This document shows, piece by piece, positions 1 to 64,000 of a DNA stretch of 64,000 bases. Source of the stretch: Thermobifida alba. GTDB taxonomy: Bacteria > Actinomycetota > Actinomycetes > Streptosporangiales > Streptosporangiaceae. The translations under genes were made by a program, and so were the position numbers. Below the pieces are notes generated by a model, which worked only from the letters and a program-made list of their open reading frames with translations, searched no databases and had not been told where the DNA came from. Where the stretch lies: NCBI RefSeq assembly GCF_023208015.1, contig NZ_CP051627.1, positions 3,109,501 through 3,173,500 on the forward strand. The letters are read 5' to 3'. Within the stretch, counting starts at the first letter, position 1. Every line of letters begins with the position of its first letter.

Positions 1-81
1 GAGCCTGCAACGCCGACGCGTACCGCGCCGACCACGGACGGGTTGTGCGGGGCCTTCGCCGTCTCCGGGAAGGCCGCGGTT

Positions 82-609
82 CTACTGGGACTCCGCTCGC
101 TTGTCCGCCAGCGCCTGGGCGAGGCGCACAGCCTTGGACGGCAGCGCCTGGAACACGGCGGCAGCCTGGCTCTGCTTGGCCTTGAAAGCACCGGCGAGCT
201 TCGAGAGGAGCACCTCACGGGACTCAAGGTCGGCCAGCTTGGTGATCTCCTCGGGCGTCATCGGCTTGCCGTCGATGACACCGCCCTTGATCACCAGCTG
301 CGCGTTCTCCTTGGCGAAGTCACGCAGCCCCTTGGCGGCCTCCACCACGTCGCCCTTGACGAAGGCGATGGCGGAGGGGCCCTTGAGCAGGTCGAGGATC
401 TCGCTGTCCGTCACGCCGGCCTCCCTGGCCGCGATCTTGGTCAGCGTGTTCTTCGCCACGCGGAAACGCGCGTTCTGGCCGAGGCTGCGGCGCAGCTGGG
501 TGAGCTGCGCGACAGTGAGCCCGCGGTATTCGGTCAGCACGGCACCGCTCGAACTCTGGAATTCCTCCTTGAGTTCGGCGACCGCCGCTGCCTTATCCGG
601 CCTCGGCAT
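82..609 (-). CDS. rplJ: 50S ribosomal protein L10
   Basis: This 175-residue protein is L10, which anchors the L7/L12 stalk dimers on 23S rRNA for translation-factor recruitment. The N-terminal region ([19 protein letters not shown], then [13 protein letters not shown]) is the conserved rRNA-binding part, and the C-terminal helix is the L12 docking segment. I chose ATG 609 ([10 protein letters not shown]) because AAGGAG lies five bases upstream; an upstream in-frame ATG at 633 lacks this. The gene follows a leader of about 210 nt with terminator-like structure, and rplL would be expected just beyond the window edge. In many bacteria L10-L12 binds its own leader and represses it. Confidence 0.97.
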
Positions 610-830
610 GGGACTCCTTCCAACGGTGAACACCGGTCGAGGTCCCCGTGCGGCGGGCAGCGCGGTTGCGACAGAAAAAGCCCCGGCGCAAGCGCACGGG
701 GCCCAGGACCTCGGGCCTGGCAGAACACGGCACGGGTCCAGAAGCTCACAGCAACCTGCGCGGGCCGCCCGACATGTACGGGACCTTAGGTCACCCGACG
801 GGTGACGACCAGCGGTCTTCGGCAGTTGCC
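610..830 (-). ncRNA. Putative L10 leader (autoregulatory 5' UTR of rplJ)
   Basis: Between the predicted promoter and rplJ there are about 210 untranslated bases with several hairpins: GTCACCC/GGGTGAC at 790-806, CCAGG/CCTGG near 703-722, and a terminator-like stem at 680-702. Ribosomal protein L10 leaders of this size and position are known in many bacteria, where the L10-L12 complex binds and lowers expression of rplJL. Identification rests on position and structure, not on a covariance-model match. Confidence 0.6.
674..702 (-). terminator. Terminator-like hairpin inside the rplJ leader
   Basis: On the minus strand GCCCCG (697-702) pairs with CGGGGC (680-685), with extra GC pairing inside, and is followed at once by CTTTTTCT. 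Such U-tract hairpins are rare in this GC-rich window. Its place between promoter and start codon suggests transcription attenuation of rplJ rather than an operon end. Confidence 0.55.
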
Positions 831-831
831 A

Positions 832-861
832 ATGCTAGGCGATAACCGGGGCCGAGTCGAA
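832..861 (-). promoter_or_regulatory. Predicted housekeeping promoter for rplJ
   Basis: The minus strand reads TTCGAC (856-861), an 18-base spacer, then TAGCAT (832-837), close to the main actinobacterial sigma factor pattern. Transcription would begin near 825 and give the long leader described for rplJ. Confidence 0.5.
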
Positions 862-892
862 CGAGAACCGTCCGCCCGGCCCGGCCACCGGG

Positions 893-1630
893 TCAGGCCC
901 CCGCGCCCGCTAGCTCTCCGAGGCCCTGGAGCGCTTCGAGGTCCGACAGGTCCAGGATCTGGTCATCGGAGGGGAACTCGACGGAGACCTCGGAGTTGAA
1001 CTCCAGGAAGTCCATCGTCATCTCCGCGCCCTCGAAGCCCGTGAACCGGTAGCGCTGCGGCAGCCCGTCCTCACGCACCCACAGGGTGAAGGGCACCTCC
1101 CTGAGGCCGGCCTCCTCGACACTGTAGGTTCCGGTGTACCTGGTGGTGGGGACACCGTTGATCTCCTCGGTCCCCTCCTCCTGGACGTCGTCGCTGGCGA
1201 GCAGGTGGTCCAGTTCCTCGAAGGGGTCCTGCATGCTCCCCTGCGGAATGACCTCCTCGCCCGCGTCCAGGCGCAGCCAGCCCTCCTCTGCGCTGCCCAT
1301 CAGCATCTCGCTGCCGCGGACCAGGATGGTCATCGCCCCCTCGGGGGTGTCCATCACCATCTCCATGGTGGGCTCGGGAGAGGACACGTAGGCGATCTCC
1401 ATGTCCAGCGGCTCACCCTCCGAGGTCCCGGTGACCCTGGCCCGGTAGCTGTCCACCTGCTGGGTGTCCTCCACCAGGTTCCGGATCCGGTCGAAGATGC
1501 TCTCGGAACCGGCGGAGTCCGTCGAGGCCTCCTGGGTGTCCGGTTCCGGCGCCTCCTCCGCTCCGCCGCAGGCCGTCAACGTCAAAGCCACCGCTCCAGC
1601 GGCGAGGGCAACGCCAAACTCACGCAACAT
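893..1630 (-). CDS. Secreted lipoprotein of the LppX/LprAFG-like type
   Basis: This 245-residue protein begins with a short signal peptide ending in a lipobox (LTAC, Cys about residue 21), so it should be lipidated and held on the outer face of the membrane. The rest is beta-rich, resembling LolA-like lipoproteins of actinobacteria (LppX/LprAFG family) that carry lipids or glycolipids; that function is family knowledge, not shown here. A linker rich in Glu, Pro, Ser and Thr (residues 22-50) follows the lipobox. It lies between rplA and rplJ on the same strand, a position where related actinomycetes also have a lipoprotein gene. The strong hairpin at 1754-1785 probably separates its expression from rplKA. 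Confidence 0.75.
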   Translation of the reverse strand: MLREFGVALAAGAVALTLTACGGAEEAPEPDTQEASTDSAGSESIFDRIRNLVEDTQQVDSYRARVTGTSEGEPLDMEIAYVSSPEPTMEMVMDTPEGAMTILVRGSEMLMGSAEEGWLRLDAGEEVIPQGSMQDPFEELDHLLASDDVQEEGTEEINGVPTTRYTGTYSVEEAGLREVPFTLWVREDGLPQRYRFTGFEGAEMTMDFLEFNSEVSVEFPSDDQILDLSDLEALQGLGELAGAGA

Positions 1631-1753
1631 CTGCTGTCTTTCCAGTCGTTCTCAGCTCTTCGGCCGATTTCGGAGGATTCTGTCCCACCCTAGTGACGTT
1701 TTCCGAGCGTTCCTGGCTCCGTTCCGGGCACGGGAACCGCCTCCGGAAACAGG

Positions 1754-1785
1754 CGGGCGCTCCCCGGGGGACCGGGGAGCGCCCG
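1754..1785 (-). terminator. Strong hairpin terminator after rplA
   Basis: A perfect 14-bp stem (1754-1767 with 1772-1785, loop GGGA) lies 24-55 bases beyond the rplA stop. There is no U-tract, which is common for actinobacterial terminators. It probably ends the rplK-rplA transcript. Confidence 0.7.
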
Positions 1786-1808
1786 TGAGCGCGTGCTGCG
1801 TCTGGACG

Positions 1809-2516
1809 TCAGGCGGCGGGAGCGGCCGCGCGCACGACGTTCGGGTCCACCGGGATGCCGGGGCCCATCGTGGTGGTCAGGGTGATCTTCTTGATGTAGC
1901 GGCCCTTCGCGGCGGACGGCTTGAGCCGCAGCACCTCGTCCAGGGCGGCGGTGTAGTTCTCCACCAGCTTGTCCTCGTCGAAGGAGACCTTGCCGACGAT
2001 GAAGTGGAGGTTGCCGTGACGGTCGACGCGGAACTCGATCTTGCCGCCCTTGATGTCGGAGACGGCCTTGGCCACGTCCATGGTGACCGTGCCGGTCTTC
2101 GGGTTGGGCATGAGACCGCGCGGACCGAGCACCCGGCCCAGCCGACCGATCTTGCCCATCAGGTCGGGGGTGGCCACGACCGCGTCGAAGTCGAGGAAGC
2201 CCTGCTGGATCTGCTCGACCAGGTCGTCGTCGCCCACGTAGTCGGCGCCCGCGGCCCGGGCCTGCTCGGCACGCTCACCGGTGGCGAAGACCAGGACCCG
2301 GGCGGTCTTACCGGTGCCGTGCGGCAGGTTGACGGTGCCGCGCACCATCTGGTCGGCCTTGCGCGGGTCGACGCCCAGACGCATGGCGACCTCGACGGTC
2401 GCGTCGAACTTGGTGCTGCTGGTCTCCTTGGCCAGCCTCATGGCCTCGGCCGGCGTGTAGAGCCGGGTGCGGTCGATCTGCTCGGCTGCCTTGCGGTAGC
2501 CCTTGCTGCGCTTCAC
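1809..2516 (-). CDS. rplA: 50S ribosomal protein L1
   Basis: This 235-residue protein is L1, which forms the mobile stalk beside the ribosomal E site. Conserved segments include [24 protein letters not shown] near the N terminus, the central [12 protein letters not shown] loop, and the C-terminal [10 protein letters not shown]. The GTG at 2516 is chosen because AGGAG lies eight bases upstream; a longer open frame towards 3101 only shadows rplK. It follows rplK with a 92-bp gap and forms an operon with it. In other bacteria L1 binds the rplKA leader as a repressor. Confidence 0.97.
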
Positions 2517-2608
2517 GAGTACTCCTGGTGAAAGGTTTGTGGTGTGGGCCAGCGCCTGACCCTGCCACGGAAGGAAAAGGGAAGGGAACGCCGGACGGCG
2601 GTGCCCGA

Positions 2609-3037
2609 CTACTTGACCTCGATGCCCATGGAGCGGGCGGTGCCGGCGACGATCTTCTCGGCGGCTTCCAGGCTGTCGGTGTTCAGGTCGGGAAGCTTGG
2701 TCTGCGCGATCTCGCGGACCTGGTCGCGGGTGATGGAGCCGGCGACGCTGCGGCTCGGGTCGGAGGCGCCCTTCTCCAGGCCGGCGGCCTTGAGGATCAG
2801 CGTGGGCGCCGGAGGCGTCTTGGTGACGAAGCTGAAGGTGCGGTCCTCGTAGATGGAGATCTCTACGGGGATGACGTTGCCGCGCTGGGACTCCGTGGCA
2901 GCGTTGTACTGCTTGCAGAAGTCCATGATGTTGACGCCGTGCGGACCGAGTGCGGTACCGACGGGCGGCGCCGGGGTGGCCTGGCCAGCGGGAAGCTGGA
3001 CCTTCACCAGAGCCGCGAGCTTCTTCTTCGGAGGCAT
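2609..3037 (-). CDS. rplK: 50S ribosomal protein L11
   Basis: This 142-residue protein is L11, part of the GTPase-associated centre and needed for RelA activation. The N-terminal domain shows the Pro-rich stretch [16 protein letters not shown] that contacts thiostrepton-class antibiotics, then the GLGPHGVN-like segment ([20 protein letters not shown]). The C-terminal domain binds 23S rRNA. It is the first gene of the rplK-rplA unit and is separated from nusG by 229 bp that hold a hairpin. Confidence 0.97.
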
Positions 3038-3216
3038 TTCGGGTCCTTGTCTTCAATCGCGATTGATCGTGGCCCCGCGCCCCGCGTGTGTGGCGGGGCA
3101 CACGGCCGCCCCGGTGACGGGGACAGCCGGGATGGTGCAGCGCCCCCGTGCCGGCGGGGGCGTGCGCGACCGTCGGGACCGTGCCGGCCGCGCGCCGGCC
3201 CCGTGGGACGGGGCGG

Positions 3217-3242
3217 GACGGGTCCGCGACGGCGGACCCGTC
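3217..3242 (-). terminator. Hairpin terminator after nusG
   Basis: An 11-bp perfect stem, GACGGGTCCGC with GCGGACCCGTC around a GACG loop, starts 24 bases beyond the nusG stop. It should separate secE-nusG from rplK-rplA. No U-tract follows. Confidence 0.6.
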
Positions 3243-3266
3243 AAGTCTAAGCGACCGTCAGGCCGT

Positions 3267-4022
3267 TCAGATCTTGGAGACCTGGTTGAACGCCAGTTCC
3301 ACCGGGGTCTCCCGGCCGAAGATCGACACCAGCACCTTGAGCTTCTGGGTGTCGGGGTTGATCTCGCTGACCGTGGCGGGCAGCGTGGCGAAGGGGCCGT
3401 CCATGACGGTGACGGACTCGCCGATCTCGTACTCGACGTCGCCGCGGGGCTCGGCCTCCTTCTTCCCGGCCTGCTCCTCCTCGACCTCGGGCTCGGGCGC
3501 CAACAGCTCCGCGACCTCCTGGAGGCTCAGCGGGGCGGGGCGGTTGGACAGGCCCACGAAGCCGGTGACGCCGGGCGTGTGGCGGACGGCCGCCCAGGAC
3601 TCGTCGGTGAGGTCCATGCGAACCAGGACATAGCCGGGCAGCACCTTCTCGGTGACCTGCTGCCGCTTGCCGCTCTTGACCTCCGTGACCTCCTGCGTGG
3701 GCACCTCGACCTGGAAGATGTACTCCTCCATGTTGAGGGACTGCGTGCGGCTCTCAAGGTTGGCCTTCACCCGGTTCTCGTAGCCCGCATAGGTGTGGAC
3801 GACGTACCACTCGCCGGGCAGCAACCGGAGTTCGGCTTTGAATTCCTCGACCGGGTCGAGCTCGGGAGCCTGGTCCTCGGAGGCGTCGCTCTCCTGGCCC
3901 TCGACCTCGTCGGCAGCCTCAGCAGCTTCCGCCTGCTCGGCACGCGGACCGGTCTCTTCCGCCGACGACTGATCCCGCTCCTCGTTGGGGAGGTCGTCAG
4001 AGGTCAGTGGGGACTCGGACAC
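3267..4022 (-). CDS. nusG: Transcription termination/antitermination factor NusG
   Basis: NusG binds RNA polymerase and links it to Rho and to the leading ribosome. The NGN domain starts near residue 80 ([21 protein letters not shown]), and the C-terminal KOW domain is [20 protein letters not shown] through LAFNQVSKI. The first 75 residues or so are an acidic Glu/Ala/Ser-rich extension, typical of actinobacterial NusG, and a second acidic insert (PEPEVEEEQ) lies between the domains. I prefer GTG 4022 ([10 protein letters not shown], 251 residues) to the ATG at 4076; the choice is uncertain as no strong ribosome site marks either. It lies 132 bp after secE, with a 9-bp stem hairpin at 4099-4122 between. 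Confidence 0.95.
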
Positions 4023-4098
4023 GGCTGCTCTTTCTCTCGTCGGATAAGCGCTCACTGCTGGCTTCTGAAAACACAAGAGGCCAGCACTGTCAGCTTAT

Positions 4099-4122
4099 GG
4101 TCTCATCGGAGGCGATGAGACC
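4099..4122 (-). repeat. Hairpin between secE and nusG
   Basis: GGTCTCATC (4099-4107) and GATGAGACC (4114-4122) form a perfect 9-bp stem with a 6-base loop in the secE-nusG gap. It is less GC-rich than other hairpins in this window. It could be a processing site or partial terminator; on the plus strand it is followed by TTTCT. Confidence 0.5.
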
Positions 4123-4154
4123 TTTCTGACCGTGCCGACCTCGGGTGTGCCGAA

Positions 4155-4400
4155 TCAGGCTGCGGGACCCACCAGGCCGTAGAGCCAGGTGACGCCTTCA
4201 CCGAAGCCGAAGTTCACGAGGGAGACGTAGCCGATCATGACCAGGACGAACACGATGACCACGATGGTGTAGGTGACGAGTTCGCGCTGGGTTGGCCAAC
4301 GGACCTTGCGGAGTTCGGCGACGACCTGCTTGGTGAAGGTCACCGGACCGGTACGACGCTTCCGCTCCTCGGGCTTGGCGTCCGTGTCAGTCTGTGTCAC
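4155..4400 (-). CDS. secE: Preprotein translocase subunit SecE
   Basis: This 81-residue protein is SecE, which clamps the SecY channel. It has a charged N-terminal tail, the conserved amphipathic helix with VVAELRKVRWPTQRELVTYT, and one transmembrane helix (about residues 44-65). The single-span form is usual outside the enterics. It sits just after tRNA-Trp and before nusG, the common secE-nusG arrangement. Confidence 0.96.
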   Translation of the reverse strand: MTQTDTDAKPEERKRRTGPVTFTKQVVAELRKVRWPTQRELVTYTIVVIVFVLVMIGYVSLVNFGFGEGVTWLYGLVGPAA

Positions 4401-4447
4401 CTCGGGTCCTTAGGGATCGGGACACTCTGCTGTCAGAGTCTCGCTTG

Positions 4448-4520
4448 CAGGGCAGGAGGGACTCGAACCCCCAACCGCCGGTTTTGGAGACCGGTGCTCT
4501 ACCAATTGAGCCACTGCCCT
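4448..4520 (-). tRNA. tRNA-Trp (CCA)
   Basis: The 73-nt cloverleaf has acceptor AGGGCAG/CTGCCCT, a D-arm GGCTCAATTGGTAGAGC, anticodon loop CTCCAAA (anticodon CCA) and T-loop GGTTCGAGTCC. The 3' CCA is not encoded. A possible -10 (TATCGT, 4538-4543) lies 18 bases upstream, so it may be cotranscribed with secE-nusG. Confidence 0.95.
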
Positions 4521-4763
4521 TGGCCGTGCCTGGTTACACGATAGCCGGTGATCGAACCGCACGACCACGACGGTACGCGGTCATCCGTTGCGAACCGGCC
4601 ATCGGTTGCCAGAGTCTATGCCAATCCGCGGCCGGATCCAACCCGGATCGCATCGTCACTGGTGAACACGGAGTATCGGCGGGCCACGCTCCGCGACCTT
4701 CGTCCCCTCCGACCGGTCGACCGACGCATGGAACCCCCGCAGGGCTCATGGAACGATGGACCC

Positions 4764-5972
4764 ATGACTGAGCGACCTCGTATCTCCGCACGCATCGGCG
4801 GTATCTCCGAGTCCGCGACCCTGGCGGTGGACGCCAAGGCCAAGGCCATGAAGGCCGCCGGACGTCCCGTCATCGGGTTCGGGGCCGGGGAGCCCGACTT
4901 CCCCACACCCGACTACATCGTGGAGGCCGCGGTGGCCGCCTGCCGCGAACCCCGCTTCCACCGCTACACCCCGGCCGGAGGACTGCCCGAGCTCAAGGAG
5001 GCGATCGCGGCCAAGACGCTGCGCGACTCCGGCTACCGGGTGGAGCCGAACCAGGTCCTGGTCACCAACGGCGGCAAGCAGGCGATCTACGAGGCGTTCG
5101 CCGCCCTGCTCGACCCGGGCGACGAGGTCATCGTGATCGCGCCGTACTGGACCACCTACCCCGAGTCGATCAAGCTCGCCGGCGGGGTCCCGGTCTACGT
5201 GGTCACCGACGAGTCCACCGGCTACCTGGCCACCGTCGAGCAGTTGGAGGCGGCCCGCACCGAGCGCACCAAGCTGCTGGTGTTCGTCTCGCCGTCCAAC
5301 CCCACCGGCGCGGTGTACCCGCCCGAGCAGGTCCGCGAGATCGGACGCTGGGCCGCCGAGCACGACCTGTGGGTGCTCACCGACGAGATCTACGAGCACC
5401 TGGTCTACGGCGACGCCCGGTTCTCCTCGATGCCCGTGGAAGTCCCCGAACTGGCCGACCGCACCGTGGTGGTCAACGGCGTGGCCAAGACCTACGCCAT
5501 GACCGGCTGGCGGGTCGGCTGGATCATCGGCCCCGCGGACGTGGTCAAGGCCGCGGCCAACCTCCAGTCGCACGCCACCTCCAACGTGGCCAACGTCTCG
5601 CAGGCCGCGGCGCTGGCCGCCGTCTCCGGCGACCTGTCGGCGGTGGAGGAGATGAAGCGGGCCTTCGACCGCCGCCGGCAGACCATCGTGCGGATGCTCA
5701 ACGAGATCCCGGGCGTGCTGTGCCCCGAGCCGCAGGGCGCGTTCTACGCCTACCCGTCGGTCAAGGAGCTCCTCGGCAGGGAGATCCGCGGCCAGCGCCC
5801 GCAGAGCTCCGGGGAACTGGCCGCGCTGATCCTGGAGCACGCCGAGGTGGCGGTGGTCCCGGGCGAGGCGTTCGGCACCCCGGGCTACCTGCGGCTGTCC
5901 TACGCGCTGGGCGACGCGGACCTGGCCGAGGGCGTGGGGCGCATCGCCAAGCTGCTGAGCGAGGCCAACTGA
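4764..5972 (+). CDS. aspC: Class I pyridoxal-phosphate aminotransferase (aspartate aminotransferase type)
   Basis: This 402-residue enzyme exchanges amino groups between amino acids and 2-oxo acids using pyridoxal phosphate, most likely aspartate and 2-oxoglutarate. It shows the fold-type I landmarks in order: [14 protein letters not shown] near residue 35, [22 protein letters not shown], the DEIYEHLVY aspartate region, and the PLP lysine in [14 protein letters not shown] (near residue 242). The ATG at 4764 begins where homology begins; the longer upstream frame runs over tRNA-Trp flanks. It is divergent from the tRNA-Trp/secE unit and ends at a 15-bp hairpin. Substrate choice is not certain from sequence. 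Confidence 0.9.
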
Positions 5973-5978
5973 CCTCCG

Positions 5979-6018
5979 CCGGGCGCTCCGCGGGGGCCGG
6001 AGACCGCGGAGCGCCCGG
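5979..6018 (+). terminator. Hairpin terminator after the aminotransferase gene
   Basis: A perfect 15-bp stem (5979-5993 with 6004-6018, loop of 10) begins seven bases after the stop codon. It has no U-tract. Confidence 0.65.
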
Positions 6019-6098
6019 CCGCACCGCCCGTGCCGCCCGCCGGACGGCTTTCCGGCCAACGGGCGGCGTCGGGGAGCACTTTGCGGCACCCTTGTGTC

Positions 6099-7127
6099 AT
6101 GAGACGTCCGATCGACCGACTTCCCAAAGCTCATCTGCACCTGCACTTCACCGGTTCGATGCGGCACGCCACGCTCGTGGAGCTGGCCGCCGCGCGGGGG
6201 GTGCACCTGCCGCACGCGCTGGTCGAGGAGTGGCCGCCGAGGCTGCGGGCCACCGACGAGCGGGGGTGGTTCCGGTTCCAGCGGCTCTACGACATCGCCC
6301 GTTCGGTGCTGCAGACCCCCGAGGACCTGTACCGGCTGCTGCTGGAGACCGCCGAGGACGAGCGTGACGCCGGCACGGGGTGGCTGGAGATCCAGGTGGA
6401 CCCCAGCGGCTACGCGTCGCGCTTCGGTGGTCTGACCGCGACGCTGGAACTGATCCTGGACGCCGCCCGGGTGGCGGAGACCGCCACCGGGGTGGGCATC
6501 GGCGTGATGGTGGCCGCCAACCGGACCAGGCACCCGCTGGACGCCAAGACACTGGCCCGTCTGGCCGTGCAGTACGCGGGGCGCGGCGTCGTGTCGTTCG
6601 GGTTGAACAACGACGAGCGGCGGGGGCGGGCCCTGGACTTCGAGGGCGCGTTCCGGATCGCGCGCCGCGCCGACCTGCTGTCCGCCCCGCACGGCGGGGA
6701 GCTGAGCGGGCCGCGCAGCGTCCGGGAGTGCCTGGACCTGCTGGCGGCCGACCGCGTCGGGCACGGCGTGCGCGCGGTCGAGGACCCCGCCCTGGTGGAC
6801 CGGCTGGCCGCGCAGGGGGTGACCCTGGAGGTGTGTCCGACCTCCAACGTGGGCCTGGGGGTGGTCGACGACCTCCACGAGGTGCCGCTGCGCCGGCTGT
6901 TCGACGCGGGGGTGCCGATCGCGCTGGGCGCCGACGACCCGCTGCTGTTCGGTCCCCGCCTGGCCGAGCAGTACCGGATCGCCCGCGAGGTGTTCGGCTT
7001 CTCCGATCCGGAACTGGCCGAACTGGCCCGGATGTCCATCCGCGCCTCGGGGGCTCCCGAGACCCGGAAGAAGGAGCTGCTGGCGGGGGTGGACGCCTGG
7101 CTGGCGGCCCCGGAACCGGTGGTCTGA
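6099..7127 (+). CDS. add: Adenosine deaminase family protein
   Basis: This 342-residue metal-dependent hydrolase belongs to the adenosine/AMP deaminase family. Zinc-site residues are visible: HLHLH at the N terminus, the PHGGE block (His and catalytic Glu), the VGHG histidine and GADDPLLFG (two aspartates). In classical adenosine deaminase the first motif is followed by L-D-G and the second reads HAGE; here FTGS and PHGGE replace them, so the substrate could be an adenosine analogue or another aminopurine. The start is ATG 6099 (MRRPIDRLPKAHLHLH), matching the usual short N terminus. Confidence 0.8.
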   Translation: MRRPIDRLPKAHLHLHFTGSMRHATLVELAAARGVHLPHALVEEWPPRLRATDERGWFRFQRLYDIARSVLQTPEDLYRLLLETAEDERDAGTGWLEIQVDPSGYASRFGGLTATLELILDAARVAETATGVGIGVMVAANRTRHPLDAKTLARLAVQYAGRGVVSFGLNNDERRGRALDFEGAFRIARRADLLSAPHGGELSGPRSVRECLDLLAADRVGHGVRAVEDPALVDRLAAQGVTLEVCPTSNVGLGVVDDLHEVPLRRLFDAGVPIALGADDPLLFGPRLAEQYRIAREVFGFSDPELAELARMSIRASGAPETRKKELLAGVDAWLAAPEPVV

Positions 7128-7169
7128 CCCCTGGTGCCGACGGGCCCGTCCGCGGGCGCGGGAGGCTTC

Positions 7170-7775
7170 TCACCCCAGCAGTTCGCCGAGCCCCTGCCAG
7201 ACCATGACGAGACCGGCCACGAAGAACAGGGCGGCCGCACCGATCCGGATGACGCGTTCGGGCAGCTTCTTCCCCAGCAGCATGCCCAGGGCGATCCCCA
7301 GGGCGTCGGCCGCGACCATGCCCGCGGTGGAGCCGATCCACACCGCCAGCCAGGACAGGGGGGTCCCGGCGTGGTCCGCGCCGACGGCGACGGTGGCGAG
7401 CATGGTCTTGTCGCCGAGTTCGGCGAGGAAGAAGACCGTGGCCACGGTCAGGAACACCGGCCCCGCGCGGCGGACCGCGGCGCGCCGCTCGTCGGCCTCG
7501 GTGAGTTCGTCGCCGCGCAGCGTCCAGGCCCCGAATCCGAGGAAGGCCAGTCCGGCGACGAGCGAGATCCAGTCCCCGGGCAGCGCCGCGCCCAGGATCT
7601 CGGCCAGCAGGACGCTGAGGCCGTGGACGGCCACGGTGGCCACGGCGATGCCGAGCAGGACGGTCCCCACCCGGTAGCGGCTGGCCAACGACATCGCCAC
7701 CAACTGGGTCTTGTCTCCCATTTCGGCGACGAAAACGGCTCCGGTACTCACCCCGAGAGCACCGAGAAAGGTCAT
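7170..7775 (-). CDS. UPF0016/GDT1 family transporter, probable Mn2+ exporter
   Basis: This 201-residue membrane protein has two homologous halves, each with the family motif E-x-G-D-K-T (VFVAEMGDKTQLVAM and FFLAELGDKTMLATV), within about six transmembrane helices. Bacterial members (MneA/GDT1/TMEM165 relatives) export manganese. ATG 7775 (MTFLGALGVSTG) is taken as start because the family begins here and the upstream frame is occupied by the riboswitch; GGCGGAAATTCG precedes it. The yybP-ykoY-type Mn riboswitch at 7853-7958 independently supports a role in manganese homeostasis. It is convergent with the deaminase gene, 42 bp away. Confidence 0.9.
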   Translation of the reverse strand: MTFLGALGVSTGAVFVAEMGDKTQLVAMSLASRYRVGTVLLGIAVATVAVHGLSVLLAEILGAALPGDWISLVAGLAFLGFGAWTLRGDELTEADERRAAVRRAGPVFLTVATVFFLAELGDKTMLATVAVGADHAGTPLSWLAVWIGSTAGMVAADALGIALGMLLGKKLPERVIRIGAAALFFVAGLVMVWQGLGELLG

Positions 7776-7828
7776 CGAATTTCCGCCCTTCGTTCCTTTT
7801 TTCGGGCAGAAGAAAGACGGACGCCGCT

Positions 7829-7859
7829 CTTCGACCCGAAGAATTCCACCGGGTCGAAG
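7829..7859 (-). terminator. Expression-platform hairpin of the Mn riboswitch
   Basis: CTTCGACCCG (7850-7859 on the minus strand) pairs with CGGGTCGAAG (7829-7838), giving a perfect 10-bp stem with an 11-base loop. Its 5' arm is also the 3' strand of aptamer stem P1, so the two structures exclude each other. No U-run follows directly, so termination may be weak or Rho-assisted. Confidence 0.65.
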
Positions 7860-7958
7860 GTCTCGTCCGCCTGGTGAACGGTGGCTCGTGCGACCGGGCC
7901 CGTTCTGGACACGGGCCAGCGTGTCGATCACACGGATTGAGGACTACTCCCCCTCGAC
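7853..7958 (-). ncRNA. yybP-ykoY-type manganese riboswitch
   Basis: The minus strand carries the two conserved pieces of this class: GGGGGAGTAG at the 5' side (7944-7953) and GGACGAGACCTTCGACC at the 3' side (about 7852-7868). P1 forms from GUCGAGG (7952-7958) and CCUUCGAC (7853-7860). It lies directly upstream of a GDT1-family gene, a classic target. In this class Mn2+ binding stabilises P1, which would here prevent the hairpin at 7829-7859 and turn the exporter on. Confidence 0.85.
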
Positions 7959-8192
7959 GGCTTCCACCGTAGTGAAGGAAATACGGGGTGGCAATTCATT
8001 GGAATGGCTATTTCTGCGCGACCCCGAAGCAAATAAACAAGTTCGCTGCGCCTCATTTTTTTGTTGCGGGCGCCGGGCTCCCCGGGACCGCCGGGATTCG
8101 GGCGGTCCGGCCCGGGAGGCGGGGCGCCCCACCGCGGGGGCGCGGGCCCGTGTCCCCGGCGCGGCCGGCGCGTACCGGTGGCCGCAGCGTGG

Positions 8193-9263
8193 TCAGAGGG
8201 CGACGCCCACCATGACGGGTTCGTTGACCAGGGTGATCCCGAAGGCCCGGGCCACGCCCGCGCGCACCTCACGGGCCAGGGCCAGCAGGTCGGCGGTGGT
8301 GGCGCCGCCCCGGTTGGTCAGGGCGAGGGTGTGCTTGGTGGAGATGCGCGCCGGACCGCTGCCGTACCCCTTGGGGAAGCCCGCGTGCTCGATCAGCCAG
8401 GCCGCCGAGGTCTTCACCCGGCCGTCCGCGTCGGGGTAGGCGGGCGGGGCCGTGCCGGGGCCGAGGAGGGCCTCGGCCCGCCGGGTGAACTCGGCGAACT
8501 CCTCGGCGGACAGGATCGGGTTGGTGAAGAAGGAGCCGGCGCTGCGGCTGTCCGGGTCCTCCGGGTCGACGACCATGCCCTTGCCGCGGCGCAGCGCCAG
8601 CACGGCCTCGCGGGCGTCGGCCAGCGGCACGCAGTCGCCCTGCCGCACGCCCAGGGTGCGGGCCAGTTCGGCGTAGCGGATCGGGCGGCTCAGTTTGGAC
8701 CGGGTCAGTTCGAAGACCACCTCGCACACCACGTAGCGGTCACGGCCCTTGAAGACGCTGTCGCGGTAGGCGAAGCCGCACTCGGCGGCGGGCAGGACCC
8801 TGGTGCGGCCCGACTCGCGGTCGTAGACCGTGACCTCGACGATGGTCTGGCTGACGTCCTGGCCGTAGGCCCCGACGTTCTGGATGGGGGTGGAGCCGAC
8901 CCTGCCGGGGATGCCGGAGAGGCACTCGATCCCGGACAGTCCCTCGTCCACGCAGCGCGCGACGAACGGGTCCCACTCGACCCCGGCGTCCGCCCGCACG
9001 CGCACGGTGTCGCCGTCGGCGTCGGCGCAGGAGAGGTCGGAGGAGTCCACGTAGACGACCGTGCCCGCGAACCCCTCGTCGGCCACGACCAGGTTGCTGC
9101 CGCCGCCCAGCACCAGCAGCGGGCCGCCGGCGCGGTCGACCTCGCGGACGGCCTCGACCAGTTCCTCGGTGCTGGTCGCGGTCCGAAAGAGCGTGGCGGG
9201 ACCGCCGAGCCCGAGGGTGGTGTACTCGGCGAGCGGCACGTTGCGGGCGAAAGCGGTGGACAC
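8193..9263 (-). CDS. murB: UDP-N-acetylenolpyruvoylglucosamine reductase
   Basis: MurB uses NADPH and FAD to reduce UDP-GlcNAc-enolpyruvate to UDP-MurNAc, the second cytosolic step of peptidoglycan synthesis. The 356-residue protein shows the FAD-binding LVLGGGSNLVV, the IPGRVGSTPIQNVGAYGQ block, the catalytic serine in SAGSFFTNP and a C-terminal glutamate (VNEPVMV). It is the longer type I form, with an insert before the SAGSFF block. Start is GTG 9263, with GAAAGG nine bases upstream. It is the third gene of the dehydratase pair-murB cluster and is separated from the Mn exporter leader by an AT-rich gap. Confidence 0.96.
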   Translation of the reverse strand: MSTAFARNVPLAEYTTLGLGGPATLFRTATSTEELVEAVREVDRAGGPLLVLGGGSNLVVADEGFAGTVVYVDSSDLSCADADGDTVRVRADAGVEWDPFVARCVDEGLSGIECLSGIPGRVGSTPIQNVGAYGQDVSQTIVEVTVYDRESGRTRVLPAAECGFAYRDSVFKGRDRYVVCEVVFELTRSKLSRPIRYAELARTLGVRQGDCVPLADAREAVLALRRGKGMVVDPEDPDSRSAGSFFTNPILSAEEFAEFTRRAEALLGPGTAPPAYPDADGRVKTSAAWLIEHAGFPKGYGSGPARISTKHTLALTNRGGATTADLLALAREVRAGVARAFGITLVNEPVMVGVAL

Positions 9264-9337
9264 GGTGGCGCCTTTCGGTGGTGTGGGAGCGGAATCTCCC
9301 GCGCCGCGGCGGCGGGGCGGCGCGGGAAGCCGGACGG

Positions 9338-9763
9338 TCAGGCCAGTCGCACCACTGCGGTGGAGCGCGCCAGGACCCTGGTGCCGGCGGAGCGGGCCGT
9401 GATGGCGACGACGACCTGGTTGTCGTCGAGCTTCTTGGTGACGGTCCCGCCGACCACGATCTCGGTCCCCTGCTCGTCGTCGGGGACGACCACGGGCGCG
9501 GAGAAGCGGACCCCGTACTCCACGACCGCGCCGGGATCGCCGACCCAGTCGGTGATCAGCCGGCCGGCCTGGGCCATGGTGAACATGCCGTGCGCGATCA
9601 CGCCGGGCAGCCCGACTTCGCGGGCGACCCGGTCACTCCAGTGGATCGGGTTGAAGTCGCCGGAGGCCCCGGCGTAGCGGACCAGGTCGGCGCGGCGTAC
9701 CGGGTAGGTCTGCTCGGGCAGTTCGGTGCCCACCTCGACGTCGGCGTACCGGACAGTGGTCAT
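9338..9763 (-). CDS. MaoC-family dehydratase (HadB-like)
   Basis: This 141-residue hot-dog-fold protein has the hydratase-2 motif with catalytic Asp and His in GASGDFNPIHWSDRVAREVGLPGVIAHGMFTM. It probably hydrates or dehydrates an acyl thioester. Directly upstream (16 bp) is a second hot-dog protein without this full motif. In mycobacteria HadA-HadB heterodimers of this type dehydrate 3-hydroxyacyl-ACP in FAS-II. In actinomycetes without mycolic acids the pair is widespread but its substrate is unclear. GAGGAGC precedes the ATG. Confidence 0.85.
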   Translation of the reverse strand: MTTVRYADVEVGTELPEQTYPVRRADLVRYAGASGDFNPIHWSDRVAREVGLPGVIAHGMFTMAQAGRLITDWVGDPGAVVEYGVRFSAPVVVPDDEQGTEIVVGGTVTKKLDDNQVVVAITARSAGTRVLARSTAVVRLA

Positions 9764-9779
9764 CTGGGCTGCTCCTCAC

Positions 9780-10238
9780 TCACTTCTCGGCCAGTGCGGT
9801 ACCGCGGACGACGAGCATGTTGACCGAGGTGACGACGTGCTCCCCGGCCGTGGTGGCGATCTCGCTGTCCAGGGTCAGCAGCTCGTTCCCGCCCAGCGCC
9901 TTGATGTCGGTGATCGTGGTCCGGCAGGTCACCAGGTCTCCGGCCTGGAGGGGGCGGCTGTAGCGGAACCGCTGGTCCCCGTGGACGACCCGGGAGAAGT
10001 CCAGTCCCAGTTCGGGGTCGGCGATGGCCTGTCCCGCGCCCTCCATGCCCAGGATGATGGGGAAGGTGGGGGGTGCGATGACGTCGGCGTATCCGGCCTC
10101 CTTGGCCCGGGCCGGATCGCGGTAGAGCGGGTTGGGGTCCGAGATCGCGTCCGCGAACTCGCGGATCTTGACGCGGGTCACCTCGTAGGGCTCGGGAAGT
10201 TCGTACACCCGTCCCAGATAGTCGCGGTTGATCGCCAT
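9780..10238 (-). CDS. FAS1-like dehydratase domain protein (HadA/HadC-like)
   Basis: This 152-residue hot-dog protein has the N-terminal dehydratase-half pattern (VTRVKIREFADAISDPNPLYRDPARAKEAGYADVIAPPTFP) in which the catalytic His is missing, as in HadA/HadC structural partners of HadB. It should act as a heterodimer with the following MaoC protein. ATG 10238 is chosen as start because AAAGGA lies seven bases upstream; an ATG five codons earlier has no such site. A long hairpin separates it from rpmG. Confidence 0.85.
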   Translation of the reverse strand: MAINRDYLGRVYELPEPYEVTRVKIREFADAISDPNPLYRDPARAKEAGYADVIAPPTFPIILGMEGAGQAIADPELGLDFSRVVHGDQRFRYSRPLQAGDLVTCRTTITDIKALGGNELLTLDSEIATTAGEHVVTSVNMLVVRGTALAEK

Positions 10239-10310
10239 CGACGTCCTTTCCACACCGTGTGGGTCTCATCATGCCGGGTCGTGCGCGACGGCCGTAACAG
10301 GCCCAACACA

Positions 10311-10350
10311 CCGGTAGCCCAGTGAGCGGAAGTGCTCACTGGGCTACCGG
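10311..10350 (-). terminator. 17-bp perfect hairpin between rpmG and the hadA-like gene
   Basis: CCGGTAGCCCAGTGAGC (10311-10327) is perfectly complementary to 10334-10350, with a GGAAGT loop. It lies about 100 bases after rpmG on the transcribed strand and probably ends the tRNA-rpmG transcript. Confidence 0.65.
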
Positions 10351-10450
10351 GAAGTCCAGACCGTGTCCGGTCGGAATCTGGGAAATCCACCACGACCGCT
10401 GGCGGGCCGCTCCGCTCGTCTCTGGGACCGGCGGTCTGCGGAGTGTCGGC

Positions 10451-10615
10451 CTAGCGGGTTTCCTTGTGCTCCCGATGCGTGCGGCAGTTCGGGCAGTACT
10501 TCTTCAGCTCAAGGCGGTCGGGGGTGTTCCGACGGTTCTTGCGCGTGATGTAGTTACGGTGCTTGCACTCCTGGCAGGCCAGGGTGATCTTCGGCCTCAC
10601 GTCGGTGGCAGCCAC
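10451..10615 (-). CDS. rpmG: 50S ribosomal protein L33
   Basis: This 54-residue protein is L33. It has two CxxC pairs ([13 protein letters not shown] and KYCPNCRTH), so it is the zinc-ribbon (C+) form; many actinomycetes also keep a zinc-free copy elsewhere that is controlled by Zur. The start is GTG 10615 ([12 protein letters not shown]) with AAAGG nine bases upstream. It follows tRNA-Thr and tRNA-Met on the same strand and is probably cotranscribed with them. Confidence 0.95.
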
Positions 10616-10699
10616 GTTGGAGTGCCTTTCTCACTGAGCAACAACGGACACTGAAAAAACCCGCGGAAACCCCGGTGTACCAGGGAGTCTCGCAGGTAG

Positions 10700-10772
10700 T
10701 AGCGGAGGCCGGACTTGAACCGACGACACAGCGATTATGAGCCGCTTGCTCTACCGACTGAGCTACTCCGCC
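10700..10772 (-). tRNA. tRNA-Met (CAT)
   Basis: The 73-nt cloverleaf has acceptor GGCGGAG/CTCCGCT with a terminal G-U pair, D-arm TAGCTCAGTCGGTAGAGC, anticodon loop CTCATAA (CAT) and T-loop GGTTCAAGTCC. It appears to be an elongator tRNA, because an initiator normally has a mismatched 1-72 C-A pair. CCA is not encoded. Confidence 0.93.
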
Positions 10773-10883
10773 TGGAACCGGGAAACCGGTCCATCTGCGA
10801 TGATACCGGAACCCGAGTGGACCGACGGCTGACCTTGCCGCCGACCGACCACCTGAGTGGATCGGATCTCAATCAAGTGGTGG

Positions 10884-10956
10884 AGCCCCTTTACGGAATC
10901 GAACCGTAGACCTTCTCCTTACCATGGAGACGCTCTGCCGACTGAGCTAAAGGGGC
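10884..10956 (-). tRNA. tRNA-Thr (GGT)
   Basis: The 73-nt cloverleaf has acceptor GCCCCTT/AAGGGGC, D-arm TAGCTCAGTCGGCAGAGC, anticodon loop ATGGTAA (GGT) and T-loop GGTTCGATTCC. CCA is not encoded. It is the first gene of the tRNA-Thr, tRNA-Met, rpmG unit and forms the left border of the accessory region. Confidence 0.94.
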
Positions 10957-11007
10957 ACGCTCCTCCGGCTTCCCCCCTCTCGGGGTTCCGCCCTTCGCGT
11001 TGACTCG

Positions 11008-11038
11008 AATATACATCCCTTCCGGGGTGCTCTGCCAA
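11008..11038 (-). promoter_or_regulatory. Predicted promoter for tRNA-Thr/tRNA-Met/rpmG
   Basis: The minus strand reads TTGGCA (11033-11038), a 19-base spacer and TATATT (11008-11013). The -10 is unusually close to consensus for this GC-rich DNA, as expected for stable-RNA genes. It lies about 50 bases upstream of tRNA-Thr. Confidence 0.5.
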
Positions 11039-11067
11039 CTCGAAACCTCCGGGCGGCCCCGGTCCGC

Positions 11068-13149
11068 TCAGTCCGCCACCCAGACGTTGGACATGGCGTC
11101 GCGCTGGATGGTCCGGATGGCCGCCGGAAGGCCGAGCCGGTGCAGCGCGTCCGGCAGGCGGGTGTCGTGGGTGAAGACGACGAGCTGGCGGTGGCGCCCC
11201 ACCTCGGCCAGCACCGCGGCCAGCCCCTCCACGGTCTCGGTGTCCATCGCCTGGACGGGGTCGTCCAGCAGCAGGAAACCGAACGGGTTGCCGGGCACCA
11301 GGGTGCGCGGCAGGCAGATGGAGAGCGCGAGGGCCTGGAACTCGCCCTGGCTGAGCAGCCCGGGCGCGCTGTCCGGCCCGTCGGCGCCCTCCACGCTGAC
11401 GTCGACCGCGACCCGGCGCTGCGCCCCCCTGCCGACCAGGCGCAGCGCCGCCAGGTCGATGTGCCGTTCCTGGCGCAGCCGGGCCCACACCTGCTCCGCC
11501 TGGGCGGCCAGCGGGTCCAGCCGTTCGGCCCGCATCTCGCGGGCCACCGAGGAGAGCCAGTCGAGAGCCTGGCGGGCCGGTTCCAGCCGCCGGTGCGCGG
11601 TGAGCGCCTCGCGGGCGTCCTCCAGCCAGGCCCCCAGCTGCTCGGCGAGTCCGGCCCAGCCGTCGGTGGGGTCGGCGAGGCGCTCGGTGGCGGCCCGGCG
11701 CGCGGCGATCGCGGCCGAGCGCAGCCGCCGGCCGACGGTCTCGATGTGCTCGGCCAGCTCCGTCAGATCGGTGATCTCCGCACCGGCCGCCCAGTCGGCC
11801 CAGATCCGCCCCAGCTCGCTGTCCGGCGGCAGCCACGAGGGGGGCGGCGCCATCAGGAACCGCGCCTGGTCACGGGCCGCCTCGGCGCGCTGGTGGGCGG
11901 CCGCGGTGCTCGCGGCGACGGGCTCCAGCCGGGTGATCTCGGCGCGGGCTCGGCTCGCCCAGGCCGGTCCCAGCGCGTTGTGGGCGCCGCAGGCGGGGCA
12001 GTCGGTCTCGGCGGGATGCCGTTCGTGGTGGTCGAGGGCCTGGCGCAGCAGTTCGATCACGCCGCGCGCCCGGTCCCCCTTGGTGCCCGCGGTCATCGCG
12101 ATCTCCATCGCGGCTCCGCGCAGCTCGCTGACCACGTCGGTGATGAGGGACCGCTCGGGCACCGCCATGCGGCGCAGTCGGCGCAGCACGACCTGCTGGG
12201 CGGGGTCGGCGGGCCCGTTGTCCGCGGCGACGGCGGCGAGCCGGTCGAGGTCGAGGGAGGGCGCGGTGAGCAGTTCGACGGCGGTCCTGGCCCGCGGATC
12301 GGCGCTGGCGCGCAGCTGGTCCAGCAGGTAGGGCAGGTCGCGGGCGGGGCGTTGGGCGGTCTTGGCGAGCCGGTCGCACGCCTTGGCCAGGCGGCGTTCG
12401 ATCTCGGTGAGCTCGCTCAGGCCCAGCAGGGTGGTCAGTGTGTCGTACAGCTCGGCCGAGCGCCCGGTGACCGTGCGTCCCAGCTCGTCGTAGGAGAGGA
12501 AGGGCCGGTACCGGGCGAGGTCCTCGCCCCAGCCGAGGCTGGCCAGGCTGCCGACCTCGCCCGTGGGCAGGACGACCTCCCCCCGGGCGGAGCGGACGCT
12601 GTCGCCGGTCCAGAGCCGGGTGACCCGGGTGGCCCCCTCCTCCCCCGTCCGCCGAAGTTCTACGGTGATCTCGGTCACATCGTCGAAGTGGAGGTTGCGC
12701 CATCCGTCGCGCCAGGCCGCGGGCATTCCGTCCCAGCGGAGGTTGCGTCCGGTCAGCGCGGCCTCGACCGCCTCGGCGAAACTGGACTTCCCGGAACCGT
12801 TGCGGCCGACGATCACGGTCAGGCCGGGGCCGGGCGGGAATTCGAGGGTGGCGGCGCGGCCGATGCCGCGGAAGCCCTGGACGCGGACCCGGCTGAGGTA
12901 GCAGCGCCGGGGGTGCCGCGCGGGCGGGACCGGTTCGGTGTCCGGGAGTCGCAGGTCGACCTGTTCCCCGCGGGCGCAGGCGGCCAGTGCGTCCTCGCTG
13001 TGGACGGCCGCGAGCACCCACTGGCGCGCCGCGGGCCCCAGCGGCGACCGGGCCAACCGCTCCCCCAGGGCTCCGGCCGGGGAGGAGCCCGACCGCTGCT
13101 TGGAGGGTTCTGCGGGGAATCCGGCCTGGGAGGTCGTCACCGTCGTCAC
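11068..13149 (-). CDS. Rad50/RecF-like coiled-coil ATPase with CxxC hook
   Basis: This 693-residue protein has a split ABC/SMC-type ATPase head. The Walker A is GRNGSGKSS (about residues 114-122), the signature LSQGEFQAL (about 598), the Walker B FLLLDDPVQAMD (about 625) and the switch histidine VVFTHD. Between them lie Ala/Arg/Glu-rich helical stretches and one CPAC at residues 384-387, which looks like a Rad50-type zinc hook. Such proteins act in DNA repair or as defence ATPases; the partner nuclease is not seen here. GTG 13149 is chosen because GGAG lies eight bases upstream. It follows the SMC gene by 167 bp, in the place where jetD normally stands in DUF2397/DUF2398/TIGR02680 loci. I do not recognise an exact named family. 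Confidence 0.75.
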   Translation of the reverse strand: MTTVTTSQAGFPAEPSKQRSGSSPAGALGERLARSPLGPAARQWVLAAVHSEDALAACARGEQVDLRLPDTEPVPPARHPRRCYLSRVRVQGFRGIGRAATLEFPPGPGLTVIVGRNGSGKSSFAEAVEAALTGRNLRWDGMPAAWRDGWRNLHFDDVTEITVELRRTGEEGATRVTRLWTGDSVRSARGEVVLPTGEVGSLASLGWGEDLARYRPFLSYDELGRTVTGRSAELYDTLTTLLGLSELTEIERRLAKACDRLAKTAQRPARDLPYLLDQLRASADPRARTAVELLTAPSLDLDRLAAVAADNGPADPAQQVVLRRLRRMAVPERSLITDVVSELRGAAMEIAMTAGTKGDRARGVIELLRQALDHHERHPAETDCPACGAHNALGPAWASRARAEITRLEPVAASTAAAHQRAEAARDQARFLMAPPPSWLPPDSELGRIWADWAAGAEITDLTELAEHIETVGRRLRSAAIAARRAATERLADPTDGWAGLAEQLGAWLEDAREALTAHRRLEPARQALDWLSSVAREMRAERLDPLAAQAEQVWARLRQERHIDLAALRLVGRGAQRRVAVDVSVEGADGPDSAPGLLSQGEFQALALSICLPRTLVPGNPFGFLLLDDPVQAMDTETVEGLAAVLAEVGRHRQLVVFTHDTRLPDALHRLGLPAAIRTIQRDAMSNVWVAD

Positions 13150-13316
13150 AACACTGCTCCGTTCGTGGCCTCGCCTTTGCAGATTAGGACAGATGGGGCG
13201 AATTGCACACCGGTCCCGTGAGTCCGACCGCGCCGGCCGGAGGGGGCGGAAGGTGTCCGCCCCGCACCGGCTCGACCCGTCTCCGCCACCCCGCCCTGCG
13301 GAAGAAGTGGCCTTTG

Positions 13317-16300
13317 TCACACTCCATTGAGACGACGCCGGTTGCCGTCCCAGGTGAAGTGCAGGGTGGCGATCCCGGGTTCGGCCGGATCGCGCAGGCA
13401 TTCGTAGATGTTGAGCCGGGGAACGCTCGGGAAGCATCCCCAGACGCGCTCGGAGGTGAGGACGAAGTCGAGGTCCAGTTCCACGAGCATGCCGAGGAGG
13501 CGGCCGTGGGTGGGCTCGTCGACCTTGGCGAAGGCATCGTCGAGCAGGATGAGCCGGGGAGTCTGCGGCGCGTCCAGCGCCAGCGCGCTGAACTGGGCCG
13601 CCGCCGCGGCGAACAGCACCAGATAGGCGATGACCCGCTGCTCCCCCTGGCTGAGGGCGGTGCGGTGGGTGAGGCGGCGCTCACGCTCGGGGTGGGCGGC
13701 GTCGGTGACGTAGACGGTGAAGGCGAACCAGGACCGGTAGTCCAGCGCGGCGCGCAACTGCGCCCCGCCGGTGACCGTGGGGTCGAGGCGGCGGATCGCC
13801 TCGATGCAGCGGCGCAGGGCGTCGCGCAGCCGGGTGGTCTCGACCCGGGTGCGCTTCTCGGCGGGGCGGTTCAGCAGCCGCACCACCGCGTGGATGTCCT
13901 CGTCGGCGTCGGGGGCGAGCCGCCACTCCAGCCGGACCCCCAGCCCCTGGGAGGTGGTGACCTCGCCCAGGACGCTGTTCATCGCGTCGATGAGCTCCCG
14001 GGCCTCGGTGATCTGGCGGGACAGGTGGCCGGCGAGTTCGCCGAGGAGGTGCCGCTCGTAGGCCTCCTCCTCCCGCACCGCCGCGGTCTCCTCTGCCGCG
14101 GCGATCTCCTCCCGCAGCCGCTCGACGTAGTCGACGATGTCGTGCCCGCCGTGGTCGTCGTGGACGGTGACCCGCTTCACCCCCGCGGGCTCGGTGAGTT
14201 CGGTGCGGGCTCCGACGGCGGGGGCCGCGGCCAGACCGCGGTGCAGTTCCTCGTGGCCGCGCAGGATCCCGCTGTCGTCGACGTCCGCCGCGGCCTCGTC
14301 GAGCCCGGACTCGACCGCGGTGACCAGGGCGTCGAGGACCTGGATGCGCTTGGTGAGGTCGTCGCTGCGCTCGGGGTCGGACTCCGCCGCGTCGTAGGCG
14401 GCGACCGGTCCGTCCGCGGCGGCGAGGTCGGTGAGCCCCGCCGCGGCCAGCAGCCCCCGGTCGACCTCCCCGGCCGGGGTGGCGAGCATGGCCCGCAGCC
14501 GGGCTCCGGCGGCCAGTGCGCGGCGGGCCTGTTCGGCCCGCTCGACGGTGGCGGCGCCGTGCCGGGTCTCCACGGCGACCCGTTCGTCACGGGCGCGCTG
14601 GGCCTCCCGTTCGAGGGCGGGCAGCGCCTCGTCGGCCGCGTGGGCACGGCCGCGCACCTGCTCGATGGCGCTCTCGATCTGGGCCGGGTCGGCGGCGCCG
14701 GCGCGGTCGGTCAACTCGGTCTCGCGCCGGACCGTGATCATGTCGTTGATGGCGGCTCCGGCCGCGTCCTCGGCCACGACCCGGGCCTCGCGGGCGCGCT
14801 TCCAGTCGGCGACGTGCCTGCGGTAGTCCTCCAGGCGCCCGGCGAGGATCTCCAGGTCCCGGTGGGCCGCGGCGATCTGGACGCGCAGCGCCCCCAGGGA
14901 GCCGCGGATCCGGGCGAGCTCCTTGTCGTGGGCGGGCAGACGGTGCTCCAGGGCCAGCTCGGCGAGGGCGGCGCGGTGGGCGAGCGCGGTGGTGCGCGCG
15001 GCGTCGGCGGCGCTGCGGGCCGCGGCGTGGTCGCGCACGGCCGCGGCCAGCCAGGCGCGGGCGTCGTCCAGGACGGCCCAGGCCGCGGTGAGGCCGGCGC
15101 CCGAGGGCACCGACCGGTTGATCCGCAGCAGGCTCTCGTGGCGGTTGTCGATTCCGGCCCGGCGTTCCTGGGCTTCGGCGAGCAGCGCCTCGGCCATCTC
15201 GATGCGCCGCTCCGCCTTGGCCCGGTGGCGTTCCAGGGCCTGGGTGCGGGCCTCCTCGCCGATGTACTCGGCGGCGGCCTTGCGGTGGCAGCCCTGGGCG
15301 ACGCCGAGCCGCCAGCGCCCGTCGAGGGAGACGTGGTTCTCCGAGCCGCCGCGGGGGTCGGAGGCGCTGTGGAACCAGGAGGGTTCGGACTGCGTCTGGG
15401 GCTCCTCGCCGTCGTGCAGGCGGACGGAGGCGAGGAGGGCCACGACGGCGTCCCGGTCGACCTTCGCGGAGCTGGCGGTCTCGACCGGGACCAGGACGTC
15501 GTTGAGGGTGCGCCCGCTCAGCGGTTCGACCGGGCTGAGCAGCAGGTCGTGGGTGCTGTGGTCGACGACCGTGCCCTCGGGGGTGATGAGTCCGGACAGG
15601 AGGCCGGACGCCTCCAGGGCCGCTTCGAGTCCGGCGCGCTCCTCCGCGGAGAGGTGGTCGGCGAAGTCGACCGCCAGGTAGAGGGGGACCCCGGCGTCGG
15701 GGTCGCGCTGCGCGGTGGCCCAGGCCGGGCGGGGCGCGGTGACGGGCGCGGTCTCGTCCGCGCGGCGTTCGGCGAGTTCGTCGAGTTCGGCTGCGAGGTC
15801 GCGTTCCTCGCCCAGGGCCGCGTCCCGGGCCGCGCGCACCCGTTCCAGCAGCGGTTCGACGACGGCGTGGGCGTCGCGCGCCACGGTCCCGGGCAGGTGC
15901 GCGGGGAGGACGCGGAAGTCGTCGTCGAGCGGGGGCTCCACGCTCTGCTCCAGGGCGTCCAGCGCCGCGTCGAGGTCGGCGTCGGGCACCGCGGCCCGCA
16001 GGGCGTTGCACCAATCGCGCACGTCGGCGGCGTAGTCGGCGCTGGCCTCGCGGACCTTCTCGATGGCGGCGCGCTCGCGTTCGCGGGCGCGTTCGACGTG
16101 GCTGTCGGCCCACTCGGCCTCACTGGTGAGGTCGGCCTCACGGCGCTCGGCCGACTCCAGTTCCAGGGCGCGCCGGTACAGGTCCTCGGCGACGGCCTCG
16201 CGTTCGGCCGCGACCGCGTCGGCGCGTCCGAGGCGGTCGTGGAGTTCGGCGAGCCGCCGGCGCAGCGCGGCGACCTCGATGCCGAGCACGGGCGGGCGTT

Positions 16301-17657
16301 CGACGGCCTGCTCCAGCCCTTCGAGGTTGACCTGGGTGGTGTTCTCCCGCGCGGCGAGGGTGACCCGGACCGGCTGCGGGACCTCGCCGAGGACGGCGGG
16401 GTCGATCCCGGAGGCGCGCGCGGTGTCGCGCAGGCCGAGGTGGAGCCGGCGCAGGCCGCCGATGCCGCGTTCGATGGCCGCGCTGTCGCGGTCGATCCGG
16501 TGGTGGGCCTGGGACTCCGCGGAGCGGGCGTACTCGCCGGCGACCCAGGCGGCCTCGGCGGCGCGGATGTAGGCCGCCACGGCGGCGTAGCGGGCCTCGC
16601 GTTCCCCCTCGGTGGGCCCGTTCCCCGGGTGCGCGGCGCTGGCGCTCAGGGTCGCGGCGTCGGACTTCGCGGTGTCGCGGCTGCGGCGCAGGCGGTCGCG
16701 TTCCTCCTGGATGCTGCTCTCCGCGGAGACCAGGGAGTCGAGTTCGGACTCCAGCCGGGCGAGTTCGGCGTCGCGCTCCTCGAAGGCGGTGATCTGGGCG
16801 CGCACGGCCCCGGCCTGCTGGCGCAGGGCTCCGTGCAGGTAGCCGCGGTAGTGGCCGAGGAACTCGGTGGCGTGCTCGTGTGCGGTGCGCAGCGCGGCCA
16901 GGCGGGCGCGGGCGCTCTCCAGGTCGGTGATGTTGCGGGCGACCTCGTCGAGGACGGTGTCGTCCATGGGCGGCAGCGCCTCGGAGAGCACGGAGGCGAG
17001 TTCCCCCGCTTCGAGGCGGTCGCCGACGGTGGGACGGCGCAGCCGGTAGAGCAGGTGGATGAGGTTGCGGTACCGCACGGGGTCGTCGAGGCCGAACAGG
17101 TCGCGCATGACCCTGGTGCGGTAGCCGAGCGCGGTGTCGTAGCAGTTGTCGGGGCCGACGGCGGCGCGCAGGCGCTCCACGGACAGCGGACGGCCGCCGT
17201 CGACGAGGACGAGGTCGTCGCCGACGCGGCGGTCGGTGACGAAGAACACCGCGCGCGCCTCGGGCTGGTCGGGGACGGCGATGACGGCGGCGCCGAGGGT
17301 GCGCCGGCACGGCCGGCCCTCCTCGCCGCGGCGGACGAACTCGACCCACAGGTAGCCCAGGGAGGTGTCGGCCTCAGCGGTGGCGGCGCCGCCGGTCTCG
17401 GTGGTGGTGCGCCCCTCCAGCATCAGCCAGCGCAGGCTGGTGCGGCTGGTGCCGGTGGTGTCGAGGCGGCGGGCGTCCCCGTCGAGGAGGAAGGGCAGCA
17501 GCATCTCCAGCGCCTTGGACTTGCCCGCCCCGTTGCGTCCGCGCAGCAGCAGGCGTCCGTCGGCGAACTCGAAGACGTGGTCGTCGTACTGCCAGACGTT
17601 GTGGATTCCGGCGCGTTCGAGCCGGTAGCGCTTGGGGAGGGTGGTGTCCTGTCTCAT
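13317..17657 (-). CDS. MukB/JetC-like SMC ATPase (TIGR02680 family)
   Basis: This 1446-residue SMC-like protein has Walker A GRNGAGKSK at residues 40-48, long coiled-coil regions rich in Ala, Arg and Glu, and a C-terminal half-head with ALSQGEQRV and RLILLDDAF near residues 1330-1370, ending TSERVWG. The N-terminal KRYRLERAGIHNVWQYDDHVFEFADGRLLLRG is typical of TIGR02680, the SMC component of the DUF2397/DUF2398 Wadjet-type systems. Wadjet complexes extrude loops on small circular DNA and cleave it with JetD. The ATG at 17657 has GGAGGA seven bases upstream. All ATPase motifs look intact. It is 121 bp downstream of the DUF2398 gene. Confidence 0.88.
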   Translation of the reverse strand: MRQDTTLPKRYRLERAGIHNVWQYDDHVFEFADGRLLLRGRNGAGKSKALEMLLPFLLDGDARRLDTTGTSRTSLRWLMLEGRTTTETGGAATAEADTSLGYLWVEFVRRGEEGRPCRRTLGAAVIAVPDQPEARAVFFVTDRRVGDDLVLVDGGRPLSVERLRAAVGPDNCYDTALGYRTRVMRDLFGLDDPVRYRNLIHLLYRLRRPTVGDRLEAGELASVLSEALPPMDDTVLDEVARNITDLESARARLAALRTAHEHATEFLGHYRGYLHGALRQQAGAVRAQITAFEERDAELARLESELDSLVSAESSIQEERDRLRRSRDTAKSDAATLSASAAHPGNGPTEGEREARYAAVAAYIRAAEAAWVAGEYARSAESQAHHRIDRDSAAIERGIGGLRRLHLGLRDTARASGIDPAVLGEVPQPVRVTLAARENTTQVNLEGLEQAVERPPVLGIEVAALRRRLAELHDRLGRADAVAAEREAVAEDLYRRALELESAERREADLTSEAEWADSHVERARERERAAIEKVREASADYAADVRDWCNALRAAVPDADLDAALDALEQSVEPPLDDDFRVLPAHLPGTVARDAHAVVEPLLERVRAARDAALGEERDLAAELDELAERRADETAPVTAPRPAWATAQRDPDAGVPLYLAVDFADHLSAEERAGLEAALEASGLLSGLITPEGTVVDHSTHDLLLSPVEPLSGRTLNDVLVPVETASSAKVDRDAVVALLASVRLHDGEEPQTQSEPSWFHSASDPRGGSENHVSLDGRWRLGVAQGCHRKAAAEYIGEEARTQALERHRAKAERRIEMAEALLAEAQERRAGIDNRHESLLRINRSVPSGAGLTAAWAVLDDARAWLAAAVRDHAAARSAADAARTTALAHRAALAELALEHRLPAHDKELARIRGSLGALRVQIAAAHRDLEILAGRLEDYRRHVADWKRAREARVVAEDAAGAAINDMITVRRETELTDRAGAADPAQIESAIEQVRGRAHAADEALPALEREAQRARDERVAVETRHGAATVERAEQARRALAAGARLRAMLATPAGEVDRGLLAAAGLTDLAAADGPVAAYDAAESDPERSDDLTKRIQVLDALVTAVESGLDEAAADVDDSGILRGHEELHRGLAAAPAVGARTELTEPAGVKRVTVHDDHGGHDIVDYVERLREEIAAAEETAAVREEEAYERHLLGELAGHLSRQITEARELIDAMNSVLGEVTTSQGLGVRLEWRLAPDADEDIHAVVRLLNRPAEKRTRVETTRLRDALRRCIEAIRRLDPTVTGGAQLRAALDYRSWFAFTVYVTDAAHPERERRLTHRTALSQGEQRVIAYLVLFAAAAAQFSALALDAPQTPRLILLDDAFAKVDEPTHGRLLGMLVELDLDFVLTSERVWGCFPSVPRLNIYECLRDPAEPGIATLHFTWDGNRRRLNGV

Positions 17658-17778
17658 CGGCCGTCCTCCGCTCCGTACCGCTCGTCCTGGTGCCCGCCGC
17701 GCCGGACGGTCGGTGTGCCCGGGGTGGTGCCATTGTCCCGGACGGGAGAGATGTCCGGGAGGCTCTCATCCGTTCCGC

Positions 17779-18987
17779 TCATTCGGCGCCGCTCCGGGCG
17801 AAGGCGGAGTCGCGGTAGCGCGCGGCGGCCGCGAGCAGCCGCCACCCCTCGGTCAGCCGCTCTGCGGCATCCGCGGCGGTCCGGTCCAGCAGGCGGCTGT
17901 CGCGGAGCCGGAACAGGACGCGTTCGGCGAGGTCGTCGGGGTCGGGCACGTGGCTGAGGGCGGTGCGCGACCACTGCCGGGCGTCGTCGACGACGGCGGC
18001 GAGTTCGGCGTCGAGAAGGTCGGCCGGGATCGGGACCGTGTGGCTGGACTGCGACGGGGCGAGCATGGTGGCCAGACGGGACAGCAGGGTGAGGGCGGCC
18101 TGGCCGACCGGACCGGTGCCGGGGAAGGTGGCGGGCTGGGCCACGCCCCGGGCGTCGGCCGCCGTCTCGCCCGGCATGATCAGGGCCACGCCCTCGGCCC
18201 GGACCTCCGTCTCGCAGCCGAGCAGCTCGGCGAGCTCCGCCGCGGCGCGCCACTGGTGTCCGGCCAGCCGGGCGCGGTGGGCGTCGCCGAGCTCCGCCCG
18301 GTAGACGACGGCGGTCTCGGCGAGGAGACGGCGCAGGGTGAGCTCCACGGCGTGCTCGTCGGCGGACACGGAGTCGTGCTGGGCCAGGGCGACGAAGTCC
18401 TCCGGGGTCGTGGTGGAGTGCGGTGCGCGGGCGAGCACGTGCGCCGCGATTCCGTGGTTGACGGCCAGGGCGACCCGGTGGGTTCCGTCCGCGGCGTAGT
18501 CGGCCAGGCTGCCGTCGGTCTCGGTGAGCGCCCCCCAGTCGACGAGCCTGGTGAGCCCGGCGACGAAAGCCCGCCGCTCTCCCAGGCGCGCCTCGGGGTC
18601 GAGGGCCAGTCCGGCGTCGCGGGCCGCGTCGCGGACCCCGGCGGCGAGCTCGGCGACGGTGGTGTGCGGGGCCGTCTCGGCGAGGGCCGCCAGGGTCAGG
18701 GTCAGGTAGGTGTAGGCGCGGGGGGTGAACGGCGCTCCGCTGGTGCGGAGCAGCGGGGTGGTGACGGTGCGCACCAGCCCGGTCTTCACCAGTCTGGCGT
18801 GGTCGTCGGCGACGACCAGTTCGTAGCCGAGGACCCGCTGGAACCGCCGGATGAGCCAGTCGGAGTGGGCCTGGACGAGCGCGAAGTCCTCGGGGTGGCT
18901 GTGCGCGGTGATGAGCGGGTCCGCCAGAAGTCGGCGGGCCGCGGCCTGACGCTCGATGGTGAGCGCGATGTCCTCCTTTGCGGCCAC
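17779..18987 (-). CDS. DUF2398 protein (TIGR02678; JetB-like Wadjet component)
   Basis: This 402-residue protein fits TIGR02678/DUF2398 in length and in pattern: ERQAAARRLLADPLITAHSHPEDFALVQAHSDWLIRRFQRVLGY at the N terminus, then winged-helix-like segments with Arg-rich ends. Such proteins are thought to be the KITE (MukE/ScpB-like) subunit beside the SMC. The start is GTG 18987. It stands between the truncated DUF2397 gene (62 bp upstream) and the SMC gene and is probably in the same operon. It seems full length. Confidence 0.85.
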   Translation of the reverse strand: MAAKEDIALTIERQAAARRLLADPLITAHSHPEDFALVQAHSDWLIRRFQRVLGYELVVADDHARLVKTGLVRTVTTPLLRTSGAPFTPRAYTYLTLTLAALAETAPHTTVAELAAGVRDAARDAGLALDPEARLGERRAFVAGLTRLVDWGALTETDGSLADYAADGTHRVALAVNHGIAAHVLARAPHSTTTPEDFVALAQHDSVSADEHAVELTLRRLLAETAVVYRAELGDAHRARLAGHQWRAAAELAELLGCETEVRAEGVALIMPGETAADARGVAQPATFPGTGPVGQAALTLLSRLATMLAPSQSSHTVPIPADLLDAELAAVVDDARQWSRTALSHVPDPDDLAERVLFRLRDSRLLDRTAADAAERLTEGWRLLAAAARYRDSAFARSGAE

Positions 18988-19049
18988 GGTCTGGCGTCAC
19001 CTTCCTGACTGGTGCGTTGGGCGTGCTTGCGGGGCGGGCGGGGCGGCCG

Positions 19050-19790
19050 CTACGCCTCGGGGCTGTCGGCGCCGTCCGGGGCGTTCCCGGCCGCCGGGGC
19101 CGCCGTCTCCTCCGGGGGCGTGCCGGTGGGCGCCACGGCGTCGGCCTCCTGACCGGAGCCGTCCCGGTCCGGGTCGGTCTGGGCGTAGGGGGTGGCGCGC
19201 AGCCGCAGTCCGGTGAGGGTGAGGTCGCCGCCGTCCTCGCCGAGGACGAGGGCGGCACCGGAATCGTGGCGCACGTGCAGACGAATGTCGAGTTCGAGGT
19301 CGCCCGCGCTGACCGGGGCGGCGGTGGCGTCCCCGCTGCCGAGCGCCCGGGTGAGGAGCTCCATGAGCACGCCCAGCGCGGCCTCGGACATGGCGAGCCG
19401 GCCGGTGCGGGGGGTCAGGTCGGTCAGCAGGGACCGGACCTCCTCCGCGGCGGAGCGCCGCCAGTGGGCCGCGGCCTCGGCAGTGTCGCGGAGCCGTGCC
19501 TGCTGTGCGCTGTGGTCCTCGGCCGGGGCGAGCACACCGCGGCGCGCGGGCCGCACCGCCGAGGTGTCGGCGGCCGGGGTGTCCCACCAGCTGGCCGCCG
19601 CCGCGACGGTCTCCTCGGTGCTTCCGCCGAGGTGCCTGGCGGGGTGGAGCGCGAACGCGGCGGTGTAGAGCCGGTGCGCGGTGGCGGCGTCGGCCTGCTC
19701 GAACCAGGAGGCCAGTCTGAGCACGGCGGCGCGGCCGTGCGACGTCTCCGCACGTCGGTCCGCCGACTGCCGGATCACTGAGTCACCCAC
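19050..19790 (-). pseudogene. 5'-truncated DUF2397 gene (TIGR02677; JetA-like)
   Basis: The 246 residues match only the C-terminal half of DUF2397 proteins, which are normally about 490 residues. Recognisable parts are LRLASWFEQADAATAHRLYTAAFALHPARHLGG and the closing beta-rich segment. The missing part is the N-terminal half, which in kleisin-like subunits holds the contact with the SMC neck. A TGA stands in frame two codons before the GTG at 19790, and only 162 bp separate it from the next gene, so the N-terminal half is not present in another frame. The C terminus carries a Pro/Ala/Asp-rich tail. It may still be translated as a shorter protein, but I read it as a deletion remnant. Confidence 0.75.
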
Positions 19791-19952
19791 ACCTCAGCAG
19801 ACTAGAGACATCCCGGTCCCGTTGCCTCCCGAATCCACTGAGATCTGGCTCGCTCCTGTCCGAAATCCTGATTGTGATCCACCGATTCACCGGGGGCGGG
19901 ACTCCGGGGGCGCGGCCCGCCCGGTGAGCCGCCGGACCCCGCCGCTCCCCGG

Positions 19953-20672
19953 TCAGCCCCGGGACCTGGCGTAGTTCCCCGAAGCCTCCCAGTCGAGGAG
20001 GGTCACGGCCTCGTCGCCGACCACCCACGCGTCGTGGTTCGGCGCGATGCGGATCGTCTCGCCCTTCGCGGCCTCGAACTCGCTGCCGTCCGCCATCCGG
20101 ACGTGGAGGGTGCCGGAGAGGATGTAGCAGAAGTGGGTGTAGGTGCACAGGTCGGTGCCGGCGATCGGCTTGACGTGCTGCGACCAGCGCCAGCCCGGTT
20201 CGAAGACCGCTCGGGAGACGTCGCTGCCGTCGACGCGGAGCAGCTCCACGCGGCCCTTCTCGAAGGTGCGGACCTCGTCCGCCTCGGCGAAGGAGCGCTT
20301 CTGGGTCCGGGTCGGCGCGGCGGGCACGGCCTCCTCCCGGATCCGGATGCTGTACTGCCGCGCGATCCTGCCGCTGTGCAGGTCGAGCATGGACATGATC
20401 AGGTCCTGGGAGCTGTCCGGGTAGGTGCACCGCTGGACGTAGGCGGCGTGGTCGCCCTGGACGACGAACTCCTCGACCTCGTGCCGGATGCCCTGGTCGA
20501 AGACGTCGTGCAGGGACCGGCCTATGGCGTCGCGGCCGTGCACCGCCAACGGTTCGCCCGGCTCCCGGGTCTGGTCGACGAACACGTAGTCGGCCTCGTC
20601 GTCGAACCTGGAGAGGATCGCGTCGACGTCGCGGTGTTCGATGGCGCTGCTGAGTTCTTCCTGGAAAGTCAC
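19953..20672 (-). CDS. SnoaL-like/cupin two-domain protein
   Basis: This 239-residue protein joins a SnoaL-like cone domain (residues 1-110; HRDVDAILSRFDDEADYVFVDQTREPGEPLAVHGRDAIGRSLHDVF) to a cupin barrel (residues 125-235; HFCYILSGTLHVRMADGSEFEAAKGETIRIAPNHDAWVVGDE). SnoaL domains often bind or cyclise small aromatic ligands and cupins bind metal or ligands, so a binding or isomerase role is possible; no substrate can be named. Start is GTG 20672 with GGGAGG upstream. It lies between the Wadjet remnant and tRNA-Tyr. Confidence 0.7.
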   Translation of the reverse strand: MTFQEELSSAIEHRDVDAILSRFDDEADYVFVDQTREPGEPLAVHGRDAIGRSLHDVFDQGIRHEVEEFVVQGDHAAYVQRCTYPDSSQDLIMSMLDLHSGRIARQYSIRIREEAVPAAPTRTQKRSFAEADEVRTFEKGRVELLRVDGSDVSRAVFEPGWRWSQHVKPIAGTDLCTYTHFCYILSGTLHVRMADGSEFEAAKGETIRIAPNHDAWVVGDEAVTLLDWEASGNYARSRG

Positions 20673-20860
20673 GGCTGCCTCCCGTCGGGTTCCTGTTGGT
20701 TCCCTCTCTGGTCAGCCTGCGTCCGGGAGTGCCCAGGGGTAACCCAAACCGGGGTCATCTCTTCGTGAAGCCCGTGATCCGGTCGGGCGCGGCGGCGGAG
20801 CGGGCCCTCGGGCCGCGGTCCCGGGTGCGGACCCCGCACCGCTCGGCGGTCGAACACGGC

Positions 20861-20893
20861 GAAGCGGCCTCCCCGGGAAGGAGAGGCCGCTTC
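20861..20893 (-). terminator. Terminator after tRNA-Tyr
   Basis: GAAGCGGCCTC (20861-20871) and GAGGCCGCTTC (20883-20893) form a perfect 11-bp stem with an 11-base loop, beginning eight bases past the tRNA 3' end. Confidence 0.7.
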
Positions 20894-20901
20894 TCGCGAT
20901 G

Positions 20902-20983
20902 TGGCAGGTGTAGGGTTCGAACCTACGTAGGCTGAGCCGGCAGATTTACAGTCTGCTCCCTTTGGCCGCTCGGGCAACCTGCC
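20902..20983 (-). tRNA. tRNA-Tyr (GTA)
   Basis: The 82-nt class II tRNA has acceptor GGCAGGT/ACCTGCC, a long variable arm, anticodon loop CTGTAAA (GTA) and T-loop GGTTCGAACC. CCA is not encoded. It is the right border of the accessory region; in Streptomyces coelicolor the equivalent tRNA-Tyr is the SLP1 integration site. Confidence 0.94.
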
Positions 20984-21020
20984 TGGTGTTGCGCCCGCCG
21001 TTCGGCTTCGCGCATGAATG

Positions 21021-21050
21021 AGAATAGCGGACGGCGGCCCAGAGACGAAA
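21021..21050 (-). promoter_or_regulatory. Predicted tRNA-Tyr promoter
   Basis: The minus strand reads TTTCGT (21045-21050), an 18-base spacer and TATTCT (21021-21026), about 38 bases ahead of the tRNA. The -10 is AT-rich compared with its surroundings; the -35 is weak. Confidence 0.35.
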
Positions 21051-21217
21051 TCGGATATCGGCTCCCCGCGTCCCACGGTGTTCCCCGAGGCCGCGGGCTA
21101 AGCTCTGTCACTGCCGCGGCCGGGGCCGTGGCGTGCCACCACCCCGGCCGCGGACCGATCGCCATCCATCGGCCGGACAAGCGTCCCCGGCCCAGGAACT
21201 TGGGGGTGCGAGCAGAC

Positions 21218-21715
21218 GTGGCTGCCGAATCCAGCTTCGACATCGTCTCCAAACTCGACCGGCAGGAGGTGGACAACGCGGTCAACCAGGCCGGCCGGGA
21301 GCTGTCCCAGCGTTTCGACTTCAAGGGGACCGGCACGACCATCTCCTGGGCTGGTGAGCAGGCGGTGGAGATCAAGTCCACCTCCGAGGAGCGCGCCAAG
21401 GCCGCGCTCGACGTGTTCAAGGACAAGCTGGTCAAACGCGGTGTCTCGCTGAAGGTCCTGGACGCCCCCGACACACCGAAGGCGTCGGGCAAGGAGTACC
21501 GCCTGCCGATCGCCCTCAAGGAGGGGATCAGCACCGAGACCGCCAAGAAGATCTCCAAGATGATCCGGGACGAGTTCCCCAAGGGCGTCAAGGCGCAGAT
21601 CCAGGGCGACGAGCTGCGGGTCAGCTCCAAGAAGAAGGACGACCTCCAGGCGGTCATCGCCATGCTGAAGAAAAGCGACCTGGACGTGGCGCTGCAGTTC
21701 GTCAACTTCCGCTAG
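21218..21715 (+). CDS. yajQ: YajQ-family nucleotide-binding protein
   Basis: This 165-residue protein belongs to the YajQ family (UPF0234), with two ferredoxin-like halves. It shows [33 protein letters not shown] at the N terminus and [38 protein letters not shown] near the C terminus. Some members bind cyclic di-GMP, but that is not general. Start is GTG 21218, just before the conserved [11 protein letters not shown]; no strong ribosome site is visible. It is convergent with htpX. Confidence 0.92.
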
Positions 21716-21813
21716 TCGTCCGCCCCGCGCCGCCGTGCGGAGCGGACGGGATCCCGCCGTTGCCGGCTTGCGGGGCGTTCCGGCTCTTCTCTGCCGGGGC
21801 GCCCCGCCCCCGG

Positions 21814-22677
21814 TCAGTCGTGGTTCCACCGCCTCGCCAAAGCCTGGAGGCGGTGGATGCGCTCCGGGGTGGGCGGGTGGACGGCGAAGAGCCGGCCCGC
21901 CCGCTGGCCGGCGAAGGGATGGGCGATCATCAGGTGCCCCGAGGTGAGCAGCCCCCGGTGGGCGGGCAGCGGGTGGGTGCGGGCCGTGACCTCGATCCGG
22001 TGCAGGGCGTTGGCCAGGCCGGTGGGGTCCCCGGTGAGGCGGGCGGCGGCCTCGTCCGCCTCGAACTCGCGCACGCGGCCGACCGCGGCCCGGACGACCG
22101 CCGCGGCGACGGGGCCGACCGCGAGGAAGAGCAGCCCCTCCAGCAGGCCCTGGCCGTCCTCGTCCTCGGAGTCGGCCAGCGGCAGCAGCAGGGACAGCGC
22201 GGTGAGGGACGTGATGCTCAGCGCGAGCATCGCGGCGACCGTGCCCACGACGGTGTCGCCCCTGCGCAGGTGGGTGAGTTCGTGCGCGATGACGCCGCGC
22301 AGTTCGCGCTCGTCGAGGAGGGAGAGCAGCCCGGTGGTGCAGCACAGGGCGGCGCGCCGGCGGCTCCAGCCGGTGGTGAAGGCGTTGGGGGCCCGGGTCG
22401 GCGACAGGTACAGCCGGGGCATGGGCTGGCGCGCGTCGGTGGCGAGCTCCCGGACGATCCGGTACAGCTCGGGCTGTTCGATCTCGCTGACCGGGCGGGC
22501 GTGCATCGCCCGCAGGGTCATGGTGTCGCCGAAGAGGTAGATGAGGCCGTTGACGGCGGTGACGACGACCAGCCCCAGCTTGACCCCGGTGATCCCTCCG
22601 CACACCCAGCCCAGGATGATGAGAAGTATGGAGAGACCGACCACGAGCGCCGCCGCGCGGAACGCGTTGTGCCGCAC
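21814..22677 (-). CDS. htpX: HtpX-like M48 membrane zinc metalloprotease
   Basis: This 287-residue protein has two N-terminal transmembrane helices, then the zinc motif HELTH (in LRGVIAHELTHLRRGD), two more hydrophobic spans and the third-ligand region REFEADEAAARLTG. The C terminus HPPTPERIHRLQAL is typical of HtpX, a membrane quality-control protease. Start is GTG 22677, eight bases after GGAGGG; a GTG two codons earlier is also possible. A 22-bp inverted repeat lies about 145 bases upstream. Confidence 0.88.
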   Translation of the reverse strand: MRHNAFRAAALVVGLSILLIILGWVCGGITGVKLGLVVVTAVNGLIYLFGDTMTLRAMHARPVSEIEQPELYRIVRELATDARQPMPRLYLSPTRAPNAFTTGWSRRRAALCCTTGLLSLLDERELRGVIAHELTHLRRGDTVVGTVAAMLALSITSLTALSLLLPLADSEDEDGQGLLEGLLFLAVGPVAAAVVRAAVGRVREFEADEAAARLTGDPTGLANALHRIEVTARTHPLPAHRGLLTSGHLMIAHPFAGQRAGRLFAVHPPTPERIHRLQALARRWNHD

Positions 22678-22819
22678 GCCCACTCCCCTCCATGCCCGTA
22701 TGGCCCTGTCCACCTGCCCGGTCGGTACACCGTGACCAACGTCCGGACCCGGCTCCGGCGTTCCCCGGGACAGGCGGGGAAGTCCACGTCTCTCCGTCCC
22801 ACCCCCGCCCAGCGCACGC

Positions 22820-22841
22820 AAACTATGATCATCTATAGTTT
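22820..22841. promoter_or_regulatory. AT-rich inverted repeat, possible operator
   Basis: AAACTAT (22820-22826) and ATAGTTT (22835-22841) are perfect inverted arms around GATCATCT. In this GC-rich DNA such an AT-rich palindrome in a divergent region is unlikely to be chance. It contains TATAGT on the plus strand and CATAGT on the minus strand, so it may overlap -10 elements. The regulator is unknown. Confidence 0.5.
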
Positions 22842-23192
22842 GGCTGTGATCTTCACTACTCGTCGCTCCAGCAGCGGGTGCGCCCTGGTCCGGCGGTGGC
22901 ACGTGGACCTGCTCCGGATCAACGGCGGTCTGTGTCGCTTCTGACACCGGAACCGCGGTCCGGGAGGGTGTCGCCCGCCCGGCCCGCAACCCCCCAAACA
23001 ACCCTTTTCGACATGTCCCCGTTCCGGGTTACGCGTAGGCTTCTGCAACGAAGCCTGGAGGCGAGTGCGGCCACGGCACGACCGCCGGCCGCCGTACCAG
23101 GGTGAACACCACCCCGGAACAGCGACTGAGCCGTGACGAACCAGCCACCCCTCGCCACGGTGAGACTGAGGCAACCCCAAGCCGCCACTCCA

Positions 23193-23210
23193 GCGTGGCG
23201 ACTTCTTTAG
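23193..23210 (+). repeat. Hairpin in the korA leader just before the ribosome site
   Basis: CGCCAC and GTGGCG form a 6-bp stem with a TCCAGC loop. ACTTCTTT follows and then AGGAGG, the korA ribosome-binding site. The arrangement resembles a small attenuator or a structure that frames the ribosome site; no known riboswitch core is recognised. Confidence 0.4.
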
Positions 23211-23226
23211 GAGGTCGGCGATCTCA

Positions 23227-25080
23227 GTGCCCAAAGAGATCCAACAACTCGACCGTGTCATCATCCGCTTCGCCGGGGACTCCGGCGACGGCATGCAGCT
23301 GACCGGCGACCGGTTCACCCAGGAGACCGCGTCGTTCGGCAACGACCTGTCCACGCTGCCGAACTTCCCGGCGGAGATCCGCGCCCCGGCCGGCACGCTG
23401 CCCGGCGTGTCCAGCTTCCAGCTGCACTTCGCCGACCACGACATCATGACCCCCGGCGACGCGCCCAACGTGCTCGTCGCGATGAACCCGGCCGCGCTGA
23501 AGGCGAACCTGGAGGACGTGCCCAAGGGCGCGACCATCATCGTCAACACTGACGAGTTCACCAAGCGCGCGCTGGCCAAGGTCGGCTACGCGGCCAACCC
23601 GTTGGAGGACGGGTCGCTGGCCGACTACAAGGTCAGCCCGGTGCCGCTGACCTCGTTGACGGTCAAGGCGCTGGAGTCCTTCGACATCACCAAGAAGGAC
23701 GCCGAGCGCGCCAAGAACATGTTCGCCCTGGGGCTGCTGTCGTGGATGTACAACCGTCCCACCGAGGGCACCCTGAAGTTCCTGCAGACCAAGTTCGCGA
23801 AGAAGCCCGAGATCATGAACGCCAACATCGCGGCGTTCAAGGCGGGCTGGAACTTCGGTGAGACCACCGAGGACTTCGCGGTCTCCTACGAGGTCAAACC
23901 GGCCCCGCTGCCCGCCGGCCGGTACCGCAACATCACCGGCAACCTGGCCCTGTCCTACGGGCTGATCGCCGCCTCGAAGCTGAGCGGGCTGCCGCTGTTC
24001 CTCGGCTCCTACCCGATCACCCCGGCCTCCGACATCCTGCACGAGCTGTCCAAGCACAAGCAGTTCGGCGTGCGCACGTTCCAGGCCGAGGACGAGATCG
24101 CCGGCGTGGGCGCCGCGCTGGGCGCGTCCTTCGGCGGCGCGCTGGGCGTGACCACCACCTCGGGTCCCGGCATGGCGCTGAAGGCCGAGACGATCGGCCT
24201 GGCGGTGATGACCGAGCTGCCGCTGGTGATCATCGACGTGCAGCGGGGCGGGCCGTCCACGGGCCTGCCGACCAAGACCGAACAGGCCGACCTGCTCATG
24301 GCGATGTTCGGCCGCAACGGCGAGTCGCCGCTGCCGGTGCTGGCGCCGCGTTCGCCCTCGGACTGCTTCATGATCGCGGTCGAGGCCGCCCGGATCGCCA
24401 CCAAGTACCGGACGCCCGTCATCGTGCTGTCCGACGGCTACCTGGCCAACGGCTCGGAGCCGTGGCGGATCCCCGACCTCTCGGACCTGCCGAGCCTGGA
24501 GGTGGACTTCGCCCGCGAGCCCAACGGCGACGACGGGAAGTTCCTGCCGTACCTGCGCGACCCCGAGACGCTGTCCCGCCCCTGGGCGGTGCCGGGCACA
24601 CCGGGGCTGGAGCACCGCGTCGGCGGTATCGAGAAGAGCGACCGGACCGGTGAGATCTCCTACTCCCCGGCCAACCACGACCTGATGGTGCGTACCCGCC
24701 AGGCCAAGGTCGACGGCATCGCGCGCGACATCGAGCCGCTGGAGGTGGACGACCCCACCGGCGACGCCAGGGTGCTGGCGCTGGGCTGGGGCGGCACCTA
24801 CGGGTCGATCGCCACCGCCGTGCGCCAGGTCCGCCAGTCCGGGGCCAAGGTGGCCCACGCCCACCTGCGCTACCTCAACCCGTTCCCGGCCAACCTGGAG
24901 GAGGTGCTGGGCCGCTACGAGCGGGTGGTGGTCCCCGAGATCAACATGGGTCAGCTGGCCCTGCTGCTGCGCGGCCGCTTCCTGGTCGACGTCGTCAGCT
25001 ACACCAAGGTGCGTGGCCTGCCGTTCAAGTCCGAAGAGCTGGCGGGTGTGTTGCAGGAGGTCATCGACCGTGCCGAGTGA
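23227..25080 (+). CDS. korA: 2-oxoglutarate:ferredoxin oxidoreductase, alpha subunit
   Basis: With KorB this 617-residue subunit oxidatively decarboxylates 2-oxoglutarate to succinyl-CoA while reducing ferredoxin, an alternative to the 2-oxoglutarate dehydrogenase complex. The gamma-like domain comes first (RFAGDSGDGMQLTGDRFTQE), followed by the pyrimidine-binding alpha domain from about residue 240 (GSYPITPASDILHEL, TTSGPGMALK, QRGGPSTGLPTKTEQADL). This fused gamma-alpha order is the usual actinobacterial KorA. Start GTG 23227 has TTTAGGAGG upstream. korB overlaps its end by 11 bp. Confidence 0.95.
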   Translation: MPKEIQQLDRVIIRFAGDSGDGMQLTGDRFTQETASFGNDLSTLPNFPAEIRAPAGTLPGVSSFQLHFADHDIMTPGDAPNVLVAMNPAALKANLEDVPKGATIIVNTDEFTKRALAKVGYAANPLEDGSLADYKVSPVPLTSLTVKALESFDITKKDAERAKNMFALGLLSWMYNRPTEGTLKFLQTKFAKKPEIMNANIAAFKAGWNFGETTEDFAVSYEVKPAPLPAGRYRNITGNLALSYGLIAASKLSGLPLFLGSYPITPASDILHELSKHKQFGVRTFQAEDEIAGVGAALGASFGGALGVTTTSGPGMALKAETIGLAVMTELPLVIIDVQRGGPSTGLPTKTEQADLLMAMFGRNGESPLPVLAPRSPSDCFMIAVEAARIATKYRTPVIVLSDGYLANGSEPWRIPDLSDLPSLEVDFAREPNGDDGKFLPYLRDPETLSRPWAVPGTPGLEHRVGGIEKSDRTGEISYSPANHDLMVRTRQAKVDGIARDIEPLEVDDPTGDARVLALGWGGTYGSIATAVRQVRQSGAKVAHAHLRYLNPFPANLEEVLGRYERVVVPEINMGQLALLLRGRFLVDVVSYTKVRGLPFKSEELAGVLQEVIDRAE

Positions 25081-26128
25081 GAACAACGGGGCCGCGTTCC
25101 GCGGTCTGAGCCTGGTGCCGCGCAGCGACACCACCTACAAGATGAAGGACTTCAAGTCCGACCAGGAGGTGCGTTGGTGCCCCGGGTGCGGTGACTACGC
25201 CATCCTCTCGGCCTTCCAGGGGTTCCTGCCCGAGCTGGGAGTGCCGCGGGAGAACATCGTGGTCATCTCCGGTATCGGCTGCTCGTCCCGGTTCCCCTAC
25301 TACCTGTCCACCTACGGCATGCACTCGATCCACGGGCGCGCCCCGGCCATCGCCACCGGGCTGGCCGCCTCGCGTCCGGACCTGAGCGTGTGGGTGATCA
25401 CCGGGGACGGCGACGCGCTGTCGATCGGCGGCAACCACCTCATCCACGCGCTGCGCCGCAACGTCAACCTGAACATCCTGATGTTCAACAACCGGATCTA
25501 CGGGTTGACCAAGGGCCAGTACTCGCCCACCTCCGAGGCGGGCAAGATCACGAAGTCCTCGCCGATGGGCTCGCTGGACACCCCGTTCAACCCGGTGTCG
25601 CTGGCGCTGGGCGCCGGGGCGACGTTCGTGGCGCGTACCGTGGACTCCGACCGCAAGCACCTGACCGAGGTGCTGCGGGCGGCCGCCGACCATCCGGGCT
25701 CCTCCTTCGTGGAGATCTACCAGAACTGCCCGATCTTCAACGACGACGCCTTCGCCCCCGTCAAGGAGCCCGGCGAGCGGGACATGCGGGTGCTGCGCCT
25801 GGAGCACGGCCAGCCCCTGAAGGTGGGCGAGGACCGGGGCGTGGTCTTCGGCGACTACGGTCAGCTCACCGTCACCGACCTCGCCGGGGCGGGCGAGGAC
25901 CGCCTGGTGGTGCACGACGCCCACCGCGCCGACCCGTCCTACGCGTTCGCGCTGTCCCGGCTGGACGAGCCGGCGTTCGAGCACGTGCCCATCGGCGTGT
26001 TCCGCGCCGTGGACGCGCCGACCTACGACACGGCCATGAACGAGCAGATCGACCAGGCCCGGGCCCGGCAGGGAGACGGCGACCTCGCCGCGCTCCTCGC
26101 CGGCAACGACACCTGGACCATCGACTAG
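25070..26128 (+). CDS. korB: 2-oxoglutarate:ferredoxin oxidoreductase, beta subunit
   Basis: This 352-residue subunit binds thiamine diphosphate and the Fe-S cluster. Visible motifs are WCPGCGDYAIL, GIGCSSRFP, and the TPP-binding GDGDALSIGGNHLIHALRRN ending in NNRIYGLTKGQYSPTS. A further cysteine (YQNCPIFND) lies near residue 222. Start is GTG 25070, inside the last codons of korA, with AGGAGG nine bases upstream, so translation is coupled. No ferredoxin gene is adjacent. Confidence 0.95.
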   Translation: MPSENNGAAFRGLSLVPRSDTTYKMKDFKSDQEVRWCPGCGDYAILSAFQGFLPELGVPRENIVVISGIGCSSRFPYYLSTYGMHSIHGRAPAIATGLAASRPDLSVWVITGDGDALSIGGNHLIHALRRNVNLNILMFNNRIYGLTKGQYSPTSEAGKITKSSPMGSLDTPFNPVSLALGAGATFVARTVDSDRKHLTEVLRAAADHPGSSFVEIYQNCPIFNDDAFAPVKEPGERDMRVLRLEHGQPLKVGEDRGVVFGDYGQLTVTDLAGAGEDRLVVHDAHRADPSYAFALSRLDEPAFEHVPIGVFRAVDAPTYDTAMNEQIDQARARQGDGDLAALLAGNDTWTID

Positions 26129-26150
26129 CGGCGGAACCGCCGGCAGAGCC

Positions 26151-26182
26151 GTGGGCGCGCACCGCACCGGGTGCGCGCCCAC
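26151..26182 (+). terminator. Hairpin terminator after korAB
   Basis: A perfect 13-bp stem (26151-26163 with 26170-26182, loop GCACCG) begins 23 bases after the korB stop. Confidence 0.7.
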
Positions 26183-26217
26183 GCGCGTGTCCGGACCCGC
26201 CCCGCCGCACCGGGTGT

Positions 26218-26243
26218 CCCGGCCCCGCCGCGGCGGGGCCGGG
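26218..26243. repeat. Perfect 26-bp palindrome before the NAD-binding gene
   Basis: Bases 26218-26243 are a fully self-complementary 26-bp sequence (13-bp arms, no spacer), all G and C. It ends 17 bases before the next start codon. It could be a second terminator after korAB or a structure that insulates the next gene. Confidence 0.6.
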
Positions 26244-26259
26244 TACTAGCCTTTCGACC

Positions 26260-26922
26260 ATGCGTATCGTCATCGCCGGAGGACACGGCAAGATCGCCCT
26301 GCGACTGGAACGGCTGCTGGCCGAACGCGGCGACACGCCCGTGGGTCTCATCCGCAATCCCGACCACGCCGACGACCTGCGCGCGGTCGGCGCCGAACCG
26401 GTGGTCGTCGACCTGGAGTCGACGACCGTCACCCAGTTGACCGAGAAGATCATGGGTGCGGACGCCGTCGTGTTCGCCGCCGGAGCCGGTCCCGGCAGCG
26501 GAGCCGCGCGCAAGGAGACCGTGGACCGCGCCGCGGCCGTCCTGACGGCCGACGCGGCCTCCCTGGCCGGGGTGCGCCGCTTCCTCATGGTCTCGGCGAT
26601 CGGGGTGGACGAGGGGCCCGCCCCCGACGCCGACCCGGTGTGGGCGGCCTACGTCAACGCGAAGAAGGCCGCAGACGACGACCTGCGGGGACGCAGCGAG
26701 CAACTGGACTGGACGATCCTGCGTCCGGGTCGGTTGACCGACGATCCGGGCACGGGGAGGGTCCGGCTCGCCCACCGGGTGGAGCGGGGGCCGGTTCCCC
26801 GGGACGACGTGGCGGCGGTGCTCGTGGCCCTGCTCGACGCGCCCGCCACCGTCGGGCACGTCCTGGAACTGGTCGGTGGGGACACCCCGATCCGCGACGC
26901 GGTGGCCGCCGTGGGCGCCTAG
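26260..26922 (+). CDS. NAD(P)-binding SDR-like oxidoreductase
   Basis: This 220-residue protein has a Rossmann N terminus with MRIVIAGGHGKIALRLERLLAERG, the atypical short-chain dehydrogenase pattern (SDR_a5/NmrA-like). The middle carries FLMVSAIGVDE and YVNAKKAADDDLR, where Tyr and Lys fall in the usual YxxxK place, and then WTILRPGRLTDDPGTG. Such proteins act as NAD(P)-dependent epimerases, reductases or redox sensors; the substrate is unknown. ATG 26260 directly precedes the Rossmann strand. Confidence 0.85.
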   Translation: MRIVIAGGHGKIALRLERLLAERGDTPVGLIRNPDHADDLRAVGAEPVVVDLESTTVTQLTEKIMGADAVVFAAGAGPGSGAARKETVDRAAAVLTADAASLAGVRRFLMVSAIGVDEGPAPDADPVWAAYVNAKKAADDDLRGRSEQLDWTILRPGRLTDDPGTGRVRLAHRVERGPVPRDDVAAVLVALLDAPATVGHVLELVGGDTPIRDAVAAVGA

Positions 26923-27098
26923 GGCGTGCGGGGCGGGGGACGCACACGCCGTTTCGCGCGAACTCCTCCGCCCCGCGGTGGCTCTCAAAGGACGAAGAGG
27001 GCATCATGGGAAGACGGCCCGCAGGTCTTCTCCGCGGCGGGCGCGAATGACAGCAGCGTTCGACAGCGCTCGTCAAGGGCAGATGGGGACGGTTACAG

Positions 27099-27623
27099 AT
27101 GAGCGTCACACAGGTCGTGAGGGACAGCACCGTCGTCGAGCACGCCAAGGTGGCGGCGCAGCAGAAACGGCGCATGTTCGTGGTCCAGCTGCGCGTCAAC
27201 ACCTATGACGAACCCTCCAGCAGCGTCCGTCCGGGACTGACCCGCATCCTTGAGGGCATCGAGGAGGCCGGGTGGCGGCTGGAGCAGATCTCCTACACCC
27301 AGGACGGCAACGGCGAACCCGCCCAGCTGTGCATCTTCCGCCCCGCCCCCGACGAGGCGGCCGAGAAGAAGTCCGAGGGGAACAAGGCCGAGGCGGAACA
27401 GCCGCACACCGGACAGCAGCAGCCGCACACCGGCCAACAGCAGCCCTACCAGCAGCAGGACCCGTACGCCAACTACCAGTACCCCCAGGGGCAGCAGTAC
27501 GACCCGCAGCAGGGCTACGGCCAGCAGCCCTACCCCGGCTACGGCCAGCAGCCCTACCCCGGCTACGGCCAGCAGGGCTACGGCCAGCAGCCCTACCCCG
27601 GCTACGGCCAGCAGCAGTGGTGA
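27099..27623 (+). CDS. Protein with globular N terminus and Gln/Tyr-rich repeat tail
   Basis: Residues 1-85 form a folded domain ([43 protein letters not shown]) that resembles the small DUF4177-type fold. Residues 95-174 are low-complexity, with QPHTGQQ twice and YGQQPYPG three times, ending in GQQQW. The tail is predicted to be disordered and is of the kind that drives condensation or surface sticking in other proteins; that is inference. No signal peptide is visible, so it is probably cytoplasmic. Function unknown. It stands alone between the NAD-binding gene and a GNAT gene. Confidence 0.7.
27511..27620 (+). repeat. Tandem coding repeat (24-bp unit)
   Basis: The unit encoding GQQPYPGY recurs three times with near-identical codons, once interrupted by a shorter GYGQQ unit. 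The near identity at DNA level suggests recent slippage-type expansion. Confidence 0.75.
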
Positions 27624-27729
27624 CCTCCGCGGGCGGTGCAGCGGGCTGTCCCACTGCACCGGAGTCCGCCGGGGCCCGGCCGCGCGGACGCCGCCGTGTC
27701 CGCCCCCTTCCCTGACCGCAGGAGCCCCC

Positions 27730-28233
27730 GTGTCCGGACCCGCCCCCGTCCTGCGTCCGGCGGCGGCCGAGGACGGCCCCGCACTCGCCCGGATCGACGC
27801 CGAGACCTGGTCGCCCGCGGTCACCCCCGCTCCCCGGTTCTCCCCCGACCGACCGTTCTTCGCCTCGTGCAGCCCCGCTGACGTACTGGTCGCCGAACTC
27901 GACGGCGACGTGGCGGGCTACGCCCGGGTGGCGCCCCACCTGCCGCTGTCCAGCGCCGCACACGTGCAGGAGCTCAAGGCGTTGGCCGTGGCCCCGGCCG
28001 CCCAGGGGCGCGGGGTGGGACGCGCCCTGCTGTACGGAGCCCGTGACCTGGCCATCCGCCGCGGCGCCCGCACACTGCTCCTGCGCGTGCTGTCCAGCAA
28101 CCCGAGGGCGATCGCGCTGTACCGCTCGGCGGGGTACGAGACGGAGGGCGTGCTGCGGGGGCTGTTCCACCTGGAGGGGCGTTACGTGGACGACGTGCTC
28201 ATGGCGTTGGACCTGACCGGCCCGGGGGCGTGA
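27730..28233 (+). CDS. GNAT-family N-acetyltransferase
   Basis: This 167-residue protein shows the GNAT acetyl-CoA site VQELKALAVAPAAQGRGVGRALLYGARDLAIRRG (motif Q/R-x-x-G-x-G/A as QGRGVG) and the closing NPRAIALYRSAGYETEGVLRG. The pattern is near RimI-like enzymes, but the acceptor cannot be told. Start is GTG 27730 with AGGAG seven bases upstream. It is convergent with the next acetyltransferase gene, only 12 bp apart. Confidence 0.9.
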   Translation: MSGPAPVLRPAAAEDGPALARIDAETWSPAVTPAPRFSPDRPFFASCSPADVLVAELDGDVAGYARVAPHLPLSSAAHVQELKALAVAPAAQGRGVGRALLYGARDLAIRRGARTLLLRVLSSNPRAIALYRSAGYETEGVLRGLFHLEGRYVDDVLMALDLTGPGA

Positions 28234-28245
28234 CGGGCGGAGCCG

Positions 28246-28962
28246 TCACCGCCACAGGTGCCAGCGGGCCTCGGACACCTCGGTGAAGCCGAGGGTCCGG
28301 CAGGCCGGGACTCCCGCCGCCGTGGTGGCCAGCACCGCGCGGCGGTCGCCGTGGTCGGCGAGCGCCCGGGCCAGCAGCAGTCCGGCGATCCCCCGCCCCC
28401 GCTGCTCGGGCAGGGTGGTCACCGCGTAGACGCCCACCGTGGCGCCGTCGTCGTAGGTGTAGCAGGCCGCGGCCGGGACGCGCTGTCGGCGCGCCAGCCA
28501 CACCCGCAGTCCGGGAACGGTGAGGGCGTGCGGCGGGAGCAGCCGTCCCGGGGCGGAGGACCACAGGTCGGGGCGGGCGAGGCCGTGCACGATGACGCCC
28601 TCGGCCGCCGCCAGCTCCTCCCGGTCCGTCACCCGCGTGATCTCCAGGTCGGCCTTGCGCGGCGCGGGCGGAACCGCTCCGGGGGAGCGGGCCATGACCG
28701 GCAGGCGCACCGTGGTGGCCCCGGCGACCCGGGGAGCGGGGAGCGTGCCGAAGGGGTCCTCGACGATCCCGGGCCCCGACGCGAGGAGTTCGGCCGCGGC
28801 CTCGGGCAGCCGCCGCAGGGGCCGCCGCGGCACGGCTCTGGTGCGGCCCAGGCGGGTCTCCCGCAGCACCACCAGTTCGGGGCTGTCGTACCGGACCTCG
28901 ACGTGGTCCGGTCCCAGTCCGATCCGCCTGGCGGCGGCGTTGGCCGCGTAGCTCTCCGGCAT
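28246..28962 (-). CDS. GNAT-family N-acetyltransferase
   Basis: This 238-residue protein has an N-terminal region of about 120 residues without clear motifs and a C-terminal GNAT domain: ACYTYDDGATVGVYAVTTLPEQRGRGIAGLLLARALADHGDR (acetyl-CoA loop QRGRGIA) and CRTLGFTEVSEARWHLW at the end. Partner or substrate unknown. The ATG is preceded by GGAGACGGGA. Confidence 0.85.
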   Translation of the reverse strand: MPESYAANAAARRIGLGPDHVEVRYDSPELVVLRETRLGRTRAVPRRPLRRLPEAAAELLASGPGIVEDPFGTLPAPRVAGATTVRLPVMARSPGAVPPAPRKADLEITRVTDREELAAAEGVIVHGLARPDLWSSAPGRLLPPHALTVPGLRVWLARRQRVPAAACYTYDDGATVGVYAVTTLPEQRGRGIAGLLLARALADHGDRRAVLATTAAGVPACRTLGFTEVSEARWHLWR

Positions 28963-29054
28963 TCCCGTCTCCGTGTCGGAACCGATCTGCTCCCCGCAGC
29001 CTAGCCCCGTGCCGGGAGGCGGACCGGGGCAGGGGACCTGCTGTGGACCGCGAC

Positions 29055-29085
29055 TTGCACCTGACGCCGCGTCAGGTCCTAGCGT
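29055..29085 (+). promoter_or_regulatory. MerR-type operator/promoter
   Basis: The -35 TTGCAC (29055-29060) and -10 TAGCGT (29080-29085) are 19 bp apart, the overlong spacing typical of MerR-activated promoters. Between them is a perfect inverted repeat, ACCTGACG-CCG-CGTCAGGT (29059-29077). It lies 45 bases ahead of the MerR gene, so the regulator probably controls its own expression. Confidence 0.85.
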
Positions 29086-29129
29086 CGTTCCCGTCGCCCC
29101 CGAACGGGGCGCTACGAGGAGGAGAGCGG

Positions 29130-29885
29130 ATGCGCGAGCACGGCGGACGGCTCTGGAAGGTCGGCGAACTGGCCCGGCTGACCGGGTTGACCGTGCGGAC
29201 GCTGCACCACTACGAGCACGTGGGGGTGCTGCGGCCGGCGTCCCGCAGCCCGGCGGGGCACCGGCTCTACGACGAGGCCGACGTGCGACGGCTCTACCAG
29301 GTGCTGGCGCTGCGTGACCTGGGGCTGTCCCTGGAAGAGGTCGGCACGGCCCTGTCCGGGGACGTCGCCCTGGTCGACCTGCTGCGCGACCACCTGTCGC
29401 ACGTGGACCGGCAGCTGGCCGCGCTCCGCTCGCTGCGGGACCGGCTCACCGCCCTGGTGGCCACCGCCCGCACGGCGCGCGGGCTGCGCCCCGACGACCT
29501 CCTCGGTCTGATGGAAGAGGTGACCAAGGTGGAAGAGACCATCCGCAACTACTACTCCGAGGAGCAGCTCGCCTACCTGGAGCGGCGCCGCCAGGAGCTC
29601 GGCGAGGAGGTGATCGCCTCGGTCGAGGCCGAGTGGCCGCGGCTCATCGCGCAGGTGCGGGCCGAGATGGAGGCCGGCACCGACCCGGCCGACCCGAAGG
29701 TGCGGGCGCTGGCCGGGCGCTGGATGGAGCTGGTCGGCATGTTCCACGGCGGCGACGAGGGGGTCCGCGACTCGCTGTACCGGATGTACCAGGACCACAG
29801 CGAGGACATCGCCGCACAGTACGGCGGTCCCACACCCGACATGATCGCCTACGTCCAGCGGGCGCTCGACGCGTCCGCGTCCTGA
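29130..29885 (+). CDS. MerR-family regulator with TipAS ligand domain
   Basis: This 251-residue regulator has a MerR winged helix at the N terminus (LWKVGELARLTGLTVRTLHHYEHVGVLRPASRSPAGHRLYDEADVRRLYQVLALRDLGLSLEEV), a coiled-coil dimer helix (about 85-120) and a C-terminal TipAS-type domain (YYSEEQLAYLERR through DSLYRMYQDHSEDIAAQYGG). TipA proteins bind thiopeptide or other peptide drugs and activate transcription. Start ATG 29130 follows GAGGAGAG. Its own promoter has a textbook MerR architecture. No efflux or drug gene follows; the next gene is convergent. Confidence 0.92.
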   Translation: MREHGGRLWKVGELARLTGLTVRTLHHYEHVGVLRPASRSPAGHRLYDEADVRRLYQVLALRDLGLSLEEVGTALSGDVALVDLLRDHLSHVDRQLAALRSLRDRLTALVATARTARGLRPDDLLGLMEEVTKVEETIRNYYSEEQLAYLERRRQELGEEVIASVEAEWPRLIAQVRAEMEAGTDPADPKVRALAGRWMELVGMFHGGDEGVRDSLYRMYQDHSEDIAAQYGGPTPDMIAYVQRALDASAS

Positions 29886-29904
29886 CCCGGTCTCCGCCCG
29901 CACG

Positions 29905-30474
29905 TCAGGCGGGCGGGGGCCGCTCCCCGGTGTCCCGCTCGTCCCGGGCCTGCCGGGCGCTCCTGGCGGTGTCGAACAGCAGCTGCAGCACGCCGCCCAG
30001 CACCACCAGGTTGAGCAGCATCTGCACCGTCACGATGACACGGGCCACCGGGGACACCGGGACGATGTCGCCGAAGCCGACCGTGGTGAACACCGTGACG
30101 GCGAAGTACAGCGCGTCGAGCCTGCTGAGCGGTTCGGAGAAGGCGTCGGCAGCCACGAAGGACTGCAGGTGGTAGACGGTCGCGAAGGCGATGAGGAACA
30201 GCGGGACCACGACCCCGGCCGCCGCCATGCCCCGGATCCCGGGGTACCTGGCCCGGGAGACGGCGTACACCTGCCAGACCACGACGACGGTGAAGACCGC
30301 GAGCATGCCGCCCAGGCGCAGCAGCGGCGCGGCCACACCGCGCTGCGGGTCGACCGGCACGACGACGTAGGCGACCAGCAGCGCCGTGTCCGCGACGAGG
30401 ACGCCCAGCGCGGCCCGGGCGAACGCCGCCGCCCGCTGGCGGAACGGGAGGTCGCCCGGCGTGAGCGCGCTCAT
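29905..30474 (-). CDS. Potassium-channel-like protein (Ion_trans_2)
   Basis: This 189-residue membrane protein has about four transmembrane helices. The pore loop TVFTTVGFGDIVPVSPVARVIV (about residues 130-150) carries the K+ selectivity filter TVGFGD, flanked by pore helices. The short polar C terminus has no RCK domain, so gating is not evident. It is convergent with the MerR gene and divergent from the ECF sigma gene. Confidence 0.85.
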   Translation of the reverse strand: MSALTPGDLPFRQRAAAFARAALGVLVADTALLVAYVVVPVDPQRGVAAPLLRLGGMLAVFTVVVVWQVYAVSRARYPGIRGMAAAGVVVPLFLIAFATVYHLQSFVAADAFSEPLSRLDALYFAVTVFTTVGFGDIVPVSPVARVIVTVQMLLNLVVLGGVLQLLFDTARSARQARDERDTGERPPPA

Positions 30475-30625
30475 CCGCTTCCCTCCCCGTTACGGGCGCC
30501 CCCTTCCGGGCACGGTGTTTCTCGGGCCGGTGACCGGGACGGGAGGAGCGGGCGGCTCATGCCCCGAGTGAACCACCCGGCTCCGGCACCGCCGGGGAGG
30601 CTGCGGCGCGCGTGTCGGGCCGGCG

Positions 30626-30653
30626 TGTCACACCCGCGGCCGCCGCACACGTC
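30626..30653 (+). promoter_or_regulatory. ECF41-type promoter ahead of the sigma factor gene
   Basis: TGTCACA (30626-30632), a 17-base spacer and CGTC (30650-30653) match the reported target pattern of ECF41 sigma factors. Transcription should start close to 30660, giving an almost leaderless message for the GTG at 30663. This supports autoregulation. Confidence 0.75.
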
Positions 30654-30662
30654 CTGACAGAT

Positions 30663-31568
30663 GTGAACGCTGAGATCTTCGAAGAACACCGCGGCCTCCT
30701 CACCGGGGTGGCCTACCGGATCCTGGGCAGCGCCGCCGACGCCGAGGACGTCGTGCAGGAGGCGTGGTTGCGCTGGTCCGGAGTGTCGCTCGCGGACGTG
30801 GCCGAGCCCCGCGCCTACCTGATCAGGGTGGTCTCCCGGCTGGCGATCGACCGGCTGCGGCAGGCGGCGGCGCGCCGGGAGACGTACGTGGGGCCGTGGC
30901 TGCCCGAACCGGTCAGTACCGAGGGAGACCTGGCCGAACGCGCCGAACTCGCCGAATCGGTGGAGTTGGCGCTGCTGGTGGTGCTGGAGACGCTCTCACC
31001 GCTGGAACGCGCGGTGTTCGTGCTGCGGGAGGCGTTCGCCCTGCCGTACGCGGAGATCGCGCGGGCCGTGGGCCGCTCCGAGGCGGCCGTCCGCCAGTTG
31101 GCGCGACGGGCCCGCGACCACGTCCGGGACCGCAGGCCCCGGTTCGAGGTGGACCGGACGCGGCGGCGGCAGCTCACCGAGCGGTTCGCCGCCGCCTGTC
31201 TCGACGGCGACCTGGAGGGCCTGACCGGGCTGCTCGCCCGCGACGTCACCCTGGTCAGCGACAGCGGCGGCCGGGCCAAGGCCCCGCTGCGGGTGATCAC
31301 CGGAGCGGACCGGGTCGCCCGGTTCTTCCTCGGGGTCGCCAGCGAGCGGAACCTGCACCGGCTGCTGGAGCCGTTCGGCGCGGCCCCGGACGCGCTCGCC
31401 GTCTCGGTGGCGGAGGTCAACGGCGGGCCGGCGGTGGTGGTCACGGTCTCGGGCCGCCCGGTCTCCGTGGTGTCCCCCGTCGTCGTGGACGGGCGCGTCC
31501 AGACGGTCTACCTCATCACCAACCCGGAGAAGATGTCACATCTGCGGCTGCCCGATCCGTCCCGGTGA
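30663..31568 (+). CDS. ECF41-family RNA polymerase sigma factor (SigJ-like)
   Basis: This 301-residue sigma factor has sigma region 2 (IFEEHRGLLTGVAYRILGSAADAEDVVQEAWLRW), region 4 (LSPLERAVFVLREAFALPYAEIARAVGRSEAAVRQLARRARDHV) and a SnoaL-like C-terminal extension. It carries the ECF41 hallmarks: WLPEP between the sigma regions, DSGGR and the NPDKL-like NPEKM near the end. In ECF41 the extension replaces an anti-sigma factor and controls activity. The GTG at 30663 fits both the promoter and the domain start. The FAD oxidoreductase gene begins one base after its stop, so they form an operon. Confidence 0.92.
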   Translation: MNAEIFEEHRGLLTGVAYRILGSAADAEDVVQEAWLRWSGVSLADVAEPRAYLIRVVSRLAIDRLRQAAARRETYVGPWLPEPVSTEGDLAERAELAESVELALLVVLETLSPLERAVFVLREAFALPYAEIARAVGRSEAAVRQLARRARDHVRDRRPRFEVDRTRRRQLTERFAAACLDGDLEGLTGLLARDVTLVSDSGGRAKAPLRVITGADRVARFFLGVASERNLHRLLEPFGAAPDALAVSVAEVNGGPAVVVTVSGRPVSVVSPVVVDGRVQTVYLITNPEKMSHLRLPDPSR

Positions 31569-31569
31569 C

Positions 31570-32724
31570 ATGAACACCATCACTGTCATCGGCGGCGGGC
31601 TCGCCGGGCTCACCGCCGCCATCGCAGGTGCCGAGCGCGGCGCCGAGGTCACCCTGTACGAGGCGCACCGGTCGCTGGGCGGCCGGGCGCGTTCCACCGC
31701 CGCACCCTACGTCGCCAACGACGGGCCGCACGCCCTGTACCGCGACGGCGCGCCCTTCGCCTGGCTGGCGAAGCGGGGACTGGTCGGGCCGCTGGCCCGG
31801 CCCGGGCTGCGGGAGCTGTCCCGGACGAGGTTCCGGGTGGGCGGGAGGTCCACCCGGCGGCCGCCGCTGCCGCTGCTGCGGGCGGTCCTCCGGCGCGGGC
31901 TGCCGGCCCCGGTGGACCGCGACCTCGCCTCGTGGGGGGCCGAACGGTTCGGTGTCGAGGGGGTCCGCGCGGTGGCCGGGATGCTGGGCGTGGTCACCTT
32001 CGACTCCGATCCGGGACGGCTGTCGGCGGCGTTCGCCTGGGAACGCTTCGTCCGGCTCACCGCTCCCCGGCCGGCCGCCGGCTACCCCGTCGGGGGGTGG
32101 CAGGCGCTGGTGGACCGGATGGCCGAGCACGCGCGCGGCCTGGGCGTGCGCATCGTGACCGGGACCCGCGTCGACCGGGTCGACTTCGGCGGGCCGACCA
32201 TCGTGGCCACCTCCCTGGACGCGGCCCGCACGCTGCTGGGGGACGATTCACTGCGCTGGGAGAGCGGCAGGTCCCTGCTGGTGGACCTGGCCCTGCGCGG
32301 CCGTGAGGGCGACCCGTTCCTCGTCTTCGACCTGGACGAGGGGGGTTTCCTGGAGCAGAACTCCGCCGTGGACCCCTCCGCCGCGCCTCCCGGCGAGACC
32401 CTGTTCCAGGCGCAGCTGCCCGCGCGTCCGGGGGAGTCCCGCCAGTCGGCCACCGCCCGGCTGGAGCGGCTGGTCGACACCGTGCTGCCCGACTGGCGGC
32501 ACCGCCTGACCTGGCGGCGCGACCAGATGATGGCGGGCCGCAGCGGCGCGCTGGACCTGCCCGGGTACACCTGGCGGGACCGGCCCGCCATCGACCGGGG
32601 CGACGGCGTCTACCTGGCCGGGGACCAGGTGGCCGCCCCGGGGCTGCTCGGTGAGGTGTCGGTCGCCAGCGCCCTGGCCGCCGCCCGGGCGGCGGTGACC
32701 CGCACTCCGGTGCGCGTCGCCTGA
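31570..32724 (+). CDS. FAD-dependent oxidoreductase (amine oxidase/desaturase-like)
   Basis: This 384-residue flavoprotein begins with the dinucleotide motif VIGGGLAGLTAAIAGAERGAEVTLYEAHRSLGGRARS, typical of the NAD(P)-Rossmann/phytoene-desaturase superfamily. A second FAD contact (GDGVYLAGDQVAAPGLLGEVSVASALAAARAA) lies at the C terminus. Its substrate is unknown. It is coupled to the ECF41 sigma gene (TGACATGA). ECF41 loci usually carry a carboxymuconolactone decarboxylase, oxidoreductase or epimerase gene, and this is likely the local equivalent. Confidence 0.85.
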   Translation: MNTITVIGGGLAGLTAAIAGAERGAEVTLYEAHRSLGGRARSTAAPYVANDGPHALYRDGAPFAWLAKRGLVGPLARPGLRELSRTRFRVGGRSTRRPPLPLLRAVLRRGLPAPVDRDLASWGAERFGVEGVRAVAGMLGVVTFDSDPGRLSAAFAWERFVRLTAPRPAAGYPVGGWQALVDRMAEHARGLGVRIVTGTRVDRVDFGGPTIVATSLDAARTLLGDDSLRWESGRSLLVDLALRGREGDPFLVFDLDEGGFLEQNSAVDPSAAPPGETLFQAQLPARPGESRQSATARLERLVDTVLPDWRHRLTWRRDQMMAGRSGALDLPGYTWRDRPAIDRGDGVYLAGDQVAAPGLLGEVSVASALAAARAAVTRTPVRVA

Positions 32725-32767
32725 GCGGTCCTCCCGGTTTCCCGGACCGGTCCACGCCGCTGCTGCG

Positions 32768-32798
32768 CGCGGGCCGGGGCGGAAGGCTCCGGCCCGCG
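32768..32798. terminator. Bidirectional hairpin between convergent genes
   Basis: CGCGGGCCGG (32768-32777) and CCGGCCCGCG (32789-32798) form a 10-bp stem with an 11-base loop, midway between the FAD oxidoreductase and msrA stops. Confidence 0.6.
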
Positions 32799-32880
32799 TC
32801 CCGGTTCGGCTGTGGACGTCCGGCCGCCGGCCCCTCCGACGGCAATGGAGCGGCGGACGGGGCTCCCGCGGCCCGCGGGG

Positions 32881-33549
<669 letters not shown>

Positions 33550-33642
33550 GGTTTCAGGCTATCCGCGCCGTCCAACGGCCGCCGGGGACCGCAGGACCGC
33601 ACACCCCTCGCGATCGGCGGCTTTTCTCATAGTCTGACCTTT

Positions 33643-34572
33643 GTGTCTGATCTCAACAGAGGCGTGCTCTACGGCGCGAGCGCGTACTTCTTATGGGGTT
33701 TCCTCCCGCTCTACTGGCCGCTTTTCAGCCCGCCCGCCAGCGCCTTCGAAGTCCTCCTACATCGGATGATCTGGTCATTGGCCGTGACGCTGGCGGTGCT
33801 GCTGGTCCAGCGGAACTGGCGGTGGGTGCGCGAGGTGCTGCGCAGTCCGCGGCGTCTGCTGCTGCTCGCCGCCTCGGCCGTGCTGATCTCCGCGAACTGG
33901 GGGTTCTTCATCGTCGCGGTGACCACCGGGCACACCCTGCAGTCCGCGCTCGCCTACTTCGTCAACCCGCTGGTGAGCGTGGCGCTGGGCACGCTCGTCT
34001 TCAGGGAGCGGCTACGCGCCCCGCAGTGGGCGGCGGTCGCCCTCGGCGGGCTCGCGGTGGCCGTGCTGACCGTCGACTACGGCTCCCTGCCCTGGCTGGC
34101 ACTGGCCATGGCCTTCTCCTTCGCCGCCTACGGCGTGCTGAAGAAGTTCGTGCGGCTGGACGGGGTGGAGAGCCTGACCGCCGAGACCGCGATCATGATC
34201 CTGCCCGCGCTGGGCGGCGTGCTCGTCACGGAGGCCGCGGGCTCGGGGACCTTCCTCTCCGTCTCCCCCGTCCATTCGCTGCTGCTGGTCGGCAGCGGGG
34301 TGGCCACCGCGGTGCCGCTGATGCTGTTCGGCGCGGCGGCCCACCGCATCCCGCTCACCCTGGTCGGGCTGCTGCAGTTCACCGTGCCGGTGATGCACTT
34401 CCTGATCGCGTGGCTGGTCTTCGAGGAGGAGCTGTCGACCGGTCGGTGGATCGGGTTCGCCGTGGTGTGGGCGGCGCTCACCGTGTTCGTCGTGGACATG
34501 CTCCGCCAGGCCCGCCGGACGCCCCGTCCGGCGTCGGCCCCCGTCTCCGGGTCCACGGCCGAGACCGGCTGA
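33643..34572 (+). CDS. rarD: RarD-type EamA-family transporter
   Basis: This 309-residue protein has about ten transmembrane helices in two EamA repeats. The N terminus GVLYGASAYFLWGFLPLYWPLF and the VLLHRMIWSLAVT segment are typical of RarD, named for chloramphenicol sensitivity but of unproved substrate. GTG 33643 is preceded within ten bases by CATAGT, so it may be leaderless. It is convergent with the PRC/DUF2382 gene and ends at a long shared hairpin. Confidence 0.9.
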   Translation: MSDLNRGVLYGASAYFLWGFLPLYWPLFSPPASAFEVLLHRMIWSLAVTLAVLLVQRNWRWVREVLRSPRRLLLLAASAVLISANWGFFIVAVTTGHTLQSALAYFVNPLVSVALGTLVFRERLRAPQWAAVALGGLAVAVLTVDYGSLPWLALAMAFSFAAYGVLKKFVRLDGVESLTAETAIMILPALGGVLVTEAAGSGTFLSVSPVHSLLLVGSGVATAVPLMLFGAAAHRIPLTLVGLLQFTVPVMHFLIAWLVFEEELSTGRWIGFAVVWAALTVFVVDMLRQARRTPRPASAPVSGSTAETG

Positions 34573-34579
34573 GGCGCGC

Positions 34580-34622
34580 GGAGGGCGGCCTGTCCGCGGT
34601 CACCGCGGACAGGCCGCCCTCC
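34580..34622. terminator. Long bidirectional terminator
   Basis: Bases 34580-34600 and 34602-34622 are perfectly complementary (21 bp) around a single C, giving the longest hairpin noticed in this window. It lies eight bases after the rarD stop and 20 bases after the stop of the converging gene. Confidence 0.8.
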
Positions 34623-34642
34623 AGCACGTGCCGACGGGCGTC

Positions 34643-35455
34643 TCAGCGGTTGCGGCGGGACTCCCCCGGGCCCTCGTCCTCCTCGTCGATCTCGATGCGC
34701 TCCTTGCGGAGTTCCCCTCTCACCCGCTCGGTTCCGGTGACCTCCTCCTTGGAGATGCGCACCTTCTCCACGGGGACCTCTTCCTTGCCGATCACCGCAC
34801 GCTCCTCGTGCAGGGTGATCTCCTCCTCCTGCTCCCCGATCCGGCTCGTGCCGGCGCTCCGCTCCTCCCCGGTCACTGGCTCGCGCTCGATGCGCAGCTC
34901 CTCCTTGCGGACCGGGACGTCCTGTTCGAACGGCTCGCTCTCCACGGTCTTGCGCACGTGCGCCCGTCCGCTCTCGGTCCGCTCCACGCCTACCCTGGCC
35001 TGCTCCTCGGAGCGGGTCATGGACGCTTCTTCCCCCTCGCGGGGCATCGTCCCCGGTTCCTGCGTCCTGGCCTCGTGCTCCGCCGTGCGGCCGCGCTCCT
35101 CGGTGGAGACGTCCCCGGCCGCGTCGCGCGGTCCCGGGATCGTCGGCTGCACCCCGTAGTGCCGGTAGAGCTGGGCTTCCTGCTCGGGGGAGAGGTGGCC
35201 GCCGGCCTCGAACCGGGGCGAGTCCTTGATCAGGCTCTTGGAGAAGGGAACACGCAGGTCCTGGTCGGTGATCTCAGCCCCGGCCAGCGGGACGAAGCTT
35301 TCCTGGTTGCCGAAGAGGCCGGTCTGGACCGTCACCCATGTCGGCTGGTGGGTCTGGTCGTCACGGTAGACCTGTCCGATCTTGCCGACGTTGTTGCCGT
35401 CCTGGTCGATCAGCTTGTGCCCGATCAGCTCCTGGATTCCGATCCGGGGTGCCAT
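34643..35455 (-). CDS. PRC-barrel and DUF2382 stress-type protein
   Basis: This 270-residue protein has an N-terminal PRC barrel (IGIQELIGHKLIDQDGNNVGKIGQVYRDDQTHQPTWVTVQTGLFG) and a C-terminal DUF2382 domain of charged repeats (VRKEELRIEREPV, EEEITLHEERAVIGKEEVPVEKVRISKEEVTG). A Glu/Arg-rich linker joins them. Such proteins are common in actinobacteria and radiation-tolerant bacteria and are linked to stress, without a known activity. Start ATG 35455 follows GGGAG by nine bases. A GGGTAG (35540-35545, minus strand) about 85 bases upstream could be the -10 of a SigB/SigF-like promoter. Confidence 0.85.
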   Translation of the reverse strand: MAPRIGIQELIGHKLIDQDGNNVGKIGQVYRDDQTHQPTWVTVQTGLFGNQESFVPLAGAEITDQDLRVPFSKSLIKDSPRFEAGGHLSPEQEAQLYRHYGVQPTIPGPRDAAGDVSTEERGRTAEHEARTQEPGTMPREGEEASMTRSEEQARVGVERTESGRAHVRKTVESEPFEQDVPVRKEELRIEREPVTGEERSAGTSRIGEQEEEITLHEERAVIGKEEVPVEKVRISKEEVTGTERVRGELRKERIEIDEEDEGPGESRRNR

Positions 35456-35627
35456 GCGAATCAACTCCCTTGGTCTCTGCCGCCTCAGCGACTGCTCGCC
35501 GCGCTGCCGAACCGGCATCACGGCAGTTCAGGGAGTCGGCTACCCGGACGACCCCGGAGTGACCGCACTATTGCCCGACATATAACCAGAAAAGGGCACG
35601 GCATGACCGGCCGGGGAACCGCCGGGA

Positions 35628-36644
35628 TCAGCCGCTGCGCCCCACCACGTAGTCGCAGAGCGCGAGGAAGGCGTCCCTGGCCGGGCAGTCCGGCAGGGTG
35701 GCCAGTTCCGCCCGGGCCCGGTCGGCCCAGGAGTCCAGGTCCGCCCGCGCCTGCTCCATGGCCGGGTGGGCGCGCAGCAGGGCCAGCGCCTCCGCGGTCT
35801 CGTCGTCGTCCAGCGGACGTCCCAGCAGGGAGCGCAGCCGCGCGTGCTCGGGTTCGGTGCCCCGCAGCGCGTACAGCATCGGCAGGGTCAGCACCCCCTC
35901 GCGCAGGTCGGTGCCGGGGGTCTTGCCGGACTGGTCGGTCTCGCTGGCCACGTCCAGGATGTCGTCGGACAGCTGGAAGGCCATGCCCAGCGCGTCACCG
36001 GCCCGCGTGACCGTCTCGACCACCTCGGGAGTGGCGTTGCCGAACAGGGCGCCGAAGCGGGCCGAGGAGGCGATCAGCGACGCCGTCTTGTCCGCGATGA
36101 CAGTGAGGTAGTGCTCCATCGGGTCGACGCCCGCGCGGGGGCCGGCGGTCTCCAGGATCTGCCCGCGCACCAGGCGGCCGAAGGTCTGCGCCTGCAGCCG
36201 GACCGCCTCGGTGCCCAGGTCCGCCAGGATCTCCGAGGCCCGCGCGAACACGTAGTCGCCGGTCAGGATCGCGATCGTGTTCCCCCAGCGCCGGTTGGCG
36301 CTGGGGCCGCCCCGACGCAGCTCGGCCTCGTCCATCACGTCGTCGTGGTACAGGGTGGCCACGTGGGTCAGCTCGACCACCGCGGCGGCCGGAACGAGGT
36401 CGGGGTTGCCCGCCTCGCCGAAACGCGCGGCGAGCAGTACCAGGGTGGCGCGGAACCGCTTCCCCCCGGCCGACAGCAGGTGCGCGGCGGCCTCGTTCAG
36501 CAGCGGGTCGCTCTCCGCCACCGTGTCGCGGAGCACCTTCTCGACCTGCTCCAGCTCCGCCTGGACCTCCCGGGCGAGCGCTTCGTCAATACTCGGCAGC
36601 GTCAGAAACCCGCTCGGGACAGCACCGCTCACCTGAAGCTCCAC
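35628..36644 (-). CDS. Polyprenyl diphosphate synthase (menaquinone side chain)
   Basis: This 338-residue trans-prenyltransferase has both aspartate-rich motifs, DDVMD (in LYHDDVMDEAELRRGGPSANRRWG) and DDILD (in AFQLSDDILDVASETDQSGKTPGTDLREG), plus GGKRFR at residues 60-65. Small residues ahead of the first motif suggest a long chain product, fitting the menaquinone tail. It follows nuoN by 125 bp on the same strand and probably ends the menaquinone/NDH-1 block. The start is GTG 36644 by conservation; the ribosome site is weak. Confidence 0.9.
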   Translation of the reverse strand: MELQVSGAVPSGFLTLPSIDEALAREVQAELEQVEKVLRDTVAESDPLLNEAAAHLLSAGGKRFRATLVLLAARFGEAGNPDLVPAAAVVELTHVATLYHDDVMDEAELRRGGPSANRRWGNTIAILTGDYVFARASEILADLGTEAVRLQAQTFGRLVRGQILETAGPRAGVDPMEHYLTVIADKTASLIASSARFGALFGNATPEVVETVTRAGDALGMAFQLSDDILDVASETDQSGKTPGTDLREGVLTLPMLYALRGTEPEHARLRSLLGRPLDDDETAEALALLRAHPAMEQARADLDSWADRARAELATLPDCPARDAFLALCDYVVGRSG

Positions 36645-36769
36645 CTGTCAGCAGGGCGCGCGATACTCCACGAAGCGAAGTACCGCGCGCTCCCGAAACG
36701 AACACAGACTGATTCAGAAGTTATCCGACACCGTCTCAACGGCCAAAGCGGGTATCGGTTTTTCCCTGA

Positions 36770-38419
36770 TCACCGAACGAAGAGTCCGTCGGCGACGGTC
36801 CCCTCCGATCCGGCCGCACCGGTCGACTCCGTCGGCGGCTGCGGAACCAGGTGGTCCAGCACCGGGCCGGGGACGATCCCCAGGAGCAGGGTCGCCGCGA
36901 CCCCGACTCCCACGACGGTTCCGGTGAGGGCCCCCGGCTTGAGCACCCGGGGGGCGCTCTCGGCGGGTTCGGCGAAGAACATCAGCACGATGATGCGCAC
37001 GTAGAAGAACGCGGTCACCGCGCTGCTGAGCACGCCCACGACCACCAGCGGGGTCGCCCCGGCCGCCACCGCCGCCTCGAACACGGCGAACTTGCCGATG
37101 AACCCACTGGTCAGCGGGATACCGGCGAAGGCGAGCAGGAACAGGCCGAGCGAAGCGGCGAGGAACGGGGAGGTGCGCCCCAGTCCTGCCCACTGCGTCA
37201 GGTCGCCCGCCTCGGCACCGCCCTCGGCGTTGCGCACCAGGGTGACGATCGCGAACGCGCCCACCGTGGTGAAACCGTAGGCGGCCAGGTAGAACATGGC
37301 TCCGGCCAGGCCGTCGGCGCTGGCCGCCACGACCGCGGTCAGGATGAAGCCCGCGTGCACCACCGAGGAGTAGGCCAGCAGCCGCTTGATGTCGCGCTGG
37401 GTCACCGCGATCACCGCGGCGAGCACCATGGTGAGGATCGCCACGACCCACAGCATCGGCCGCCACTGCTCCACCGACGCGCCGAAGGCGACGTAGAACA
37501 CCCGCAGCAGGGCGCCGAAGGCGGCGACCAGGGTGCCGGAGGCCATCAACGCGGTGATCGGAGTGGGAGCCCCCTGGTACACGTCGGGCTTCCAGTTGTG
37601 GAAGGGCACCGTGCCCACCTTGAACAGCAGGCCCACACCGATCATCGCGATACCGATGAGCAGCAGCGGCTCGCCGCCGTCGATCAGTCCTCCCGTGCTG
37701 CCCGCCTGGTTGACGGCGGCGAAGTTCACCGAGCCCGCGTAGCCGTACACCATGGCGATTCCGAACAGGAAGAACGCCGAGGAGAAAGCGCCCAGCAGGA
37801 AGTACTTGAGCGCGGCCTCCTGGGAGAACAGGCGGCGGCGCCGCGCCAGCCCGCACAGCAGGTACAGCGGGAGGCTCATCACCTCCAGGGCGATGAACAT
37901 GGTGAGGAAGTCGTTGGCGGCGGTGAACAGCTGCATGCCCAGCACCGCGAACATCACCAGCGGGTAGACCTCGGTGTGCTGGGTCCCGGCGAGGATGTGC
38001 GCGCGCTCCTCCTCGCTGCCGGGAACCGCGGCGGCCTGCGCGGTGAAGGCGCTCTCCCCGTCCCGGTTCTCGGCGATGAGCAGCAGGCTGGCCAGTGCCA
38101 GCACCAGGATGACGCCCTGGAAGAACAGGGCGGGCCGGTCCACCACCACCGTGGCGAAGGCCAGGGTGAGGCCGGCGCCGTCCGCCGGCAGCATCCCCAC
38201 CTGCAGGACGGTCAGCACGAAGGCCGCGCCGATGCCGAGCAGGGCCAGGACCAGCTGGGTGAGGCGGCGGTGCCGCACGGGCACGAACGCCTCGACGAGC
38301 ACACCGACGACGCCGACCGCGAAGACCACCAGCAGCGGTGACAGCAGCCCGTAGTCGAGGTCGGGGGCCCGGGTGATGACTGTCGGGGCCTCGGCCTCCG
38401 ACAGGCTCAGCGGAATCAT
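36770..38419 (-). CDS. nuoN: NADH-quinone oxidoreductase subunit N
   Basis: One of three antiporter-like proton-pumping subunits of complex I. The 549-residue protein has about 14 transmembrane helices. The conserved lysine-bearing helix KYFLLGAFSSAFFLFG and the PFHNWKPDVYQGAPTPITALMASG segment are present. Its start overlaps the nuoM stop by four bases (ATGA). Confidence 0.96.
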   Translation of the reverse strand: MIPLSLSEAEAPTVITRAPDLDYGLLSPLLVVFAVGVVGVLVEAFVPVRHRRLTQLVLALLGIGAAFVLTVLQVGMLPADGAGLTLAFATVVVDRPALFFQGVILVLALASLLLIAENRDGESAFTAQAAAVPGSEEERAHILAGTQHTEVYPLVMFAVLGMQLFTAANDFLTMFIALEVMSLPLYLLCGLARRRRLFSQEAALKYFLLGAFSSAFFLFGIAMVYGYAGSVNFAAVNQAGSTGGLIDGGEPLLLIGIAMIGVGLLFKVGTVPFHNWKPDVYQGAPTPITALMASGTLVAAFGALLRVFYVAFGASVEQWRPMLWVVAILTMVLAAVIAVTQRDIKRLLAYSSVVHAGFILTAVVAASADGLAGAMFYLAAYGFTTVGAFAIVTLVRNAEGGAEAGDLTQWAGLGRTSPFLAASLGLFLLAFAGIPLTSGFIGKFAVFEAAVAAGATPLVVVGVLSSAVTAFFYVRIIVLMFFAEPAESAPRVLKPGALTGTVVGVGVAATLLLGIVPGPVLDHLVPQPPTESTGAAGSEGTVADGLFVR

Positions 38420-39981
38420 TCGTCTGCTCCTTCCTGGCCGCCGGCCTGGTCAACACCCACCGCCGGAGCGGGGTCGCTGACGTCGATCTGCTGCATGGTC
38501 TGCTCCACCGCGGGGTTGATCACGTCCAGCAGCGGCTGGGGGAAGACCCCGAAGAGGATGATCACGGCGACGAGCGGGCCCACGGCCCACAGTTCGCGAC
38601 CGGAGAGGTCCGTGACCCCGGCCAGCTTCTCCCGGAGCGGTCCGGTCATGGTGCGCTGGTACATCCACAGGATGTAGAGGGCGGCCAGGACCACGCCGAC
38701 GGTGGCGATGACCGCGGGCACCGGCAGGACCGTGAAGGTGCCGACGAACACCAGGAACTCGCTGACGAACGGGGAGAGTCCCGGAAGCGCCAGGCTGGAC
38801 AGTCCGGCCACCAGGAAGGTCCCGGCGAGCACCGGGGCCGTCTTCTGCAGGCCGCCGTAGTCGGCGATCTGCGCGGACCCGTTGTTGCGGGCGATGAGGA
38901 AGCCCACGATGAGGAAGAGCGCCCCGGTGGAGAAGCCGTGGTTGACCATGTACAGCGCGGCGCCCGACTGCCCCTGCGAGGTCATCGCGAAGATGCCCAG
39001 CGTGATGAAGCCGAAGTGGGACACCGAGGTGTAGGCGATGAGGCGGAGCATGTCGCTCTGCCCGATCGCCACGACCGCGCCGTAGATGATGCTGACCAGG
39101 CTGAGCACCACCACCGGCCAGACGAACCACTTGGCGGCCTCGGGGAACAGCTCCAGGCAGTACCGCAGCATGCCGTAGGTGCCGACCTTGTCGAGCACGC
39201 CCACCAGCAGCACGGCGGTGCCGGGCCGGGAGCTTCCCGCGGCGGTGGGCAGCCAGGTGTGCACCGGCCACATCGGGGCCTTGATGGCGAAGGCCACGAA
39301 GAACCCGAGGAACAGCCAGCGGGCCGCGGTGGTGTCGACCCCGGAGAGCAGCCCCTCGGGGCCGACCAGTTCGCTCCACAGGAAGGTGCCGTTGCCCGCC
39401 TGGGCGCTGTAGGCGTACACGCCGATCACCGAGACCAGCATGAGCAGCCCGCCCAGGAGGCTGTAGAGCAGGAACTTCACCGCGGCGCGGCGGCGGTCCT
39501 CCCCGCGGCCGTACCGCCCGATCATGAAGTAGACCGGGATCAGCATGGCCTCGAACAGGACGTAGAAGAGGAAGACGTCGGTGGCGGCGAAGACCCCGAT
39601 CATCATCGCCTCAAGCAGCAGGATGAGGGCGAAGTAGCCCTTGCCGCGGTCCGCGGTCTCCTCCTGCTCCTTCCAGGCCGCCAGCACGACCAGCGGCACG
39701 AGCAGCGCGGACAGGACGATCAGGGTCAGCGCGATGCCGTCCACGCCCACCGCGTAGTGCACGCCGAAGCGTGCGATCCACGGGTGGACCTCGGTGAACT
39801 GCAGGCGGGCGCCGCCCGGGTCGAAGTTCAGCGCCATCGCGCCGACGACGGCGAGCACGACCAGCGTGCAGGCCAGGGTGACCCGCTTGGCGAGTTCCAC
39901 CCGCTCGCGTGGGATGAGTGCCACGATCAGCGAGCCCAGGGCGGGCAGCGCGATCGCGAGTGTCAGCCAGGGGATGGTCAT
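38416..39981 (-). CDS. nuoM: NADH-quinone oxidoreductase subunit M
   Basis: This 521-residue antiporter-like membrane subunit has the conserved glutamate in FYVLFEAMLIPVYFMIGRYG, the Lys-bearing KFLLYSLLGGLLML helix and MWPVHTWLPTA. About 14 transmembrane helices are evident. It lies 53 bp after nuoL and overlaps nuoN by four bases. Confidence 0.97.
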   Translation of the reverse strand: MTIPWLTLAIALPALGSLIVALIPRERVELAKRVTLACTLVVLAVVGAMALNFDPGGARLQFTEVHPWIARFGVHYAVGVDGIALTLIVLSALLVPLVVLAAWKEQEETADRGKGYFALILLLEAMMIGVFAATDVFLFYVLFEAMLIPVYFMIGRYGRGEDRRRAAVKFLLYSLLGGLLMLVSVIGVYAYSAQAGNGTFLWSELVGPEGLLSGVDTTAARWLFLGFFVAFAIKAPMWPVHTWLPTAAGSSRPGTAVLLVGVLDKVGTYGMLRYCLELFPEAAKWFVWPVVVLSLVSIIYGAVVAIGQSDMLRLIAYTSVSHFGFITLGIFAMTSQGQSGAALYMVNHGFSTGALFLIVGFLIARNNGSAQIADYGGLQKTAPVLAGTFLVAGLSSLALPGLSPFVSEFLVFVGTFTVLPVPAVIATVGVVLAALYILWMYQRTMTGPLREKLAGVTDLSGRELWAVGPLVAVIILFGVFPQPLLDVINPAVEQTMQQIDVSDPAPAVGVDQAGGQEGADE

Positions 39982-40034
39982 TGGTTCAGATCCTCACCTG
40001 CTGGTCCGGTGTGCGGCGGTGGGAGACGGTGTGC

Positions 40035-41981
40035 CTACGCAAAGCTCACTCCCAACGTGGTGACCACGACGACGGCCGCGCCGAAGAGCATGGTCAGCGC
40101 GTAGCTGCGGGCGAACCCGGTCTGGACCAGACGCAGGTTCTCCGAGGCTGCGCGGACCGAGCGCGCGACCCCGTTGACGATGCCGTCCACGGCGTGGTCG
40201 TCGAAGGCGACGGCGGCCTTGGTGAGCTGCTGGCCGGGCCGCATGAACAGGCCCTCGTTGATGGCGTTGCCGTACAGCTCCTCCCGGGCGGCGACGGTGA
40301 CGAAGTTGCCCTTGGGCGCCGTGACCGGGACCTCGCCGCGGGCGTAGCGCAGCCACGCGTACGCCACCCCGACGACCATGAGCGCCAGCGCGGCCAGCGA
40401 GTACGGGCTGGTCAGCATGTGGACCAGGTCGAACTCGTGCGACGGGGCGCCCACGACGGGGGCGAGGAAGTGGCCGAGGGTGTAGTTGACCACCAGGACC
40501 GCGCCCAGCGCCGCCGACCCGACGGCCAGGATGATCATCGGGACCGTCATGGTGGTCGGGGACTCGTGCGGGTGGGCGCCGTCGGCCCAGCGCTTCTCAC
40601 CGAAGAAGGTGAGGAACATGATCCGCGACATGTAGAAGGCGGTGAGTCCGGCGCCCAGCACGGTGACCCAGCCCAGGATCTGGCCGGTGAGGCCGCCGGA
40701 GTCGAAGGCCGCCTGGATGATGCCCTCCTTGGTCCACCAGCCGGACAGGAACGGCACCCCGATGATGGCGAGGTAGCCCACCCCGAAGGTGGCGAAGGTG
40801 ATCGGCATGGCCGTGCGCAGTCCGCCGTAGCGGCGCATGTCCACCTCGTCGTTCATGGCGTGCATGACCGATCCGGCCCCCAGGAACAGCCCGGCCTTGA
40901 AGAAGCCGTGCGTGACCAGGTGGGCGATGGCGGCGGCGTAGCCGATCGGGCCCAGGCCCGCGGCCAGCGTCATGTAGCCGATCTGGCTCATGGTGGAGCC
41001 GGCCAGCGCCTTCTTGATGTCGTCCTTGGCGCACCCGATGATCGCTCCGGCGAGCAGGGTGGCCGCGCCGACGATGGTGACCACCAGCTGCGCGGTGGGC
41101 GCGGCCTCGAAGATCGGGCCGGACCGCACGATCAGGTAGACACCCGCGGTGACCATGGTGGCGGCGTGGATGAGCGCCGACACCGGGGTGGGGCCCTCCA
41201 TCGCGTCGAGCAGCCACGCCTGGAGGGGGAGCTGCGCGGACTTGCCGCACGCGCCCAGCAGCAACAGCAGGCCCACGGCGGTCATGACCCCCTGGCCGGC
41301 CCCGTCGACCGCGCCGAACACGGGGTGGAAGGCGACCGTGCCGAAGGTCGTGAACAGCAGCATGATCGAGATCAGCAGGCCGATGTCGCCGACCCGGTTG
41401 ATCAGGAACGCCTTCTTGGCCGCGACCGCCGCCGCCGGCTTGTGCTGCCAGAAGCCGATCAGCAGGTAGGAGGCCAGGCCGACGCCCTCCCAACCGAGGA
41501 ACAGCACCGCGTAGTTGTCGGCGAGGACCAGCACCAGCATGGCCGCGACGAACAGGTTGAGGTAGGCGAAGAAGCGCCGCCGGTTCTCGTCGTCCGCCAT
41601 GTAGCCCACCGAGTAGATGTGGATCAGCGATCCCACACCGGTGATGAGCAGTGCGAAGGTGATCGACAGCGGATCGACGAGCAGGCTCAGGCCGATGTCG
41701 AAGTCGCCGGCCTGGATCCACTGGTAGACCTGGACCGTGACACTGCGCTCCTCCGGGGCGCGCCCCAGGAGCTGTCCCAGGCTCAGCACCGCCCAGACGA
41801 AGCTGGCCAGCGCTGCCGCGATGGCGAGCCAGTGCCCCCAGGCGTTGGTGCGCCTGCCGCCCAGCAGCAGGACGGCCGCGCCCAGCAGGGGGAGGGCGAT
41901 CATGAGCCAGGCGTAGGAGAGTACGCCGCCGTCGGCCGCGGTGGTGGCCGCGTGCACGTCGGCGGCCAGCGTGGACGTCAT
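40035..41981 (-). CDS. nuoL: NADH-quinone oxidoreductase subunit L
   Basis: This 648-residue subunit is the distal antiporter-like pump of complex I. Motifs include [16 protein letters not shown], the Lys-bearing [15 protein letters not shown], and [35 protein letters not shown]. The C-terminal part should form the lateral helix that runs along the membrane arm. It lies 18 bp after nuoK. Confidence 0.97.
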
Positions 41982-41999
41982 CGTCGTCGTGCCCCCGCC

Positions 42000-42299
42000 C
42001 TAGTTCTTGAGCAGGTTGGCGTCGTCGATCGACGCGGACCTGCGGGTTCGGAAGATCTGCATGATGATGGCCAGGCCCACCACGACCTCGGCGGCCGCGA
42101 CCACCATCACGAAGAAGGCGATGACCTGGCCCTCGATGCCGCCGTGCATCCGGGCAAAGGCGACGAAGGCGAGGTTGCAGGCGTTGAGCATCAGCTCGAC
42201 GCACATGAACACGATGATCGCGTTGCGCCGCACCAGGACGCCCACGGCGCCGATGGTGAACACGATCGCCGCGAGCACGATGTAGTTCATCGGGTCCAC
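42000..42299 (-). CDS. nuoK: NADH-quinone oxidoreductase subunit K
   Basis: This 99-residue subunit has three transmembrane helices, with the conserved membrane glutamates in [15 protein letters not shown] and [14 protein letters not shown]. It begins inside the last codons of nuoJ (13-bp overlap). Confidence 0.96.
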
Positions 42300-43153
42300 G
42301 AGCCCTCGTCCTCCCGTTGTCCGTCACCGTCGGAGTCCTGTGCGTCCGACCGGTCGCCCCGTTCGGGCGCCGCGCCGATCGAGTACCTCATGTCCTCTGG
42401 AACACCGCGCTGCTCCTCGGGGTTGCGCGCGGCCAGCACCGGGTTGAGCGAGAGTTTGGAGACCGAGCCGTCGGGCAGCAGCGCCGGCATGTCGATGGCG
42501 TTGTGCCGGGCGTAGGTGCCGGGAGCGGGCAGCGGCGCCGGGTGGTCGCCGCGGATGCGGTCCTGCGACATCTGCCGCTGGGTGCGCCGCTTCTTGGTGC
42601 GGGCGGCGTGGGCCAGCACCAGGGCGCCGAGGACCGCGGTGATGAGCAGGGCCCCGGTCGCCTCGAAGGCGATGACGTAGCGGTAGATGACCTCGCTGGC
42701 GATCCACGGGATGCTGCCGCCCGCGGCGGCGACCCCGGCGGCCAGGCCGACGGGCTCACCCGCCACGATGGCGCCCAGCCCGCTGACCAGCGGAACCAGG
42801 AAGCACAGCGCGATGACCGCGGTCAGCAGCCGCTGTCCCCGGATCGTCTCCACCAGGGAGTCGGAGGAGCTGACGCCCACCAGCATGAGGACGAACAGGA
42901 AGAGCATCAGCACGGCGCCGGTGTAGACGACGATCTGCACGACCATCAGGAACGGCGCCTCGTTGATCCCGTAGAAGACGGCGAGGCCGATCATCACCAC
43001 GGCCATCATGACCGCGGAGTAGACGGCCCTGCGGCTGAAGACCACACCGAGCGCGGCGAGTACCACGACGGCGCCCAGGACGTAGAAGGTCGCGGCCTCG
43101 CCGCCGCCGATGGCGGCGGCGACGGCCGTTGTCTGAAGCGGGACGGTGTTCAC
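42287..43153 (-). CDS. nuoJ: NADH-quinone oxidoreductase subunit J
   Basis: The first 175 residues or so hold five transmembrane helices with the pi-bulge-helix segment [22 protein letters not shown]. The remaining 110 residues form a hydrophilic tail rich in Arg, Glu and Asp ([20 protein letters not shown] through [14 protein letters not shown]), longer than in E. coli. It overlaps nuoI by four bases upstream and nuoK by 13 bases downstream. Confidence 0.95.
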
Positions 43154-43716
43154 TGAACAGCCTCGCTGTTCTGCTCGTCGGCGCGGGCCGCCGCGGTGTC
43201 GTCGCGTCCGAGCCGGTAGTAGTCTTCCTCGGTCTCACCGAGCCGCATGGGGTGCGGCGGCGCCTCCATCCCCTCCAGCAGCGGGGCGAGCAGCTGCTCC
43301 TTGGTGTAGATGAGGCTCTCGCGGTTGTCGTCGGCGAGCTCGTACTCGTTGGTCATGGTGAGCGCCCGGGTGGGGCACGCCTCGATGCACAGCCCGCACA
43401 GGATGCAGCGCAGGTAGTTGATCTGGTAGACGCGCCCGTAGCGTTCGCCCGGGGAGTAGCGCTCCTCCTCGGTGTTGTCGCCGCCTTCGACGTAGATGGC
43501 GTCGGCGGGGCAGGCCCAGGCGCACAGCTCGCAGCCGATGCACTTCTCCAGGCCGTCGGGCCAGCGGTTGAGCTGGTGGCGGCCGTGGAAGCGGGGCATG
43601 GTGGGCGCCTTGACCTCGGGGTACTCGACGGTCGGCACCTTCTTGAACATCGTGTGGAAGGTGACGCCGAACCCCTTGACGGGATTGAGCCACTCAAGCA
43701 CCGGAAACCTCCTCAC
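43150..43716 (-). CDS. nuoI: NADH-quinone oxidoreductase subunit I
   Basis: This 188-residue subunit carries clusters N6a and N6b on two ferredoxin motifs: [18 protein letters not shown] and [18 protein letters not shown]. Its start overlaps the end of nuoH by 23 bases. Confidence 0.97.
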
Positions 43717-45049
43717 GCTTGGGGGCCGAGGTCGGCTGGAAACGGGGGTTCTCCGCGGCCACGCTGCTGCCGTAGTGCGGAGCGGTCATGGGCGGCACGG
43801 GGAAGCCCCCGTACATCGGGTTCTCGCGGCGGGCCCGCAGTTCGGCCTCGTGTTCGGCCGCCTCCTGTGCCCTGGCCCGGGCCGCGGCACGGCCCCAGGC
43901 CCACAGTCCGACGAAGATCAGCAGGCCGAACGTGACGATGACGGCCGCGGTGACGTAGCCGGGGTAGTTCTCGTTGTTGAGCACCCGGATGACGGCGACC
44001 GCGGTGATCCAGACCAGCTGCACGGGGATGAGGATCTTCCAGCCGAGCTGCATGAGCTGGTCGTAGCGGACCCGGGGCAGGGAGCCGCGCGCCCAGATGA
44101 ACAGGAACATCACGCAGACGAACTTGATGAGCCACCACAGCGCGGGCCACCAGCCCTCGTTGGCGCCCGGCCAGAAGGCGGTGATCGGCGGCGGGGCGAG
44201 GTAGCCGCCGAGGAACAGCGTGACGCTCATCGCCGCGACGGTGACCATGTTGACGTACTCGGCGAGGAAGAACATGGTGAACTTCATCGAGGAGTACTCG
44301 GTCATGAACCCGCCGACGAGTTCGCCCTCGCCCTCGGCGAGGTCGAAGGGCAGCCGGTTGGTCTCACCGATCATCGTGATCAGGTAGATCACGAAGGACG
44401 GGAACAGGATGACCGCGAACCAGACGCTCTGCTGGGCCTCGACGATCCCCGAGGTGCTGAGCGTGCCCGCGTAGATGAAGACCGCCACGAAGGACAGCCC
44501 CATCGCGATCTCGTAGCTGATCACCTGGGCCGACGCGCGCAGACCACCCAGCAGGGGGTACGGCGAGCGCGAGGACCACCCGGCGAGCACGATGCCGTAG
44601 ACGCCGATGGAGGCGGTGGCCAGCACCAGCAGGACCGCCACCGGCAGGTCGGTGAGCTGCAGTCGGGTCTGCACGCCGAACATGGTGACCTCGGGGCCCA
44701 CCGGGATCACCGAGAAGGCGATGAAGGCCGGGATCGCGGCGATCATCGGCGCCGCGATGTAGACGGCCCTGTCGACGGTGCGCGGGATGAGGTCTTCCTT
44801 GAGCGACAGCTTCACGCCGTCGGCCAGGGACTGCAGCAGGCCCCACGGGCCGAACCGGTTGGGGCCGTGGCGCTGCTGCATGCGGCCCATGACCTTGCGG
44901 TCGGCCATGATCATCATCAGCACGCACAGCATGAGGAAGACGAACACGGCCAGGGCCTTGATCAGGATGATCCACCAGGGATCGGTGCCGAAGGCGTCCA
45001 GCCCCGGTTCGGCGTTCAGAGCCGCCGCGCTGACGGTCGTCGGTGTCAC
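43694..45049 (-). CDS. nuoH: NADH-quinone oxidoreductase subunit H
   Basis: This membrane subunit builds the quinone chamber. The 451-residue protein has the conserved [57 protein letters not shown] and [26 protein letters not shown] segments with acidic loop residues. A hydrophilic C-terminal tail of about 60 residues is an actinobacterial addition. It overlaps nuoG by four bases. Confidence 0.97.
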
Positions 45050-47528
45050 TTCTCACTCCCAGCACTCGTCGCGGTCTCGACGGGCGTGCCGTCGTCCACG
45101 GCCAGGGACACCACGGTCCCCGTGCTCGCGCCGAGGTCGCGTCGGACGGCGCAGCCCGCCGCGTTGGTCGGCAGCCACACCACGCGGTCCGGCATCTCGG
45201 TGACGGCGGCCGGGACGCGCACCGCTCCGGCCGGGCCCTCGACCCGCAGCGTCTGGCCGTCGGCGAGGCCGATCTCGGCGGCGGTGGCGGCCGAGAGGCG
45301 GGCGACGGCGGGGCGGGCGGTCCCGGCCAGGTGGGGTTCGCCGTCCTGCATCCGTCCCCGGCCGAGCAGCTGGTCCCAGGTGGCCAGGACCGCCTGGCCG
45401 GCCTCGGGGACGGGGGCCTCGGCGGGGCGGGCCACCGGGGTGGGCAGCGGGGTTCCCCGCCAGGCGCCCAGTTCGGCGAGTTCGCGGCGGGCGGCGGCCG
45501 CGTCGGGCAGTCCCAGGTGGACGTCCATCTCGTCGGCGATCGCCGCCAGCACCCGCAGGTCGGACATGGCCCCGGGCACCTTCAGCGCGGTGCCGAAGGG
45601 ACGGCCCCGGCCCTCCCAGTCGACGAACGTGCCGGACTTCTCGGCGACGGCGGCTACCGGGAACACCACGTCGGCCCGGTCGGTGACGTTGCTGGCCCGC
45701 AGCTCCAGGCTGACGATGAACGGCACCTTCGCCAGCGCGGCCCGCGCCGCCTGTGGGTCGGGCAGGTCGTCCAGGTCGACACCCGCGACGACCAGGGCGT
45801 CGAGCTGTCCGGCCGCGGCCGCGGCGAGGATGCCCGCGGTGTCGCGGCCCTCGGCGGCGGGCAGGTCCGCGACCGACCAGGCCCGGGCGACCTCGGCGCG
45901 CGCCACCGCGTCGGTGACCGGTCGGCCCACCGGCAGCAGGTTCGGCAGCGCTCCGGCCTCGATGGCGCCCCGGTCTCCGGCGCGGCGCGGCACCCAGGCC
46001 AGGCGGGCCCCGGTGGTGTCGGCGAGGTGGGCCGCGGCCGACAGGGCCCCGGGGGCCTCGGCGAGGCGTTCCCCGACCAGGATGACCGCGCCCGGGTCGC
46101 GCAGCGCCTCCAGCGCCTCGGGGGCGACGGTGCCCAGCGAGGCCAGGGCGCTCGCCTCACCGCCGGGGACGGTGGGGATCAGGGTCCCGTCGGTCTTGGC
46201 CAGGCCCCGGCTGGTGTAGGGCGCGACGGAGAACACCCGGGTGCCGTTCCTGCGGACGGCCTTGCGCAGCCGCAGGAAGACGATGGGCGACTCGTCCTCC
46301 GGTTCGAATCCGGCGAGCAGGACCGCGGGCGCCTTCTCCAGGTCGCTGTAGGAGACCTCGATGCCGTGTCCGGCGACCCGGGCGGCGAGGAACTCGGCCT
46401 CCTCCGCGGAGTGGGGGCGGGCGCGGAAGTCGATGTCGTTGGTGCGCAGCGCGATCCTGGCGAACTTGGCGTAGGCGTAGGCGTCCTCCAGGGTGAGCCG
46501 GCCGCCGGTGAGCACGCCCACCCGGCCGCGGGCGGCGGCCAGGCCGCGGGCCGCGACGGACAGCGCCTCGGGCCAGGAGGCGACCTCCAGGGCGCGGCTG
46601 TCCTCGTCGCGCACCAGCGGGTGCCTGAGCCGGTCGGGCTGGGTGGCGTAGGTGAACGCCCACCGGCCCTTGTCGCAGTTCCACTCCTCGTTGACCTGCG
46701 GGTCGTCGCCGGCCAGCCGCCGGGTGACCTTGCCTCGCCGGTGGTCGGTGCGCTGCGCGCAGCCGGAGGCGCAGTGTTCGCAGACGCTGGGCGTGGACAC
46801 CAGGTCGAAGGGGCGGGAGCGGAACCGGTAGGCGGCTCCGGTGAGCGCGCCGACCGGGCAGATCTGCACGGTGTTGCCGGAGAAGTAGGACTGGAAGGGC
46901 TGCCCCTCGGCGATGCCCACCTGCTCCTGGGCACCGCGTTCCATCAGTTCGATGAACGGGTCGCCGGCGATCTGCGCGGAGAAGCGGGTGCAGCGGGCGC
47001 ACTGGATGCAGCGCTCCCGGTCCAGCAGCACCTGCGTGGACAGCGGGATCGGCTTGGGGAAGGTCCGCTTGACGTCGACGAAGCGGCTCTCGCCCTGCCC
47101 GTGCGACATCGCCTGGTTCTGCAGCGGGCACTCGCCGCCCTTGTCGCAGACCGGGCAGTCCAGCGGGTGGTTGACGAGCAGGAACTCCATGATGCCGCGC
47201 TGGGCCTTCTCCGCCACCGGCGAGGTCAGCTGGGTCTTGACGACCATGCCGTCCATGACGGTGATGGTGCAGGAGGCCTGTGGCTTGGGCATGCCGCGCC
47301 CGTTGCCCATGTCGGGGATCTCCACCAGGCACTGGCGGCAGGCGCCGACCGGGTCGAGCAGCGGGTGGTCGCAGAACCGCGGGATCTGGATGCCGAGCAG
47401 CTCGGCCGCGCGGATCAGCAGGGTGCCCTTGGGGACCTGGATCTCGAATCCGTCGATGGTGACGGTGACGAGGTCCTCCGGCGGCACCGCGGGGGACCCG
47501 CCCGCGGAGGTGTTGGTCGTGACTGTCA

Positions 47529-47529
<1 letters not shown>
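45046..47529 (-). CDS. nuoG: NADH-quinone oxidoreductase subunit G
   Basis: This 827-residue Fe-S subunit carries N1b ([15 protein letters not shown]...C), N5 and N4 motifs ([23 protein letters not shown] with CPVGAL) and a molybdopterin-oxidoreductase-like body. It also has CEHCASGC followed after 27 residues by Cys, the N7 pattern that only some bacteria keep. Start ATG 47529 overlaps the nuoF stop; the longer frame upstream shadows nuoF. Confidence 0.96.
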
Positions 47530-48841
<1,312 letters not shown>

Positions 48842-48845
<4 letters not shown>

Positions 48846-49567
48846 TTGGTCCCCTCCTCGTCGGCCGGGGCGGCCGAGGCCGCCGGGTCGGGTGCCTGCC
48901 AGCCGCGTTCGCGGGCCAGCCGGAGTCCGGCCAGGGAGGCTTCTCCGGCCTGCGGGCCCTCGGCGGCGCGGCCGTCGTCGAATCCGGCCAGCACCCGGGA
49001 GGCCTGCTTCCAGGTGCACAGGCGGTCGGGGCCGCGGGTCGGCTTGACGTCCTTGCCCAGGCGCAGGTCGTCGACGAGCTTCTTGGCCGACTCGGGGGTC
49101 TGGTTGTCGAAGAACTCCCAGTTGACCATGACCACCGGAGCGAAGTCGCAGGCGGCGTTGCACTCCAGGTGCTCCAGGGAGATCTTGCCGTCCTCGGTGG
49201 TCTCGTCGTTCTCCACGCCCAGGTGCTCCTTGAGCGTGGCGAAGATCTCGTCGCCGCCCATCACCGCGCACAGCGGGTTGGTGCACACGCCCACGTGGTA
49301 CTCGCCGACGGGGCGGCGCTTGTACATCGTGTAGAACGTGGCCACCGCGGTGACCTCGGCGGCGGTGAGGCCGAGCTGGTCGGCGCAGAAGGCGATGCCG
49401 TCGTTGCTGACGTAGCCCTCCTCCGACTGCACCAGGTGCAGCAGCGGCAGCAGCGCCGAGCGCGCCTTGGGGTAGCGGGAGATGATCTCCTTGGCGTCCA
49501 GCTCAAGGCGGGCGCGGTTCTCCCCGGTGAAGACGCCGGGGTTGTCGGGAGTCTGGGGCGTACTCAT
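48842..49567 (-). CDS. nuoE: NADH-quinone oxidoreductase subunit E
   Basis: This 241-residue thioredoxin-fold subunit binds [2Fe-2S] N1a through CTNPLC and CNAAC (C-x4-C, C-x3-C). A C-terminal extension of about 50 residues is Ala/Gly-rich. ATG 49567 overlaps the nuoD stop. Confidence 0.96.
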
Positions 49568-50868
49568 CGGTCGACGCCTCCCATCACGGGGTCGATGCTG
49601 GCCACGGCGGCGACGACGTCGGCGACGGTGCCGCCCTCGCACATGGCCGCCACGGCCTGGAGGTTGGTGAACGAGGGGTCCCGGAAGTGCACCCGGTAGG
49701 GGCGGGGGCCGCCGTCGCTGACCGCGTGGCAGCCGAGTTCGCCCTTGGCGCTCTCCACCGCCGCGTACGCCTGGCCCGGGGGCACCCGGAAGCCTTCGGT
49801 GACGAGCTTGAAGTGGTGGATGAGGGCTTCCATGGAACCGCCGCCGCCCATGATGTGGGCGATGTGGGAGGGCGCGTTGCCCAGGCCGTCGGGGCCGAGG
49901 GCGAGCTGGGCGGGCCAGCCGATCTTGGCGTCCTCGATCATCACCGGGCCCGGCTTGAGCTTGTCCAGGCACTGTTCGATGATCTTGAGGCTCTCCTCGA
50001 TCTCGGCCATGCGCACCCGGTAGCGGGCGTAGACGTCGGCTCCGTCGGAGACCGGGACGTCGAACTCGTAGTTCTCGTAGCCGCAGTAGGGCTTGGCCTT
50101 GCGCAGGTCCCAGGGCAGGCCGGCGGCGCGCAGGATCGGTCCGGTGACGCCCAGCGCCAGGCATCCGGTGACGTCGAGGTAGGCGACGTCACGGGTGCGC
50201 GCCAGGTAGACGGGGTTGGCGTCGAGGAGCTTGCGCAGGTCCGTCAGCCGCTTGGGCATCTCGGTGAGCAGTTCGCGTACCTTCCCGACGGTGCCCGGGG
50301 GAAGGTCCTGGGCCACGCCGCCGGGGCGGACGTAGGCGTGGTTCATGCGCAGGCCGGTGACCATCTCGAAGATGTCCAGGACCATCTCGCGTTCCCGGAA
50401 CCCGCTGGTCATGACCGTCGTCGCGCCCAGCTCCATGCCGAACGTGGCCATCGCGACGAAGTGCGAGGAGATCCGGTTGAGCTCCATCATCATCACGCGG
50501 ATGACGTTGGCGCGCTCGGGGATGCGGTCGGTGATGCCGAGCAGTTTCTCGACGGCCAGGCAGTAGGCGGTCTCGTTGAACAGCGGCGTGAGGTAGTCCA
50601 TGCGGGTCACGAACGTGGTGCCCTGCGTCCACGTCCGGTACTCCATGTTCTTCTCGATGCCGGTGTGCAGGTAGCCGATACCGACCCGGGCCTCGGTGAC
50701 GGTCTCGCCGTCGAGGGTGAGGATGAGCCGGAGCACCCCGTGCGTGGAGGGGTGCTGGGGGCCCATGTTGACGACGAGACGGTCGGGCTGGCCCTCCCGG
50801 GCCGCGGCGACCACCTCGTCCCAGTCGCCTCCGGAGGCGTCGACGTAGGTCTCGGTTGGAGTGGTCAT
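49564..50868 (-). CDS. nuoD: NADH-quinone oxidoreductase subunit D
   Basis: This 434-residue 49-kDa-type subunit forms the quinone site with NuoB. It has [33 protein letters not shown] and the closing DPVMGGVDR. It overlaps nuoC and nuoE by four bases each. Confidence 0.97.
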
Positions 50869-51623
50869 GCGTACGACCTCCGCTGGTCCGGCGGGGGGAT
50901 CGTGGCCCCGCGGTACTCGACCGGAATTCCGCCCAGCGGGTAGTCCTTGCGCTGGGGGTGGCCGTGCCAGTCGTCGGGCATCTGGATACGGGTGAGGGCG
51001 GGGTGGCCGTCGAAGACGATTCCGAAGAAGTCCCAGGCCTCCCGCTCGTGCCAGTTGTTGGTGGGGTAGACGCCCACGATCGAGGGGATGTGCGGATCGG
51101 CGTCGGGGCAGGTCACCTCAAGCCGGATCTCGCGGTTGTGCGTGATGGAGCGCAGCTCGTAGACGGCGTGCAGCTCGTTGCCGGTGTCGTCGGGGTAGTG
51201 GACGCCGTTGACCCCCAGGCACAGTTCGAAGCGGAGCGCCGGGTCGTCGCGCAGCCGGGAGGCCACCTCGACCAGGTGCTCGCGCTGGACGTGGAAGGTG
51301 ATCTCGCCGCGGTCCACGACGACGCGCTTGATCGCGGTGTCGTAGGACGTCCCGACCTCCTTGAGGGAGCGTTCCAGCGCGTCGGCGACCTCGTCGAAGT
51401 AGGCGGTGCGCGGGTCGTCGGGGTCGCTGTAGGGGCGCTCGGACGCGGTGGGCGCGGGACGGTAGACGCGCAGCCCTCCGTAGCCGGAGGTGTCTCCCGA
51501 GGTCCTGGCGCCGAACATGCCCGTGCGGGCGATCGGCGCGTTGAGGCGCTGCTGCCCCTGCTCCGCGGGGAGATTGTCCTTTTCTGGTAGGTTAGGCTTA
51601 CCTTGGTGCTCGTTGGAGGTCAT
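50865..51623 (-). CDS. nuoC: NADH-quinone oxidoreductase subunit C
   Basis: This 252-residue 30-kDa-type subunit has [41 protein letters not shown]. The N-terminal 70 residues are variable. Codons 6-13 use rare AT-rich codons (CAA, GGT, AAG, CCT, CTA, CCA) and contain an iron-box-like sequence. Start overlaps nuoB by four bases. Confidence 0.96.
51587..51605 (-). promoter_or_regulatory. Iron-box-like (DtxR/IdeR) sequence within nuoC
   Basis: The minus strand reads CAAGGTAAGCCTAACCTAC, which matches 16 of 19 positions of the DtxR/IdeR consensus TWAGGTTAGSCTAACCTWA. It lies in codons 6-13 of nuoC, encoded by codons otherwise avoided in this DNA. It could repress passage or an internal start of nuoC-N when iron is plentiful. 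Binding is not shown. Confidence 0.5.
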
Positions 51624-52177
51624 CGGGCGGCTTCCTCCGTCTGCTGGATCAGCGGCAGCGCCCGCAGGCGCCGCTGCTCCAGTTCCTCGATCTCACGGTC
51701 GCGGTGCACGCCGAGCTTGGTGTTCTGGACCTTGTCGTGCAGCTTGAGGATGGCGTCCAGCAGCATCTCGGGGCGCGGCGGACAACCGGGGAGGTAGATG
51801 TCCACCGGAACGATGTGGTCGACGCCCTGGACGATGGCGTAGTTGTTGAACATGCCGCCGCTGGACGCGCACACGCCCATGGCGATGACCCACTTGGGCT
51901 CCGCCATCTGGTCGTAGATCGTGCGCAGGACCGGAGCCATCTTCTGGCTCACGCGTCCGGCCACGATCATCAGGTCGGCCTGGCGCGGCGTGGCCGAGAA
52001 GCGCTCCATGCCGAAGCGTGCGATGTCGTAACGCGGGCCGCCGACCGCCATCATCTCGATGGCGCAGCAGGCCAGACCGAAGGTCGCGGGCCACATGGAG
52101 GTCTTGCGGACGAAACCGACGATCTGTTCGACCGTGGTGAGCAGGACTCCACTGGGCAGCTTCTCTTCGAGACCCAT
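51620..52177 (-). CDS. nuoB: NADH-quinone oxidoreductase subunit B
   Basis: This 185-residue subunit carries the terminal cluster N2, from [10 protein letters not shown] (paired cysteines), [10 protein letters not shown] and [10 protein letters not shown]. It is 73 bp after nuoA and overlaps nuoC by four bases. Confidence 0.97.
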
Positions 52178-52250
52178 CAGGCGAACCCCCTTTCCGGTTC
52201 TGCGATCTCAGTGGGACGACTGGGGATCGGATGCGGGTCGGTCATGCGGA

Positions 52251-52610
52251 TCAGTCCCATTCGAGGCCGCCGCGACGCCACTCGTAGACGTAGGCGATCG
52301 AGACGTTGACGAGGAACAGGATCATCACGACCAGGCCGAAGATCCCGAGCGCGTCGAGGTGCACCGCCCAGGGCACCAGGAAGATGACCTCGATGTCGAA
52401 GACGATGAACAGCATCGCCGTCAGGTAGTACTTGACCGTGAACCGACCGCCGCCCACAGGCTGCGGAGTGGGGTCGATGCCGCACTCGTAGGCCTGGAGT
52501 TTGGTGCGGTTGTAGCGCTTGGGCCCGGCGATCGCTCCGACGACCATCGAGACGATCACGAAGGCGGCGCCGATACCGCCGAGTACGAAGATGGGGGTGT
52601 ACAGCTCCAT
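52251..52610 (-). CDS. nuoA: NADH-quinone oxidoreductase subunit A
   Basis: This 119-residue membrane subunit has three helices with the conserved cysteine loop YECGIDPTPQPVGGGRFTVKYYLTAMLFIVFDIEVIFL. It lies 80 bp after the geranylgeranyl-reductase-family gene and is the first of 14 contiguous nuo genes in order A to N. Confidence 0.97.
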   Translation of the reverse strand: MELYTPIFVLGGIGAAFVIVSMVVGAIAGPKRYNRTKLQAYECGIDPTPQPVGGGRFTVKYYLTAMLFIVFDIEVIFLVPWAVHLDALGIFGLVVMILFLVNVSIAYVYEWRRGGLEWD

Positions 52611-52690
52611 CGGCTAGCCGCTCCCTCTGGGTTGTACGCGAAAGAGGTTCATGTCCTGCCGTTCTCGCGAGATGGGTCTCCTGAGTTGTC

Positions 52691-53995
52691 TCACGCGGCC
52701 GGCGCGATTCTGGACAGGCCGTTGATCAGCCGGTCCATCGCGTCGCCGTGGCTGGGGTCGGTGAGGTTGGCCAGCATCTTGAGGGTGAAGCGCATCAGGA
52801 GGGGCCGCGGGAGTCCGTACTTGGTGGCGTACTTCATGAACGCGGGGTTGCCGATCATCTTCACGAAGTAGCGCCCCAGCGTGTAGTAGCCGCCGTAGGT
52901 GTCCCGGAGGATCTCCGGGTAGCGCAGCAGGGTGCGTTCGCGGGCCTGCTGGGTCGGGCGGCTCAGCGCCTGGACGGCCACGTCGGCGGCGATCCGGCCG
53001 GCCTCCATCGCGTAGGCGATGCCCTCGCCGTTGAAGGGGTTGACCATGCCTCCCGCGTCGCCGACCAGCATCAGGCCGCGGGCGTAGTGCGGGGTCCGGT
53101 TGAAGCCCATGGGCAGGGCGGCGCCGCGGACCGGGCCCTGCTGGTTCTCCTCGGTGAAGCCCCACTCCTCGGGCATGCTCCGGGTCCAGCGCCGCAGCAG
53201 TTTGCGGTAGTCGACCTTCTGGAAGGAGGCAGTGGAGTTGAGGATGCCCAGCCCCACGTTGCTGGTGCCGTCGCCGACCCCGAAGATCCAGCCGTAGCCG
53301 GGGAGCAGCACCTCCTTGCCGTCGCTGTTGTCCCAGAGCTCCAGCCAGGACTCCAGGTAGTCGTCGTCGTGCCGGGGGCTGGTGAAGTAGGTGCGCACCG
53401 CCACGCCCATCGGGCGGTCGTCGCGCTTGCGGATCCCCAGCGCGATCGACAGGCGCGAGGAGTTGCCGTCGGCCGCCAGGACGAGGGGGGCGCGGAAGTG
53501 GCGGGTGCGGCCCTCGGCGTCCCTGGCGCTGACCCCGACGACGCGGTTGCTGCGCTCGTCGATGAGGGGCGCGGTGACGTTGGTGCGCTCCAGCAGCCGG
53601 ACACCGGACTTGACCGCGTGCCGGGCCAGGGTCTGGTCGAAGTCGCGGCGGGTGCGGACCAGGCCGTAGTCGGGGTACTCGGCGAGGTCGGGCCAGGGCA
53701 GTTCGAGCCGGACGCCGCCGCCGATGATCCGCAGGCCGCGGTTGCGGATCCAGCCCTCCTCCTCCACCGGGACGCCCATGGCGACGAGCTGCTTGACGGC
53801 ACGCGGGGTGAGTCCGTCTCCGCAGACCTTCTCGCGCGGGAAGGCGGTCTTCTCCAGCAGCAGGACGTCGAGACCGGCGGTGGCCAGGTAGTAGGCGGCC
53901 GTGCTCCCCGCCGGACCCGCTCCGACGACGATGACGTCTGCCTCGTCCTGCGGGGTCGTGGTGGCTACGGCTGGGATCGGTGCTGTCTGGCTCAC
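52691..53995 (-). CDS. Geranylgeranyl reductase family flavoprotein (MenJ-like)
   Basis: This 434-residue flavoprotein has an FAD Rossmann motif (VIVVGAGPAGSTAAYYLATAGLDVLLLEK), the CGDGLTPRAV contact and GDAGGMVNPFNGEGIAYAMEAGRIAA. These are the marks of the geranylgeranyl reductase family. In Mycobacterium tuberculosis the relative MenJ partly saturates the menaquinone tail. Its place ahead of nuoA, with menG upstream, supports that role. GTG 53995 is chosen with AGGACC eight bases upstream. A Rex operator lies about 85 bases upstream. Confidence 0.85.
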   Translation of the reverse strand: MSQTAPIPAVATTTPQDEADVIVVGAGPAGSTAAYYLATAGLDVLLLEKTAFPREKVCGDGLTPRAVKQLVAMGVPVEEEGWIRNRGLRIIGGGVRLELPWPDLAEYPDYGLVRTRRDFDQTLARHAVKSGVRLLERTNVTAPLIDERSNRVVGVSARDAEGRTRHFRAPLVLAADGNSSRLSIALGIRKRDDRPMGVAVRTYFTSPRHDDDYLESWLELWDNSDGKEVLLPGYGWIFGVGDGTSNVGLGILNSTASFQKVDYRKLLRRWTRSMPEEWGFTEENQQGPVRGAALPMGFNRTPHYARGLMLVGDAGGMVNPFNGEGIAYAMEAGRIAADVAVQALSRPTQQARERTLLRYPEILRDTYGGYYTLGRYFVKMIGNPAFMKYATKYGLPRPLLMRFTLKMLANLTDPSHGDAMDRLINGLSRIAPAA

Positions 53996-54078
53996 GGATG
54001 GTCCTGACTGCTCGGCGTGGTTCCACACGGGGGATCGAGTGTTGTGGCTGTCCAAAAAAGGAAATATGACTCGCCCCC

Positions 54079-54096
54079 TTGTGAAGTGCTTCACAA
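54079..54096. promoter_or_regulatory. Rex operator (redox-sensing repressor site)
   Basis: TTGTGAAGTGCTTCACAA fits exactly the Rex consensus TTGTGAANNNNTTCACAA. Rex, known from Streptomyces, leaves DNA when NADH rises, so the operon is induced when respiration is limited. The site is 84 bases before the MenJ-like gene, just downstream of a possible -10, and should control the menJ-nuo operon. Confidence 0.88.
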
Positions 54097-54243
54097 GGTC
54101 TTCAAGTCGAAGTCTAGACCTTCTGCGACCCGCGAGCGACCCCAGGTCGTCCTTGGCGGGGTTTGGGGCCGGCCCCCGCGACCTAGGGGTTTAAAAACCA
54201 GGTGAAGGGAAACGAAGGAAGAATTGACCGTTTTGCCTGTTAT

Positions 54244-54257
54244 GGGACCACGGTCCC
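54244..54257. repeat. Inverted repeat GGGACC-AC-GGTCCC
   Basis: Six-base arms with a two-base centre, located in an AT-rich patch with outer complementary GTTTTG and CAAAAC. It may be an operator or part of a transcript structure; no regulator is recognised. Confidence 0.4.
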
Positions 54258-54352
54258 GACAAAACGCCCAAACAGCCCCAAACCGGAACAGTCGCCCCCA
54301 GAACTCCTCACCGAGAGCAGCCGGTCCGATCCTCCCGCTCCCGGACGCCAAC

Positions 54353-54392
54353 CCGGCTGCCTCCGCGCCCCTGCGGACGCGGAGGCAGCCGG
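54353..54392 (-). terminator. Hairpin terminator after menG
   Basis: A perfect 15-bp stem (54353-54367 with 54378-54392, loop of 10) starts 20 bases after the menG stop. Confidence 0.7.
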
Positions 54393-54412
54393 ACGTGTCC
54401 GCACCGCCCGGT

Positions 54413-55123
54413 TCAGCCCTCCCGGTAGGCGCGGTGCAGCGCCACCACCCCGAAGGTGAGGTTGCGCCAGGCCACCCGGGACCATCCGGCCGCCTGGATC
54501 CGCCGGGCGAGCGCGGGCTGGTCGGGCCAGGCGCCGATGGACTCCGACAGGTAGGCGTAGGCGTCGGGGTTGTCGCTGAGGCCGCGCGCCACGAGCGGCA
54601 GGCCGACCTCCAGTCCTTTGCCCAGGATGCGGTCCAGCGTCCGCACCGGAAGGTGGCTGAACTCACAGATGACCAGGCGCCCGCCGACCTTGGTGACCCG
54701 CCGCAGCTCCGCCAGCGCCCGGTCCACGTCGCTGACGTTGCGCAGCCCGAAGGAGATGGTGACGGCGTCGAAGGTCTCGTCCGCGAACGGCAGGGCCAGC
54801 GCGTCCCCCGCCACCACGGTGACGCCCCTGCGGGAGGCTCCGCCCCGGCGTTCGGCGCCGATCCGGAGCATGCCGAGCGAGAAGTCGCAGGCGATGACCC
54901 GCGCTCCGCGGCGGGCGAAGGACTCCGAGGAGGTCCCGGTTCCGGCCGCGAGGTCGAGCACCAGTTCCCCGCTGTAGGCGTCGACCGCGTTGACGACGGC
55001 CCGGCGCCAGTGGCGCTCCCGTCCCAACGAGAGGACGCTGTTGAGCAGGTCGTAACGGCCCGCGATGGTGTCGAACATCGCGGCGACGTCCCGGGGGTCC
55101 TTGTCCAGTTCGGCACGGATCAT
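54413..55123 (-). CDS. menG: Demethylmenaquinone methyltransferase
   Basis: This 236-residue class I methyltransferase does the last step of menaquinone synthesis. It shows [25 protein letters not shown], the SAM-binding [48 protein letters not shown] and the C-terminal [21 protein letters not shown] of the UbiE/MenG family. TAGGCT lies seven bases before the ATG, so the transcript may be leaderless. A terminator ends it ahead of the menJ-nuo operon. Confidence 0.95.
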
Positions 55124-55183
55124 GGTGCACAGCCTAGAGGGTGCGCCGCGCCCGCCCCGCCCCGTCCCCGGGCCGCAGCCGGG

Positions 55184-55501
55184 TCACGAGCGCTGTTCGG
55201 CCGCGCCCCGTTCCGCTTCGGCGGACGCGGGCCCCTCGGCCGGAGCCTGCTGGAGGTGGTCCTCCTTGGCGGCGCCCGCGTCGAGCCGCTGCCCCATGCT
55301 GCGCATCCGCCCCGCGCCGCGCACCAGTGAGGCGGACAGCGCGTCGCGCTGTCTGGACAGCAGCACGAAACTCACCAGCCCGCTGATCACCAGAGCGAGG
55401 AGGACCGCGAGCACCTCCCGGGCGCCGAGCAGGTACACCACGCCGAGAGCGATCGCGAAGAGCAACACGCGGGCCGCGGTATAAGCGATGAAGTTGCGCA
55501 T
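55184..55501 (-). CDS. DUF4229 small membrane protein
   Basis: This 105-residue protein has two transmembrane helices (about residues 5-25 and 30-48), then a basic segment LSRQRDALSASLVRGAGRM and an acidic Ala-rich tail. It matches the actinobacterial DUF4229 family of unknown function, commonly next to menG-type genes. The ATG lies at 55501. Confidence 0.8.
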   Translation of the reverse strand: MRNFIAYTAARVLLFAIALGVVYLLGAREVLAVLLALVISGLVSFVLLSRQRDALSASLVRGAGRMRSMGQRLDAGAAKEDHLQQAPAEGPASAEAERGAAEQRS

Positions 55502-55884
55502 GGAACTGCCTCACAACGGGCGGATCGACCGATGACCGGGACGGTGGCGCACATGCCGCGGACCGGGCCCGGGCATGGCGTGCAGCCGCCTGGTCCCGGG
55601 GCTCGCACACGGCCCGTGGCAGGGCATCGTCCCTCTTCACAGCCTAAGGGGCGGTTTCGACGGGGCGAGCGCGGCCCCTCCGGGAGAGGCGCACCGGTCG
55701 CCGCCGCCCCGTTCCGGGACAGTGCCCGGAAGTCTTCTGAGACGGATATCACGTTCCGGTCACATCTGCCCGCGCCCGCCTACGTTGCCCCGCATCTTTC
55801 CGAAAACTAGGGAGGAAACAGCCCAACTCATGCACACTAGGGGATCAAACGCCTGTACCACGTCCGGGTCGGGTGTGAAGGGGG
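55502..55884 (+). other. Divergent region between DUF4229 gene and bldC (383 bp)
   Basis: No established gene is seen. Close to bldC is a good ribosome site (GGGAGGAAACAG, about 55810) followed by ATG 55830. This opens a 26-codon frame, MHTRGSNACTTSGSGVKGD..., ending at 55910 inside bldC. It may be a leader peptide or upstream frame. A TACGTT near 55786 could be a -10. Confidence 0.4.
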
Positions 55885-56088
55885 ATGGTGAAGGTGGAGA
55901 GAACGACTGAACGCTTGCTGACCCCGGGAGAGGTGGCCTCCCTCTTCCGAGTCGATCCCAAGACGGTCACCCGGTGGGCCGCCTCCGGACGGATCAGCAG
56001 CATCCGCACGCCCGGGGGGCACCGCCGCTTCCGGGAGTCTGAAGTCCGCGCCCTGCTGCACGGGGAGACCCCCGAACCCTCGCACTGA
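55885..56088 (+). CDS. bldC: BldC developmental regulator
   Basis: This 67-residue protein is a near match to Streptomyces BldC, a small MerR-like winged-helix protein that binds DNA cooperatively and holds back sporulation and secondary metabolism genes. The core LLTPGEVASLFRVDPKTVTRWAASGRISSIRTPGGHRRFRESEVRALL spans almost all of it. The exact start is unsure: ATG 55885 has a Shine-Dalgarno-like AAGGGGG directly adjoining, and GTG 55888 is an alternative. Confidence 0.92.
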   Translation: MVKVERTTERLLTPGEVASLFRVDPKTVTRWAASGRISSIRTPGGHRRFRESEVRALLHGETPEPSH

Positions 56089-56186
56089 GCTGCGCGGATC
56101 CGCGGCGTTCCCCGGACGGTACCGGTCTCGTTCCGTGGTGTTCCACACCCGCACATCCAGGTCACACCCCGGATAGGCTGGAAGAC

Positions 56187-56534
56187 ATGGTTTGGCTCGG
56201 TGGCCTGATTACGCTGCTCACAATCGTGCTCTGGGTGTACGCGTTCTTCGACGCGCTCACCTGCCCCGCTGAGGAAGTCCGCACCCTTCCCAAGGTGCTC
56301 TGGCTGCTCATCATCGTGCTGTTCGCGGTGGTCGGCCCGCTGCTGTGGCTCTTCCTCGGACGTCCCCACACGCGTTCCGACACGGCGGTCTCCTCCTCGG
56401 TGCCGGTCTCCTCCGCCGACCATCTGGACCCCTCGGACTTTCACCGGCCGTCCGGGCGCAGCCGCCCGCTCGGTCCGGACGACGACCCCGAGTTCCTTCG
56501 GCGGCTCGACAAGCGCATCAACCCGGAGGAGTGA
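56187..56534 (+). CDS. PLDc_N-type small membrane protein
   Basis: This 115-residue protein has two transmembrane helices (residues 4-24 and 38-58), with the FDALTCPAEEVRTLPKVLWLLIIVLFAVVGPLLWLFLGRP pattern of the phospholipase D-nuclease N-terminal (PLDc_N) domain. It has no catalytic HKD motif. The tail is polar and ends in DPEFLRRLDKRINPEE. Function unknown. Confidence 0.8.
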   Translation: MVWLGGLITLLTIVLWVYAFFDALTCPAEEVRTLPKVLWLLIIVLFAVVGPLLWLFLGRPHTRSDTAVSSSVPVSSADHLDPSDFHRPSGRSRPLGPDDDPEFLRRLDKRINPEE

Positions 56535-56835
56535 GCACGCAGGCACAGCGCAGGCCCGCCCCCCGAGCCGGAGGATTCCGGGGGCGTCGCGGCACAGAAG
56601 GTCAACTGCCCGTCTCACGCCCGTGCGGGGTGTTCGGGGCCGGGGCTTCCCGGTCGAACACCCCGCACGGGTGTCTGCGTCCCCCGGGCCGGGGCCCGGA
56701 GGGGACGACGGCGTCGACGCGGCCTCGGAGGGGGCCGTCCGGTGCCGGCAGGACCCCGTCCCGGGCCGATCAGCATCCGCCCGGGTCGGCCCCGGCACGC
56801 GTCCGGAGGCCCGGCCGGGAACGGGGCAGCGCCGG
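56535..56835. other. Convergent intergenic region with terminator (301 bp)
   Basis: Between the PLDc_N gene and ccsB there is no convincing gene. The only strong element is the hairpin at 56621-56670. Confidence 0.6.
56621..56670. terminator. Bidirectional hairpin terminator
   Basis: CCGTGCGGGGTGTTCG (56621-56636) pairs perfectly with 56655-56670 over 16 bp, with an 18-base loop. It can serve both converging transcripts. Confidence 0.65.
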
Positions 56836-57828
56836 TCAGGCGTAGCTGTGCAGCCCGCTGAACAGGTAGTTCACCCCAAAGAAGTTGAACAGCAGGCAGC
56901 CGAAGCCGATCAGGCTGATCCACGCGGCCTTCTTGCCCTGCCAGCCCGCCGTGGCACGGGCGTGCAGGTACGCGGCGTAGACGACCCAGGTGATGAAGGA
57001 CCACACCTCCTTGGGGTCCCAGCCCCAGTAGCGGCCCCACGCCTCGTCCGCCCAGATCGCCCCGGCGATGACACCGAAGGTCCACAGCGGGAAGGCCAGC
57101 ACGATCATGCGGTGCGCGACCCGGTCCAGCAGTTCGGCGCTGGGCAGCTTGGCGGCGATGGCGCTGACCTGCTCCCCCAGGGCCTTCCTGGCTTCGGTAC
57201 GGTGGGCCACCAGGTAGGTGATGGTCGCCGATCCCGAGACCATGAACGCGCCGGTGGCCAGGATCAGCGCGGAGACGTGGATGGCGATCCAGTAGGAGTC
57301 CAGCGCCGGGACCACCGGTCCGCTCTCCGAGTACAGCCAGCGGACCGCGATACCGAGCAGCAGCAGCACCGGCACCAGCACGAACGCGCCGAGGTAGTGG
57401 GCCCGGTAGCGGAGGGCCGCGAACAGGAACGCCGCCACCCCGCACAGGCAGATCGCGATGACGAACTCGAACATGTTGCCCCACGGCCAGCGGTCCGCCG
57501 CCAGGCCGCGGGTGACGATCTGGGCCAGGTTGAGCAGCAGGCCCACGACCGTCACGGCCATGCCGACCTTGCCGAGGAAATGCCGGGACGCCTTGGCCTC
57601 GGGCTCCCGCTCGCGCAGGTTCACCCGCACGCCGTCGCCGCTCTCCCCGTCCTCCGCGCCGACCGCGACCAGACGGGTGCCCTTCAGGGACTCACGGCGC
57701 CCGTAGGCCGCTTCGAACACGAAGAGGAACAGGGCGACCGCGTAGACCACGATCATCCAGAGGACCAGATTGTCGCTGAGGTCTGACAGCGCGGGATCGA
57801 CCGCGCCGTCCGCAGCGAGAACATGCAC
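56836..57828 (-). CDS. ccsB: Cytochrome c biogenesis protein CcsB/ResC
   Basis: This 330-residue membrane protein is the haem-handling partner of ResB in System II cytochrome c maturation. About eight transmembrane helices surround the tryptophan-rich motif WGRYWGWDPKEVWSFITW, and conserved histidines flank it (IAIHVSALI, HARATAGW, VAHRMIVLA). Start is GTG 57828 with AAGGAG six bases upstream. It follows resB by three bases. Confidence 0.93.
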   Translation of the reverse strand: MHVLAADGAVDPALSDLSDNLVLWMIVVYAVALFLFVFEAAYGRRESLKGTRLVAVGAEDGESGDGVRVNLREREPEAKASRHFLGKVGMAVTVVGLLLNLAQIVTRGLAADRWPWGNMFEFVIAICLCGVAAFLFAALRYRAHYLGAFVLVPVLLLLGIAVRWLYSESGPVVPALDSYWIAIHVSALILATGAFMVSGSATITYLVAHRTEARKALGEQVSAIAAKLPSAELLDRVAHRMIVLAFPLWTFGVIAGAIWADEAWGRYWGWDPKEVWSFITWVVYAAYLHARATAGWQGKKAAWISLIGFGCLLFNFFGVNYLFSGLHSYA

Positions 57829-57831
57829 CGC

Positions 57832-59415
57832 TTACTCCTTCTCCATGTCTGCCTGGCGGTCTGACCGCCGCAGTCGCCGGTTCAACTGGGTGGTCAGCTC
57901 GTGGAACCGCCGCAGGGGTGCGGTCCCCCCGGTCTTGACGAGTCCTCCGACCTCGACCACGGTCCGTCCGTCCTCTCCCCGGCGGGCGCGGATCCATGTC
58001 CGCCGGGGCTGCACGAACAGGGTGCACAGCAGTCCCAGCACCGCCGCGACCGCGCTGGCCAGCGCGTAGGGCCGGGCGGGGTCACTGGTGACCTGGAGAC
58101 TGATGTAGTCGCGGTAGCCGGTGAACTCGATGGTGGCGCCGTCGGGCAGCTCCCAGCTGTCGCCCACGGCCAGCGGCGGGGAGTCCCCCACCTCCTCCAT
58201 CCGCTGGGTGTGCAGCTGGTACACCGACTGGGGGTTGCCGCTGTCCAGGCCCAGGTCGCCGACGAAGCCCTTGAGCACCACCATCGGGTTGCGCGCGTCC
58301 GGGAAGTCCGAGACGAGGTCGCCGCTGTCGTCGGTGGCCGCCGACGGGAGGAACACACCGGTGAAGCCGAGCTGTTCGGGGGCGATGTCGGGCACCTTCA
58401 CCACTCCGTCGGAGGTGAAGTTGCCGTCCCCTCGGTCCAGGAACGGCACCGCCTGGTCGAAGACCACCCGCCCGTCGGCGTCGGTGACCCGGAAGGTCGG
58501 GGCGTAGCCGTGGCCCAGCAGGTAGACCTGCGCGCCGTCCACCCGGAGCGGGTGGTTGACCGCCAGGACGTGGGTCCGCTCCGGCTCCTCGGGGCTCTCC
58601 CGGTAGGTGACGTCGGCGCGGTAGCTCTCGGCCTGGCCGGTCATGCCGCCGTCCTCGACGAAGGAGGCCTCGAAGTCGTCGAGCCGCATCCAGAACGGCT
58701 GGATGGCGGCCGGATCCACCGCGGTGCCCGGATGGAAGGCGTCGTAGGAGGTCAGCGTGTTGGCGAACGCGTCCCCCTCGACGAGGAGCATGTTGCCCCG
58801 GTAGCCGAAGAAGGAGCCGCACGCCAGCGACACCAGCAGCCCCAGCAGCGACAGGTGGAAGACGACGTTGCCGGTCTCGCGCAGGTAGCCGGTCTCGGCC
58901 GACAGCGAGTCGCCGTGGTCGGCGATCCGGTGCCCCTTGAGCAGCTCCCGGGCCTCGGCCAGCACCTGTTCGGGAGCGGCGTCGACCTCAAGGGTCGCCG
59001 AGTACGGCATCCGGTCGAGACGGCGCGGCGTCCTCGGCGGCCGGGCGCGCATCAGCCGGTAGTGGGCCGCGGCCCGCGGCAGCACGCACCCCGCCAGCGA
59101 GATGAACAGCAGCAGGTAGATCGCCGAGTACCAGGGCGAGGCGTAGACGTCGAACAGGAAGAGCCGGTCCAGGACCGGAGCGAGGTCGGGGTTCTCCAGG
59201 TAGTAGTTCTGGACCTGTTCGACGCTGACTGCGCGCTGGGGCAGCAGCGACCCCGGGATCGCCCCCAGGGCGAGCAGGAACAGCAGGACGAGCGCGGTGC
59301 GCATGGAGGTCAGCACGCGCCAGGCCCAGCGCGCCCACCCCAGAGGGGAGAGCGCGGGCGCGGAGGGCTCGGTCCTGGGCGGTTCGGTCACCGTGCTCGG
59401 TCGGCTTGAGGTCAC
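57832..59415 (-). CDS. resB: Cytochrome c biogenesis protein ResB
   Basis: This 527-residue protein has four transmembrane helices around a large extracytoplasmic domain, and delivers haem to apocytochromes with CcsB. The N terminus WRVLTSMRTALVLLFLLALGAIPGSLLPQR and VFHLSLLGLLVSLACGSFFGYRG are typical. GTG 59415 is taken as start; the longer upstream frame overlaps ccdA. Order is resA-ccdA-resB-ccsB. Confidence 0.92.
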   Translation of the reverse strand: MTSSRPSTVTEPPRTEPSAPALSPLGWARWAWRVLTSMRTALVLLFLLALGAIPGSLLPQRAVSVEQVQNYYLENPDLAPVLDRLFLFDVYASPWYSAIYLLLFISLAGCVLPRAAAHYRLMRARPPRTPRRLDRMPYSATLEVDAAPEQVLAEARELLKGHRIADHGDSLSAETGYLRETGNVVFHLSLLGLLVSLACGSFFGYRGNMLLVEGDAFANTLTSYDAFHPGTAVDPAAIQPFWMRLDDFEASFVEDGGMTGQAESYRADVTYRESPEEPERTHVLAVNHPLRVDGAQVYLLGHGYAPTFRVTDADGRVVFDQAVPFLDRGDGNFTSDGVVKVPDIAPEQLGFTGVFLPSAATDDSGDLVSDFPDARNPMVVLKGFVGDLGLDSGNPQSVYQLHTQRMEEVGDSPPLAVGDSWELPDGATIEFTGYRDYISLQVTSDPARPYALASAVAAVLGLLCTLFVQPRRTWIRARRGEDGRTVVEVGGLVKTGGTAPLRRFHELTTQLNRRLRRSDRQADMEKE

Positions 59416-59417
59416 TG

Positions 59418-60230
59418 CTAGATCACCGTTGTGAAGTTCGCGGTCCAGCCCTGCATGACGGCGGTGACACCGGTCCACAGACCGGTGACCAGGAGCAGTC
59501 CCACCACGACCAGCATCGCGCCGCCCACGGCGGTGACGAGCCGGTAGTGGCGCTTGACCCAGTCGAAGGCGCCCAGGGCCCGGCGGTAGAGCAGGGAGGC
59601 CAGGACGAACGGCAGTCCCAGGCCCAGGCAGTAGCTCAGCGACAGCAGCGCCCCCCGGGCGACGCTGCCCTCCATGAAGGCCAGGGACTGCACGGCCGCC
59701 AGGGTCGGCCCGATGCACGGGGTCCAGCCCAGACCGAACAGCACGCCCAGCAGCGGGGCCCCGGCCAGGCCGGCGCCGGGCAGCCGGTGGATGCGGAACT
59801 CGCGGTTGAAGCCGGGGACGAGCCCCATGAACGCCAGCCCCAGCACGACGGTCACCGCGCCGAGGACACGGGTGATGGCCTCGGAGTGGTCGAGCAGCAG
59901 TCCGCCGACGCCGCCGACGAACACCCCGACGGACACGAAGACCGCGCTGAAGCCCGCGATGAACAGCAGGCTCCCGACGAGCATGGTCCACCGCCGGGAG
60001 ACCATGAGGTCGTCGACCGTGGTGACCTTCGCGGTGCCGTCGCCCGCGTCGGTGCGGACCTCGCCGCGGCTGTGCGCGGCGATGTCGGCCCCGGTCAGTC
60101 CGGTCACGTAGGACAGGTACCCGGGCACGAGCGGCAGCACGCACGGGGACAGGAAGGAGACCAGGCCGGCGGCCGTGGCCAGCGGGACGGCGAGGAGGAG
60201 GGAGCCGGAGAGGACGGTTTCGGCGATCAC
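59418..60230 (-). CDS. ccdA: Thiol-disulfide transport protein CcdA
   Basis: This 270-residue membrane protein moves electrons from thioredoxin to ResA. Six or so transmembrane helices carry the two key cysteines, one in SFLSPCVLPLVPGYLSYVTG and one in GWTPCIGPTLAAVQSLA. A hydrophilic insert (DIAAHSRGEVRTDAGDGT) follows the first helix. GTG 60230 overlaps the resA stop by four bases. Confidence 0.94.
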   Translation of the reverse strand: MIAETVLSGSLLLAVPLATAAGLVSFLSPCVLPLVPGYLSYVTGLTGADIAAHSRGEVRTDAGDGTAKVTTVDDLMVSRRWTMLVGSLLFIAGFSAVFVSVGVFVGGVGGLLLDHSEAITRVLGAVTVVLGLAFMGLVPGFNREFRIHRLPGAGLAGAPLLGVLFGLGWTPCIGPTLAAVQSLAFMEGSVARGALLSLSYCLGLGLPFVLASLLYRRALGAFDWVKRHYRLVTAVGGAMLVVVGLLLVTGLWTGVTAVMQGWTANFTTVI

Positions 60231-60844
60231 GGGGAATCAGCGTCCTCGGCGGCGACCGTGCCGACCAGGTCGGTGAGCTCCCGGTAGTCGGTGGCGCCGA
60301 TGACCCGGGCGGCGATGCGGCCCTGCCGGTCGATGACCAGCGTGCTGGGGATGGCCTGCGGCGGGACGGTGTCGCGGAACGCCTGCGGGATCTCGCCCGG
60401 CTGGTCGTACAGGCTCGGGTAGCCGACCTCGTTGTTGCGTTCGAACGCCTGCGCGGAGGTGAGGTTGTCCTTGATGTTGACGCCGAGGAAGCGCACCCCC
60501 TCGTCCGCGTGCTCGGCGCTGACCTCGTTGAGGACCGGGGTCTCGGCCCGGCACGGCGCGCACCAGCTGGCCCAGAAGTTCACCACCACGACGTCGCCGG
60601 AGTAGTCGGCGAGGCTGACCGGATCGCCGTCCAGTGTCTCGCCCTCGACCCGGGGGGCCGGTTCCCGTTCCGCGGCGGGGAACAGGGTGCTGGATCCGTC
60701 TCCCGAGATGTAGCGGTCGTCCTCGCTGGCCGCTCCGGTGTCGACCTTTCCGGCGCAGCCGACCAGGGCGGCCAGAACCGCCACGGCGGCGACACCGCGC
60801 AGCACGGCAGCGCGCACTCGGGGGCCTGGACTGGTGAAGGGCAT
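60227..60844 (-). CDS. resA: ResA/TlpA-type thioredoxin lipoprotein
   Basis: This 205-residue protein reduces the haem-binding cysteines of apocytochrome c. It has a signal peptide with a lipobox (LVGC, near residue 30) and a thioredoxin fold with active site WASWCAPCRAE and IPSTLVID. It is first in the four-gene operon resA-ccdA-resB-ccsB. Confidence 0.93.
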   Translation of the reverse strand: MPFTSPGPRVRAAVLRGVAAVAVLAALVGCAGKVDTGAASEDDRYISGDGSSTLFPAAEREPAPRVEGETLDGDPVSLADYSGDVVVVNFWASWCAPCRAETPVLNEVSAEHADEGVRFLGVNIKDNLTSAQAFERNNEVGYPSLYDQPGEIPQAFRDTVPPQAIPSTLVIDRQGRIAARVIGATDYRELTDLVGTVAAEDADSP

Positions 60845-60997
60845 CGCGGAAGAACCTCGTCAGCGGGATGCGGTGGAGAAAGCATCAACAACGACGAAGT
60901 GTAGTAGACGCCCGGGAGGCCACGTCGGGGGCCCGTGGGTACCGTCCGCAGGAGCACGCAGGGGCGATGCCCCGCACCGCCCCCGAGCATCCGTGGC

Positions 60998-61201
60998 TCA
61001 GCCCGCCTGGACGAACGCCTCGCGGAGGTAGTCGTGCACGGCCCGCTCCGGCACCCGGTAGGAGCGCCCCACCCGGATGGCCGGCAGCGTCCCGGAGTGC
61101 ACCATTCGGTAGACCGTCATCTTGGAGACCCGCATGATCGCGGCCACCTCGGCCACGGTCAGGAACCTCACCTCTCCCAGCGAACCCTTGCTCCCGCTCA
61201 T
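60998..61201 (-). CDS. BldC-like/excisionase-type helix-turn-helix protein
   Basis: This 67-residue winged-helix protein reads FLTVAEVAAIMRVSKMTVYRMVHSGTLPAIRVGRSYRVPERAVHDYLREAF, the pattern of small MerR/excisionase-like DNA-binding proteins. It is related to BldC but diverges at the wing. It is conserved and unlinked to phage genes in actinomycetes, so a chromosomal regulatory role is more likely than excision. ATG 61201 (MSGSKGSLGEVRFL) is the conserved start. Confidence 0.88.
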   Translation of the reverse strand: MSGSKGSLGEVRFLTVAEVAAIMRVSKMTVYRMVHSGTLPAIRVGRSYRVPERAVHDYLREAFVQAG

Positions 61202-61499
61202 GTCCTGACGCTCTCTTTCCCGGACGTGCGCCCGCGTCCCTGCCTGCCTCGCGTACCGGCCTCCCACGCCGCGCCCGGTCGCGCTCGTGTCTCACCCGAC
61301 AACTTCCGATCCGTCTGTTCTCAGAGTAAATCCCGGGTCACGTCATGAGAAGAGCGGTTTTCGCCCGCCGCCCGGCGGCGGGACGGCAGGCGGCGGCGGA
61401 GGTTTGAGACATGGGTACGAGGCCCAGGCACCGGGACGGCCCCGTCGTGAGCTGCGTTTTTCGTCCGGCGGACCGGTGGCCGGGACCCGGAAACGGTTT
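61202..61499. other. Intergenic region (298 bp)
   Basis: Between the HTH gene and the putative phosphatase gene I see only GC-rich hairpins such as CCCGCCG/CGGCGGG near 61366-61382 and no gene. Confidence 0.5.
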
Positions 61500-62297
61500 T
61501 CAGACCAGTCCGGCCCGATGAATCACGTAGTCCGAAAGCGGACGGTAGTCGTCAGGTTGGTATCCGTCGTCGAGGGGCACCGTGACGTGAAGTTTTCCTT
61601 CGTGTTCTCCCAGGAAGAGCGCAGGATCGTTACTGTCGGCGAAACCGACGGTCGCCACTCCGGCCTCGCCCGCCGCGCCCGCGAAGCCGTGGTCGGCGAT
61701 GACCAACTGCGGCCACGGTGTGCCCTCCTCCGTCAGGCGGGCCAGTGCCGCGCGCATCGCGAAGGGGTGGTGGCTGTGCCTGGGGTCGTTGCCGTCCACC
61801 ACCATGCCCACCTCGTCGCGCCAGACCAGGATGCGGCGGGTCGGGGGGTACTCCCCGGAGACGTCGTAGGAGTATCCGGCGGCGGCGGTGACCACCTCGC
61901 ACCCGTGCCCGGCGAGCAGGTCCTTCCAGGTCCGGTAGAGCTCGCCCAGGTTCTTGGGGTGCCCCGTGGCGACCATGACGCGCTCACGGTCGCGCGCGGC
62001 CCTGGCCAGCCGGTCGGCCACCGTCTCCAGGGCGTCCACGGTGCGGTCGGGGTCGATGGTGTCGATCCCCCACAGGTAGCTCTCGTCCGCGACGACGCCG
62101 CAGCGTTTGGACATGAGCGCGAGGACGTCGGAGAACGTCCACTCCCGGGAGAAGGTCAGTCCGAACTGGTGGTAGGGGTCTCCCTGGACCAGCCGCCGGT
62201 AGTGCTTGAGGTTGTTCTGTCTCGGGGTGTTGACCTGACCGGCGATGCCGGTGCGCACGAGGTGGTCGATGAGCTCCGCGCGGGAGGGCGGCGTCAC
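61500..62297 (-). CDS. Conserved actinobacterial protein, putative phosphatase
   Basis: This 265-residue protein has TPRQNNLKHYRRLVQGDPYHQFGL near its N terminus, RVMVATGHPKNLGELYRTW, VGMVVDGNDPRHSHHPFAMRAAL and VIADHGFAGAAG. It matches a widely conserved actinobacterial family usually labelled phosphatase; the His/Asp-rich blocks suggest metal binding, but the activity is not evident from sequence. GTG 62297 has AAGGGGG eight bases upstream and is preferred to ATG 62324. Confidence 0.65.
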   Translation of the reverse strand: MTPPSRAELIDHLVRTGIAGQVNTPRQNNLKHYRRLVQGDPYHQFGLTFSREWTFSDVLALMSKRCGVVADESYLWGIDTIDPDRTVDALETVADRLARAARDRERVMVATGHPKNLGELYRTWKDLLAGHGCEVVTAAAGYSYDVSGEYPPTRRILVWRDEVGMVVDGNDPRHSHHPFAMRAALARLTEEGTPWPQLVIADHGFAGAAGEAGVATVGFADSNDPALFLGEHEGKLHVTVPLDDGYQPDDYRPLSDYVIHRAGLV

Positions 62298-62423
62298 GGG
62301 TAGGACCCCCTTGTTTCTCACCAATGCCAGTATTCCGACAATTGCGGATCATCCCGGCGATGTCGTACCCCGTTCACACGGTGGCGAACTCTTCCCCGGC
62401 CCGACGTCCGCTGGCGGGGCCCG

Positions 62424-63602
62424 TCACAGCATCGGGTCGATGCCGTGGCAGGGGAACACCGCCGTGCGGGTGGCCCGAATCGCGCGGTCCACCGCGTCCG
62501 CCGGGTCGAAGCCCGCCTCGAACGGGGTGTAGTCGGCCTTCCGCCCGTCGGTCATGTGCAGGGGGGCGACCTCGCCGGTGCGCTGCTTGACGAACTCGTG
62601 CCACTCGTCGGGGGTGCGGCTGTCGGGGTCGATCGGACGGCCCGCCGCCTGCGCCAGCAGGTGGCTCCAGGCCCGCGGCACCACCTGCACGAGTTCGTAT
62701 CCGCCGCCGCCGAGCAGCACCCAGCGCCCCGCGGCGGTCTCCTTGGCCAGTTCGTGCAGGGCCTCGTAGGTGCGGCGCTGCCCGTCCAGGCTGAGCGTCA
62801 GGTTGGCCAGCGGGTCGAGCGTGTGGGTGTCGCAGCCCTGCTGGGTGACCAGCACCTCCGGCTGGAACTCGCGCAGCAGCGGCGGCACGACGGCGTGGAA
62901 GGCACGCAGCCACATGGCGTCGTTGGTGCCCGCGGGCAGCGCCACGTTGACCGCGTACCCCTCGGCGTCGGGGCCGCCGATCTCCTCCGGGTAGCCGGTG
63001 CCGGGAAACAGCGTCAGCGGGGACTCGTGCAGGCTGATGGTCAGCACCCGGGGGTCGTTGTAGAACATCTCCTGCACCCCGTCGCCGTGGTGGACGTCCA
63101 CGTCGACGTAGGCGACCCGCTTGGCGCCCTGCTCCAGCAGCCAGGCGATGGCCACCGCCGCGTCGTTGTACACGCAGAAGCCCCACGCCTTCTTGGGCAT
63201 GGCGTGGTGCAGGCCGCCCGCGATGTTCGCCCCGTGCTCGGCCTCCCCGGTCCACACCGCGCGCGCCGCCGCCACGGAGGCGCCCGCGATCAGCGCGGAC
63301 GCCTCGTGCATGTTGGCGAAGACCGGGTTGTCGAGGGTCCCCAGGGAGTAGGTCTCGTCGGGTTGGAGGGTCTGTCCGGCCCGCTTGACGGCGGCGATGT
63401 AGTCGCGGTCGTGGACGAGTTCCAGCAGCGCCTCGTCAGCCGGCTCGACCGGCGCGAAGGAGACGCCGGGCGCGTCGAAGACCCCGAGCCGGCGGCAGAG
63501 GTCCATCGTCAGCTCGACCCGGACGGGCGCGAGCGGGTGCTGCGGCCCGAAGTTGTAGCCGACCAGCCCGTCGTCCCATGCGATACGCAGCGAACAGGCC
63601 AT
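62424..63602 (-). CDS. acuC: AcuC-type class II histone deacetylase-like enzyme
   Basis: This 392-residue zinc amidohydrolase of the arginase/deacetylase fold shows GGLHHAMPKKAWGFCVYND, the zinc-site VDVDVHHGDGVQEMFYND and the LGGGGYELVQVVPRAW close. In Bacillus, AcuC deacetylates and reactivates acetyl-CoA synthetase. Start ATG 63602 follows GGGAGG; an ATG 12 codons earlier has no such site. No acetyl-CoA synthetase gene is nearby. Confidence 0.9.
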   Translation of the reverse strand: MACSLRIAWDDGLVGYNFGPQHPLAPVRVELTMDLCRRLGVFDAPGVSFAPVEPADEALLELVHDRDYIAAVKRAGQTLQPDETYSLGTLDNPVFANMHEASALIAGASVAAARAVWTGEAEHGANIAGGLHHAMPKKAWGFCVYNDAAVAIAWLLEQGAKRVAYVDVDVHHGDGVQEMFYNDPRVLTISLHESPLTLFPGTGYPEEIGGPDAEGYAVNVALPAGTNDAMWLRAFHAVVPPLLREFQPEVLVTQQGCDTHTLDPLANLTLSLDGQRRTYEALHELAKETAAGRWVLLGGGGYELVQVVPRAWSHLLAQAAGRPIDPDSRTPDEWHEFVKQRTGEVAPLHMTDGRKADYTPFEAGFDPADAVDRAIRATRTAVFPCHGIDPML

Positions 63603-63693
63603 ACGCCCTCCCGTCAGTGGCGGTGTTCCACACCACATTAGTTGACGGGAAACGCCCGGGTTCGCGGGGATCGCCCCGTCCGCCCGGGCCGGC

Positions 63694-64000
63694 TCAGCCC
63701 TCGGACAGTTCGGCGCTCCGTCTGCGCGCGGCCTCGACCGCGTCGGTCAGGGCGCTGCGCACCCCGTGGCGTTCCAGCTCCCGCAGCGCGGCGGCGGTGG
63801 TCCCGCCGGGCGAGGTGACGGCCTCGCGCAGCAGGACGGGGTGCTCGCCGGAGTCGCGCAGCATCGCCGCGGAGCCCGCCGCGGTCTGCGCGACCAGCCG
63901 CTCGGCGGTCGGCCGCGGCAGCCCCATGAGCACACCGGCCTCGATCATCGCCTCGGCGACGAGGTAGAAGTAGGCCGGTCCGCTGCCGGACAGCGCGGTG
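63694..64000 (-). CDS. proC: Pyrroline-5-carboxylate reductase (3' part)
   Basis: The gene runs off the right edge, so only the C-terminal 101 residues are present. TALSGSGPAYFYLVAEAMIEAGVLMGLPR and AVTSPGGTTAAALRELERHGVRSALTDAV are diagnostic of ProC, which makes proline from pyrroline-5-carboxylate with NAD(P)H. These are the dimer/active-site helices. It follows in the same direction as acuC, 91 bp apart. Confidence 0.93.
   Translation of the reverse strand, partial: TALSGSGPAYFYLVAEAMIEAGVLMGLPRPTAERLVAQTAAGSAAMLRDSGEHPVLLREAVTSPGGTTAAALRELERHGVRSALTDAVEAARRRSAELSEG

Follow-up and report, generated by a model that had tools for sequence, protein, structure and literature searches.

In a 64,000-nucleotide window of the Thermobifida alba chromosome, we characterized a locus that encodes the JetA, JetB, and JetC families of a type II Wadjet system together with a Rad50/SbcC-like ATPase, and in which the nuclease JetD is missing. 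We infer, with a probability of roughly 0.58, that this locus is a domesticated, nuclease-less Wadjet derivative that organizes DNA without cutting it, and that the ATPase is a partner added to it. A literature search, from whose coverage most subscription papers fell out, recovered no description of such a locus.

Gene content and conservation of the locus

All genes of the locus lie on the minus strand, between tRNA-Tyr (20901..20983) upstream and tRNA-Thr (10881..10956), with the adjoining tRNA-Met (10699..10772), downstream; the three tRNAs were identified with ARAGORN and are themselves on the minus strand. In the direction of reading, the locus encodes a short JetA2 (DUF2397; 246 aa, 19050..19790), JetB2 (DUF2398; 402 aa, 17779..18987), the SMC protein JetC2 (1446 aa, 13317..17657), and the ATPase (693 aa, 11068..13149). 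Promoter-like blocks, both putative promoters conserved in four congeners, end directly at the start of the short JetA (19791..19810, minus strand) and lie upstream of the ATPase (13150..13204, minus strand; conserved in the alignment). A SnoaL/cupin gene at 19953-20672 separates tRNA-Tyr from the short JetA, and T. fusca (L011) gave no match at the corresponding position.

JetC2 matched TIGR02680 at 822 bits (cut-off, 462.85) and the PADLOC JetC2 profile with an E value of 0, and its ATPase motifs are intact. JetB2 matched PF09661 at 266 bits and PADLOC JetB2 at 3.5e-95, with TIGR02678 reaching 98.6 bits, under its cut-off of 124.65. Profile searches with Pfam, NCBIfam, and PADLOC recovered no JetD match among the locus proteins. 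An earlier note made from the letters alone had described a type II-like locus without JetD, carrying an intact TIGR02680-type SMC protein, a full DUF2398 protein, and, in the position of JetD, a 693-residue Rad50-like ATPase with a CPAC hook; these searches agree with it on each of those points.

We scanned genome contigs with the ATPase, which recovered 353 relatives, and analyzed the best 80 (78 loci). Among these best 80 of 353, 53 loci belong to the Nocardiopsaceae by title or synteny, at 58 to 91% identity, and the next match stood at 42%. The ATPase adjoins tRNA-Thr and tRNA-Met in all 53, and none of the 53 DNA stretches examined around it contained a match to JetD. JetC is on the examined stretch in 50 of the 53 loci; in the other three (L104, L105, and L109), JetC lies on another contig of the same genome. 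In one of these, Nocardiopsis endophytica (L104), other genes and no JetABC occupy the 10 kb on the upstream side of the ATPase, and JetC is found near a contig end elsewhere. Closer to the source genome, JetC is 85 to 88% identical to that of three congeners, and the arrangement is common to all four.

The distribution of the locus was also examined in searches of 394 genomes of the class, where JetB at no less than 49% identity and an orthologous ATPase occurred in the same 23 genomes and neither occurred alone (the JetB and ATPase draws apparently comprise the same 394 genomes). The ATPase is carried by all 13 genomes of the six carrier genera that were sampled at least twice, and it is core-like in these genera. 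In ten chosen non-carrier genomes of the family, tRNA-Thr, tRNA-Met, hadA, and murB are found together without JetABC or the ATPase, the two tRNAs being 10 kb apart in one of them (L219).

Sequence motifs and substitution rates were also compared. The JetC signature and Walker B motifs are present in all 71 JetD-less rows and Walker A in 69, the other two being cut by the end of the stretch; the motif patterns were built for the JetD-less clade and match 15, 2, and 3 of 20 JetD-bearing rows, so they provide no control there. JetC is predicted to hydrolyze ATP. Estimates of dN/dS (NG86, four Thermobifida genomes) were below 1 for all four genes, with values of 0.27 to 0.31 for JetB, 0.19 to 0.35 for JetC, 0.15 to 0.27 for the ATPase, and 0.25 to 0.59 for JetA as a whole gene (0.12 to 0.36 for its 180-residue core). 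Values for the comparison genes were 0.27 to 0.37 for the MurB control, 0.13 to 0.23 for HadA, and 0.11 to 0.26 for HadB, and the variable neighboring cupin gene gave 0.53 to 0.80 in three genomes.

The short JetA and the Rad50-like ATPase

The JetA of the window lacks ~290 N-terminal residues and covers the last 40% of the family profiles: its PF09660 match is confined to profile positions 288-480 of 483, its TIGR02677 match to positions 288-478 (54 bits, under the cut-off of 165.85), and its PADLOC JetA2 match (3.2e-36) to positions 309-508 of 512. The same truncation is found across the family. JetA is on the examined DNA in 45 of the 53 Nocardiopsaceae loci, and its N-terminal half is absent from 44 of these and present in one; L138 alone among the 53 gave an N-terminal match. 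In a second locus set, which includes several of the same species, all 27 JetA rows (the window among them) lack the N-terminal half. A stop codon just precedes the short JetA start in most loci, and the longer open frames upstream of the start in L094, L125, and L135 have no JetA similarity. The start motif allowed 38 of the 53 loci to be extracted, and in all 38 TAnnCTGCTG abuts the JetA start, with an exact TAGTCT in 31. This hexamer lies where the -10 element of a leaderless start would be, a pattern known from leaderless actinobacterial genes. The short JetA is, by these comparisons, apparently fixed across the family and not damaged.

Two other sources of the missing part were considered and rejected. 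In T. fusca (L011), tRNA-Tyr (starting at 12881) stands ~210 bp before the JetA start (12667), which leaves no room for an N-terminus encoded next door. Supply in trans was rejected because a search of 15 whole genomes found no N-terminal half in 8, including the T. fusca-like genome G002; in six of the others a different locus encodes it, and in Allonocardiopsis the nuclease-less locus itself does. The sole PDB relatives found for JetA and JetB were chains of those names in 9qe0 and 9qe1, which we infer to represent the N. vireti type II complex. A short-JetA profile, which includes one full-length row, aligned to residues 310-488 of the 500-residue JetA 9qe0_E (E = 0.0008), and the full Allonocardiopsis JetA aligned to residues 21-416 of the same chain (1.4e-17). 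Neck binding by a kleisin is known from MukF. By analogy with type I Wadjet as it is described in reviews, the part lost from JetA would contain the motor-pairing domain.

The ATPase is read from a conserved GTG within a longest open frame of 789 aa and matches PF02463 and PF13476. It contains a Walker A motif (GRNGSGKSS), the CPAC hook, LSQGE, and LDDPVQAMD; the hook cysteines C384 and C387 are invariant in 32 aligned sequences, with CLTC in T. fusca. Walker A is found in all 53 orthologues, and the signature, Walker B, and FTHD are found in 52; the ATPase frame is disrupted in L139. As in Rad50/SbcC, a central region carrying a CxxC hook divides the ABC head in two, and the best PDB matches are the heads of Rad50 and SMC chains. 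However, these matches cover head stretches, the best NCBIfam Rad50 model reached 27.6 bits against a cut-off of 700, and the proteins scanned from the interval bounded by the tRNAs included no Mre11/SbcD partner. The best PADLOC matches are to ATPases of defense systems, mad3 of MADS (1.5e-24) and, more weakly, LmuB of Lamassu (2.8e-16), whereas the other locus proteins match Jet or cupin/SnoaL families rather than LmuA/LmuC or MADS partners.

Searches with Pfam, NCBIfam, and PADLOC profiles found no nuclease or other effector domain in the ATPase. Its distant relatives (25 loci at 37 to 42% identity, among the best 80 of 353) are 798 to 873 aa long and have 168 to 175 residues from the H-loop on, against 34 to 46 in 49 of 52 locus orthologues and 71 to 106 in the remaining three. 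The locus ATPase thus lacks a C-terminal domain that may serve these relatives as effector. One distant relative (L069) is also without this domain. The suggestion in the earlier note that the ATPase has replaced JetD holds as far as position and co-inheritance are concerned, but with neither a nuclease domain nor the C-terminal domain it shows no sign of doing the job of JetD.

Outside the family, the nearest relatives of the ATPase, at 35 to 44% identity, are patchy across phyla, and two are on Streptomyces plasmids; a distant ATPase is carried by the conjugative Streptomyces plasmid NZ_CP109103.1 (L229). A phage origin was rejected, as no match was recovered in a phage collection at E ≤ 1e-10. 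In 17 of the 25 distant loci (L147-L171; some others end at contig edges), the ATPase is followed by a gene of 120 to 151 aa with a WPRA...CHHHxYELxPT-like signature, and the two genes are possibly an undescribed defense pair, patchy in several phyla. The small gene had no Pfam (four proteins) or PADLOC (five proteins) family over cut-off and no meaningful PDB match, and we rejected a HEPN-like identity that a reading of its motifs had suggested. One distant-ATPase copy (L077, G026:C1:4436019-4437906) is split over two frames.

Origin of the locus and JetD in carrier genomes

Beyond the family, a full JetA and a JetD accompany JetB in each of its 11 nearest loci. A phylogenetic analysis of 27 JetC proteins, comprising a selection of 16 of the 71 JetD-less rows and 11 with JetD (L237 was left out as fragmentary), placed the JetD-less proteins in one clade with a support of 100/100. 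Allonocardiopsis opalescens is the first branch of this clade, the rest being held together at 100/100, and an earlier quick tree of 41 JetC proteins agreed (SH-aLRT, 94). The Allonocardiopsis locus encodes a full-length JetA (567 aa), JetB, and JetC, and between JetC and tRNA-Thr it carries the ATPase in inverted orientation; JetD is not in this locus, and elsewhere in that genome (G062) just a JetD fragment with a stop was found. As far as gene content tells, the locus is an intermediate in which JetA is still full and JetD is gone. This basal position of a locus with a full JetA and no JetD would most simply place the loss of JetD and the gain of the ATPase first and the truncation of the kleisin later.

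The earlier note had counted a JetD in a complete second locus of the genome as evidence against its proposal, and such a gene is present at C1:1537087-1538247. It belongs to a complete type II JetABCD locus with a full JetA (C1:1529851-1538257), 1.6 Mb off, whose JetC is 43% identical to that of the nuclease-less locus. A complete JetABCD was also found in one congener (G001). Among 25 carrier genomes, the JetD model TIGR02679 scored over cut-off elsewhere in 12 (one of them, in G048, with an internal stop), gave long sub-cut-off matches in two and a fragment in one, and had no match at E ≤ 0.001 in 10, all of them genomes with a completeness of 96% or more; any JetD type that TIGR02679 misses would escape this census. 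The T. fusca-like genome had no TIGR02679 match. Of 22 JetD-bearing loci examined from the family, 20 yielded a JetA, always with the N-terminal half present (the matches start between query residues 1 and 106 of 531); the two exceptions are L183, where the piece ends too early, and L191, in which JetD was matched but JetA and JetC were not. Five Nocardiopsaceae genomes have a second JetABC locus near sodA with a full-length JetA (L245-L249). JetD lies between JetC and sodA in L249 and was not found in the other four, a possible case of parallel loss of JetD; in L245, JetC was matched in part only.

Proposed function and alternatives

PMC10586767 describes type I Wadjet as two SMC motors joined via the N-terminus of the kleisin, in which cleavage by JetD follows extrusion and action against plasmids requires all four subunits. 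For type II, PMC12647877 likewise treats the N. vireti complex as a dimer of motors. The locus shares with type II Wadjet (JetA2 JetB2 JetC2 JetD2) the three Jet families, the order A-B-C, the SMC ATPase motifs, a JetC2 SMC protein, and a JetB2 KITE protein (by PF09661), but it differs in having no JetD, no JetA N-terminus, and a Rad50-like ATPase after JetC. Since the full-length JetA2 kleisin and a JetD2 nuclease in the operon are both defining features, we do not regard it as a Wadjet member. It resembles MksBEF without MksG in Pseudomonas aeruginosa in that kleisin, KITE, and SMC genes stand together without a nuclease, but it belongs to the type II lineage and has half a kleisin, without the motor-pairing N-terminal domain at the window locus, and an extra zinc-hook ATPase. 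It perhaps works like MksBEF, with a role in the chromosome suggested by analogy.

We propose that the Nocardiopsaceae ancestor domesticated a type II Wadjet operon (JetABCD). JetC, JetB, and the short JetA would still form an ATP-driven SMC motor. With the kleisin N-terminus and JetD gone, both the Wadjet-type pairing of two motors and the cutting of DNA are predicted to be absent. Like MksBEF, the complex would compact or organize DNA, be it the chromosome or plasmids that it leaves uncut, and the Rad50-like ATPase may be an accessory DNA-binding or tethering factor. Several observations weigh against domestication: half a kleisin may be unable to support an SMC motor, JetA has a higher whole-gene dN/dS, the ATPase is disrupted in L139, JetD is found elsewhere in 12 of 25 carriers, and joint action of JetABC and the ATPase may be doubted.

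This last doubt leads to the view that the ATPase has no functional connection with JetABC and is its neighbor because both occupy a safe chromosomal site. The ATPase's own promoter-like block, its inversion in Allonocardiopsis, and its separation from JetABC in N. endophytica all speak for this view; we consider it improbable given that the class searches recovered JetB and the ATPase only together. A decaying Wadjet remnant, the first of two options in the earlier note, which called the locus partly broken, would account for the truncated JetA and the missing JetD but not for conservation across the family loci, where the short JetA recurs in 44 of 45, the conserved start with its promoter-like block in 38 of 38, and intact motifs are joined by dN/dS below 1 (0.12 to 0.36 in the JetA core). 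We rejected decay on these grounds, and it is the reading to which we give least credence.

Provision of JetD in trans by the complete JetABCD has the source genome and the 12 carriers with JetD in its favor, but it is rather unlikely because the 10 carriers without a TIGR02679 match keep the locus and the complete locus is remote in sequence. Our second choice, possible though doubtful, is that the locus still serves defense, with JetABC finding invading DNA and the ATPase acting on it by silencing or tethering instead of cutting. Co-inheritance of JetB and the ATPase, the patchy and partly plasmid-borne relatives of the latter, and its similarity to mad3 and LmuB are consistent with this. 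Uniform presence in the sampled carrier genera and a fixed chromosomal site are unlike most defense genes, however, and the ATPase has no effector domain that we could find and lacks the C-terminal domain of its relatives.

The DNA-organizing reading thus remains the one we prefer. A bolder version, which we hold tentatively and with rather low expectation, is a two-ATPase SMC machine, JetC with a half kleisin, in which the pairing of motors or gating falls to the co-inherited zinc-hook ATPase, turning a plasmid killer into a family-specific chromosome organizer. MukBEF and MksBEF have themselves been proposed, in the discussion given in PMC10586767, to have a history as defense systems. The T. 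fusca-like genome has the locus but neither a TIGR02679 match nor another JetA N-terminus. From JetABCD with a full JetA outside the family, through a full JetA without JetD in Allonocardiopsis, to half a JetA in the rest, the Nocardiopsaceae and their relatives offer an ordered series in which it may be tested what becomes of an SMC motor once its nuclease and the N-terminus of its kleisin are gone, and whether a partner of the Rad50 type could substitute for them.
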